Part shown: positions 1 through 42,000 of the stretch, piece after piece
How the letters are laid out: every line of letters starts with the position of its first letter
How positions within the stretch are numbered: position 1 is the first letter of the stretch
Assembly (NCBI GenBank): GCA_020831635.1
Contig: JAFIGC010000036.1
Coordinates: 1 to 42,000 of the forward strand
Source of the DNA: Verrucomicrobiota bacterium
GTDB taxonomy: Bacteria; Verrucomicrobiota; Kiritimatiellia; SS1-B-03-39; UBA6053
Length of the DNA stretch: 42,000 nucleotides
Reading direction: 5' to 3'
Position numbers and translations under genes: made by a program
The notes under the pieces: generated by a model
Databases searched by the model: none
The model's input: the letters and a program-made list of their open reading frames with translations, nothing else
What the model was told of the DNA's origin: nothing

Positions 1-68
1 TTGTTGTTGGTTTGTTGTGGGTGTCGGGTGGGGGTTTAGCGTAAGGGGAGTCCCGATAACCGCCCGGT

Positions 69-1496
69 TCAATACGCGTTTTCCCGGCTGGCGAGGGTTT
101 TGATGATGATTTTCAAATCCAGCCCCAGCGACCAGTGCTCGAGGTAAAACAAATCGTAGGTGATCCGCTCGGCGATACTCGTATCCCCCCGCAATCCGTG
201 CACTTGGGCCCAGCCGGTGATGCCGGGTTTGTAAACGTGACGGCGCATGTAGCGTTCGATTTCGTCCTTGAATTGCTCCACGTACACGGGCCGTTCGGGA
301 CGGGGCCCGACCACGCTCATGTGGCCCAGCAACACGTTGGCAAACTGCGGCAACTCGTCAATGTTCCATTTGCGTAAAAACACCCCTACGCGGGTGCGGC
401 GCGGATCGTCGGGTGTCGTCCATCCCGGCCCCGTTTCTTCGGCGTCCACATTCATGGTCCGCAGTTTGAAAATATTGAATCGTCGCCCCTTTTCTCCACA
501 ACGCTCTTGTAGGAAAAACACCGGTCCCGGTGAAGTCACTTTGATGATCAGGGCCGCCAAGAGCACGACGGGGCTGGTGAGCACCAAGGCGAAAACACTG
601 AATCCCACGTCAAACCCGCGCTTGAGAATGCGGGCGCCGATCTTGTCCAGCGGCCATTGTCCCATGCCCATGACCGGAATCCCCGCGATCTGCTGCATTT
701 CCACGTCGCTGGTGAGAATGCGGAACAGGTCGGGCACCAGATAAAACTGCAAATACCGTTGCTCGCACAACAACACCAACGACAACAACTGTTCCCGGTC
801 GATGCCAATGTCGCTCAAAACGATGTGATCGATTTTGCTGGCATCCAACAGCGATTCGATCTCGCGCGCATAGCCGAGACGCAAGGGTTCGGGAATGGCC
901 TCCGGCCACGTGCCCCCCTCTTCGATTTTCAAAAAGCCCGACACCCGCGAACGGAGGAAGGGATCGCCCTCCACCGCCTTTTTCAGGCGCAATGCGGTGG
1001 GATCGGTGCCGATAATGAGCACATGGTTGACCACCTCCGCGTGGCGGGCGCGGTGCAATTCGATCCGGAAAATGATCCACCGCTCCAGGAGCACCAAGAC
1101 GGGCACCGTCACCACCCCCAGCGCCAAGGCCAGGCGGCTGAACTCCGGGTCCATCCGCAATGCCGCCTCCGCGGCCAGGTACAGGACGAATCCAATGAGA
1201 ATGGCCCGTAAAATCCGGGGAATTTTGTCTTCCAAACGCCCCCGGTGCGGACGCTGGTACAGTCCGAGCTGACGGAACACCAACACGAACACCACCACCG
1301 CCAGAATCTTCAAATCGAAGAGATGATCAGCCGGGGGGATCGCCAGCGGGATGCCTTGTGTGATTTCCACCGAGGCGAAAGGCCCCGAAAACCGGAGCCA
1401 GAGCGCGAGTTGCAGCCCGAAGAAAATCGCCAGGGCATCGGCGATCACGGCAATGAAACTGGAAATCAGATGGGCATAAGATTGACGTTGATGCAT
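69..1496 (-). CDS. Polyprenyl-phosphate sugar phosphotransferase (exopolysaccharide initiation)
   Basis: Likely transfers a sugar-1-phosphate from a UDP-sugar to undecaprenyl phosphate at the inner membrane, the first step of exopolysaccharide synthesis (WcaJ/WbaP class). From the chosen start it has 475 residues. The N-terminal third holds several hydrophobic segments, then a Rossmann-like middle region (HVLIIGTDP), then a complete C-terminal bacterial sugar transferase domain with KLRTM, DELPQ, SVVGPRPE and PGITGWAQV. I chose the ATG at 1496 because the protein then begins MHQRQSYAHL directly before the first membrane segment, as in the family, and GGAA sits just upstream. An in-frame ATG at 1553 would add 19 residues but lacks a ribosome-binding site. 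The reading frame stays open further upstream, but that part is low complexity and antisense to the next gene. Such enzymes commonly accompany PEP-CTERM systems, which suits this window. The sugar specificity cannot be read. Confidence 0.93.
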   Translation of the reverse strand: MHQRQSYAHLISSFIAVIADALAIFFGLQLALWLRFSGPFASVEITQGIPLAIPPADHLFDLKILAVVVFVLVFRQLGLYQRPHRGRLEDKIPRILRAILIGFVLYLAAEAALRMDPEFSRLALALGVVTVPVLVLLERWIIFRIELHRARHAEVVNHVLIIGTDPTALRLKKAVEGDPFLRSRVSGFLKIEEGGTWPEAIPEPLRLGYAREIESLLDASKIDHIVLSDIGIDREQLLSLVLLCEQRYLQFYLVPDLFRILTSDVEMQQIAGIPVMGMGQWPLDKIGARILKRGFDVGFSVFALVLTSPVVLLAALIIKVTSPGPVFFLQERCGEKGRRFNIFKLRTMNVDAEETGPGWTTPDDPRRTRVGVFLRKWNIDELPQFANVLLGHMSVVGPRPERPVYVEQFKDEIERYMRRHVYKPGITGWAQVHGLRGDTSIAERITYDLFYLEHWSLGLDLKIIIKTLASRENAY

Positions 1497-1559
1497 AAAA
1501 GTTCCATAAGCTTTGAAAAGCCGGTTTACAAGTTCAGGATATTCAATAGGCATACGATC

Positions 1560-2354
1560 ATGAAAAAAGATTCTTCCCCCCCCGGCCTCGAATCCGACAT
1601 CGACCCCTCCATCGCCCCCTCCATCGGCCCGTCCCCCGGACCGGCCATCAACGGCAGACCCGGACAATCCGCGCGGGCCTGGGGGCTCTGGCACGCCGCC
1701 GCCCCCATTTCCGCCTTGCTCTTCGTGGCCGGCTTCGTGCTCGGCTCCGCCCTCCGCCCCCCCGGTCTCGAGGGCACCGCCGCCGGCGTGTTGCTGCTCG
1801 CCATTGCCGTGGGCCTTGCCCTGGTGGGCCGCAACGCCCGACAACGCCTAGGACGCCATCAACGGGGCGCCGCCGGCGAGGAAAAAGTCGCCCGGGCCCT
1901 CGAAACCCTCCCCGAAGGCTGGCATGTCTTCCACGGTGTCCCCCTCTTCAATCGCGGCGATGGCGGAGGAAAAGACGCCGACCACGTGGTCATCGGACCC
2001 AACGGCATCTTTCTCGTCGAAACCGTCAACTGGACCGGACGCATTTCCGTGGAAGCCGGAGAAATCCTCGACCAAGGCAAAGCGTATCCCGGCTACACCC
2101 TCGAGGCCATTCAATCGGCGGCGGAAGACCTGGGCGAACTGCTCGCCGGCGCCGAGGACAATCCGCCAGTGGTCAAACCGCTGTTTTGCGCCGCCGGCGG
2201 ACGATACGCCCCCGGGGTCACCGACAGAACCGACGTCATCTTCCGCGAACCCGAGACCCTGATTGAAACCCTCCTGACCCCCGGACGGCAAACGCTCACC
2301 GCCGCGGAAGTCACTCGCCACGCCTTGACTCTGAAAGCGAATATCGAGATATGA
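1560..2354 (+). CDS. Membrane-anchored NERD-domain protein with altered ExK motif
   Basis: A 264-residue protein with a Pro/Ser-rich start (residues 13-30), two membrane segments (about 45-62 and 72-90) and a nuclease-related NERD domain (about 97-200). Family signs are GAAGEEKVARAL, DADHVVIGPNG (D141, H142) and LVETVNWTG. NERD domains are proposed to share the restriction-endonuclease/resolvase fold, with a catalytic E-x-K in the last motif. Here E154 is present but V156 stands where lysine is usual, so nuclease activity is doubtful. The ATG at 1560 has AGG about 10 bases upstream and lies 63 bp from the divergent sugar transferase start. Its last codons overlap the next gene by ATGA, so the two are probably co-translated. 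The role is unknown. Confidence 0.85.
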   Translation: MKKDSSPPGLESDIDPSIAPSIGPSPGPAINGRPGQSARAWGLWHAAAPISALLFVAGFVLGSALRPPGLEGTAAGVLLLAIAVGLALVGRNARQRLGRHQRGAAGEEKVARALETLPEGWHVFHGVPLFNRGDGGGKDADHVVIGPNGIFLVETVNWTGRISVEAGEILDQGKAYPGYTLEAIQSAAEDLGELLAGAEDNPPVVKPLFCAAGGRYAPGVTDRTDVIFREPETLIETLLTPGRQTLTAAEVTRHALTLKANIEI

Positions 2355-3205
2355 TCCACCTTCAAAACCAGACCTTGCATCTCTACCTCTTGCACCCCGA
2401 GGACGCCCCCGCCCAACTGGGGGTTCGGTACTGTCCGGGCGGGTATGTATGGCAAGCGGAGAACGCGGCGGAAGAACCTCTGTTTTCCGGCCCCCGTTTT
2501 CCCGATCCCGACCCGCCCCCCTTCCATGGGCAGGGGGCGCCGGAAGCCTTTCGCTGGTTCGATCTCCGGTCGAAGAAACGCCTGAATTTTCACGGGAATC
2601 GCGGTCTGGCGCCGGGAATCGGCCTGGTGGAGGATACCGGGGACCTCTCGCCAAGTTTGCTCGAAGCCTGCGCCTGGCAAGTGGACCCCTCCCCAACCGC
2701 CTGCACCTTCCACACCCAACAACACTGGACGGATTGGGCGTGGACGCTCACCCGCAGGGTATCCTTGGAGGAAGCCGGCTTCACCTCCCAAACCCGGATC
2801 GAGAACACAGGTTCGGTGCCCATGGACCTTCACTGGTTTCCGCATCCCTTTTTCCCCTTGGTTTCATTGGATGCAGGGGGCATGGATCTACGCGCGGAGG
2901 GATTTTCCCTTCCCCCGGAAAGCAAGGGCTTTGAAACCGACCCCGGCGGAGGCATTCAAATGAAAAACCGGGACCATGGTCTTGGGGGATCTTTCCAAAT
3001 ATTGGCGGGTGAGGACCATCCGACCTGCGGCATCACGCTGTCCCACCCCGCATGTGGCCGGGTGAGCCTGTCCGGAGATTTTCAGGTGGCGCGTCTGCCG
3101 GTCTGGGCCAATCAAAACACTTTCAGCCCAGAGCCGCATCTGGAACAAACCCTGTCCCCCGGGGAAAGCATGGCATGGGGTCTGACGTACCGTGGATTGG
3201 GTTGA
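2351..3205 (+). CDS. Galactose-mutarotase-fold (aldose epimerase-like) protein
   Basis: A 284-residue cytoplasmic protein that resembles the aldose 1-epimerase superfamily: it is all-beta in character, with a WFPHPFFPL motif near residues 162-170 like the HPYF motif that carries a catalytic histidine in galactose mutarotases. The final part (LSGDFQVARLPVWANQNTFSPEPHLEQ) also matches the family's C-terminal pattern. The substrate is unknown; many such proteins act on phosphorylated or polymer-derived sugars. The start overlaps the NERD gene stop by ATGA (2351-2354). It converges with the PEP-CTERM gene ending at 3265; an imperfect GC-rich inverted repeat near 3215-3243 may end transcription from one or both sides. 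Confidence 0.72.
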   Translation: MIHLQNQTLHLYLLHPEDAPAQLGVRYCPGGYVWQAENAAEEPLFSGPRFPDPDPPPFHGQGAPEAFRWFDLRSKKRLNFHGNRGLAPGIGLVEDTGDLSPSLLEACAWQVDPSPTACTFHTQQHWTDWAWTLTRRVSLEEAGFTSQTRIENTGSVPMDLHWFPHPFFPLVSLDAGGMDLRAEGFSLPPESKGFETDPGGGIQMKNRDHGLGGSFQILAGEDHPTCGITLSHPACGRVSLSGDFQVARLPVWANQNTFSPEPHLEQTLSPGESMAWGLTYRGLG

Positions 3206-3264
3206 ATCAATCCGCGTGCCGGGGGCAAGCCCGACTCGCGATGGTTTATGAAAGAAATCCCTCT

Positions 3265-4185
3265 TTAGCGCTTGCGGCGGCGGTGGCTGATCAACCCGGC
3301 GATTCCGGCGATACCCAAAAGCATCAGCGTGCCGGGCTCGGGGATGGCGGTAAATTCTTCCGTGACCCGAAGATCATCCACCCAGCTGTGGAAACTGTTC
3401 CCCACACCGGCCACGCCACGAAGGCTGATCCCCGTCCAATTGGTTGAATCGCCCCACCAGAACGAGACCTCCCCTCCGGTGGCCCAGGCATCGCCACGCT
3501 CATTCAGATCAGAAGGTGCTGTTAGCGGATCAATCCAGATATCAATAATATCCCGGTCCGTCGTGTTCATATCGGGAATGAAGCGAACCGAAATGAGGTG
3601 GGGCGTATTGTCCTGCAGGCTCTGAGAACTGGATTGGGAAGCATCGGCATTTCGCAGCAGGGGAGTAATTTGCCCGGCCGAATTCAGGCCAAAGCCCCAA
3701 GTGTTGTTTGAAAAAGTCTCATCTCCCATCCCCACAACTCGGAACCCGCCATTCTGTCCAACGGCGTTTACATCATCAAACTGGACCCACGCACTGAAAT
3801 ACACGGGTTCTCCGGCAATAAAAGGCTGATTCACGTCAAAGAGACGACTTGCTTGTGGAGTGGTTGGGCCTCCACCGCCAGCATGATCAAACCGTATCGA
3901 GTTGCTTGAACCCGGTGCGATCGCCACATCGCCGTCCACAAAAACCCTTTGCCAGATAACACTAGAATCCGCCGTCCAGCCATTATCCCAGCCGCTTCCC
4001 CCATCCTTGCCATCCAGAAGTTCTCCGGAAGTGTACGAGTCGAAGTTGTCCTGGACGATGATGGAAGCCCAGGCTTCATGGGCGGTCATGGCACAAGCGC
4101 ACAAAAGTAACTTAAGAAAGGGTCCTCTGGTGATTGGGGCGGTCGTTGCCAAGGTGGAATGGAATGTCGGTGAATTGCTTTGCAT
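3265..4185 (-). CDS. PEP-CTERM sorted extracellular protein
   Basis: A 306-residue secreted protein. It starts with a long signal peptide whose hydrophobic core is LKLLLCACAMTAHEAWA, followed by a beta-rich domain reminiscent of LamG/concanavalin-type sandwiches (FDSYTSGELLDGKDGGSGWDNGW, then a Trp/Gly-rich core). It ends with IPEPGTLMLLG, a hydrophobic helix and HRRRKR, a PEP-CTERM tail. Such tails are cut by an exosortase and are linked with exopolysaccharide export. The ATG at 4185 follows AAGGAG with a spacing of about eight bases. Its 3' end is almost identical in DNA to that of the next PEP-CTERM gene (54 of 55 bases at 3295-3349 and 4392-4446). A 40-bp element shared with that gene lies upstream at 4251-4290. 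Ligand unknown. Confidence 0.9.
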   Translation of the reverse strand: MQSNSPTFHSTLATTAPITRGPFLKLLLCACAMTAHEAWASIIVQDNFDSYTSGELLDGKDGGSGWDNGWTADSSVIWQRVFVDGDVAIAPGSSNSIRFDHAGGGGPTTPQASRLFDVNQPFIAGEPVYFSAWVQFDDVNAVGQNGGFRVVGMGDETFSNNTWGFGLNSAGQITPLLRNADASQSSSQSLQDNTPHLISVRFIPDMNTTDRDIIDIWIDPLTAPSDLNERGDAWATGGEVSFWWGDSTNWTGISLRGVAGVGNSFHSWVDDLRVTEEFTAIPEPGTLMLLGIAGIAGLISHRRRKR

Positions 4186-4250
4186 CTTGATTTCTCCTTA
4201 TGGCGGGGTTCATGTTCAATAATGAACTTACCGGAGTCGAAACCACAGGA

Positions 4251-4290
4251 ACAGGTGCATTTGCGTCTTTTTTCTTTCCGTTTGCGCCAA
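4251..4290 (-). promoter_or_regulatory. Regulatory element A1: CGCAAA direct repeat, 21-bp phase
   Basis: This 40-bp stretch is identical, apart from one base, to 6552-6591. Read on the minus strand it carries two CGCAAA half-sites exactly 21 bp apart (plus-strand TTTGCG at 4260 and 4281) separated by an A-rich run. It lies 66-105 bp upstream of the PEP-CTERM start at 4185. AraC-family activators bind direct half-sites with a 21-bp period, and the regulator gene at 6615-7739 has an AraC-type domain. I infer that this is its operator. Between it and the gene is a small inverted repeat, GTTCA/TGAAC, at 4214-4227. Confidence 0.65.
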
Positions 4291-4361
4291 AACTCCTTGA
4301 GCACCGATCACACGGTTGCTGTCGGTGGGTAGGGAGCCCGCGAAGAGAGGAAAACCCTCGT

Positions 4362-6473
4362 TTAACGTTTGCGGCGGCGGAAGCCGATCAGCCCGGCGAT
4401 TCCGGCGATACCCAGAAGCATCAGCGTGCCGGGCTCGGGGATGGCGAGGATGACGTTGTTGCCGTCCACCATTGCGAACCAAGCGGTTTGGTCCTGCCCG
4501 TCGAATTGAACCGTCCAGTTCAGCTTTCCGTTGGAAGCGCCCAGCACATCCGCGGCGGAGAACAGGGTAGTATTCCCTAGGAAGGCTCCAATATCCGTGC
4601 CCGTCAAACCGACGAGATTGATGATGGTGTTGGTCGTGTTGGAGTCATTGAGATCCAAACTGCCCAGGATGTTGATCAGATCGGAGCTGTTGTCACTGGT
4701 GTCGTATTCCCACAAATAGCTGAACCCGTCATTCAGGATCATGTTGCTGGCAAAGGTGAGCGTGCCCGTGGAGTTGCCCGGACTGAGGGTGGCCCCGCCA
4801 TTGATGGTGGTGGCTCCCAGAATGAAACCGCTGCCGCCCAGGGTGCCGCCGTTGTTCACGGTAACCGGGCCCGTACCGGTGGGGGAGGTGGCGCCGAAGG
4901 TGACGTCCGTGAGGATCTCAACCTGAGAGCCGCTGAAATTGGAGATGGAGACCTCCGTCGCGCTGAGCACTTGATTCACAAAAACGTTCGTGAATCCTTC
5001 CACCGGTTTGCCGTAGTGAAGGCCGGTGGTGTCATTGACCGTAATCGTGGCCGTCGCATTGTTGTTGATGGTTCCGCCAGTGCTGGTCCGATCGAGCGCC
5101 GCTCCACCATTATTGATGATAAGCGTCCCGCCATTGATGGTGGTGCCGCCGGAGTAATTGCTGAACAATGTCTGCCCGGAGAGGGTTTGCGTCCCATCCC
5201 CCGTCATGACAATGGCAAGAACCGAGCTGTCCACGAGTTGGCCCAATGCTCCATCGTATGCATAGGACATCCCCGTCTGCGGGTTGAGGGTCAGCGTTCT
5301 GGTTCCGGATCCCCTTGAGCTGATCGCCGTATTCACTCCATTTCCTGCCGTCGTGATGCCCGGCACGGTCCACGCACTTGTTTCAAGTCTCAGATATCCG
5401 GTGAATGTGGACTCATTCAGCGGAACGGAACGGTTATCGCTAAGGTTTGACGGAACGGAGTTTCCGGTGAGGGTTACCTGCGTCGGGGTCAGGTTTCCAT
5501 TGAGAATATCCACACCGCCCCGGCCTCCGGTCCCAAGGATCAACTCTCCGTTCCAAGTGCTGCCGGCAGCGGCTTGGATACGCTGACGAAACTGCCCCCC
5601 GGTCATGGTGATCGATCCGGAGCCCGTGAAAAGACCCGTGTAGGTCGGATTGCTGTCACCGCCCGCGCTACCGCTTAAGGTGCCGTTCGCTTGGAAGTCC
5701 AGATTGGCGGCAATCGTACCGGTTCGTCCATGCAAAGTGGCGCCATTGGTGCTAAAGCGGATGGTTCCGCCGGAAGTGTTGTCGAGCCGGACGGATCCGC
5801 CCTGAATGTCAATGAGATCGCCACTTGTGAAATTCGTACCGCCCTGCAGCCGAAGTTGGCCATCCCCTTGCAAAATCATGGTGTGGTTGCCGGAGGTTCG
5901 GTTCACGCGCTGTTGTATATTCAACACCCCTAAACCGGTGCCGTTGTTGTTTAACACAAAGGTGTGCGTCCCATCCAAGGTGGTGGTGGAATTGTTTCCC
6001 GAGTTGAGCGTGATCTGATATCCCGAGTTAAGATTTGTATTTTCCCCCACATTCAGGGTGGTCGTCCTGCCGCCGCCCAGAAGCAATCTGTCTCCAGCAC
6101 CATTGAGCGTAAACGTGTGATTCACCCCATTTCCGGAGCCAACCCGTCCGGAGCGGAATTCGTTGTTGGCCGCCGAGAGATTGAGTGAAGCGGCGTTGAA
6201 GGTAGTATTGCCGTTTGCGCGAGGCTCGAGAATTCCCCCTGTGCCGGTAAAGCCGAGGATGTCCCCCGTGGGATCCGCGGTATTGAGCACATGCACATGG
6301 TGGCCGATGGTGACGGTATCGCCTTCTTGTATCGACGGGTTTCCCGATTCCAACCAAGTGGCGTCCTCGTGAAACGCGCCAGCCTGGGCGGAGGTGAATG
6401 TTTGGGCGTGGAGAGGAAATGCGGCGGCGCAGAGAAGTAGCGCAACGGGGGCGAGGAATTTTTGTGTGTTCAT
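4362..6473 (-). CDS. PEP-CTERM protein with autotransporter-like beta-helix repeats
   Basis: A 703-residue secreted protein. The ATG at 6473 gives a clean signal peptide (MNTQKFLAPVALLLCAAAFPLHA); an upstream in-frame start at 6527 only adds a polar tail. The body is Gly/Asn/Thr-rich with many short beta-strand repeats and passenger-type strand motifs such as GGTTINGGTLIINNGG, GPVTVNNGGTLGGSG and TLSPGNSTGTLTF, typical of PEP-CTERM beta-helix surface proteins. It ends with IPEPGTLMLLG, a hydrophobic helix and FRRRKR. It is probably exosortase-processed and held in the extracellular matrix. It lies downstream of XylR-type regulator A on the same strand, with regulatory element A2 between them. 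Function beyond surface or matrix structure cannot be read. Confidence 0.92.
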   Translation of the reverse strand: MNTQKFLAPVALLLCAAAFPLHAQTFTSAQAGAFHEDATWLESGNPSIQEGDTVTIGHHVHVLNTADPTGDILGFTGTGGILEPRANGNTTFNAASLNLSAANNEFRSGRVGSGNGVNHTFTLNGAGDRLLLGGGRTTTLNVGENTNLNSGYQITLNSGNNSTTTLDGTHTFVLNNNGTGLGVLNIQQRVNRTSGNHTMILQGDGQLRLQGGTNFTSGDLIDIQGGSVRLDNTSGGTIRFSTNGATLHGRTGTIAANLDFQANGTLSGSAGGDSNPTYTGLFTGSGSITMTGGQFRQRIQAAAGSTWNGELILGTGGRGGVDILNGNLTPTQVTLTGNSVPSNLSDNRSVPLNESTFTGYLRLETSAWTVPGITTAGNGVNTAISSRGSGTRTLTLNPQTGMSYAYDGALGQLVDSSVLAIVMTGDGTQTLSGQTLFSNYSGGTTINGGTLIINNGGAALDRTSTGGTINNNATATITVNDTTGLHYGKPVEGFTNVFVNQVLSATEVSISNFSGSQVEILTDVTFGATSPTGTGPVTVNNGGTLGGSGFILGATTINGGATLSPGNSTGTLTFASNMILNDGFSYLWEYDTSDNSSDLINILGSLDLNDSNTTNTIINLVGLTGTDIGAFLGNTTLFSAADVLGASNGKLNWTVQFDGQDQTAWFAMVDGNNVILAIPEPGTLMLLGIAGIAGLIGFRRRKR

Positions 6474-6551
6474 GGTAATCTTCTCATGTTGTGGGTTTGT
6501 GGGAGCCGGGTTCGAATCGATTGACATATTCCCATGCTTCGGAAAATTCCG

Positions 6552-6591
6552 ACAGATGCATTTGCGTCTTTTTTCTTTCCGTTTGCGCCAA
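6552..6591 (-). promoter_or_regulatory. Regulatory element A2: CGCAAA direct repeat, 21-bp phase
   Basis: The second copy of the 40-bp element found at 4251-4290, with one mismatch. The two half-sites (plus-strand TTTGCG at 6561 and 6582) again start 21 bp apart. It is 79-118 bp upstream of the PEP-CTERM start at 6473 and only 23 bp beyond the end of regulator gene A. The sequences on either side of the two copies differ, so conservation is confined to the element. This points to protein binding rather than recent duplication of the whole upstream region. Confidence 0.65.
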
Positions 6592-6614
6592 TAGCCCCAA
6601 ACGCGCCCGTATTT

Positions 6615-7739
6615 TTATTTCTGTTGGCGAAAACGGGAGGGCGTCGTACCGGTTTCCCGTCGAAACAAGGTGGCCATTCGCTCCGCGGATTGGAATCCCG
6701 CTCTTTCGGCGACGATGGACATCGGCAGATCGGTTTGCAGCAGGAGTTCTTTGGCCCGCCGAATTCTCGCCCGCCTGATTTCCTCGAGTGGCGTATGGCC
6801 CAGTCGCTCCCGACAACGACGCTCCAGCACCCGCCGGGAGATGCCCGCCGCCTGGACCAAATCCGGCACCCCGATCTCGAGGGCGAGATTTTCGCGGATG
6901 TAGCGCAATGCTTTTCCCAACTGCGGATCGCCCACGGCATGGACATCCGTGGAACCGCGGACGGTTACCCCCCCCGGTTTGATGAGGATGGGGCACTCTG
7001 GCTCTCGATCGCCCAACATCAGCTTGTCCAGCAGCGAGGCCGCCTCGAAGCCGATGTTGCGGGCGGCGATATCCACGCTGGAGCGTTGGGGGTAACCCAG
7101 CAGACAAATCGGTTCATCGTTATTGCATCCGAGAACGGCCACTTCATCCGGGACACGCCACCCCCCGCTGTTACAGGCAGAGCTGATCTGCAGGGCGGCC
7201 TCGTCGTCCTCGGTAAAGATCCCCACGGGTTTCGGCAACTTTTGGATCAGGGGTTGCAGAAATTGTGGCCGTATCGTGCTCACCTCGCTAAGATCCGTAC
7301 AATCCAGGCCATGCTCGCGCAGCGTTTCCCTGAATCCGCGCAGACGTTCATATGAAAAGAAAAAAGCCCGACCCACCCAGGCAAAGTGTCGAAACCCCCG
7401 CCCCAAAAGATGGATCGCCGCCAGCCGGCCCATCTCGAAGTTGTCCGCGGTGACCGTTGGCAATCCGAAAGCCTTGTCTCTTGAGGAGATGTTCACAACC
7501 CGCCCGGCAAATCCACGGAATACCGCAGCTTGTTCGCGGGAATTGACATGGGCGATGATCCCCTGCGCATCATGTGCTTCCGTCAGCCAAACCCTGAGGT
7601 CCTCCTCCGTCCTGAACGGAATGTATTTTTGAACGGCCCATTCCCGATGGTTGGCGGTGAAATCCCCCACCCCCAAAAGCACGCCGCGGTGAAAATCCGC
7701 GTCGCCAAGGAATAAAATGATTTTTTTGACCGACTCCAT
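6615..7739 (-). CDS. XylR-type transcriptional regulator A (LacI-like sensor plus AraC HTH)
   Basis: A 374-residue regulator with a periplasmic-binding-protein-like sensor (about 1-265, MESVKKIILFLGDADFHRGV through VAVLGCNNDEPICLLGYP) and a C-terminal AraC domain (about 270-374) with two helix-turn-helix units: LVQAAGISRRVLERRCRERLG and MSIVAERAGFQSAERMATLFR. This order is that of E. coli XylR, which senses xylose and activates transcription. The ATG at 7739 follows AAGGAG at a spacing of about ten bases. It lies upstream of two PEP-CTERM genes on the same strand that carry the A elements, and is divergent from a YihY gene. Its ligand is probably a sugar, but which one is not visible. Confidence 0.92.
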   Translation of the reverse strand: MESVKKIILFLGDADFHRGVLLGVGDFTANHREWAVQKYIPFRTEEDLRVWLTEAHDAQGIIAHVNSREQAAVFRGFAGRVVNISSRDKAFGLPTVTADNFEMGRLAAIHLLGRGFRHFAWVGRAFFFSYERLRGFRETLREHGLDCTDLSEVSTIRPQFLQPLIQKLPKPVGIFTEDDEAALQISSACNSGGWRVPDEVAVLGCNNDEPICLLGYPQRSSVDIAARNIGFEAASLLDKLMLGDREPECPILIKPGGVTVRGSTDVHAVGDPQLGKALRYIRENLALEIGVPDLVQAAGISRRVLERRCRERLGHTPLEEIRRARIRRAKELLLQTDLPMSIVAERAGFQSAERMATLFRRETGTTPSRFRQQK

Positions 7740-7788
7740 GATTTTCAAAGCTCCTTCCCTGAAAAGAGTATGAAGATCAAGCGTAAAT

Positions 7789-7803
7789 AAGTCCGATGGA
7801 CTT
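7789..7803. promoter_or_regulatory. Inverted repeat between divergent genes
   Basis: AAGTCC-GAT-GGACTT is a perfect six-base inverted repeat in the 126-bp spacer between regulator A (start 7739) and the YihY gene (start 7866). On the plus strand it is followed by GTTTTT, so a short terminator is possible, but its place between two divergent starts makes an operator equally likely. Confidence 0.3.
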
Positions 7804-7865
7804 GTTTTTGTCATTGCATCCACGGCCTGAACCTGCTCCAATGGGCACATGATCAGGTTCGAGAA

Positions 7866-8855
7866 ATGATAGGGTGGCATTTCACCAAAAAAACAGGAGG
7901 TCTGCTGGTGAAAGCCGGGCGGGATTGGATGAAGGACGATGCCCCGAGACTGAGCGCGGCCCTGGCGTTTTTCACCATGTTGTCGCTGTCGCCCTTGTTG
8001 CTGACCGCCACCAGCGTGGCGGGCATGTTTTACGAGGAGGAAGAGGCGCAAAAGGAGTTGATCCATCAGGTGCGGGACTTGGCCGGTGACGAGGGGGCGA
8101 AAGTGGTGGAGAGTGCACTGGCCAACGCCCGGTTCAGCCAAAAGAAATCGTTTTGGTCAGGAACTTTTGGCATTGGAATGCTGCTCTTCACCTCCACCGC
8201 CATGTTCGTGCAACTGCAGCAGGCGCTCAACAAAATCTGGTCTGCGGGGCATACGGATTTGGAAATGGGCAAGTTTCGGCACCTCTTGCGCATCCGGGGA
8301 CGGTCCCTGGCCCTGGTGCTGTCCATTGGTTTCCTGCTGGTGGTGTCGCTGATCGGTAGCGCAGCCCTGTCCTTGCTTCAGAATTCTCTGTCGATGATCT
8401 GGCCAAGGCTGAATGTACTGGTGACTCTCGGATACAATACGTTGAGTCTGCTGGGGGTGGGGGCGTTGTTTTTTCTGATGTTCCGGCATCTGCCTGACAA
8501 AAACGTGGACACGCTGGCGGCTTGGATCGGCGGAATCAGTACCGCGGTGCTGCTGCGGGTGGGCAATTGGGGCATCGGCCTCTACCTCGGCAACAGCGCG
8601 GTGGGTTCGGCCTATGGCGCCGCGGGATCGCTGGTCGTGTTTCTGCTTTGGATTTATTACTCCATGCTGGTGTTTTTCTTCGGCGCGGAATTCACCCATG
8701 TTTTGAGCGAGGACCGGCTGGGCTTTGCGCCGGACCCCCGGAGCGCGACGCCGCTTCGGACCTGTCCAACTGAGAGTGACTTTGACTTTCAATTTTCAGG
8801 GAAACAGGGGTTTGCAGTCATTGGTTTTGGTGATAGGGTACAGGGGAAGCCATAG
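7866..8855 (+). CDS. YihY/BrkB family inner-membrane protein
   Basis: A 329-residue polytopic membrane protein of the YihY/BrkB family (often mislabelled ribonuclease BN). The diagnostic N-terminal motif RLSAALAFFTMLSLSPLLL is at about residues 28-46. Further membrane segments follow, and the family end LLWIYYSMLVFFFGAEFTHVL is at about 259-279. About 50 unusual residues trail the last helix, so the C-terminus may have drifted. The family's biochemical role is unsettled; transport or export has been suggested. It is divergent from regulator A. The ATG at 7866 has only a weak GAG upstream. Confidence 0.9.
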   Translation: MIGWHFTKKTGGLLVKAGRDWMKDDAPRLSAALAFFTMLSLSPLLLTATSVAGMFYEEEEAQKELIHQVRDLAGDEGAKVVESALANARFSQKKSFWSGTFGIGMLLFTSTAMFVQLQQALNKIWSAGHTDLEMGKFRHLLRIRGRSLALVLSIGFLLVVSLIGSAALSLLQNSLSMIWPRLNVLVTLGYNTLSLLGVGALFFLMFRHLPDKNVDTLAAWIGGISTAVLLRVGNWGIGLYLGNSAVGSAYGAAGSLVVFLLWIYYSMLVFFFGAEFTHVLSEDRLGFAPDPRSATPLRTCPTESDFDFQFSGKQGFAVIGFGDRVQGKP

Positions 8856-8904
8856 TCGTTATTTTGTTTCGATCCCCTGAAAACACCCAAAAAGGAGCAT
8901 ATAG

Positions 8905-10155
8905 ATGCGATATTTGAAAGCGTTTTTCATCCCGACCTTGGGATGCATGTTGCCGGCGATGGGCCAAGGCCCGCTGAATCCGGTGTCCGGACCCGCGCCG
9001 ATGATGCGGACACTGGACCAGGTCGAGCCCCGCACCCCCATCTCGGAACTGCCCTTCACCATCAGCGAACCGGGGTCCTATTATGTAACGGACAATCTGG
9101 AGGTGACGGGCAACGGAATTCTGGTGGAGTCCGATAATGTGTCCATCGACCTGAACGGGTTTACGATGCGCGGCAGCGGCAGCGGTCTCGGCGTTCGCGT
9201 GGCGGGTTTCGACAATGTGCGCGTTCGAAACGGCGGCATCCACGAATTCAACCACGGAATCTACAAGGAAAACAGCAACTATGGACGCTTGGAGGCACTG
9301 GCGCTGTCCAACCATACCGGCAACGGGATTTGGATTCGGGCCTTGTCCGGCACCTGCAATGGACATCGGATTCGCGACGTGACCGTGTCCAACAACGGTT
9401 CCCGGGGCCTCAATCTGGAAGCGGGTTCGGAGGGTGTCGCCAGCGGGAACGTCCTTGCCGGGGTCCGGGCGATCGGCAACAGCTTCAACGGCATCCGGAT
9501 TTCCGCCAATGGCGGCGTCAGCAGCGGCAATGTCGTGCGCGACGGGTGGGTGCAGGGGAACTTGCAGTTTACGGCGCTGGACATCATCGTTGAAAACGGG
9601 GGACGCAGTGGCGGCAACATCATCGAAAACATGCGGGTGGTGGAAAACGTACACAGTGGACTGCGCCTGATCGCGAATGGAAGCGACTCCATCAACACGG
9701 GGAACATCGTCCGAAACAACCAGGTAAAACGCAATGGCAACCAGACGCCGGGATTGTCCGTGGTCGGTTCCTCGAACGGACAAGCAAACGGGAATCTCCT
9801 CGAGGGCAATGCCGTTCACGAAAATTTATCGTGGGGAATTTATCTGAATTCTTCCCTGTCCCAGGGAACAAGCCGCGGAAACGCCATTCGCAACTCCACC
9901 GTCTCCGGCAACCACAGTTATGGCATCCGACTTGGCGGGAACACGGAAGGGACCCGCGTGGAAAACAACGTGGTCTCCGATCATCCCACGGGAATTCGCG
10001 TGGACAGCAGCAAGTCGTTTGTTTTCACAAACACCTTGTTCGGAAACAGTGCGGGGATCATGGCGGGCTCTGGAAATCTCGTGGCCCCGCTCATCGTCGG
10101 CGGAACGGGCGAAATCCCCAACACCACCAATCCCTGGGCGAACTTCGCACCCTAA
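8905..10155 (+). CDS. Secreted right-handed beta-helix protein, copy 1
   Basis: A 416-residue exported protein with a signal peptide (MRYLKAFFIPTLGCMLPAMG), a short linker with the signature MMRTLDQVEPRTPI...PFTISEPGSYYVTDNLEV (about residues 32-70), then a right-handed parallel beta-helix built of turns such as GNGILVESDNVSIDLNGFT and NVVSDHPTGIRVDSS. These are PbH1-type repeats, as in pectate-lyase-like and NosD-like proteins. No clear catalytic cluster was found, so it may bind or cleave a polysaccharide or be structural. AAGGAG precedes the ATG. It is first in a three-gene operon and is paralogous to the next gene. Confidence 0.88.
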   Translation: MRYLKAFFIPTLGCMLPAMGQGPLNPVSGPAPMMRTLDQVEPRTPISELPFTISEPGSYYVTDNLEVTGNGILVESDNVSIDLNGFTMRGSGSGLGVRVAGFDNVRVRNGGIHEFNHGIYKENSNYGRLEALALSNHTGNGIWIRALSGTCNGHRIRDVTVSNNGSRGLNLEAGSEGVASGNVLAGVRAIGNSFNGIRISANGGVSSGNVVRDGWVQGNLQFTALDIIVENGGRSGGNIIENMRVVENVHSGLRLIANGSDSINTGNIVRNNQVKRNGNQTPGLSVVGSSNGQANGNLLEGNAVHENLSWGIYLNSSLSQGTSRGNAIRNSTVSGNHSYGIRLGGNTEGTRVENNVVSDHPTGIRVDSSKSFVFTNTLFGNSAGIMAGSGNLVAPLIVGGTGEIPNTTNPWANFAP

Positions 10156-10175
10156 TGGAAAAAGGAGCATTCACA

Positions 10176-11456
10176 ATGAAAACCAAATTTCACACACTGG
10201 CCTTGATCACGGTCCCGATGGCTTTTCAGGTCTTGGCGCAAGGCCCCTTGATGCCACCGGGTCCGCCGGAACCGATGATGAAAACCTTGGACGAGGTGGA
10301 GGCCCGCATCCCGATCGAATCGGTTCCCTTCACCATCGACCAGCCGGGTTCCTATTACCTGACTGGCAACCTCGAAGCGGCCGCCGGCGTGCAGGCGATT
10401 TTGATCACCGCGGATGACGTCCGTCTGGACCTGATGGGGTTCACCCTTTCCGGAGGGGCCACCCGGGGCATTTCCCTGAATCCGCCCGGAGATGACCCCA
10501 TCCAAAACACGGTGGTTCGGAACGGCACCCTGGACGGGTTTTCGAGCGGATTGCGGATTCTGGGCGGCGAAAATGGACGCTACGAGGACCTGCAAATCCG
10601 CAATGCCGCGGGTTCGGGCATTATTCTCGCGGGCGAAAGCCGCGGCAATGTGATCCGCGGTTGCATGGTCGCCGAAAGCGGCTCTTGGGCCGTGAACCTC
10701 TCCGCTACCCAAGAAGGCGAAATCGTCACCGGAAACCTCATCGAAGACTGCATCGTCATCGACAACGGCTCGCACGGCATCCGACTCCGGGCCGCAAGCG
10801 GCGGACTTGTTACCGAAAACACCATTCGAAACAACACGATCATCGGAAACAGCGGCGTATCGGGGACCAGCGGCATTTATTTCGAAGCGACCTCGTCGAA
10901 TTCCGCCATCAATGGCAACCGCATCCTGAACAATGCCATCACCGACAATCAATCCCGGGGCATTTATCTCCGTTCGTCCGCCAGTGTCGTCCGGAACAAT
11001 GAAATTCGAAATAACACCGTTCATGGACATGACAATGCCGGGATCATCGGCACTTCGCTCAATGCAGGCAGCGGGGTGCTGACGGGCACGCGCATCGAGG
11101 ACAACGTCATCAGTTGGAACCGCTTCAACGGCGGCATCCGTTTTTGGGACAGCGATCTGGAGGTGACCGGCATGGTGATCCGCGGCAATGTGTTGGCGGA
11201 CAACGGCGTGGGCTCGTCCGTGGCCCATCTGCGGGTTGAGTATGGGCAAAACAACACCATTCAGGCCAACCACCTCAGTGGCGCGCAAACGTCGACCACC
11301 CAAGGATTGCGAACAGGCAACAGTTCCGGGCAGTTGGTGGTGCAAAATTCAGTCTTGGGCGAACAGATCATGATCTCCCCGACCGACCGCTATGGCCAGA
11401 CCATCGAGAGCGTGCCCATCGAAAATAGCGCCTGGCTGAATTTCCGGCTGGATTAA
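10176..11456 (+). CDS. Secreted right-handed beta-helix protein, copy 2
   Basis: A 426-residue paralogue of the preceding gene: signal peptide MKTKFHTLALITVPMAFQVLA, the same linker signature (MMKTLDEVEARIPI...PFTIDQPGSYYLTGNLE), then about 12 beta-helix turns (for example GNLIEDCIVIDNGSHGIRL and RGNVLADNGVGSS). The N-termini are much more alike than the helices, so the start appears to be a conserved cap or sorting module and the helix the variable part. AAAGGAG lies nine bases before the ATG at 10176. The gap to copy 1 is 20 bp, and only 13 bp separates it from the third gene. Function unknown; a carbohydrate target is a reasonable guess. Confidence 0.88.
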   Translation: MKTKFHTLALITVPMAFQVLAQGPLMPPGPPEPMMKTLDEVEARIPIESVPFTIDQPGSYYLTGNLEAAAGVQAILITADDVRLDLMGFTLSGGATRGISLNPPGDDPIQNTVVRNGTLDGFSSGLRILGGENGRYEDLQIRNAAGSGIILAGESRGNVIRGCMVAESGSWAVNLSATQEGEIVTGNLIEDCIVIDNGSHGIRLRAASGGLVTENTIRNNTIIGNSGVSGTSGIYFEATSSNSAINGNRILNNAITDNQSRGIYLRSSASVVRNNEIRNNTVHGHDNAGIIGTSLNAGSGVLTGTRIEDNVISWNRFNGGIRFWDSDLEVTGMVIRGNVLADNGVGSSVAHLRVEYGQNNTIQANHLSGAQTSTTQGLRTGNSSGQLVVQNSVLGEQIMISPTDRYGQTIESVPIENSAWLNFRLD

Positions 11457-11469
11457 GGAGGAGACCGAT

Positions 11470-12330
11470 ATGAAATTCACCAAGATATCCGCATGCATTC
11501 TCTATTTTCTGGCCACAGTGGGCACGGGAAGCGCCGAGAGCACCATCAACAGCGACAACGCCCATGCCTACGGCGCCAATCTCGGCTGGCTGAATTTTCG
11601 GGCCGACGGCACGAATGGCGCCGTCATCGGCCGGTTTTTCAGTGTCGGCCATCTTTGGAGCCCGAATGTGGGCTGGATCAAGCTGGGCAGAGGCACCCCG
11701 GCGAACGGCTGGTGGTACGCCAACAACTCGGACACGGACTGGGGCGTGAATCTCGACGAGGAGGGAAATCTCCACGGCTACGCCTATGGTGCCAACGTGG
11801 GCTGGATCAATTTTCAGCACGGACAAAGCGGGTATGAACCGAAAATCGACCTGACCACGGGTGCGTTGAGCGGTTATATCTACGGTGCAAACATCGGCTG
11901 GATCCGACTCGACACCGCCCAAGCTTACGTGCAGACGGATTTCCTGGCCGCCGGACCCGACGGCTCCGTCCCCGGCGTACCCGCCGCCTGGGAAGCCATG
12001 ATGGGCGGCGCCCTGGACGGCATGAGCGACGAGCAAGTGCTTTTATACTACAAATGGGGCAACGATCCCACCACGCCCAACGGCACCCGGATCACCTTTA
12101 CCGAACCCGTGACCAGTCCCACCGAAGGCATCCTCGTGCGCTGGCAAACCAGTCATACCCGTCAATACCTACTGGAAATCGGCTCCGATCTGCTGGACGA
12201 TGACACCTGGGAGGACAGCGGTTTCGGGGTCATGCAAGGCGTATCCGGTGCCATGACCCGCATCGTGCCCAACGAGGACGCCACCCTGCGCTTTTTCCGC
12301 ATCCGCCCCTTGTTGCCGCTGGCTCCTTGA
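11470..12330 (+). CDS. Secreted protein with YGANxGWI repeats
   Basis: A 286-residue exported protein with a signal peptide (MKFTKISACILYFLATVGTGSA). Residues about 30-155 contain repeats of the form Y-G-A-N-x-G-W-[IL]: AYGANLGWLNF, SPNVGWIKL, AYGANVGWINF and YGANIGWIRL. Comparable GWINF repeats occur in uncharacterised proteins of several environmental bacteria; no function is known to me. The C-terminal third (GILVRWQTSHTRQYLLEIGSDLLDDDTW...FFRIRPL) resembles the sandwich found at the ends of secreted verrucomicrobial proteins. AGGAGG precedes the start, the strongest ribosome-binding site of this operon, which suggests high expression of the third gene. Confidence 0.82.
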   Translation: MKFTKISACILYFLATVGTGSAESTINSDNAHAYGANLGWLNFRADGTNGAVIGRFFSVGHLWSPNVGWIKLGRGTPANGWWYANNSDTDWGVNLDEEGNLHGYAYGANVGWINFQHGQSGYEPKIDLTTGALSGYIYGANIGWIRLDTAQAYVQTDFLAAGPDGSVPGVPAAWEAMMGGALDGMSDEQVLLYYKWGNDPTTPNGTRITFTEPVTSPTEGILVRWQTSHTRQYLLEIGSDLLDDDTWEDSGFGVMQGVSGAMTRIVPNEDATLRFFRIRPLLPLAP

Positions 12331-12360
12331 TCCTATCAAATATCAGGTTGAAGAGCACCC

Positions 12361-12375
12361 GGCGCAAGATGCGCC
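12361..12375. other. GC-rich inverted repeat after the secreted-protein operon
   Basis: GGCGCA-AGA-TGCGCC lies 30 bp after the stop of the YGANxGWI gene and 161 bp before the GH10-like gene. It could form a six-base-pair hairpin that ends or protects the operon mRNA, but there is no T-run after it, so an intrinsic terminator is not supported. Nothing else was recognised in this 206-bp spacer. Confidence 0.3.
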
Positions 12376-12536
12376 GCCCCCAAAACCCCATGCGAAACGA
12401 CCATGCATGAAATCGCTTCGCGCATTTCGTGCTTGCCAATGAACCCGGCAATATGTTTCAATTTTTTTTGGGTGGCCCGCCCGAATCCGGACGGGTCCGC
12501 GCCCTGATTCGCATTCACACCCCCGGATTCCCGCTT

Positions 12537-14969
12537 ATGAAACATATCGTACGAATTTTATCCCCCATTCTCCTCATTGGCTTTGTCGGCCCTCTTGCCG
12601 CCTCCGCCAATTTGCTGGGCGTCAGTACCGACGATTTTCCCGGAGGATATCGGGTGGATTTTGTCAATGGTCGGGCGGAATCGACCGGGCGTATCCCCAC
12701 CCCTTGGTCGGCGGTGTTCACCGAGGATCGGGGCGAGGGGCGGCTGGTGTTCGGGCCGGATCCCGTGCGAGAGCGCCCAGCATTCGGGTTGCTGAACCTC
12801 ACCGGCCCCCGCGGGCTGGCCTTGGTCACCAATCCGCCGATCTCCCTGCGTCAAGGCACGGAATACCGCTTGCAAGTGGAGGTGTTGACCACCGGCAATG
12901 CGCAGGGGACCTTGCGCATGAGCGGGGCCGCGCGGCGGGTCGTGCCCCTTCGCAACACCCGCGGTACCTGGCAGCGCCTCACGGAAACGTTCGTGGCGGA
13001 AACGGATTCCCTGGAGCTTCGATTCTCTTCGGCGGCCCGTGGAGCCGAAAATGGCATTTACCTCAGCCGCATGGAATTGGAGGCCATCGGGGAAGAACCG
13101 GAAGCGGACGAAGAGTCCGTCGGCCGCGCGCGCGGCGCCGCCCTCCAAGGCGTTTACGGCAACTATCAGCGCGATTTTTCCAACATCGGACGCCTTTCCT
13201 TTTTGAATGGTCCGGACGCGGATGTGCTCATGCGGGGGGTGGAACAGGGGACCCTGCGCGAAGCGGAAAACATGCCCTTTTCCGTGTACCGCCGCTTTGA
13301 AGTCGAACGCGCGGGCACCTCCCCCCAAGCCGTCCGCCTCAGCGTCACCAATCGGGACAATGTCCACCCCGGCGAAACCCTGATGTTGGTGTTTTATGCC
13401 CGCGGGTTCAAGACCCCGCAAGCCGTGGACGACGGAGAGGGCGCGGAAATCCAGGCGCTGATCCGCGGGCCGGACGACGTGCCTGGCAACCAAAGCCTCA
13501 AGTGGCATTGGAACGAACCCAACCGCACCCAGATGCTGCGGGAACGTTGGACGCGCCATACGGTTCACGCCCGCTGGCCCGCGCATCGGGAACTCAACCC
13601 CAATGAAGTGCGTTTTGAAATCCACATGGCCAAAAAGGCGCAGACCATCGACATTGGCGGCATGGCCCTGATCTCGGTGGCGGACGCGGACACGGCCCGT
13701 TTCCCAAGGCCGGTTCATCTGTACGTGGGTCAAGCGGAAGACGCGGCCTGGCGGGAAGAGGCCGCGCAAAGAATAGAGACCCACCGCAAAGGCGACCTAA
13801 CCCTCCGCGTGACCGACGCGGAGGGGAATCCGGTGCCGGAGGCCCGGGTCCACTTGGAAATGCAACGTCACCAATTCCAGTTCGGCACCGCCCTTTCCCT
13901 GCTCACTTGGCATGGCCGCACCCGCTTCCAACATCAGTTTACCCAAGAGGACATGGAAAATTACCGCAGCACCTCCATGGCCTACTTCAACCGCGTCAAT
14001 GTCGAGGACGCTTTCACATGGTCGGCATGGGAATCGGCGAAAAATTCCGACGCGTTCACGGCCATGGTCGAAGAAATGATTACCTATTACCGGGAGCGCC
14101 GGGTCGCGGTGGAGGCCGGACCTTTTTGGACGCCGGGCGCGCAGCACGTCCCGGCATCCGCCCGGGAGGACTTGCCCGGTTCCCTCCGAAAATCCATTGA
14201 GGAGCGTCTCGAGCGCGGGGGAAACAATATTTCGGACTGGGTGGTCATTCGCGAAACCGCGGGCAACCGCGATTTGCTCCGCGAAGACGGACCGGAAATC
14301 TTTGCCCTGGGCTTCAATCACGCCCACGCAACCAACCCCGAAGTCCGCCTCTGGCTGGAAGAGGCCGACATTCGCCACGCGATTTTCGAAGGATCTTTCG
14401 AGGAATTCGGCATTTCCGCCAACACCGGATGGTTGGGATGGCTTCAGGGACAAAACGCCCCCGTCCACGGACTCAAAGTCCACGCCCAAAGCGGCTTGCT
14501 CCGGGATTTCGGCCCCGAGCGCTGGTGGCGGATTCTCGACGTGGTGCAGTCCCGTTTCGAGGTGCCCGTGCGCTTCTCCCGCTTTCACGTGCCCATTCGC
14601 GACCCGGAGGATCCCGACCAACGCGCCTATCAGGAAGGCTTGTTCACGGACAGTTTGATGACACTTTTCGCACACCCCGCCGTGAATGGCGTGGAGATGG
14701 CCGGCTTCTGGGCCCCCGCCCACCCGTTTTCCTCCGCCGCCCTTTGGGACCAGGCGTGGAACCAAACCCGATTGGGCGACATCTATCTGGATCTGGTCTT
14801 CAATCAATGGTGGAGCAACATCGAGGGGGAAACCGATGAAAACGGTGAGTTGGTTCTCCGCGTCTTTCGCGGACATCATCAAGTGACCATCGAGGGCCCG
14901 CGGGGAAGTGTGACCCGCCTGCTCGATCTGGATGGCGAAACCGGCACCCTCGACGTACAGATGCCATGA
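12537..14969 (+). CDS. GH10-like secreted protein with degenerate active site
   Basis: An 810-residue exported protein: signal peptide (MKHIVRILSPILLIGFVGPLAASA), one or two N-terminal beta-sandwich regions resembling carbohydrate-binding modules (about 25-410), a GH10 (beta-xylanase-like) barrel (about 430-770) and a short C-terminal beta domain. GH10 landmarks can be followed, but key residues differ. FNxVxxENxxKW reads FNRVNVEDAFTW (484-495). WDVxNEP reads WVVIRET: the acid/base Glu is kept (E573) but its Asn neighbour is Arg. The nucleophile motif TE(L/F)D reads SRFH, with R682 in place of Glu. Retaining hydrolysis is therefore unlikely; sugar binding or a new activity is more likely. The gene overlaps the next by ATGA. 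No good ribosome-binding site was seen before 12537. Confidence 0.82.
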   Translation: MKHIVRILSPILLIGFVGPLAASANLLGVSTDDFPGGYRVDFVNGRAESTGRIPTPWSAVFTEDRGEGRLVFGPDPVRERPAFGLLNLTGPRGLALVTNPPISLRQGTEYRLQVEVLTTGNAQGTLRMSGAARRVVPLRNTRGTWQRLTETFVAETDSLELRFSSAARGAENGIYLSRMELEAIGEEPEADEESVGRARGAALQGVYGNYQRDFSNIGRLSFLNGPDADVLMRGVEQGTLREAENMPFSVYRRFEVERAGTSPQAVRLSVTNRDNVHPGETLMLVFYARGFKTPQAVDDGEGAEIQALIRGPDDVPGNQSLKWHWNEPNRTQMLRERWTRHTVHARWPAHRELNPNEVRFEIHMAKKAQTIDIGGMALISVADADTARFPRPVHLYVGQAEDAAWREEAAQRIETHRKGDLTLRVTDAEGNPVPEARVHLEMQRHQFQFGTALSLLTWHGRTRFQHQFTQEDMENYRSTSMAYFNRVNVEDAFTWSAWESAKNSDAFTAMVEEMITYYRERRVAVEAGPFWTPGAQHVPASAREDLPGSLRKSIEERLERGGNNISDWVVIRETAGNRDLLREDGPEIFALGFNHAHATNPEVRLWLEEADIRHAIFEGSFEEFGISANTGWLGWLQGQNAPVHGLKVHAQSGLLRDFGPERWWRILDVVQSRFEVPVRFSRFHVPIRDPEDPDQRAYQEGLFTDSLMTLFAHPAVNGVEMAGFWAPAHPFSSAALWDQAWNQTRLGDIYLDLVFNQWWSNIEGETDENGELVLRVFRGHHQVTIEGPRGSVTRLLDLDGETGTLDVQMP

Positions 14970-15262
14970 AAACGCTGTTGCTTCTGGCTTTGCTGGGTAG
15001 CGGCGGTTGCGCGCTCTTCCGCACCTCGTCCCCAGAAGGCGAGGTCTTCATTCGTCCCGCCGGGGTGGTGCGCCATGTGAATACCGCCGAACGATACCTG
15101 ATTTTTGAGTCCTCTTTCGTTTTTCGTCCCGGACAGGAGTTGCAGGCCATGCGCGATGGCCGGGCCGTGGCCGAGATCCGCGTGCTTCCTCAGGCCCGCC
15201 GTCCCTTTTTCGCGGCGGATATCCTCGAAGGCGCACCCCGGGTGGATGATCTGGTGGAATGA
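14966..15262 (+). CDS. Small putative lipoprotein
   Basis: A 98-residue protein with a short hydrophobic leader (MKTLLLLALLGSGGC), where C15 may be the lipidated cysteine, although the lipobox is not ideal. The rest, with FIRPAGVVRHVNTAERYLIFES and GQELQAMRDGRAVAEIRV, looks like a small beta-barrel domain that may recur in verrucomicrobial lipoproteins; the function is unknown. Its ATG overlaps the stop of the GH10-like gene (ATGA), which indicates translational coupling, and its stop overlaps a possible but less likely upstream start of aroB at 15259. Confidence 0.75.
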   Translation: MKTLLLLALLGSGGCALFRTSSPEGEVFIRPAGVVRHVNTAERYLIFESSFVFRPGQELQAMRDGRAVAEIRVLPQARRPFFAADILEGAPRVDDLVE

Positions 15263-15333
15263 ATTCGAGGATTTTCCGATTCCCCGGTATTTTTGAATTG
15301 TCCGAAGCGGTTCGACCCGTCATAGGGGAACAT

Positions 15334-16428
15334 ATGCATTCTTTTGACACCATTCACGTGGATCTGGGCGAACGCGCCTACGACATTTTCATTGGCCCCG
15401 GGCTACTTTCCCGCTTGGGCGAACGTTGTGCGGAGACCTTTTCGGCCCGCAAGACGCTGTTGGTTACGGACGAAAACGTGGCCGGGCATCATTTGGCCGC
15501 CGCCGAAAACTCGCTGCGGTCCGCAGGGTTCGCGGTCACGGTTTGCGTGCTGCCACCGGGAGAGGAAAGCAAATCGACCGCACGACTCGCGTCCCTCTGG
15601 GAAGCGGCGGTGAAGGCCAAGCTGGATCGAAAAAGCTTTTTCGTCGCCCTCGGCGGCGGGGTGATCGGCGACCTGGCCGGCTTCGCCGCCGCCAGTTATC
15701 TGCGGGGCGTCCCCTTCGTGCAGGTGCCCACCAGCCTGCTGGCCATGGTAGACTCCGCCGTGGGCGGCAAGACCGGCATCAACCTCCCCCAAGGCAAAAA
15801 CCTCGTCGGCGCCTTCCATCAGCCCGCCCTGGTGCTGGCGGATTTGCAGGTACTGAACACCCTGCCCGCCCGCGAATTCAGCGCCGGCATGGCCGAAGTC
15901 ATCAAATACGGAATCATTTGGGACCGGAAAATGTTCGAGGCCATCGAGGACCACGTGGACGCCATCCGGGCCCTGCATCCGGACCTGCTCAAGCAACTCG
16001 TGCGCCGTTCCTGCGAGATCAAGGCCGAGATGGTGCGCAAGGACGAACGCGAGCACGGGATGCGGGCCCTCCTGAATTACGGGCACACCCTCGGTCACGC
16101 CATCGAAAACGTTTCCGGCTACGGAGAACATCTCCACGGCGAAGCCATTGCCATCGGCATGGTCTACGCGTCCAAACTTTCCGAACGGCTCTGCGGACTC
16201 CCCGCCGCCGCCACCCACCGGCAAATCGAGTTGTTCAAGGCCTTCGATCTCCCCGTGAGCTGGCAAGGCATGAAATGGGGCCCCTTGTTTGAAGCCATGA
16301 CCGTGGACAAAAAAGCCGAAAACGCCCTGCCCCGCTTCGTGCTCGCGGACTCGCTCGGTCAAGCCAACCTGCCCCGGGACGTGGAGGTGGCATGTCTGAA
16401 AACGGTTTTCGAAGAGGAAAGCCCATGA
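15334..16428 (+). CDS. aroB: 3-dehydroquinate synthase
   Basis: Converts DAHP to 3-dehydroquinate, the second step of the shikimate pathway, in the cytoplasm with NAD+ and a divalent metal. The 364-residue length is normal. Visible motifs are the NAD site GGGVIGDLAGFAA (about 107-119), the signature PTSLLAMVDSAVGGKTGIN and the metal ligands in EVIKYG, NYGHTLGHAIE and HLHGEAIAIGM. I chose the ATG at 15334 because AGGGGA precedes it and the protein then starts where family members do; an in-frame ATG at 15259 would add 25 residues. It overlaps dprA by ATGA, so the two are coupled although their roles are unrelated. Confidence 0.96.
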   Translation: MHSFDTIHVDLGERAYDIFIGPGLLSRLGERCAETFSARKTLLVTDENVAGHHLAAAENSLRSAGFAVTVCVLPPGEESKSTARLASLWEAAVKAKLDRKSFFVALGGGVIGDLAGFAAASYLRGVPFVQVPTSLLAMVDSAVGGKTGINLPQGKNLVGAFHQPALVLADLQVLNTLPAREFSAGMAEVIKYGIIWDRKMFEAIEDHVDAIRALHPDLLKQLVRRSCEIKAEMVRKDEREHGMRALLNYGHTLGHAIENVSGYGEHLHGEAIAIGMVYASKLSERLCGLPAAATHRQIELFKAFDLPVSWQGMKWGPLFEAMTVDKKAENALPRFVLADSLGQANLPRDVEVACLKTVFEEESP

Positions 16429-17555
16429 GAGAGGGGACAGATAAGATCGAGCGGGCGGCAGAGCGGGAGGCGTACATCGCCTTGAACATGTTTGAGGGCA
16501 TCGGCCCCGTCCGGGTGCGCGAACTCATGGATGTGCTGGGGAGCGCCGGGGCGATTCTGAAGTCGGGGCGCGAGGATTTGGAGCAAGCCAAAGGCGTGGG
16601 CCGCACCCTGGCCGAAAATCTTTTGCGGCAAGTCGATGCCATGGACGTGGACGCGGAAATCAAACGGGCCGCCCAATACGACGCCCGCATCATCACGCGT
16701 ATCGATCCCGAATATCCCGAAGCCCTCGCCGCCATTCACGATCCGCCCCTGGCCTTGTATGTGCGCGGCAGTCTCACCGCCATGGATCGGCACGCCATCG
16801 GCGTGGTCGGCTCCCGTCGCTGCACCCACTACGGCACCCAAACCGCCGACCGGCTTTGCTTTCAACTCGCCAAACAGGGCTACACCGTGGTCAGCGGCCT
16901 CGCCCGCGGCATCGACGCCGCCGCCCATCAGGGCGCCCTCAAAGGACGCGGACGCACCCTCGCGGTCATGGGCTGCGGCATCGACCAAATTTACCCCGCC
17001 GAACACAAAACCCTTGCCGGGGAAGTCATCGCCAACGGCGGATTGATCACCGAATTTCCCGTGGGCTTCAAACCCACCCGCCAGTCTTTTCCGCAGCGGA
17101 ACAGAATCATCTCAGGTCTCAGCAAGGGCGTGCTCATCGTCGAAGCCGCCAAAGGGTCCGGGGCCATGATGACCGTGGACTTTGCCAACGAACAGGGCCG
17201 GCTCGTGTTTGCCGTACCCGGACGCATTGACAACCCCAGCGCGGGCGGCTGCAATTACCTCATCAAAAACGGGGCCAAGCTCGTGGAGGACGTGGACGAC
17301 ATCATCGAAGAATTCGAATATCTGCTCCCCCCGAATCCGGAAGGAAGGGAAGATCCCGAACACACCAAACCCAAAGTGCAGCTCAACGACGACGAGCGCA
17401 AAATTCTCGAAACCCTCGGCAAAGAAGATTTGGGCCAAGACGAACTCATCCGCCGCAGCGGCCTCAGTGCCTCCACCGTGGCCACCTGCGTGATCATGCT
17501 GGAAATGAAGCGACAACTCAAATCCCTCCCCGGCCGCATGGTGCGGAAACTATAA
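16425..17555 (+). CDS. dprA: DNA-processing protein DprA
   Basis: Binds incoming single-stranded DNA and loads RecA during natural transformation. The 376-residue protein has an N-terminal helical region with a helix-hairpin-helix-like stretch (MFEGIGPVRVRELMDVLGS, then AKGVGRTLAENLL), the DprA Rossmann core beginning GVVGSRRCTHYG at about residue 126, VVSGLARGIDAAAHQGAL, GCGIDQIYP, the signature FPQRNRIISGLS, and a C-terminal winged-helix domain (DDERKILETLG...MLEMKRQLKSLPGRMVRKL). The ATG at 16425 overlaps the aroB stop and has GAGGAAA upstream. Its presence suggests, but does not prove, competence in this organism. Confidence 0.96.
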   Translation: MREGTDKIERAAEREAYIALNMFEGIGPVRVRELMDVLGSAGAILKSGREDLEQAKGVGRTLAENLLRQVDAMDVDAEIKRAAQYDARIITRIDPEYPEALAAIHDPPLALYVRGSLTAMDRHAIGVVGSRRCTHYGTQTADRLCFQLAKQGYTVVSGLARGIDAAAHQGALKGRGRTLAVMGCGIDQIYPAEHKTLAGEVIANGGLITEFPVGFKPTRQSFPQRNRIISGLSKGVLIVEAAKGSGAMMTVDFANEQGRLVFAVPGRIDNPSAGGCNYLIKNGAKLVEDVDDIIEEFEYLLPPNPEGREDPEHTKPKVQLNDDERKILETLGKEDLGQDELIRRSGLSASTVATCVIMLEMKRQLKSLPGRMVRKL

Positions 17556-17603
17556 AGGTTAACGGAGGGGTTGTAAGAGATAGATTCACTCTCAACCGAC
17601 AAC

Positions 17604-17635
17604 CCAACCACCCAACCACTCAACGACTCAACCAC
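17604..17635. repeat. 8-bp tandem repeat, four units
   Basis: Four adjoining octamers, CCAACCAC, CCAACCAC, TCAACGAC and TCAACCAC, lie in the 116-bp spacer between the convergent dprA and FAD-oxidoreductase genes. The flanks hold further CAACC words. No open frame or hairpin explains it. It is one of several short-period repeats confined to spacers in this window. Confidence 0.7.
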
Positions 17636-17671
17636 CAATCTCTCCAAAAAAAAACCAGGCATCGTCCCCCC

Positions 17672-20071
17672 TCAATAACACCTGACCTCCGCAAGCCCGG
17701 CACGGCGCGCGCCATGGGTTTCTTCGATGAGAATCCGCAGCCGGCTTGTCCGGATGCTTTCCGGCAAGTCGTGTTGCCGGCGTTGCGCTTGGTTGTCGGT
17801 TACGATCACCCGATCCCGCCAATTCTCCCCTTCCCCTCCGGTCCCTTCCAGGCTTTGAATGCGATACTTGCGGGCGATGTGGGGGGCGACGTAAAAGGGA
17901 CTTTCTCCGTGGACTTCGACGAAGATCTGGCCCGGAAAGGTCACTTCCACCCGGTTCAACGCCACGGGCGCGTCCCAGGTCAAATCCAAAGACTGCGGCA
18001 GGCTCCGTCCGGGATCGCTGAACCACAGGTTCGTCTTGCCGGTGGGACGGGTGACCCCGCTGAGCGCTTGTTCGGGACCATACACGGATTGTGGCGGGTC
18101 GAATTGCATGGCGAAGGGACTGGGCGTACGGTTCCAGTGAAAACGCCCGGAGCCCACGACATTGCCGCCCACCCAACCATAGGCATTGTTGCCGGACAGC
18201 CTCCAGGTCACTTGATTGTTCGCTTCATCGTCGCCCCGGACTTCCACCCGGTAACAGCCGTCGGCAAAATCACGGGCGCCCACCGGAATCCATTGCAAAC
18301 CGTCTTGTCCGGCGGGAACCTCGATTTCTCCCCGCCAAAGCGGTTCCGCGGTCTCGATTTCATAGTCCCAAAGCGATGCCACCGGACGCAAACACACTTT
18401 CACTTTGGCCGATTCGTCCGCGGGGTTGTGCAACCAAAGTCCGATTTTCTCCAGGGATTTCCCGGACAAATACAACCATTGGCACAGGTGTTTGCTCACC
18501 GGCGTTTCCTTGCCGCATTGCAGCCATCCGGGGCGAAGGCCGGTGTCCTCGGCGGTTTCCCAGGCCCCCAGCCCGGAAAACGCCCAGGCGCTGGAAGCGG
18601 ATGCGGTGGCTTTCCGGGCCAAATCCGCCGGATCTTCGTTGCGAAGGTTGGGCAGGAAACATCCGTCTCGCAAGAGTTGCTGTTGAATTTGGTCGATTTC
18701 TTTTTCAGCGACTTCAGATGGGGACAGACCCCTTAAAACCGAAAGGGCCGCGGCCGTACCCGCCGCCTGTCCCATGAGCCCGCAGGTGGCCATCACCCGC
18801 ACCGTGCCCAAGGCCGCGTGGGTGGTGGAGATGTTGCGCCCCGCCATCATCAGGTTTTCCACGTCTTTGGAAATCATCGACCGCAAGGGAATGCCGTAGG
18901 GTCCGATGTATTTGAGGGCGATCTCTTTCAATTGATCGTTGTAGCCAACGGCGCTCGCGGGTTCGCTGGTCGCGGCCAAAAGTCCGCCGGGGGTGTGCAG
19001 GTCAATGAACCAGCCGCCGTAGGCCACCTCGTCGACAAATTTTTCGCGTCGTTGCAACTCGTTTTCATTGAGAAAATGTTGGCCGACCACCCGACGGCTT
19101 TCGCGTTTGCCGGGCACCTGCCCGATAAACTCGAGGGCATAATTTTTGCAACGGTCCATCATCTTTTCATCACGGTTTTTCATCCAGTCCCAAACACCGA
19201 GGGCGTGACGGGTCAGTTCGTGGCGAATGGTCTCGTTGTCGTACACGGTATTCCAGGGCACGCCGATCTCGATCCACCAAAAGCCGCCTTCGGGATCGTT
19301 GGGACGCCGTCCCTGTTCGTAGAAAAAGGCGGCGTCTTCGTATTTCATGGCCCACTCCGGCGCACGGTATGGGGCCGGTCGCCCGGTATCGATGCAGCGA
19401 ATGTGGATGCTGTTGCCCATGGTGTCGGTCGAAGCGTCCGCCGCCGCATGGATTTCTCCGGTTTCGGCGGTGGATTCACTGCCCCAGCGCCATTCGCATC
19501 CCGCCAAATGCGCGGGCAGCGCGTCTCCGGTGCAGTCGATGAATTGCTTGCCGCGCAGAATCAGTTCGGTTTCGGCATTGGACACATAGGCTTTCACGGC
19601 CAGGATTTTGGCGCCCGGGTGGCAGGCGGGACGGTGCATGTACCCTTTTTCTTCGGTGGCGACGGGCCATTCGCCGAGCTGCGCCATCCCCCAACGTCCA
19701 TTGTCCAACAAAACGTCCCGCACCCCGGTGTTCAGACGCAGGGTCAAATTCGGTTCGGAAACCGCGAGATTGTACAGGGCCATGTCCTGAACGCTGTTGA
19801 TCCATCCGTTTTCGTTCGGATGCAGATGGTTGGTACGGCGTTCGGCCTGCAAGGCTTCGCCAATGATGCCGCTTTCCCGAGCGTGGCTGTGATGACAGGC
19901 GGCGCCGTGCACGGTCACCCGCACTTCGCTGGAGGCGTTGCCGCCCAAGACCGGTCGGTCCTGGATCAGACAGGTTTTGGCGCCGTTCCGAGCTGCGGCC
20001 ATGGCCGCGCAAAAGCCGGACATGCCGCCGCCGCATACGATCACATCATAGGTTTCTTCAAATTGTTTCAT
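17672..20071 (-). CDS. FAD-dependent oxidoreductase, large form
   Basis: A 799-residue flavoprotein. The N-terminal half belongs to the FAD_oxidored family: a dinucleotide-binding motif DVIVCGGGMSGFCAAMAAARNG (residues 9-30), RPVLGGNASSEVRV (39-52), and LMMAGRNISTTHAALGTVRVMATCGLMGQAAGTAAAL (about 408-444). The second half (about 480-799) is beta-rich and resembles sugar-binding sandwiches, ending RLRILIEETHGARRAGLAEVRCY. No signal peptide is seen, so it is probably cytoplasmic. Relatives are common in polysaccharide-degrading Verrucomicrobiota and Planctomycetes; their substrates are largely unknown. The start overlaps the stop of the IclR gene by ATGA, so the regulator and the enzyme form an operon. 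Confidence 0.88.
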   Translation of the reverse strand: MKQFEETYDVIVCGGGMSGFCAAMAAARNGAKTCLIQDRPVLGGNASSEVRVTVHGAACHHSHARESGIIGEALQAERRTNHLHPNENGWINSVQDMALYNLAVSEPNLTLRLNTGVRDVLLDNGRWGMAQLGEWPVATEEKGYMHRPACHPGAKILAVKAYVSNAETELILRGKQFIDCTGDALPAHLAGCEWRWGSESTAETGEIHAAADASTDTMGNSIHIRCIDTGRPAPYRAPEWAMKYEDAAFFYEQGRRPNDPEGGFWWIEIGVPWNTVYDNETIRHELTRHALGVWDWMKNRDEKMMDRCKNYALEFIGQVPGKRESRRVVGQHFLNENELQRREKFVDEVAYGGWFIDLHTPGGLLAATSEPASAVGYNDQLKEIALKYIGPYGIPLRSMISKDVENLMMAGRNISTTHAALGTVRVMATCGLMGQAAGTAAALSVLRGLSPSEVAEKEIDQIQQQLLRDGCFLPNLRNEDPADLARKATASASSAWAFSGLGAWETAEDTGLRPGWLQCGKETPVSKHLCQWLYLSGKSLEKIGLWLHNPADESAKVKVCLRPVASLWDYEIETAEPLWRGEIEVPAGQDGLQWIPVGARDFADGCYRVEVRGDDEANNQVTWRLSGNNAYGWVGGNVVGSGRFHWNRTPSPFAMQFDPPQSVYGPEQALSGVTRPTGKTNLWFSDPGRSLPQSLDLTWDAPVALNRVEVTFPGQIFVEVHGESPFYVAPHIARKYRIQSLEGTGGEGENWRDRVIVTDNQAQRRQHDLPESIRTSRLRILIEETHGARRAGLAEVRCY

Positions 20072-20778
20072 GGCGTATTCTCCAGTTGCGGGTCCATCAG
20101 TGCCACCGCCGCTTCACGCAGCCGGGACAAGAGGCCCTTGATTTCAGATTGACAAAAGTGACCCGACAGGGCCAGACCGGCAATGGGGGGCGTCCCCACG
20201 GCAACGGCCAAACTGATTTCCCCGCCTTCCCGATCGATGCGGGCATAGCCACGTTTCCGAACCTCTTCGAGCAGCGGTAGAATCGAGGTCTCCCGTCCGG
20301 GAAAATCCCTGGCGATTCGTTCCTGTGAGACGGAGGCGAGCAACACGCGCCCGATGGCGGAATCCATGGCGGGGTAGTCGGCTTCCCGTCCCAGGGAACG
20401 CGCCACCGCCCGTCCGGGCACGTTGAAATACAAGTAACTCACGCTGTTGCGCCATAACACGCCCAAGGCCACCACCCGTTCCGGGCCGCTTAAGTCCGGC
20501 AGGACCGTCATTGCCCGGACAGCGAGGCCGGAGGCGGACAAACTGATGGCGGACAGAGCATGAATCCCCGGCCCCACTCCGTATCGGCGGTCGGGATGTT
20601 GCATTAACAACCCCTGATGTGCCAACGTGCCCAAATACCTTTGCATACGCGTGGGCGTCATGCCCATTTCCCTGGCCAACTCCCGTCCCCGAACCGGTTC
20701 GGCAGCACGCGCAACTGCCAAAAGGACTTCCAATCCTTCCAACAAACTCTGGTTGGGTTGCGCGGGTAACTCTTGCAT
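20068..20778 (-). CDS. IclR family transcriptional regulator
   Basis: A 236-residue regulator with an N-terminal winged helix (about 10-68: SLLEGLEVLLAVARAAEPVRGRELAREMGMTPTRMQRYLGTLAHQGLL) and an IclR effector domain (about 80-230), including GRVLLASVSQERIARDFPGRE and the late GxxLAxAVG-type sequence ISLAVAVGTPP. It is co-translated with the FAD oxidoreductase (ATGA overlap) and probably controls it according to a small organic ligand. A perfect inverted repeat covers its own start codon (20777-20801), which suggests autorepression. A related site lies before the divergent sensor gene at 20883. Confidence 0.92.
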   Translation of the reverse strand: MQELPAQPNQSLLEGLEVLLAVARAAEPVRGRELAREMGMTPTRMQRYLGTLAHQGLLMQHPDRRYGVGPGIHALSAISLSASGLAVRAMTVLPDLSGPERVVALGVLWRNSVSYLYFNVPGRAVARSLGREADYPAMDSAIGRVLLASVSQERIARDFPGRETSILPLLEEVRKRGYARIDREGGEISLAVAVGTPPIAGLALSGHFCQSEIKGLLSRLREAAVALMDPQLENTP

Positions 20779-20801
20779 TTGTCACTTATATAGTGACAAA
20801 T
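20777..20801. promoter_or_regulatory. Operator O1: perfect 10-bp inverted repeat over the IclR start
   Basis: ATTTGTCACT and AGTGACAAAT form perfect 10-base arms around TATAT, giving TGTCAC-N7-GTGACA at the core. It overlaps the start codon of the IclR gene at 20778. A second site with the same spacing lies at 20849. It is the likely binding site of the adjacent IclR regulator, although LacI-type proteins can use similar palindromes. Confidence 0.75.
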
Positions 20802-20848
20802 TTGAAAAAATCAACTGAAATTATAAAAGATTTATGCAAAATCGCTCT

Positions 20849-20867
20849 TGTCACCCAATACGTGATC
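20849..20867. promoter_or_regulatory. Operator O2: TGTCAC-N7-GTGATC
   Basis: This shares the left half-site and the seven-base spacer of O1, with a partly degenerate right half (GTGATC). The centres of O1 and O2 are about 69 bp apart. O2 ends 15 bp before the start of the sensor-domain gene at 20883, so one regulator could control both divergent transcripts. Confidence 0.5.
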
Positions 20868-20882
20868 AGGTACCCTATAGAT

Positions 20883-21779
20883 ATGAGCACCCCACCTGAT
20901 TCAGATGATTTTCATACCCACCTTCCGGTTACTGACGACGATTGGATGGAAATAGGCTTGGTCGGTTTTAACCAGGGAGGCCAGGATGCCCAAATCCTCA
21001 AGGGCATCAATCAATGGCGCAATGAAAAGCGGAACTGGGTGTTGCGGGACGCGGGGCATCAGGAATTCATGTTGTTGAAATTGATCCGGAATCCAAAAAT
21101 AGCCGGCATTATCGCGAACGTCACCGACCACAAACGCATGGAAACGCTGCAAAAATGGGGGAAACCCGTGGTGGACACCTCGGGAATTCTCGCCGACAGC
21201 CCTTTTCCACAAGTGGGGGTCCAACCCGGAGCGGTGGGTGAAATGGGCGGAGAATTTTTAACGCGAAAGGGGTTCAAACGCATCGTGTATGTTTCCGGCA
21301 TGCAGTGGACCTATGAAATGGACCGATGGCAAGGGCTGCGCCAGTACTGTAACGAGCATCAAATCGAGGCGTGGTGGTGGTCATTGAGCGAAGAACGTTG
21401 CGTGGATTCGGTCAGCACGAAATTTCTTCCCGAGGACGCCGATTATGATTCGCGGGATCCTTTTGAATTCCTGTCACGCTTTGAAAAACCCTTTGCCGTC
21501 TTTACGGCCATCGACCGCATGGGCGTGCAAATCTGTGACGGATGCCGGGCCGCGGGCCTGAACGTTCCCGGCGATGTGGCCGTTTTGGGCGTCGATGATA
21601 ATGAATATTTCTGTGAATCCGCCACCCCGCCCCTTTCCAGCGTGATGCTCCCGGGAGAAAAAATGGGACGTGAGGCAATGAAGCTGCTGGAGAAACTGAT
21701 CCGGGGCGATTGCAAAGAAACCTTCGTCCGCCTGGAACCCAAAGGCATCAAAGCCCGGGAATCCACCGAGGGCTACTGA
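20883..21779 (+). CDS. XylR-like sensor domain lacking a DNA-binding domain
   Basis: A 298-residue protein that matches the LacI/periplasmic-binding-like sensor half of XylR-type regulators: IGLVGFNQGGQDAQILKGINQW at the start, then IAGIIANVTD, GVQPGAVGEMGGEFLTRKGFKRIVYVSG, PFAVFTAIDRMGVQICDGCRAAGLNVPGDVAVLGVDDNEYFCESATPPLSSV and GREAMKLLEKLIRGD. In regulators A and B an AraC domain follows this point, but here the protein stops (EGY), and no helix-turn-helix is encoded before or after it. There is no signal peptide, so it is not a periplasmic binding protein. It could be a decoy or partner subunit, or a remnant. It is divergent from the IclR gene. The ATG at 20883 was chosen because upstream in-frame codons run through the operators. 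Confidence 0.8.
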   Translation: MSTPPDSDDFHTHLPVTDDDWMEIGLVGFNQGGQDAQILKGINQWRNEKRNWVLRDAGHQEFMLLKLIRNPKIAGIIANVTDHKRMETLQKWGKPVVDTSGILADSPFPQVGVQPGAVGEMGGEFLTRKGFKRIVYVSGMQWTYEMDRWQGLRQYCNEHQIEAWWWSLSEERCVDSVSTKFLPEDADYDSRDPFEFLSRFEKPFAVFTAIDRMGVQICDGCRAAGLNVPGDVAVLGVDDNEYFCESATPPLSSVMLPGEKMGREAMKLLEKLIRGDCKETFVRLEPKGIKARESTEGY

Positions 21780-21804
21780 GTTGATTTACCCGATCCGCTT
21801 GATT

Positions 21805-21818
21805 TCAGACTAGTCTGA
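21805..21818. promoter_or_regulatory. 14-bp perfect palindrome
   Basis: TCAGACTAGTCTGA is fully self-complementary. It lies 25 bp after the sensor gene stop and 90 bp before the first antitoxin start. With no loop and no T-run it looks more like a protein-binding site than a terminator. Confidence 0.35.
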
Positions 21819-21873
21819 TCAGAAAATAAAGCCAAGCGCGGACACCAACGTAGTGCAAATCGAACTGTACAGC

Positions 21874-21910
21874 TTGACATACGTCCGTTTTCCGATATTC
21901 TGCACGTATG
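21874..21910 (+). promoter_or_regulatory. Promoter and operator of antitoxin/toxin pair 1
   Basis: TTGACA (21874-21879) and TATTCT (21896-21901) are spaced by 16 bp. A start about seven bases after the -10 box falls on the ATG at 21908, so the mRNA would be leaderless. Inverted arms CATACGT (21878-21884) and ACGTATG (21904-21910) overlap the -35 box and the start codon, which fits autorepression by the ribbon-helix-helix antitoxin. Confidence 0.6.
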
Positions 21911-22159
21911 AAAAGCAAACTGACGCTCTCGTTGCCCGAAAAAACCATTTCGGAAGCCAAACAAATTGCCAAGCGGCGGCATACCACCGTTTCGGCCTTG
22001 TTTGCGGAGTCTTTACAGTATTGGAAATTTGATGCCTCCCCATGTTGCTTGACTACGTCAGATCATGAGGAGAATGAGATGGCGGATTTGCTGGGTGCTT
22101 TTACCCCGCAGGCGCCTTTCGACACCCGTTCCGCCCACATCCGGGAAAAGCATGGATAG
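21908..22159 (+). CDS. Ribbon-helix-helix antitoxin (pair 1)
   Basis: An 83-residue protein whose N-terminus (MKSKLTLSLPEKTISEAKQI, then TTVSALFAESL) has the beta strand and two helices of a ribbon-helix-helix DNA-binding domain; the C-terminal half probably wraps the toxin. It overlaps the PIN-domain gene by eight bases, the standard antitoxin-first order. It should neutralise the toxin and repress its own promoter through the inverted repeat that covers its start codon. Confidence 0.85.
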   Translation: MKSKLTLSLPEKTISEAKQIAKRRHTTVSALFAESLQYWKFDASPCCLTTSDHEENEMADLLGAFTPQAPFDTRSAHIREKHG

Positions 22160-22562
22160 GCTGTTTTTCGATACCAACGTTCTTTTGGATGTACTCGAAC
22201 AACGCGCGCCTTGGTTTCCTGAATCCACGGAATGCCTTGCCCGGGCCCGGCGGGGTTTCTGCATGGGTGCCATCACGGCTATCACGTTGTCGGATATTGC
22301 CTACATTCAGAAATCAGTCTCCACCGCAAACCTTTATAAGCGTTTCCGCCTTCTCAGGGACTTCTTGGAGATCGCCCCCTTGCATGCGGAGACTGTTGAT
22401 GCCACGCTGGCAAGACGCTTGCCCGACATCGAAGACGGATTCCAACTGGAAGCCGCCCTCAACTGGCAGGCCACACACCTTCTCACGCGAAACGTCAAAG
22501 ATTTCCCCCAACACCCTTCCCTCGTGGTTCAGACCCCCACCGATTACCTGCACACCGGGTGA
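22152..22562 (+). CDS. PIN-domain ribonuclease toxin, VapC type (pair 1)
   Basis: A 136-residue PIN-domain protein: LFFDTNVLLDVLEQRAPW at the start supplies the first metal-binding Asp (D7), and the end carries DIEDGFQLEAALNWQATHLLTRNVKDF with the remaining acidic ligands. VapC toxins cleave specific RNAs, often tRNA or rRNA. The ATG at 22152 overlaps the antitoxin stop, so translation is coupled. All residues expected for activity appear present. The partner is the gene directly upstream. Confidence 0.9.
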   Translation: MDRLFFDTNVLLDVLEQRAPWFPESTECLARARRGFCMGAITAITLSDIAYIQKSVSTANLYKRFRLLRDFLEIAPLHAETVDATLARRLPDIEDGFQLEAALNWQATHLLTRNVKDFPQHPSLVVQTPTDYLHTG

Positions 22563-22591
22563 GCTCAAATTGCAACCAACCTGTTTCGAAC

Positions 22592-22647
22592 TTGACGCGG
22601 ATTGAAAAAGTATTACAGTATGAACCATGAGAACTACAATCATACTG
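22592..22647 (+). promoter_or_regulatory. Promoter and operator of antitoxin/toxin pair 2
   Basis: TTGACG (22592-22597) and TACAGT (22614-22619) are 16 bp apart. The predicted start is within a base or two of the ATG at 22627, again a leaderless arrangement. Perfect eight-base arms CAGTATGA (22616-22623) and TCATACTG (22640-22647) flank the start codon and would let the antitoxin block transcription. Confidence 0.6.
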
Positions 22648-22878
22648 GACGATCATCTTGGCGAGCGACTCAGACAGGAGGCTCGCAATCGCAAGCAAAG
22701 CTTCAGTTCGTTTATCGCGGAGGCGGGGCGTCTGGCACTGGGGGAATCAGGAACACGAGCGTCCCCGAAGACGTTTAAACTCGTCACGTTTGGAGAAGGG
22801 GGTGTCCTCCATGGGGTGGATCTGGACAAAACCGGGGTTCTGTTGGTCGCTGAAGATGAAGAGGTTTACCGAACATGA
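22627..22878 (+). CDS. VapB-like ribbon-helix-helix antitoxin (pair 2)
   Basis: An 83-residue protein beginning MRTTIILDDHLGERLRQEARNR, then SFSSFIAEAGRLAL, the usual VapB-type ribbon-helix-helix start; the tail (VLHGVDLDKTGVLLVAEDEEVYRT) should bind the toxin. It overlaps the next gene by ATGA. It is not closely similar to the antitoxin of pair 1, so the two modules are not a recent duplication. Confidence 0.88.
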   Translation: MRTTIILDDHLGERLRQEARNRKQSFSSFIAEAGRLALGESGTRASPKTFKLVTFGEGGVLHGVDLDKTGVLLVAEDEEVYRT

Positions 22879-23315
22879 TTCTTCCGGATGTGAATGTGTT
22901 GGTCTATGCCCACCGCCCGGATTCCATCCACAACCATGATGAATATGCATCATGGTTATGCGAAGTGGCGGAATCGCCAAAAGCGTTCGGCCTTTCCGAA
23001 GCTGTTTTGTGCGGTTTCGTGCGCGTGGTAACCAACCGGAAAATTTTCAAACAGCCCACGCCAACAATGGTTGCCTTGGACTTTTGCGATCAATTGAGGA
23101 ACCGACCACAGGCGAGAATTCTAAAACCAGGCACCGGAAATTGGGATCTGTTTCGGACTTTGTGTGGAGGATCGGGTGTCAAGGGAAAGCTTGTCGCGGA
23201 CGCGTGGCATGCCGCGCTGGCCTTGGAATATGACTGTGAATGGATCACGTGTGACGGTGATTTCGCTCGGTTTCCCGGCTTGCGATGGAGGCATCCGCTT
23301 GTAGCAAGGTCATAA
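22875..23315 (+). CDS. PIN-domain ribonuclease toxin, VapC type (pair 2)
   Basis: A 146-residue PIN toxin with the family start MILPDVNVLVYAHRPDS (D5), a central Glu in GLSEAVLCGFVRVVTN, and the C-terminal acidic cluster VADAWHAALALEYDCEWITCDGDFARF. It resembles the VapC subfamily that begins with the sequence LPDVNVLxYA. It is coupled to its antitoxin by the ATGA overlap. It converges with the metal transporter operon, whose last gene ends 26 bp away. Confidence 0.91.
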   Translation: MILPDVNVLVYAHRPDSIHNHDEYASWLCEVAESPKAFGLSEAVLCGFVRVVTNRKIFKQPTPTMVALDFCDQLRNRPQARILKPGTGNWDLFRTLCGGSGVKGKLVADAWHAALALEYDCEWITCDGDFARFPGLRWRHPLVARS

Positions 23316-23340
23316 AATTCGTGGAGACTCGTTACCCCGC

Positions 23341-24162
23341 TCATCGCCAGTCACGGATGGCGACCCAAATTCGGGCGGGAAGCACGGGAAAGAGGGCCGC
23401 CGTAGCCATGGCGGGCCCTCCGGGCAAATCAAACCAGAAGGAGGCGGTCAGCCCCAGAAACGCGGCGGAAGTGCCCAGGATCACGGCGGTGAGGATGACG
23501 GCGGGAAAACTTCGGAACAGCATCAGGGCGGCGGCGGGCGGGCCGATCAACATGCCAAAGGCCAACATGCTGCCGGCGGTGTTCATCACCGCGGCCAGAC
23601 CAAATCCCAAACACAAAAACAGCAACGCGTTCCACACATGCACCTTGAGTCCCAGGGTCGCCGACATCACCGGATCGAAACCGCTGACCAGGAACTTGCT
23701 CCAACAAAGCCGGAACAACAGCCCGGTGCCAAGAGCGACGCCGATGGCCCAAAGGGCGTGACTTCGGTTGGCACCGAGAATATCCCCGGTAAACAGGCGT
23801 AGGGCTCCCGCGTCCGGATTCGGAGACAAGGAGAGCAGGACGACGGCCACCGACCCGCCGGTGGCGTAGGCAATGCCGACCCATCCCTCCGAAGGGAGTT
23901 TTCCCGGCCGTCCGGAAAAGGACAGCAACAAAATCCCCGCGACCCCGCCCACCACCGCCCCGAGGAAAGGCGCGAGAGAGAAAAACAAGGCGATGGAAAT
24001 CCCCAGCGCGGAGATTTGCGGGAGGGCCGCTCCTAAAAACACAATGCGCCTAAGATGAATGAACACCCCCAAAAATGCCAATAACCCGCCGCCAAACACC
24101 CCCACCAACAGGGCGTGCTGCATAAAGGCATAGCCATACATTTCCCGGATTTCGCCGATCAT
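23341..24162 (-). CDS. Metal ABC transporter permease (ABC-3 family)
   Basis: A 273-residue inner-membrane permease with about eight hydrophobic segments, of the ABC-3 family that moves Zn2+ or Mn2+ (ZnuB/MntB type). Typical stretches are FLGVFIHLRRIVFLGAALPQISALGI near the start and FGMLIGPPAAALMLF late in the protein. Its ATG overlaps the ATPase stop by four bases. It is the last gene of a four-gene minus-strand operon. Confidence 0.93.
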   Translation of the reverse strand: MIGEIREMYGYAFMQHALLVGVFGGGLLAFLGVFIHLRRIVFLGAALPQISALGISIALFFSLAPFLGAVVGGVAGILLLSFSGRPGKLPSEGWVGIAYATGGSVAVVLLSLSPNPDAGALRLFTGDILGANRSHALWAIGVALGTGLLFRLCWSKFLVSGFDPVMSATLGLKVHVWNALLFLCLGFGLAAVMNTAGSMLAFGMLIGPPAAALMLFRSFPAVILTAVILGTSAAFLGLTASFWFDLPGGPAMATAALFPVLPARIWVAIRDWR

Positions 24163-24947
24163 GTCCCGCCCGCCCCGATCCGTTCGAAACCCGAAACCGT
24201 TTCATGCGCGATGTGAATGAAGGACCGCCCCCGCAAGGTGTCCACCTGGATCTTTTGACCGTAAATACGCCCCAGCGATTCGGAGGTGAGCAGATCTTCG
24301 GGGCTTCCCTGATGGAGTTGCCCGCTTTGCAGGATGCCAAGCCTGTCGGCCCTCCCTGAAAGGGATTGCAGGTCGTGGGTCACCAGCAAAATGCTGATGC
24401 CCCGTTCGCGATGCAGGCGGGAGATCATGTTCATAAACGTTTCCGTGGCCACCAAATCCATGGCGGCAGTGGGTTCGTCGAGCACGAGCACGGCGGGATC
24501 GACTACCAAGGCCCGGGCGAGCAGCAGGCGTTGCATTTCACCGCCGGAAAGGGTGTCCAGCGTCTGATTGGCGAGAGCTTCGATGCCGGTGGCGGCCATG
24601 ACCTCAGCCACGCTCGCATGTTCCCGTTTTCGGCGAAAATGGGGCCGACCCAAGGCGCAGAGGGTATGATGCAGCACGTCCCGCACCCGCATCGGCCAAA
24701 TGGGGTCCACCCGCTCCCGCTGGGGCACGTAGCCAATCACGGGCCGGCCCTCCGGCCAATGCAGATGCCCCGCGAGAGGCGGCAACAGGCCCAGCAAGGT
24801 TTTCAGCAGGGTCGATTTCCCGGCCCCGTTCGGCCCCACGATGCCGAAAAACTCGCCCCGCGATACCGCGAAATCGAGGTTTTTCAGCAACGCTTTCCCG
24901 GGATATCCGAGGGTGACATGCTCCAGCGTGAGCAAGGGCATGCTCAT
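24159..24947 (-). CDS. Metal ABC transporter ATP-binding protein
   Basis: A 262-residue ATPase with Walker A GPNGAGKST (about 39-47), Q-loop GYVPQRERVDPIWPMRV, signature LSGGEMQRLLLARAL, Walker B VLVLDEPTAAMD and H-loop LLVTHDLQSL. The VPQR and P-x-x-V-x-D-V spacing is that of Zn/Mn importers (ZnuC/MntA type). The start overlaps the binding-protein stop by ATGA. It energises the neighbouring ABC-3 permease. Confidence 0.94.
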   Translation of the reverse strand: MSMPLLTLEHVTLGYPGKALLKNLDFAVSRGEFFGIVGPNGAGKSTLLKTLLGLLPPLAGHLHWPEGRPVIGYVPQRERVDPIWPMRVRDVLHHTLCALGRPHFRRKREHASVAEVMAATGIEALANQTLDTLSGGEMQRLLLARALVVDPAVLVLDEPTAAMDLVATETFMNMISRLHRERGISILLVTHDLQSLSGRADRLGILQSGQLHQGSPEDLLTSESLGRIYGQKIQVDTLRGRSFIHIAHETVSGFERIGAGGT

Positions 24948-25864
24948 TCGCCGGCTTCGGCCTCCAGCACATCGAGGATTTTCCGGGCGTTGGTTTCAAA
25001 GAGGGCAATGACATCGTCGGTGCCGTCGCAAGATCCCACCGTGGGACAGAGCACGAGGAGGGGGACGCCGATGGCATCCGCCACCTGTTTGCCCACGCGG
25101 AGATCGTGCCAGGGTTCGATGATCACCATGCGCACCGAATCGGTGTCGTAGGTGGAAATCAATTGGGCCACATGACGCGCGGAGGGGGCGATGCCCGGCA
25201 GGGGTTCGACCGCATCGACGATATTCAGCCCCAAGGATTTAAGCATATAGTCGAAATGCTTATGATAAATGATCACCCCGGTGTTCGCGTGGGGGGCGAA
25301 TTTCTCTTTCCATTTTGCCACCACTTCATCACTGCGGGCAATGTAGGCGTCCAAGTTGGATTTGTAGGTGTCCGCGTTTTTTTCGTCCACCCGAATCAAA
25401 CCCGCGGCAATGTTGCGGGCCGCCTGCTGGGCCACCACGGGCTCGAGGGTGTAGTGGGGATTGCCGGAGGGATGCACGTCCCCCATGTCGCGATGGGTGC
25501 GCTCGGGAATCTGAATGGCCTGAATGCCGTGGGAGGCGTCCACGTGTCCGTCCCCACCGGGACGCACGCTCCGGTTGCGGGTTTCGCGGATGACTTCCGG
25601 CACCCAGCCCATTTCCAGTTCAAAGCCGTTTTCGACGAAGAGGTCGGAACGCCCGATCCGCACCACCATCCCGGGGGTGGCGTCCAGATAATGGGCGTCT
25701 TGGAGGGGACGAGACAGGGAAACGACTTCCACGTGTTCTCCACCAATCTCCCGCACCAGGGCGGCCAGATCGGTGGTGGTGGTGGTGACCCGCAGTTGCG
25801 CCCGGGCGGCGGGCAACAGAAGACATGCGGATACGAGATACAGCAGACGGATTTTGAGTTTCAT
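24944..25864 (-). CDS. Zinc/manganese-type substrate-binding protein
   Basis: A 306-residue cluster A-I binding protein with a signal peptide (MKLKIRLLYLVSACLLLPAARA). Likely metal ligands are the His in QDAHYLDATP, the His in GNPHYTLEP and the His in IIYHKHFDYML, with a late acidic residue. GDVHPSGNPHY is typical of Zn/Mn/Fe solute receptors. A His-rich loop of the classical ZnuA type is short or absent, so the metal is uncertain. I used the ATG at 25864 because it gives a clean signal peptide; an upstream in-frame ATG at 25903 adds 13 residues. Confidence 0.92.
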   Translation of the reverse strand: MKLKIRLLYLVSACLLLPAARAQLRVTTTTTDLAALVREIGGEHVEVVSLSRPLQDAHYLDATPGMVVRIGRSDLFVENGFELEMGWVPEVIRETRNRSVRPGGDGHVDASHGIQAIQIPERTHRDMGDVHPSGNPHYTLEPVVAQQAARNIAAGLIRVDEKNADTYKSNLDAYIARSDEVVAKWKEKFAPHANTGVIIYHKHFDYMLKSLGLNIVDAVEPLPGIAPSARHVAQLISTYDTDSVRMVIIEPWHDLRVGKQVADAIGVPLLVLCPTVGSCDGTDDVIALFETNARKILDVLEAEAGE

Positions 25865-25903
25865 GGGGTTTTCTCTTTCAAATGGGGGGAAAGTGGAGTT
25901 CAA

Positions 25904-27040
25904 TTAGAAGCGATGGGGTGGATGCCAGCCGATGAAAAATGTGGCCTGTAGCATGACCGTGTGTTCGGTTTCGTCCTCGAGGTCATTGTCCGCAAACTGA
26001 TATTGCAGACGGAGGCGCGAAAACTCGGTGGGACGCCACTGTTTATACAGCGTATGCCCTTCCATGCCGGCCCCGCCTTCAAGCGAGGAAAACAACACGT
26101 CGGTGCGGTCATACCGGTAGCCCACGCCGCGGAAACGGTCGAAATTCCATTCCGCGTACACGTAAAAGCCGCTGTCGGCGTCCACTTGAAGGCCGGGGGT
26201 GAAATCGGCGTGGTTTTTGTAGGCATCGTATGAGGCGTACAAATATTCCGCGCCAAGAACGAGCCCTTGGTAGGTGGTGATGCCGGGGCTGTATTTGTAC
26301 TTCAGGTCCAGTCCGAAGAGGTAATCCAGTTTGCCCCGGGCACGGTCGTCAGAGGTGAAACCATCGGCATCGAGGCGGTCCTCCATCGGGTCCCGGCTTC
26401 CGGCCGATGTCAAAAACGAAGCCCCGGCCATCAGAGCGTGCTCTCCGAGCGGGGATTGGTAAAAGGACTGCGCCCGGGCCAGCAAGGGAAATCCGTCGAT
26501 CCGGCGTCCCACGCTACCGTGAACTTCGTCATAAACGCCCACAATCAAGGTCAGGGTTGGATTGAGATATGGGGCCAAATATTCCAAGTGCGCGCCATCG
26601 CCGATCATGGCGCCATCGGAAGTGAAGGCTTCATGAACCGATGGGGCGTTGACCTGTGGATAATCGTGTTCGTGAATCGGATTCAAGTTCCCGAAGGGCA
26701 AAAATTCCCGACCGAATTTCAGTTTCAAATTCCAAGGCAAAACCGTTGAAACCCAGGCCTCCTCCAACTCCGCCTCGTCATCCTCCCAAGCCAAAGTGGC
26801 CAAAAAGTCGAAGTACGGATCCACGGGCGCGCCGATGTTGATTTCAAAGGCCCGCACGTCGAATTCACTTTCCTCCAGATCCCGCGTCGGGGCCGAAAAC
26901 ACCATGTCCGCCGCCGCGCCAAAATTCAGGGGCATTCCCCCCGGACCCTGTGCGCTCGCCGGATTCCCCGGCAGGACCGCACAGGCGCCGAAAAACGGGG
27001 ACAGGCCCCGTAAAAATCGATATCGAGCATTCATCATCAT
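25904..27040 (-). CDS. Outer-membrane porin-like protein, first gene of the metal operon
   Basis: A 378-residue exported protein with an N-terminal leader ending near PGNPASAQ, then alternating beta-strand sequence rich in aromatic and acidic residues, ending in phenylalanine (GWHPPHRF), as expected of an outer-membrane barrel. It contains acidic and His-bearing loops (HEHDYPQ, NDLEDETEH). Placed directly before the metal-binding protein, it may carry metal ions across the outer membrane, which is inference from position. Three ATG codons in a row make the exact start (27040, 27037 or 27034) unclear; AGAAAG is upstream. Confidence 0.8.
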   Translation of the reverse strand: MMMNARYRFLRGLSPFFGACAVLPGNPASAQGPGGMPLNFGAAADMVFSAPTRDLEESEFDVRAFEINIGAPVDPYFDFLATLAWEDDEAELEEAWVSTVLPWNLKLKFGREFLPFGNLNPIHEHDYPQVNAPSVHEAFTSDGAMIGDGAHLEYLAPYLNPTLTLIVGVYDEVHGSVGRRIDGFPLLARAQSFYQSPLGEHALMAGASFLTSAGSRDPMEDRLDADGFTSDDRARGKLDYLFGLDLKYKYSPGITTYQGLVLGAEYLYASYDAYKNHADFTPGLQVDADSGFYVYAEWNFDRFRGVGYRYDRTDVLFSSLEGGAGMEGHTLYKQWRPTEFSRLRLQYQFADNDLEDETEHTVMLQATFFIGWHPPHRF

Positions 27041-27123
27041 TTATCTTTCTGGTAAAGGGTTTGCATTCGTTTCCGAGGATCAGGCCGGTTTCAATCGCCA
27101 ATGGCCAAAGCCTGTAATTTGGC

Positions 27124-27153
27124 GGTATAGTCTAATTATATTCTAGTTGTCAA
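27124..27153 (-). promoter_or_regulatory. Putative promoter of the metal-uptake operon
   Basis: On the minus strand TTGACA (plus-strand 27148-27153) is followed 18 bp later by TATACC (27124-27129). The spacer is AT-rich and contains CTAGAATATAATTAG, where a metal-responsive repressor of the Fur/Zur or DtxR type could bind, but it matches no consensus box I can state. The leader to 27040 would be about 77 bases. Confidence 0.45.
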
Positions 27154-27167
27154 TGTTTTTATTTTGA

Positions 27168-27590
27168 TTAATCAAAGTAAAAAAAATGAATCAGCAAAAG
27201 TCCCGCGCGGGTCGTCCAAGACAAGGTGCGGATCCAGTTTCCGCGCACCAGACGCCGGTGAATTTCCGCGTCGTAGCCCTGGCAGAGTTTTTCATGGGCG
27301 GGGACTTGCAGGGCAAAGGTGCTGATCCAAATGAGCGCCAGCAAAAAGCCTGTCGCCAAAGAGAGCGCCGTGCGTTCGTTTGCGATCCAGTAAAGCTGCA
27401 ACCCCATTTCCGCAAGCATCATCGGCCCCACCACAGGCCCCATGCGACGGGTGTATTCACGGTGAGACGCGGCCGGATCCGCTCCTTGCGCGTGGGAGAG
27501 CAAGGGATATTCTACCCGCTGCACAAACCAAATCACACCGGTCATGTAGGCGGCGGTGAAAAAATGAAGTTGTTGCCAGAGGGTGGACAT
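27168..27590 (-). CDS. Small four-helix membrane protein, unknown function
   Basis: A 140-residue inner-membrane protein with about four hydrophobic helices (HFFTAAYMTGVIWFVQ, VVGPMMLAEMGLQLYWI, ALSLATGFLLALIWISTFAL, TLSWTTRAGLLLIHFFYF). Conserved-looking features are FVQRVEYPLL, HREYTRRMGPVVGPMM and PAHEKLCQGYDAEIHRRLVRGNWIRT, a pattern seen in small uncharacterised membrane proteins. It follows the DUF218 gene on the same strand with a 21-bp gap, so the two may be co-transcribed. Confidence 0.75.
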   Translation of the reverse strand: MSTLWQQLHFFTAAYMTGVIWFVQRVEYPLLSHAQGADPAASHREYTRRMGPVVGPMMLAEMGLQLYWIANERTALSLATGFLLALIWISTFALQVPAHEKLCQGYDAEIHRRLVRGNWIRTLSWTTRAGLLLIHFFYFD

Positions 27591-27611
27591 TGGATTCGGG
27601 CCCCGTGACCT

Positions 27612-28295
27612 TTAACGTTTCGCCGTGTCCCCGATCGGATGTGGTGATCCGAGGTGACGGGGTCCGGTCCCCAACAGATGCAGATCCATCACGGCCTTCA
27701 CCCGGGCAAGCTGCTCCCGGGATTTGGTGCGGAATCCGTTGTGACGCCGCACGTCCCGGGCCGCGAATCCCCGTAGGTCAACCCCATGTCCCTTGGCCAG
27801 GTAAATGGCCCGCTCCGCGTGCCATGCCTGGGAGACCACGATCGCCTCCTCCACCTGAAAAACCTTGCGCAGGCGTACCACGCTGTCCAGAGTTCGCAAG
27901 CCGGCGTAATCACAAACGATTCGATTCTCCGGCACCCCCCGCTCCATCAACGCCTCCTTCATGTCCTCCGGTTCGTTGATATCATGACGCCGGTTATCCC
28001 CGCTCACCAGCAAGTACCGAACTTTCCCCTCGTGGTACAATGCCGCGGCCGCATCCATGCGATATCGGAAATACAGATTTTCACGTCCATTGGCCAACAA
28101 GCGCACACAACCCAGCACCAGCGCCACCCTGCGTTCGGGCACCTCGGCAACTTCCGTATGCACCCGACCTTCCGCCGCCCGCCCCACCCGACGCAGGGCT
28201 TCAAAACAGAAAAGCCCGCCAAGGGCCAACAGTAAGAACCCGAAAATGATCATACGGAAAAAGAACTTTCGGAAGGAGGGAGGAAACGCGCGCAT
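27612..28295 (-). CDS. SanA/YdcF-like DUF218 protein
   Basis: A 227-residue protein anchored by one N-terminal membrane helix (MIIFGFLLLALGGLFCFEAL), followed by a DUF218 domain: VALVLGCVRLLANGREN, YRMDAAAALYHEGKVRYLLVSGDN, DMKEALMERGVPENRIVCDYAGLRTLDSVVR and IVVSQAWHAERAIYLAKGHGVD. The pattern is that of SanA, linked in E. coli to envelope integrity and vancomycin exclusion. It probably acts on the cell envelope. It carries about 35 extra residues after the domain. Confidence 0.88.
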   Translation of the reverse strand: MRAFPPSFRKFFFRMIIFGFLLLALGGLFCFEALRRVGRAAEGRVHTEVAEVPERRVALVLGCVRLLANGRENLYFRYRMDAAAALYHEGKVRYLLVSGDNRRHDINEPEDMKEALMERGVPENRIVCDYAGLRTLDSVVRLRKVFQVEEAIVVSQAWHAERAIYLAKGHGVDLRGFAARDVRRHNGFRTKSREQLARVKAVMDLHLLGTGPRHLGSPHPIGDTAKR

Positions 28296-28380
28296 GATGC
28301 AGGTCTAAGACTTTCCCGATGATCTGTCAATTGTAGAGGAAGGGAAGGAGAGAAGGAGAGAGGGCAGAGGGGAATGTTAA

Positions 28381-28436
28381 GTGACGAGTGACGAATGCCA
28401 TTCTGAGTGACGAGTGTGGAGTGACGAGTGAAGAAT
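28381..28436. repeat. Degenerate GTGACGAGTG repeats
   Basis: GTGACGAGTG occurs at the start of this interval and twice more, each time preceded by A or GA, with GAATG words between. Just before it (28337-28372) is a purine-rich tract, and a pyrimidine-rich tract follows at 28465-28497. AAGGAGAGAAGG (28345-28356) is exactly complementary to 28471-28482, so the region could fold back on itself. Confidence 0.6.
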
Positions 28437-28447
28437 GTTGGTCAACC

Positions 28448-28580
28448 CATCATTCTGTCATCTCATCTTCCCTTCTCTCCTTTTTTCCTTCTTCCTGACC
28501 CCATCATTCCGTCCCATCCCAAATCTTCATCATTCTGTCATATCATCATTCTGTCCTATCACCGTATCATTCTGGCATAA
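28448..28580. repeat. Dispersed 16-bp CATCATTCTGTC repeats
   Basis: Copies of CATCATTCTGTCATAT with one to four changes are at 28448-28463, 28502-28517, 28528-28543 and 28544-28559, and a fainter fifth (ATCATTCTGGCATA) is near 28566. The last two full copies are directly adjacent. The spacer 28296-28654 (359 bp) holds no gene that I can support; it contains these repeats and the terminator of the downstream PEP-CTERM gene. Confidence 0.65.
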
Positions 28581-28598
28581 TTTGATGTCAGCATTAGG

Positions 28599-28628
28599 AA
28601 AAAAGCGCCGGAGGGAGGTCGGCGCTTT
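28599..28628 (-). terminator. Intrinsic terminator of PEP-CTERM gene (28655-29497)
   Basis: On the minus strand AAAGCGCCG and CGGCGCTTT form a perfect nine-base stem around a nine-base loop, followed by a run of six T. It starts 26 bp beyond the stop codon. Confidence 0.9.
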
Positions 28629-28654
28629 GTAGGGAATCAAAGGAACATCCTGCC

Positions 28655-29497
28655 TCAGGTGCGGCGGCGATAACGGACGATTCCAAAAACCGCAGCCATC
28701 CCAAGCAAGAGCAAGGTGCCGGGTTCGGGGATTGCGGTGACTTGCAGGTCCGTCATCGTAAAGTTCGAAGACCCCGCCAAGGCGATCCCGGAGATAGAGG
28801 TCGGAACGTCATTTACACTGTATGTGGATGTAAACGTCGCAATTCCACCGGAAGCCGTTTGAACCCAACTGATGCCATCTCCCGAGCCACTGGAAGATCC
28901 ATCCCCACGCGGAGTTGAGTACGTCGTGATGAATGAAATGAAATCGTTATCGATCCTCTCAATCCGTAACGTCACCGGGTTTTCGATGCTTTGGTTCAAT
29001 GGAGGGCGATGACCGCTGGTTCCCGCCCTTCCGCCATCGACGTCAGCACCGGAAGAAAACGCATCCGGATGATTGATCAGGGGTTGGGTACCGGATCCTT
29101 GGAATGCCGCGGCGGAGTTCACCCCTCCATCGCTATTCCGAGTCGCAATCGATTGGAATACCCCGGTCCAATCATCCGTGGATGAGGTTTGCGCGTCTGC
29201 GGTTACAGCGGGACCATTAAAAAATCCGAAAAAGACTTGGTTTGCGGAATTATTCCCCCCGCCTCCTTCCCATGTGAATGTCGCCTGCACCCAATCGCCG
29301 GGGTTGTCTAAATTGACGGAAGCAAAACTCTGGACCAAACCTTGACGTTGGTCTGTTCCATCACGCGTGAATTGTCCGGTGGCATCATTGAAGGACCCTT
29401 CATTGATGACAAATGGGCTACTAAATGCGACGGATCCGATACATACAAATGATAAGGTTATCATTGTTGTGGTAATTAGGCGTGCTTTCTTCATCAT
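28655..29497 (-). CDS. PEP-CTERM sorted extracellular protein
   Basis: A 280-residue secreted protein: signal peptide (MMKKARLITTTMITLSFVCIGSVAFS), a Gly/Ser/Asn-rich beta domain (FTWEGGGGNNSANQVFFGFF and TLRIERIDNDFISFITTYSTP resemble a jelly-roll sugar-binding fold) and the tail IPEPGTLLLLG, a hydrophobic helix, YRRRT. An exosortase should process it. GGAG lies five to eight bases before the tandem ATG codons at 29497 and 29494. Element B1 lies 94-126 bp upstream and a strong terminator follows. No enzymatic motif was recognised. Confidence 0.9.
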   Translation of the reverse strand: MMKKARLITTTMITLSFVCIGSVAFSSPFVINEGSFNDATGQFTRDGTDQRQGLVQSFASVNLDNPGDWVQATFTWEGGGGNNSANQVFFGFFNGPAVTADAQTSSTDDWTGVFQSIATRNSDGGVNSAAAFQGSGTQPLINHPDAFSSGADVDGGRAGTSGHRPPLNQSIENPVTLRIERIDNDFISFITTYSTPRGDGSSSGSGDGISWVQTASGGIATFTSTYSVNDVPTSISGIALAGSSNFTMTDLQVTAIPEPGTLLLLGMAAVFGIVRYRRRT

Positions 29498-29590
29498 TCA
29501 TCTCCATACGGGGTTCAACTCTTCAATTTTCATTTCCTGCTGATTCATTCTAATTTAACCCTACCAGCCATCCCCTTTTTTGAAAATATA

Positions 29591-29623
29591 GAAAATGTTT
29601 CAAAGCGTTAGGAAAATGTTTCA
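29591..29623 (-). promoter_or_regulatory. Regulatory element B1: GAAAATGTTTCA direct repeat, 21-bp phase
   Basis: GAAAATGTTTCA is repeated exactly at 29591-29602 and 29612-29623, so the half-sites start 21 bp apart. The element lies 94-126 bp upstream of the PEP-CTERM start at 29497. A related copy (B2) lies at the same distance from the next PEP-CTERM gene and beside XylR-type regulator B. Similarity continues for about 20 bp on the regulator side (GATAA-GC). Confidence 0.7.
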
Positions 29624-29703
29624 CGCTGATAAAGCGCAGCAAATTTTTGATTCCCAGTCTCTGTTGATGACCTCCCCGGACCTCAAATTGAGAAAAGCTC
29701 GCA

Positions 29704-29735
29704 AGAAAAAAGCGCCGGCGGGAAGGCCGACGCTT
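29704..29735 (-). terminator. Intrinsic terminator of PEP-CTERM gene (29778-30608)
   Basis: On the minus strand AAGCGTCGGC pairs with GCCGGCGCTT through one G-U pair around a six-base loop, followed by a run of T. It resembles the terminator at 28599-28628 in its arms (GCGCCG core), so the two genes share similar 3' signals. Confidence 0.88.
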
Positions 29736-29777
29736 GGTGGGAAACCACGGGCTTCTTGGCCTGTGGGTCCGTATGCC

Positions 29778-30608
29778 TCAGGTGCGGCGGCGGCGATAAC
29801 CGATCAGTCCCGCCAAGCCGGCCAACCCCAGAAGGACGAGGGTGCCGGGCTCGGGGATGGCGGTGATTTGAACATTGTTCAAGGTGGCCCACGCCCGGCC
29901 ATTAATGACCTGATCTCCTCCATCCAAGGTATACATGAGAAAACCAACCGCCTGCACATCTGAGAAAGAGCGGGTGGTGAAATCACCGGAAACTTTCGTG
30001 AAATCCAGACCATAGGGATCAGAGGTTGGATTGTAGGCGGCCCAGTTTTGGGCGTTGGGGTCGTTGAGGGAGGCGCCGGTCACCTGAGAAATGAAAAAAT
30101 CGCTCCCTTCCTGAACCACCCAGCGGATCTCGTTGCGTTCAGCGCGAGAACGTGTCATGCTGAAAGAGCTGTTTTCATCGAAAGTGATCGCCGGAGACGT
30201 ACTCAAGTTTGTGAAATCCTCTTTTTTCCACATTTGCAGATAGAAGGCGATACCTGGCTCTCCGGCAGTGTCGTATTGGAAGCGAAGATCAAGTTGCGGG
30301 CCATGAGCTCTGGTGGGGTTATTCACGTTTCCCGTGCGGTCGCCTTGCATGTGGTCATATCCCACGTACCAAGTACTGCTTGAGCCGGAAGTGGAGAGCG
30401 GCGTGCCATTTAGATCAAACGCCCGGAAATTTCGGGTGTCATCAACTTCCGGATCTCCCAGACCGTAGTCACCGGCAACGGCCCCAGACAAAGCGTAATT
30501 TCCCGCCGAACCGGTATCCGTGTTGTTCCAGTTCACCAGGACAAAGTCCGCAGAAACCATGCTCATGCAGAAAGTGGCGACCAGGGTTGTATAAATTCTA
30601 TATTTCAT
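29778..30608 (-). CDS. PEP-CTERM sorted extracellular protein
   Basis: A 276-residue secreted protein. The ATG at 30608 has GGAG seven bases upstream and gives the signal peptide MKYRIYTTLVATFCMSMVSA. The body (FVLVNWNNTDTGSAGNYAL, WYVGYDHMQGDRTGNV, FTTRSFSDVQAVGFLMYTLDGG) looks like a single beta-sandwich domain. The tail is IPEPGTLVLLG, a hydrophobic helix and YRRRRT. It is divergent from XylR-type regulator B, with element B2 between them. Its ligand is unknown. Confidence 0.9.
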   Translation of the reverse strand: MKYRIYTTLVATFCMSMVSADFVLVNWNNTDTGSAGNYALSGAVAGDYGLGDPEVDDTRNFRAFDLNGTPLSTSGSSSTWYVGYDHMQGDRTGNVNNPTRAHGPQLDLRFQYDTAGEPGIAFYLQMWKKEDFTNLSTSPAITFDENSSFSMTRSRAERNEIRWVVQEGSDFFISQVTGASLNDPNAQNWAAYNPTSDPYGLDFTKVSGDFTTRSFSDVQAVGFLMYTLDGGDQVINGRAWATLNNVQITAIPEPGTLVLLGLAGLAGLIGYRRRRT

Positions 30609-30702
30609 GATTGTCTCCAAGTCGGGTTCAAAATTCAGGCGGGACATCCGCCCAATTCGTATTATCTGCATCATACCTCCCATTCCCTGTTTTGAATATA
30701 GA

Positions 30703-30735
30703 GTAGATGCTTCATTGCATTAGGAAAATGTTTCA
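30703..30735. promoter_or_regulatory. Regulatory element B2 in the divergent PEP-CTERM/regulator spacer
   Basis: Half-sites GTAGATGCTTCA (30703-30714) and GAAAATGTTTCA (30724-30735) again start 21 bp apart. The element is 95-127 bp upstream of the PEP-CTERM start at 30608, almost the same distance as B1 from its gene, and ends 13 bp before the chosen start of regulator B, so the regulator may also control itself. Confidence 0.7.
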
Positions 30736-30748
30736 ATATGATAAGGCC

Positions 30749-31906
30749 ATGCAAAAATCGCATTCTGCGCCTCTCTTAATCGGCATCCATACCACCTCCC
30801 ACCTGCGGTATTTTCACCGCATCCTGGAGGCGGCGAAACGGTATGCGGAAGCCCAACCCTCTGGGGCTCAGGTTCTCAATATCAGCGGGAGCAAGCTTAC
30901 CGTGATCCGGGATCATCCCGGCCCGTGCGGGTTGCTGACGGACAATGGCGGCGTTTCCGTGGGAGACAAACCGATGGTAGTGGTTTCCCACGGAAGCGAT
31001 TGGCCCGGGGTTGTCAAGGTCATCAATGACGACCAAGCGATTGGTCGTGCCGCCGCCTGGCATTTGATCGACTCCGGTGCAGTGAATCTAGTGTGCGTGG
31101 ATTGGTTTTCCCAGCCGGTGAACGATCTGCGCATGAAAGGCTTTGTGGAAGCCGCCGCCGAGGCGGGCGTGGATTGCGAACATTACGCTCTGGCCAGCCA
31201 CCTGCCAGGAGACCCGCTGGCATTTTTTTCGGCAAGGGAGGCGGAATTATACCGCATCTGGCAAAACCTCCCCCCCAACTCCGGCCTCTTCCTCATGAGT
31301 GATGGAAATGTGAGTTTCTTCAAAGAAAGCCTTGCCAAGCGTGGCGTGGACGATTTTCCGGGCCGGGTTCTTTGTCTGGGCGTGGACAATTTGGGGGAAG
31401 TGCCCGGCAACAATTTGAGTTGGCTCAGCAGTGTGGAACCGGACGTGGAACGTATCGGCCAAACCGCGGCGCAGGTGTTGATCGACTGGATTCAAAGCGG
31501 ACGGCGTCCAACGGAAAACGTGCGAATTCCGCCCCTCGGCGTGGTCGCCCGGTCCTCTACGTTCTGTTCCGACAGAGCTTCTCTCGTGCGCAAGGCCATG
31601 GAACGCATCCGTAGCGGAGCGTGCTTGGACGACACCGCGGAAACCCTCGCGGCTTCCCTGGGCGTCAGCCGGGTCACCCTCTTCCGCCATTTCAAGAGCG
31701 AACTGGGCAAAACCCCGCACGAGGTCCTGCATGCGCACCAGCTTCAGCGGGCCCGCACCCTCTTGCGCGAAACCGACGCCAATCTGGAAACCATCGCCAA
31801 CCAATGCGGCTACAGTCACGCCTCCACTTTCATTCATATGTTTCAGAAAGAACATGGGGTTACCCCCGGCGCCTTTCGAGAAGCGGCATCCGATGCGCCC
31901 CGGTAA
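30749..31906 (+). CDS. XylR-type transcriptional regulator B (LacI-like sensor plus AraC HTH)
   Basis: About 385 residues: a LacI-like sensor (LLIGIHTTSHLRYFHRILEAAKRYA at the start; VINDDQAIGRAAAWHLIDSGAVNLVCVDWF; GRVLCLGVDNLGEVPGNNLSWLSSVEPDVERIG) and a C-terminal AraC domain with two helix-turn-helix units (ETLAASLGVSRVTLFRHFKSELG and LETIANQCGYSHASTFIHMFQ). The start is uncertain: ATG codons at 30707, 30728 and 30749 are all in frame with poor ribosome-binding sites. I prefer 30749 because the first two lie inside element B2. It is divergent from a PEP-CTERM gene and upstream of a GH1 gene on the same strand, which makes a beta-glucoside or related sugar a plausible signal. Confidence 0.9.
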   Translation: MQKSHSAPLLIGIHTTSHLRYFHRILEAAKRYAEAQPSGAQVLNISGSKLTVIRDHPGPCGLLTDNGGVSVGDKPMVVVSHGSDWPGVVKVINDDQAIGRAAAWHLIDSGAVNLVCVDWFSQPVNDLRMKGFVEAAAEAGVDCEHYALASHLPGDPLAFFSAREAELYRIWQNLPPNSGLFLMSDGNVSFFKESLAKRGVDDFPGRVLCLGVDNLGEVPGNNLSWLSSVEPDVERIGQTAAQVLIDWIQSGRRPTENVRIPPLGVVARSSTFCSDRASLVRKAMERIRSGACLDDTAETLAASLGVSRVTLFRHFKSELGKTPHEVLHAHQLQRARTLLRETDANLETIANQCGYSHASTFIHMFQKEHGVTPGAFREAASDAPR

Positions 31907-32017
31907 AGGCTTATGAATCGCCGAAAACAAAAGGTGGGGAAAAGGCATGTGTATGATTTGAGCCGGTCTTCGGCGAAACCCGCTGGACAGGTGCCGGCCA
32001 ATATGCAAATGGACAAT

Positions 32018-32059
32018 CCAGAAACAAGCAACCAGAAACAAGCAACCAGCAACCAGTAA
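32018..32059. repeat. 7-bp phased tandem repeat, six units
   Basis: Six adjoining heptamers: CCAGAAA, CAAGCAA, CCAGAAA, CAAGCAA, CCAGCAA and CCAGTAA, so the first four also form two exact 14-bp units. It sits in the 174-bp spacer between regulator B and the GH1 gene and ends 21 bp before the latter's start. Confidence 0.75.
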
Positions 32060-32080
32060 CCCAAAAAAGGACTCACTCGC

Positions 32081-33445
32081 ATGTCATTTCCAAAATCATT
32101 TACCTGGGGCGCGGCGGCGGCGTCCTATCAAATCGAAGGGGCGGCGAAACAGGGCGGACGCGGTCCGGATGTCTGGGACATGCTTTGCCGGGAACCGGGT
32201 CGCATTGAAGACGGTCACAACGGGGACGTGGGCACCGACCATTATAACCGCCTGGAGGGCGATCTGGATTTATTTCAACAAATTGGCCTGCAGGCTTATC
32301 GATTTTCCATTTCCTGGACCCGGATTCTGCCGGAAGGCGTGGGGCGGGTGAATGAAATCGGGCTCGATTTTTATGACCGACTCGTCGATGGCATGCTGGC
32401 CCGGAACATCACCCCGTGGGCCACCCTCTTCCATTGGGACTATCCCCTCGCCCTCTATTGCCGGGGCGGCTGGCTGAACCGCAATTCCATCGACTGGTTT
32501 GCGGAATACACCCAGGTCGTGACGGAACGTCTGGGCGACCGGGTGCAAAATTGGATGACCCAAAACGAGCCGCAGTGTTTTGTCGGTCTCGGACACGGCG
32601 GCGGTGGCCACGCCCCAGGCTTGAAATACCATTGGCCGGAACTGCTCCGCACCGCCCACCACGCCCTGGTCGCGCACGGAGAGTCCGTGAAAATCATCCG
32701 CGCGAACTGTCCCCAAAGCCACATCGGCGCCGCTCCGGTGGCGTGTGTGAGCCTTCCGGAAACGGAATCAGCGGAGGATATCCGCGCCGCGTACGAAGCC
32801 ACCTTTTCCGTCACCGACAAAACCCTGTGGAAAACCCACCTGTTTGCCGATCCCATGGTGCTGGGGCATTATCCCGACGACGCGCTGAAGGTCTTTGCCG
32901 AGGACCTGGAGGGGACGATTCTGGACGGCGACATGGAACGCATCCACCAGCCCCTCGATTTCTTCGGCTTCAACATTTACAACGGACAGCGGGTCAAAGC
33001 CGGACCGGACGGCAAAGCGGTTTCCGTGACCGCCACCCCCGGACATCCCGCCACCACCATGCACTGGCGGGTGGAACCCACCTGCATGTACTGGGCCACC
33101 AAATGGTTTCACGAACGCTACAAGCTGCCCGTGGTCATTACCGAAAACGGCTTGGCCAACAACGACTGGGTTCACCTCGACGGCAAGGTGCACGATCCCC
33201 AGCGCATCGACTTCACCCACCGCTATCTGCTCGAATTGCATCGCGCCATTGAAGATGGCGCGCAAGTGGACGCGTATTTCCATTGGTCGGTCATGGACAA
33301 CTTTGAATGGGCTCTGGGGTACAACCGCCGCTTTGGTCTCATCCATGTCGATTACGGCACCCTCGTACGCACCCTCAAGGAATCCGCCCACTGGTATCGC
33401 GGCGTCATTGAGAGCAATGGCGAAGCCTTGCTTGGAAGGGTTTGA
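32081..33445 (+). CDS. GH1 beta-glucosidase
   Basis: A 454-residue cytoplasmic glycoside hydrolase of family 1, of normal length. It begins FPKSFTWGAAAASYQIEGA, has the family motif YRFSISWTRILP, the acid/base in TQNEP (E163), the nucleophile in VITENG (E355), and the sugar-binding tail FHWSVMDNFEWALGYNRRFGLIHVDY. It should hydrolyse beta-glucosides or related beta-linked disaccharides. It follows regulator B and converges with a sugar ABC importer that could supply its substrate. No signal peptide, so it acts after uptake. AAAAGG lies about 12 bases before the ATG. Confidence 0.95.
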   Translation: MSFPKSFTWGAAAASYQIEGAAKQGGRGPDVWDMLCREPGRIEDGHNGDVGTDHYNRLEGDLDLFQQIGLQAYRFSISWTRILPEGVGRVNEIGLDFYDRLVDGMLARNITPWATLFHWDYPLALYCRGGWLNRNSIDWFAEYTQVVTERLGDRVQNWMTQNEPQCFVGLGHGGGGHAPGLKYHWPELLRTAHHALVAHGESVKIIRANCPQSHIGAAPVACVSLPETESAEDIRAAYEATFSVTDKTLWKTHLFADPMVLGHYPDDALKVFAEDLEGTILDGDMERIHQPLDFFGFNIYNGQRVKAGPDGKAVSVTATPGHPATTMHWRVEPTCMYWATKWFHERYKLPVVITENGLANNDWVHLDGKVHDPQRIDFTHRYLLELHRAIEDGAQVDAYFHWSVMDNFEWALGYNRRFGLIHVDYGTLVRTLKESAHWYRGVIESNGEALLGRV

Positions 33446-33462
33446 AAAAAGGAGTATATTGG

Positions 33463-33595
33463 GCGGCTTCGCCGCGGATATGGGATATGGGATATTCGCG
33501 AGCAAGCTCGCTGGATATGGAATGAGGTCGGACTCGTGGGACCCGTCGGAGGGATGCGGTTTTCTGTCGGATCGGTCGGATCCGACTGATCCGAC
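33463..33595. repeat. Cluster of hairpins and GGATATG heptads between convergent genes
   Basis: In order: GCGGC-TTC-GCCGC (33463-33475), three heptads GGATATG, GGATATG, GGATATT (33476-33496), GCGAGC-AA-GCTCGC (33498-33511), another GGATATG, and a 30-bp palindrome with one G-T pair (33566-33595, core GGTCGGATCCGAC). It lies in the 195-bp spacer between the stops of the GH1 gene and the permease gene. It could end transcription from both sides or be a small dispersed element. Confidence 0.65.
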
Positions 33596-33640
33596 CGAAA
33601 CGGAAGCCCCGCCGGATGCATTTACCAATTTTCCGGGCTC

Positions 33641-34477
33641 TCATTTTATCCCGACGTTGCTTTGGCTGGCGACCATATGGCGCTGGGCCAGGCGGAAAAC
33701 CAGCACCACCGGCAGGGTGGCGATTACGGCGGCGGCGAGAATGTGTCCGTATTGGATGGGCGGTTCGGTGAACAGATTGGCCAATCCGATTTGCACGGTG
33801 CGGGTTTCCTCGCGGGTGCAGACGATCAGCGGCCAGATGAAATCGCTCCAGTGGGTGAGCACGTCGAGCACGATGACCGTGGCCAGGGCGGGGCGGATGG
33901 ACGGCAGGGCGATATTCCAATAAATGCGGAAGGTCGATGCGCCGTCCACCCGCGCCGCTTCCTCCAGTTCCATGGGCAACGAAAGGAAATGCTGCCGCAA
34001 AAAATAGATATTGAAGGCTTTGGCGGCAAAGGGAAGGATCAACGCCCCCATCGTGGGCGCCATCCCACCGGTCAGCCCCAAATCGCGGGCGGTCAGAAAC
34101 AGGGGCACCGCCAACACCTCCACGGGCAGAATGATGAGGGCCACCACCAGGGCGAAAAGCGGGTTCTTTCCCCGGAAGTCCATGCGGGCAAAGGCATAGG
34201 CGGCCAGCGAATTGACCAAAAGTCCGATGCCGATGATGCCCGCGGCCTGCGTGAGGGACACGACCATGGCCCGTCCCATGGACGCCCGCCGCCAGGCGGC
34301 GGGATAATTGCCGACATGCAGGTCACTGAAGTCCAAAACCCCAAAAAACCCGCCCGCGAAAATCCGGTTTTCGGGACGGAAGGACGCATGTACCATCCAG
34401 ATCAACGGCAACAGAAAAAACAGGGCCACCAGACCACTCGCGATCCATCCGGCAAGGCGTTTGCCCCCACGGCTCAT
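33641..34477 (-). CDS. Sugar ABC transporter permease (MalG/UgpE type)
   Basis: A 278-residue inner-membrane permease of the CUT1 carbohydrate importer class, with six expected helices and the EAA loop EEAARVDGASTFRIYWNIALPSIRP (about residues 171-195) that contacts the ATPase. The C-terminus ends QRHMVASQSNVGIK; the family often ends GLTAGAVKG, so the tail is similar but not identical. Its start overlaps the first permease by ATGA. Last gene of a three-gene minus-strand operon. Confidence 0.94.
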   Translation of the reverse strand: MSRGGKRLAGWIASGLVALFFLLPLIWMVHASFRPENRIFAGGFFGVLDFSDLHVGNYPAAWRRASMGRAMVVSLTQAAGIIGIGLLVNSLAAYAFARMDFRGKNPLFALVVALIILPVEVLAVPLFLTARDLGLTGGMAPTMGALILPFAAKAFNIYFLRQHFLSLPMELEEAARVDGASTFRIYWNIALPSIRPALATVIVLDVLTHWSDFIWPLIVCTREETRTVQIGLANLFTEPPIQYGHILAAAVIATLPVVLVFRLAQRHMVASQSNVGIK

Positions 34478-35379
34478 GATTTTTCCTCCTTTCCGGCCAG
34501 GCGCTGCATCAGGGTGAGGAAGGCGACGATGAACAAAAAGAGGATCACCCCCGCCGAGGCCAGGCCCAGATTGCGGTCCTGAAAGGTGGTTTCGTAAATA
34601 AATTGAATCAGGGACCGCGTGCGGCCATCGGGTCCGCCCCCGGTCATCAGATACGGTTGCGCGAACAGGCGAAAAGAAAGGATCAGCGTGGCCGTAACCA
34701 CGAAGATGATGGAGTTTTTCATGGACGGGAGGATGACGTACCGCAGGCGTTGCAACGGACCCGCCCCGTCAATGCGGGCCGCCTCCAGGGTTTCCGCGTT
34801 GAGGTTTTGCAGGCCCGCGAGAAAGATCAGCATTTGAAAGCCCGCCCCCTGCCAAACCGACATGAATGCCAGCGCGGGCAAGGCCAGTGTCGGATCCCGC
34901 AGCCAGCGTTGTCCCGGAAGTCCGATCCCGGTGATCAGGGCATTGATCAGCCCCATTTCTTCGCCGCGCACCGGCTGGTACAGCAGGGTCCAAAGAATGG
35001 CCAGCACCGGAAGCGAGACGACCACGGGCACGAAAAAGACGGTGCGCAGCCAACGCCAATAGGGTTCGGGACGGTTCACCCACAAGGCGAGAAAGAACGA
35101 GAAGACCGTTTGCACCGGCACCACCATGAGCGCAAAAAGGGCGGTGTTGAAAAAGGCCTGCCGGAAACGGGGATCGTTGAGCAAAACAGAATAATTGGCC
35201 ATCCCGCGCGACTGATCCTGTTGGGGCCTCAGCAAATCAGCGTCCGTAAAACTCCAGAAAAGCGCCCGCAGGGTGGGCCACAGAACAAAAAGACCCAACA
35301 AAACCAAGGCGGGGGCCAGAAAGCCCCATGCGGTCCAGGTTTCGGGGAGTCTTTTGGCGGTGACGCGAACGTTTTTCAT
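34474..35379 (-). CDS. Sugar ABC transporter permease (MalF/UgpA type)
   Basis: A 301-residue permease with six hydrophobic segments (from FLAPALVLLGLFVLWPTL) and the EAA loop ETLEAARIDGAGPLQRLRYVILPSMK. It pairs with the following permease to form the channel. I chose the ATG at 35379; the frame can be opened at a TTG at 35448, but that would overlap the preceding gene and add a polar stretch. It lies 55 bp after the binding-protein stop. Confidence 0.93.
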   Translation of the reverse strand: MKNVRVTAKRLPETWTAWGFLAPALVLLGLFVLWPTLRALFWSFTDADLLRPQQDQSRGMANYSVLLNDPRFRQAFFNTALFALMVVPVQTVFSFFLALWVNRPEPYWRWLRTVFFVPVVVSLPVLAILWTLLYQPVRGEEMGLINALITGIGLPGQRWLRDPTLALPALAFMSVWQGAGFQMLIFLAGLQNLNAETLEAARIDGAGPLQRLRYVILPSMKNSIIFVVTATLILSFRLFAQPYLMTGGGPDGRTRSLIQFIYETTFQDRNLGLASAGVILFLFIVAFLTLMQRLAGKEEKS

Positions 35380-35434
35380 CTGGGAAAAAGGTTGGAGAGG
35401 CTGGACAGTAAGGCCCCGGTTCGCCGAAGCGAGG

Positions 35435-36700
35435 TCAGCGGTCCGCAACCGCCTGGGCCTGGGTGGCGGCGCGGGTCAGGGTTTCCGCCGGATCGGCCCC
35501 ATTGGCGATGTCACGCAAGGCTTCCGCGAAATTCCGGGTGAGGGCCGGATAGTGCGGGGTTTGCGGTCGGGGCCGACCGTGTTCGGTCAACTGTCGTTTG
35601 AAAAGTCGATAGGGAATCTCCTCATATTCGGGAAAGGCCTCGAAGGCCGAGCGTCTCGCGGGCACGGCCCCGTTGGCGCGCACAATCGGGACAATGCCGT
35701 TTTCGGTCGAGACCACCCAGCGCAGGAATTTTGCGGCCACGTCGGGACGATCGGAAGTGGACAGCATGGCCCAGGCCCAACTGCCGCTGGCGGCGGCCCG
35801 GTGTTCTCCGACCACGGGAAGCGGCGCGGCTCCGAGGGCCTCCCTTTTGGCCTCCAAATGCGAGCGGGCCATCCAGTGCCCGCTCCAGTCCATGGCCGTT
35901 TTGCCCAGGCCAAAGGGATTCGGCTCCACCGGAGAATTGTCCGCGTAGTCCAATGCAAACAGTTGCTGCCACTGCCGCAGGGCCTCGATATTTTCCGGGG
36001 CATTGAGGACACCTTCAATACGTCCGGTGTCCGGATCCATGAGGGACCCGCCCGCCGACCAAATCACCGGACTGAAGGCATAAGTGTACCATTCGTCTGC
36101 GCTTTCGTCCATGTGCAGGGAAACCGGATCAACCCCCGCCTCTTTGAGGGTGGCGCAGGCGGCGAGAAATTCGTCCCAAGTCCACGGGCGGTCCTCGTTC
36201 GGCGGGGTGACCCCGGCCGCGGCCAGTATTTCCCGATCATAATACAGCACCAGCGCCGAATCGAAGGCCCCGAGGGCGTACAGACGGTCATCGATCGTCC
36301 CCTGGGCAATGATGGTGGGCAGAAAATCGGCCAATTCCGCTTCCGAAAAGTCATCGTCCAACGGCGCGAGCAGACCCGCGTCCACATAGCGGGCCAAGGT
36401 AGGGCCGTCCAAATCCATGATATCCGGCAGATCCCCCGCCGCCGCTCCGGCGGCAATGCGTTCGCTGTATTGATGGTCGGGAAAAAACTCGATTTCCGCG
36501 CGAATTCCCGCTATCGCATGGGCTTCATTGAACGAGGCCACAATTTCACGCATGGCCTGGTTTTCCGCCTCTTGTCCCTGATGGGCCCACACGCGAAGGG
36601 TTTCGCCGGACTCTGCACTTCCGCAGCCGGAAAGGAAAATACCGAAACCCAAAAGCCCAAAGACAGTTAAAAACAATCGAAATTGTTGTGAAATTTTCAT
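35435..36700 (-). CDS. Sugar ABC transporter substrate-binding lipoprotein
   Basis: A 421-residue extracellular solute-binding protein of the family 1 (CUT1) type. The leader ends in the lipobox LSGC (about residues 23-26), so it is lipid-anchored. The fold is seen in TLRVWAHQGQEAENQAMREIVASFNEAH, DLPDIMDLDGPTLARYVDAGLLAPLDD, YALGAFDSALVLYYDREILAAAGV and WTWDEFLAACATLKEAG. GAGGG precedes the ATG. No ATPase gene accompanies the operon, so a shared MsmK-like ATPase elsewhere is likely. The sugar is unknown; the convergent GH1 enzyme hints at a beta-linked oligosaccharide. Confidence 0.94.
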   Translation of the reverse strand: MKISQQFRLFLTVFGLLGFGIFLSGCGSAESGETLRVWAHQGQEAENQAMREIVASFNEAHAIAGIRAEIEFFPDHQYSERIAAGAAAGDLPDIMDLDGPTLARYVDAGLLAPLDDDFSEAELADFLPTIIAQGTIDDRLYALGAFDSALVLYYDREILAAAGVTPPNEDRPWTWDEFLAACATLKEAGVDPVSLHMDESADEWYTYAFSPVIWSAGGSLMDPDTGRIEGVLNAPENIEALRQWQQLFALDYADNSPVEPNPFGLGKTAMDWSGHWMARSHLEAKREALGAAPLPVVGEHRAAASGSWAWAMLSTSDRPDVAAKFLRWVVSTENGIVPIVRANGAVPARRSAFEAFPEYEEIPYRLFKRQLTEHGRPRPQTPHYPALTRNFAEALRDIANGADPAETLTRAATQAQAVADR

Positions 36701-36828
36701 ATTATTACCCTCAATAAGTTAAGTTTATAGGATAACAAAACATCGCCTTCATTCAAGGAAAAGTGCGGGAAGAATTGTAATGCGTAGTGCTTGAAAAAAA
36801 CCGTTGAGGCGTTTTTACGCGGTGGCGC

Positions 36829-37173
36829 TCATCGTCCGAGTATGACGCCGATTCCATTGATAACGGCAGTCACATGACGCGGGGCGAGCTTCCCCACTCG
36901 CTCTGTGAGTTGGCTTCGATCCAAAGCAACGATCAAGGAAACATTCGCCACGGAATCTTTCGGAAGGCCTGTTGCTGAAGATTTTAACAAAACGTTGCCA
37001 GGAGCTTTTGCCCATTTGGTGTTACTTGTGAGGGGAACACAGACAACCGTCCCGATATTGCTTCGATTCATGGCATCACACTGCACCACCAAAACCGGGC
37101 GCCTGAAACCTGGAGACGATCCGACGGGCTCGTCGAGATCCGCCCAACACACATCGCCCTGACTCACGACCAT
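36829..37173 (-). CDS. MazF/PemK-like ribonuclease toxin
   Basis: A 114-residue toxin of the MazF/PemK family: GDVCWADLDEPVGSSPGFRRPVLVVQCDAMNRS at the start, VVCVPLTSN in the middle and VANVSLIVALDRSQLTERVGKL late. These are sequence-specific mRNA endoribonucleases. Its ATG overlaps the antitoxin stop by ten bases, so the pair is translationally coupled. Confidence 0.93.
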   Translation of the reverse strand: MVVSQGDVCWADLDEPVGSSPGFRRPVLVVQCDAMNRSNIGTVVCVPLTSNTKWAKAPGNVLLKSSATGLPKDSVANVSLIVALDRSQLTERVGKLAPRHVTAVINGIGVILGR

Positions 37174-37403
37174 TCAACACGCCGCAATGCCTGATCAGCG
37201 GCCCTCCGGGTAAATGCGTATTCTTCCGTGCCCACCTCTCGCAGAACTTCGTTCATCGAGGATGTGATCTTGTCGTCTTCGTGCTGAACCACGAAGTCAG
37301 CCAAAGCGCGCGCATACAACTGACTACGCGTGGTGTGCAGGCGGTGAGCAAGGCGTTCCCCCTGTTCAAATACTTCGTCTGGAATGGAAACTGCAGTTTT
37401 CAT
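37164..37403 (-). CDS. MazE-like ribbon-helix-helix antitoxin
   Basis: A 79-residue antitoxin beginning MKTAVSIPDEVFEQGERLAH, then TTRSQLYARALADFV, a ribbon-helix-helix DNA-binding domain; the C-terminal part (NEVLREVGTEEYAFTRRAADQALRRVEW) should bind MazF. The frame is open further upstream, but the ATG at 37403 gives the normal family start and lies inside an inverted repeat that suits autoregulation. Confidence 0.9.
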   Translation of the reverse strand: MKTAVSIPDEVFEQGERLAHRLHTTRSQLYARALADFVVQHEDDKITSSMNEVLREVGTEEYAFTRRAADQALRRVEWS

Positions 37404-37416
37404 ACCCAAAGTATGA
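37400..37416. promoter_or_regulatory. Operator over the MazE-like antitoxin start
   Basis: TCATAC-CCAAA-GTATGA, a perfect six-base inverted repeat, includes the antitoxin start codon (37401-37403). The same TCATAC/GTATGA core is found in the operator of antitoxin/toxin pair 2 and partly in that of pair 1. Confidence 0.6.
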
Positions 37417-37593
37417 CCCATGCTACCCCTCGGGTCAAATCGTTTTTTGCACGAAATTGCTTCAAAGCGTATACCAGGACCCCTCGACATTCAATCAAAA
37501 GTTTTCTTGAATGTTTGGCGCGAAAATGTTGTCTTAAGGGATACTATCTATCAATCGCATTTGTATCACAACCGAATCAAACCCCATATTTTT

Positions 37594-39759
37594 ATGAAAA
37601 ACATACCCCTCCCCCACATGTCGTCCCTCGTTTTCACGCTCTCCCTCGCACTCTCAATGGCATCCGCCGTTTTCGCGGAAGTCCATCCCCGCGACCGCAT
37701 CCGAACGGAAAACGATCTCATCCTTTTTGAAGCCCCCGAAGTGCCGGAGGCTTGGCGCAATCCGGCGTTGCCCGCGAACGAGGAACGGGCGTACTGGGAG
37801 CGCGCCAATCACGTGATGCGCGTGTTCGAAGGCCAAATCGACGTGCACACCGAAGGGGAACGCGAAAAATCCTCATATCCCATCACCATGTTCAATTACC
37901 TGCTCGGCAGCCATGAAGAGGTGATGCGCGAGATGCAGAAGGAAGACAACCAAGCCGGCACCGACCATGCGTGGACGAAAGGGATCGATTATTATTGGGG
38001 CTTTACCCTCAAGGGGCAGATGCGGAAATATTTTCTCTTGGGTCCCGACATGGACCCCGAGTACCGTCAGCGCATGTTCGACGGGGCCAAAATCTGGACT
38101 GCCGAGGATCCCCGTCCGAGCTTTGAATTGGTAAATTCCCTGCGCAGCGACGATGAAATGGTTCGAGAATACGCGTTGCAACTCCTGAACACCTTCCGGG
38201 GAAATATCGCCGAATTGCCGGATGACGCCATCGCGGGCACCGTCCGGGATCAATATGCCGGGGAAGATCTGGGAGATGACTTGGAACAATGGATGGCATG
38301 GTGGAAACAATATGCGGACCAAGGCTGGCAGGTATACGAAGATCTGGAACGCTTGGCCAACCCCTATCCCCACCCGCGGTACGGCGTGGGCACCGGACCG
38401 GTGGGCGCCCAATGGGACCCCGGCGTGCGGGGCATGAGAGCCGACGCCCGCAATACCGACAACCTGCGCGCCATGCGCGACATTTCCGTGTATCTGATGG
38501 CCGAGGAAACCGGCAACGAGCGCGTGCGCCGACTCTACAAAGACAAAATCCAAAGCTTCGTCGTCAATTTGTACCGCTACCACCACGGCGAGTGGGATAG
38601 CGAAAACTACCTTCACCATACCATTGCCCCCTACCACAATCTCTACGATTTCGCCAAGGACGAGGAAGTCGTGGCCCTGGCCAAAGCGGCGCTGGACTAC
38701 ATGTACACCTCCGCCGCCGTGAAATATTACCGCGGAACTTCGGTCGCCCCCACCAAACGGACGGGCGGAGGATTGGAGCGTCATGTCTGGTTGTATTTCG
38801 GGGACCGTCCCGAACCGGAGCCAAGACCCTATTACGATTTGTTCCACTCCGTCACCAGCGGATACCGCCCGCCCTTGGCCACCATCCACATTGGCCGGGG
38901 CGAGTTTGATCGTCCCGCGGAAATGATCAACAGCAAACCCACCTATTCCTTCTGGTTGCCGGGACAGGGCGAAAGACCCGAGACCTGGGAAACCGTGTTC
39001 TACGGAGGCAGTTACTACCTGGGTTCCGCCGTCAGCCTCAGTCCGCAGGGCGATGTGCGCGCCTTTGAAATGCAAATGGATACCGACAAAGGCTGGTCAC
39101 GCGCCTTTCTGGCCAACAGCGGCAACAACTTCAACGGCCTGCGCGCCGGAGATCAAATCGGCCAATATCGCAATGCCGTGGTGTGGCTGCGACGGGACGA
39201 CAATGCCCGTTTCAGCTTTCAATTGCCCGGAGAGGCGGACGTGACCATCGAGAACGGCGTCTGGTTCGTGTCCCACGACAAAACCTACCTCGCCATTTAT
39301 CCCCTGAACCTCAACGAAGACGCCATCGACCCCGTCGCCAGTGCCGACGACGGGAATGTGCGCTTCAACGCCCAACAAACCGGCGGGAATTTCGCGGGCT
39401 TCGCCCTCCTGGCCGGAGATGCCAGCGAATTCGGCAATTTCGCGGATTTCCAAGCCAAAGTGAAATCCGATGCGAACCTTGACCGCGCCAACCTCAACGA
39501 AGGCCAAATCCAACTGAAAGCCGTGGAAGGACATGTCTTGGGCTACACCTGGCAGGCGGACGACCGTCGTCCCCGCATCGAACGCGACGGCGAACATTAC
39601 GATTGGGACGAGAACTTCCACGTCTACCGCCCCATGGACGACAATGCCCCCATACGCGTGGACTGGAACGGCGGCACCCTCTCCGTCAATGCCGGCGGCG
39701 CCTCCTTCGAACAAACCGTCCATGAAGACGGCACCGTCGAATTTGAAGCGAATCCGTAA
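37594..39759 (+). CDS. Large secreted protein, putative polysaccharide-active, family not recognised
   Basis: A 721-residue exported protein; the start at 37594 gives a signal peptide (core SLVFTLSLALSMASAVFA). The first two thirds are helical with many aromatic and His residues (DHAWTKGIDYYWGFTLKGQM, NLYRYHHGEWDSENYLHHTIAPYHNLYDFA), as in alpha/alpha-toroid polysaccharide lyases. The rest is beta-rich (FYGGSYYLGSAVSLSPQGDVRAFEMQM through VWFVSHDKTYLAIYPLN), as in their C-terminal sandwiches. This makes a heparinase- or alginate-lyase-like architecture possible, but no defining motif was found, so the activity is open. The start codon of the next gene follows its stop without a gap. Confidence 0.75.
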   Translation: MKNIPLPHMSSLVFTLSLALSMASAVFAEVHPRDRIRTENDLILFEAPEVPEAWRNPALPANEERAYWERANHVMRVFEGQIDVHTEGEREKSSYPITMFNYLLGSHEEVMREMQKEDNQAGTDHAWTKGIDYYWGFTLKGQMRKYFLLGPDMDPEYRQRMFDGAKIWTAEDPRPSFELVNSLRSDDEMVREYALQLLNTFRGNIAELPDDAIAGTVRDQYAGEDLGDDLEQWMAWWKQYADQGWQVYEDLERLANPYPHPRYGVGTGPVGAQWDPGVRGMRADARNTDNLRAMRDISVYLMAEETGNERVRRLYKDKIQSFVVNLYRYHHGEWDSENYLHHTIAPYHNLYDFAKDEEVVALAKAALDYMYTSAAVKYYRGTSVAPTKRTGGGLERHVWLYFGDRPEPEPRPYYDLFHSVTSGYRPPLATIHIGRGEFDRPAEMINSKPTYSFWLPGQGERPETWETVFYGGSYYLGSAVSLSPQGDVRAFEMQMDTDKGWSRAFLANSGNNFNGLRAGDQIGQYRNAVVWLRRDDNARFSFQLPGEADVTIENGVWFVSHDKTYLAIYPLNLNEDAIDPVASADDGNVRFNAQQTGGNFAGFALLAGDASEFGNFADFQAKVKSDANLDRANLNEGQIQLKAVEGHVLGYTWQADDRRPRIERDGEHYDWDENFHVYRPMDDNAPIRVDWNGGTLSVNAGGASFEQTVHEDGTVEFEANP

Positions 39760-40074
39760 ATGAAATCGAAAATCCTGAAATTCGTTCTATTTCTACCCCT
39801 GGCCTATTTGGGTTCGATGATCCTCGGAGGATTATTCACGCTGGCCATCTACCTGCTGAACAAGGGAAAAGTGATCGAAGCCGCAAAAACACGGGAAACC
39901 GTGACGCTGCTGGATGCCGGTGAAATTGTATTCGGTGACTCCTACGGCATCGTCCTCGCCATTCTGGTTTACGGGCTGACACTGTCCACGACCGCTTGGT
40001 GGGTTTTTCGCCGTAACCCCAAGTCGCAACCCAAACGGCCAGAGACTCAATCCACGGTGTCCGCTCCACCTTGA
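39760..40074 (+). CDS. Small two-helix membrane protein
   Basis: A 104-residue protein with two membrane helices (FVLFLPLAYLGSMILGGLFTLAIYLL at about 8-33 and YGIVLAILVYGLTLSTTAWWVF at about 62-83) and a polar tail. Its ATG follows the previous stop directly (TAA-ATG), so translation is probably coupled to the large secreted protein. Its last 28 bp overlap the convergent LysM gene. No family recognised. Confidence 0.65.
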   Translation: MKSKILKFVLFLPLAYLGSMILGGLFTLAIYLLNKGKVIEAAKTRETVTLLDAGEIVFGDSYGIVLAILVYGLTLSTTAWWVFRRNPKSQPKRPETQSTVSAPP

Positions 40075-40373
40075 CCCTCTGAGGCAGGGGGAAACTCCCG
40101 CATGGGAGGTATGGCAATAAGATCCCCTGGGGACAATATCGAATCCACATGGAGACGGTTCAATGCCGCCAGTTCCTCGACATCGACGATAAAAGCATTC
40201 GCCAGAGATTGCAAAGTATCTTCTTCATCAACCACGACCATAAAAAAACTTGCCTTCTCCTCCATGGGCGGAGGTTCCGGGGCCATATTCAGGGAACGTC
40301 GACAACATCCTGAGATCCCCGTGAAGACACTGCCGACCAAAATCACGTATAAGCATTTCCGTGTTCTTTTCAT
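40047..40373 (-). CDS. LysM-domain lipoprotein
   Basis: A 108-residue putative lipoprotein: leader MKRTRKCLYVILVGSVFTGISGC with a usable lipobox (ISGC), then one LysM peptidoglycan-binding motif (about 43-90, FFMVVVDEEDTLQSLANAFIVDVEELAALN, then ILSPGDLIAIP). It is probably anchored in a membrane and bound to the wall. AGGA precedes the ATG. It follows the hydrolase gene after 14 bp on the same strand. The 28-bp convergent overlap with 39760-40074 is unusual but both frames look real. Confidence 0.78.
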   Translation of the reverse strand: MKRTRKCLYVILVGSVFTGISGCCRRSLNMAPEPPPMEEKASFFMVVVDEEDTLQSLANAFIVDVEELAALNRLHVDSILSPGDLIAIPPMREFPPASEGQGGADTVD

Positions 40374-40387
40374 GTTATCCTCATGAG

Positions 40388-41371
40388 TTATTTATGACGA
40401 AAGCGGTCGTCGGCTTCGAGGACGGCGGCGGTCCCGCCCTCCGTCAGCCAGGCGCGGGCGGCGGCATCTTTTTTGAGTTCGGCATCCCAAAACGCGGTGC
40501 TCAGGGCCAAAACGACGCGATGGTGGTTCGGATTGCGGGGACGACGCTGCGGCCCCAGGGGCCTGTCGCCAAAGGTCATGTGCTCGGCATCCTTGAGGAC
40601 CAGCTCGTACTTTCCGCCCGGAGGCAAGGCCGGGTACACGAGCAGGCGCGACTCGGGGGTCTCGCCGCTGATCCCGGAACCATCCCGCGTTCCAGTCATC
40701 AGCATCCAAGGGATTTTCACCTGTCCAAAAGCCTGTTCAGGGGTACCCACCGTCGGTGCGGAGGGACTCATCATCAGTGCGGCATGGATTCGGGGTTCGC
40801 GGAAATCGAGGAATCCAAGGCGCGCACCGCCCACCGCCTGCGCGGTGATGGCGCCAAAGGAGTGTCCGGCGATGCCCACGCGTTCCAGATCCAGACGCCC
40901 GCGCAGGTCGTGATCCGTTTTCCCGAAATCCAGAACGTGGGATACGTCACGAATCCGATGCATGAGTTGCTCGGGCGTGGCGGCCCGGGTCACCGCCTCC
41001 GCCCGTTGCGAGCGTGGCACGTCCCGCCAAACCGGCTCGTCGCTCCCGGGATGTTGCATGTACACCACCACGTACCCCCTCGCGGTCCAGTGCGGAGCCA
41101 GATACGCCTTGTCATGCAACGCCCCGCCCAAACCATGGCTCACCAAAATCACCGGTGCGGGCTCCCGGGTTTGGGGAAGAAACACGCGGATGGGAATCTC
41201 CCGGTCGCGGCTTGGATCGTGCAACACATGATTGATCACCACGGCTTCGGGCGTACCCTCTTCAACCCGCAAAGGGTCATAACCATTCCCGGGTTCATCG
41301 GCAACCATCCGAACTCCGGGCAAAAAACCCAAGCTCAGAAAAATTGACAGCGTCACAAGTCGTGCGTTCAT
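40388..41371 (-). CDS. Secreted alpha/beta hydrolase (PAF-acetylhydrolase/chlorophyllase-like)
   Basis: A 327-residue exported serine hydrolase. After a signal peptide (MNARLVTLSIFLSLGFLPGVRMVA) come the oxyanion region PVILVSHGLGG, the nucleophile elbow GIAGHSFGA, a likely Asp in MTGTRDGSG, and a late His (KDAEHMTFGD). The arrangement resembles dienelactone-hydrolase and PAF-acetylhydrolase-like enzymes that act on small esters. Its substrate is unknown; cleavage of acetyl or feruloyl groups on polysaccharides is possible. Confidence 0.87.
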   Translation of the reverse strand: MNARLVTLSIFLSLGFLPGVRMVADEPGNGYDPLRVEEGTPEAVVINHVLHDPSRDREIPIRVFLPQTREPAPVILVSHGLGGALHDKAYLAPHWTARGYVVVYMQHPGSDEPVWRDVPRSQRAEAVTRAATPEQLMHRIRDVSHVLDFGKTDHDLRGRLDLERVGIAGHSFGAITAQAVGGARLGFLDFREPRIHAALMMSPSAPTVGTPEQAFGQVKIPWMLMTGTRDGSGISGETPESRLLVYPALPPGGKYELVLKDAEHMTFGDRPLGPQRRPRNPNHHRVVLALSTAFWDAELKKDAAARAWLTEGGTAAVLEADDRFRHK

Positions 41372-41559
41372 GAACCCAAGCTACACCGAACTGGGCGGAA
41401 ACACAATCAGAATGGTGTCAGGGGGGGCAGAAGGAGAGAAGGAAAGAGGGAGAGAACACTCGGGAACCTTCTTCAGAGTGAAAGATCCGTGTCCATCCGC
41501 GCAAATCCGCGGTTCCTTTTCAGAACCCAAGCCAGAACCTCTGATCAGTGGGGCTCCGA

Positions 41560-42000
41560 TCAACCATGACGGCGGCGGAAAATCGCCAGTGCCGTCAGGC
41601 TCAATCCGAGCAAGATGAGCGTCGAGGGTTCGGGAATGGCCACGAATTCCATCGTCCAACCGTTGGTGACGGTGCCGTCCGCGAAATTCGCGCTCGCCAC
41701 TTGGACCACGGAAAAAGAGGACAAGGAAAGCGCATGGGAGCTGAAGGGATTGTAGGTCTTGCCGTCAAAACTCACCGACCCGCCCAGGGTTTCCAAATAG
41801 AAGTTGAAGGTCGCGTTGGCGACGAGGGCGGAAAAATCACTGTCCAGATCCGTGAAGAAACCGCCCTGGTATGTCCCATACTCCGCGAAGTACAGATTCA
41901 CCACATTGTTGGTGTCCAGGGCATTCACAAAGGGCGTGCCGCCGGTAAGGCGCAGCACGTCGTTGCCGCTGGCGGCGGCGGCCGACCAGGTCGGCGCGCC
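41560..42000 (-). CDS. PEP-CTERM protein, 5' end beyond the window
   Basis: The 3' part of a PEP-CTERM gene. The frame is open to the window edge, so the start is missing; at least 146 codons are present. The visible N-terminal part (DVLRLTGGTPFVNALDTNNVVNLYF) resembles a conserved domain of verrucomicrobial PEP-CTERM proteins, and the end is IPEPSTLILLG, a hydrophobic stretch and FRRRHG. In the 188-bp spacer below it are a purine-rich tract (41420-41455) and no clear terminator. Confidence 0.88.
   Translation of the reverse strand, partial: GAPTWSAAAASGNDVLRLTGGTPFVNALDTNNVVNLYFAEYGTYQGGFFTDLDSDFSALVANATFNFYLETLGGSVSFDGKTYNPFSSHALSLSSFSVVQVASANFADGTVTNGWTMEFVAIPEPSTLILLGLSLTALAIFRRRHG

Follow-up and report, generated by a model that had tools for sequence, protein, structure and literature searches.

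PEP-CTERM proteins are abundant, and their roles and control are mostly obscure. In the open-access literature, no paper was found that combines Kiritimatiell* with PEP-CTERM, and none brings together PEP-CTERM, Verrucomicrobi*, AraC, and regulator. The stretch of DNA analyzed here (42,000 nt, referred to as the window) contains two genes for such proteins, PEP1 and PEP2, close to the gene of an XylR-type regulator, regulator B, and a pair of direct repeats lies upstream of each (B1 and B2, respectively). Does regulator B act on the two genes through these repeats? The answer that we consider probable is that it is a local XylR-type activator of PEP1 and PEP2, working through 21-bp direct repeats, and that the genome has about 30 modules of this kind, B among them.

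Regulator B and its neighbors

Regulator B (385 aa, 30749..31906, + strand) has an N-terminal LacI/PBP1-like ligand domain (PF13377 at 59.7 bits, cut-off 26.5; PF00532 at 25.4, cut-off 22.2) and a C-terminal AraC double HTH (PF12833 at 85.7 bits; PF00165 at 44.5 bits). Its best PDB matches are the E. coli XylR structures 4fe4 and 4fe7 (E 1.4e-25, residues 184-396 aligned). The start is placed at ATG 30749, which matches the N-terminus of XylR (MQKSHSAPLLIGIH...), and not at the ORF-caller's 30707, which falls inside the B2 operator; B2 ends 13 bp before ATG 30749. The AlphaFold models (pLDDT 41 for PEP2, 48 for regulator B) were too poor and were not used. After a gap of 174 bp, regulator B is followed by a GH1 beta-glucosidase gene (32081..33445, + strand; PF00232, with TIGR03356 above cut-off), beyond which sugar ABC transporter genes lie on the opposite strand. 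Because these genes neighbor regulator B, a glycoside-derived ligand is plausible. The pattern search of the genome found no B-type pair before the GH1 gene or the transporter genes. Elsewhere in the window there are a regulator (20619-21779) that combines a LacI-type sensor with an N-terminus for which Pfam gives no DNA-binding family, a PemK/MazF-like toxin gene (36829-37173), and a PIN-domain gene (22875-23315; Pfam).

PEP1 (280 aa, MMKKARLITTTMITL..., 28655..29497, − strand) and PEP2 (MKYRIYTTLVATFCM..., 29778..30608, − strand, divergent from regulator B) are secreted PEP-CTERM proteins. Both have the C-terminal PEP motif, TM helix, and basic tail (PF07589 above cut-off in each). The signal peptide of PEP1 was recognized by eye, and that of PEP2 begins at ATG 30608, within an ORF that extends to 30683. 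Similarity between the two proteins is confined to the C-terminal 33 residues. Exosortase (PF09721) is found at two places in the same genome, G000, at 184.6 and 153.6 bits, and exosortase genes are also present in G005, a genome from another genus of the family.

Operators B1 and B2 and the duplicated cassette

B1 consists of two exact copies (12/12 each) of GAAAATGTTTCA, the PEP1-proximal one at 29591..29602 and the distal one at 29612..29623 (both given on the + strand; the gene strand reads TGAAACATTTTC). In B2, the PEP2-proximal half-site at 30703..30714 is GTAGATGCTTCA, a 9/12 match to GAAAATGTTTCA, and the distal one at 30724..30735 is again exact (both + strand). The half-site is itself an imperfect palindrome (GAAA-N3-TTTC, partly palindromic). 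The sequence-only reading had described both operators as half-sites starting 21 bp apart, lying 94 and 95 bp upstream of their PEP-CTERM starts, with B2 in the divergent spacer of regulator B. All of this is borne out: the starts are at 29591/29612 and 30703/30724, the distances to the ATGs are 29591-29497 = 94 bp and 30703-30608 = 95 bp, and B2 lies between PEP2 and ATG 30749.

The half-site is enriched in the window, where 13 matches to GAAAATGTTTCA with at most two mismatches compare with an expectation of 4.6 (0/100 shuffles reach 13). The paired B-type pattern is unique to B1 and B2 in the 6.0-Mb genome, with 0 control matches. Among 287 other genomes of the class, the pair has a single match, which was rejected as a chance occurrence: it is inside a coding region, and the control has two matches too. 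No ortholog of regulator B (E ≤ 1e-40) is present in 57 related genomes. With no close ortholog of regulator B there and no credible B-type pair in the class, the B site is without cross-species support, and the function of the regulator therefore rests on anatomy and family analogy.

Both operators lie in an 82-bp promoter/operator cassette that occurs twice on the − strand, at 29562..29643 and at 30674..30755, the latter copy taking in the first codons of regulator B. The copies are 77% identical without gaps. By part, identity is 12/12 in the distal half-site, 9/12 in the proximal one, 6/9 in the spacer, and 36/49 in the flanks, so that B1 and B2 are more conserved than the flanks only at the distal half-site. 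By this alignment, B1 and B2 are a copied pair and do not count as two independent occurrences. Because both sit in one duplicated block, their likeness alone is weak evidence. The block spans the predicted PEP −10 through the first codons of regulator B; hence, B1 likely goes back to a copy of the B2 divergent spacer that came to lie before another PEP-CTERM gene. The predicted −10 of PEP2 is TATGAT (30670..30675, − strand), 27 nt past the proximal half-site, comparable to the −10-like peak at 31 nt for CGCAA sites (see below). The hexamer of PEP1 aligned to it is a weak TAGGGT (29558-29563), which is the best PEP1 −10 and a poor match.

One could then suppose that the repeats are non-functional and that B1 and B2 look alike just because the segment was duplicated recently, as would fit a site that, distal half excepted, is overall no better conserved than its flanks. 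The 82-bp duplication leaves the direct repeat at 21 bp within either copy unexplained, however, because copying a block cannot make a 12/12 repeat at exactly +21 within it. Since the distal half-site is also conserved at 12/12 and the 21-bp phase recurs in unrelated modules (see below), we consider this explanation very improbable.

The 21-bp phase, half-site classes, and recognition helices

Genome G000 encodes about 50 XylR-type paralogs and has 107 PEP-CTERM motif matches. By its AroB matches (up to 61% identity), the taxon is Kiritimatiellota-like. Of the XylR-type regulators, 29 have a divergent PEP-CTERM gene no more than 450 bp away; by our estimate, for 107 PEP-CTERM among ~5,000 genes, chance would give less than one pair of this kind. 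Pairing is comparable in G005, for which 24 close spacers were used. Both are draft assemblies, and gene starts were set by a simple signal-peptide rule.

The phase was analyzed by taking, for each spacer and each of the 51 offsets between 10 and 60, the best 14-bp self-match. Offset 21 comes first in the divergent spacers of G000 without B (mean 8.96 vs 7.70, z 4.9), in those of G005 (8.62 vs 7.67, z 3.5), and in PEP-CTERM upstream regions that are not regulator-divergent (8.67 vs 7.73, z 4.5), these statistics being drawn from spacers of related paralogs and hence not fully independent. None of 1000 Markov-1 shuffles reached the observed mean in the divergent set of either genome. Because offset 21 is on top in three sets and exceeds the shuffles in both sets tested, the 21-bp phase is real and extends across the family. 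It is the usual spacing of AraC-family dimers, and an obvious repeat is visible in a minority of divergent spacers only. The operator of regulator B fits this direct-repeat layout of two helical turns, both in B1/B2 themselves and in the family-wide peak.

The phase also bears on whether another regulator, e.g., of the LacI family, binds the repeats, regulator B being a mere neighbor. The half-sites are imperfect palindromes, and the LacI-operator-like sequences GAAACCGTTTCA and GAAAACGTTTCC are present elsewhere in the window, both of which would suit such a protein. Yet the strict 21-bp phase is common to about 20 other XylR/PEP-CTERM modules, B-type pairs are found at the B locus only, and B2 is in the divergent spacer of regulator B itself. 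We thus think it improbable that a protein other than regulator B is the one that binds.

Most identifiable sites are CGCAA-like, this being the commonest half-site core. CGCAA pairs (at most one mismatch) at +21 are found in 21/87 PEP-CTERM upstream regions, against 0-11 at 16 other offsets, and in 11/53 divergent spacers, against 1-3 at other offsets; the core was picked after part of the data had been seen, and it is the offset control that carries the argument. Read toward the PEP gene, −10-like hexamers peak exactly 31 nt downstream of the CGCAA pairs (13/2000 random registers are equally good). In a genome-wide count in five relatives, CGCAA pairs exceed the control in three and do not exceed it in the other two; most are at no known PEP-CTERM gene, which makes these counts uninformative without gene context. 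The constancy of phase and distance claimed in the sequence-only reading holds for the phase, in three sets, and for the distance within B, whereas across modules the distance to the start codon varies (~54-139 bp). Across modules, the distance from site to −10 looks steadier than that from site to start codon.

Module A (helix SRRVLERRC) belongs to the CGCAA class, its two PEP-CTERM genes each being preceded by CGCAAACGG / CGCAAATGC. The modules outside this class are B (TGAAACATTTTC, SRVTLFRHF), C118 (ATCACATTTT, GRRMFELRF), and C144 (TTTGACAAAGAAA, SRSSLERQV). B is an outlier by its half-site as well as by its recognition helix. That A and B differ had been noted from the sequence and is correct, both for the half-sites (CGCAAAYG vs TGAAACATTTTC) and for the helices. 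The further proposal of two switches with separate specificities stands as far as A and B differ from each other, but there are about 30 switches, of which many share CGCAA.

Covariation of half-site and recognition helix is not significant as a general rule: Fisher p is 0.10 for the RRxLE helix against the CGCAA pair, and the rank correlation is ~0 in an all-against-all comparison of helices and sites. General covariation is thus not demonstrated. There is one clear cross-genus case, in which L127 (G005) and C230_42725 (G000) have TGCGTT-T-ACAAAATA--TTT-CGCTTAAACG as a common operator and near-identical second recognition helices (WPSASHMSVMF / WPSASHMCVMF). When spacers are ranked by B-likeness against helix similarity, the top two are L149 (SSVTLRKRF; GAAATATTTTC) and L147 (SRMTLLRHF), which are suggestive only as B-like leads: other offsets reach equal scores, and L147 matches in the opposite orientation. 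L147 (G005:C46), with a helix close to that of B, carries TGAAACAATTGA / TGTAACATTAGA at +21, ~30 bp upstream of the regulator start and before a divergent secreted-protein gene.

B is not alone in having two PEP-CTERM genes. The loci A, B, C118, and C272 have two each, with no detectable similarity between the mature proteins; the upstream DNA of each pair has 40 to 139 bp in common, at 72-98% identity, including the 21-bp repeat. Operator cassettes are shared in this way in at least four loci, which supports local regulons, each small and made up of exosortase substrates that are unrelated to one another.

In module A, a near-identical 40-bp cassette (GGCGCAAACGGAAAGAAAAAAGACGCAAATGCA) is seen at both PEP-CTERM genes (window ~4255-4288 and ~6557-6590). 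The C118 locus (L073, ~4265-5800) has a B-like layout, one XylR-type regulator with two non-homologous PEP-CTERM genes, and the same ATCACATTTT repeats ~75 bp from either start codon. At the C272 locus (L077; PEP-CTERM starts at 3225 and 6569), 127 bp of upstream DNA are 75% identical in front of unrelated genes and carry CGCAA repeats and TATAAT/TATGAT. Operators of the TTGTCGCAAAATAACAC type occur at PEP-CTERM genes on three contigs of G000 (C258 7887, C185 401, and C243 12562), with no regulator identified nearby; these three genes are possibly one regulon in trans.

Proposed mechanism and known systems

The binding of regulator B, its ligand, activation, and autoregulation we infer as follows. 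Regulator B would be a cytoplasmic XylR-type sugar sensor, joining the LacI/PBP1-like ligand domain to the AraC double HTH. Its dimer would bind the pair of direct half-sites (on the PEP-CTERM strand, TGAAACATTTTC), which are two helical turns apart. In B2 and B1 it would lie directly before the −35 region, covering about −72 to −40 relative to the predicted transcription starts of PEP2 and PEP1. By position, it should contact the polymerase at the PEP promoter, and the ligand-bound form would activate both unrelated exosortase substrates together. The B1 operator would derive from the B2 spacer copied before the second PEP-CTERM gene. The predicted promoter of regulator B (TTGCAT-N16-TATGAT, 30715..30742, + strand) is overlapped by the distal B2 half-site, so that binding at B2 may also limit synthesis of the regulator. 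Its +1 would be on or beside the ATG, giving a leaderless transcript.

The same overlap is what one would expect if regulator B bound the repeats chiefly to repress the PEP-CTERM genes and its own gene, with the ligand releasing it, and LacI-type sensor domains are often found in repressors. The sites lie, however, upstream of the predicted PEP promoter and not over it, at the fixed −10 distance that is the geometry of AraC/XylR activators, and E. coli XylR, the closest solved relative, is an activator. Repression is hence unlikely, and activation of PEP1 and PEP2 by regulator B is the reading that we retain.

More tentatively, and with somewhat less than an even chance, the exosortase-sorted surface proteome of this lineage may be under some thirty sugar-sensing XylR-type switches, each divergent from a PEP-CTERM gene and some recruiting further, non-homologous PEP-CTERM genes through copied cassettes, in which case each glycan sensed would alter a distinct small set of proteins. 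Genome-wide modules of one regulator and one surface protein, with readable operators, offer testable regulons and a route to the inducing sugars, and the paralog series is useful for studying specificity change in the AraC family.

Other systems share part of this arrangement. PEP-CTERM genes in Proteobacteria are regulated by RpoN and PrsK-PrsR (PMC9850573). The −24/−12 box of that system was not found at the PEP-CTERM genes of the window (no TGGC-N7-TGC within 250 bp), and it occurs in 1/87 PEP-CTERM upstream regions, against 0.8 by chance; RpoN control is not seen. The YSIRK-adjacent AraC regulator TIGR04094 is likewise encoded beside the gene of a sorted surface protein, but it belongs to the LPXTG/sortase system of Gram-positives, and regulator B matches it weakly in the HTH (36.9 bits), far under the cut-off of 200 bits. 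AraC at araBAD binds the direct half-sites I1-I2, two helical turns apart and just upstream of −35. Spacing and place of the half-sites are thus the same as here, and the sensor domain is different. In Bacteroides thetaiotaomicron, 16 AraC-type regulators have their own direct repeats, at an average of 21 bp, i.e., two helix turns (PMC3878776). These hybrid two-component systems (HTCS), with a DNA-binding domain of AraC type, resemble the present modules in that they form a large set of paralogs, every one of which has a direct repeat of its own and controls adjacent genes (PMC3878776), but they are membrane sensors of polysaccharide fragments that control SusCD loci, whereas here a cytoplasmic sensor is found beside PEP-CTERM genes. 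E. coli XylR (4fe4, 4fe7) has the same domain order as regulator B, with similarity across the C-lobe of the ligand domain and the HTH, and it has two binding sites in its target promoter (PMC8534289). The differences are that the targets here are exosortase-type surface proteins and not a xylose operon, and that about 50 paralogs are found in one genome.
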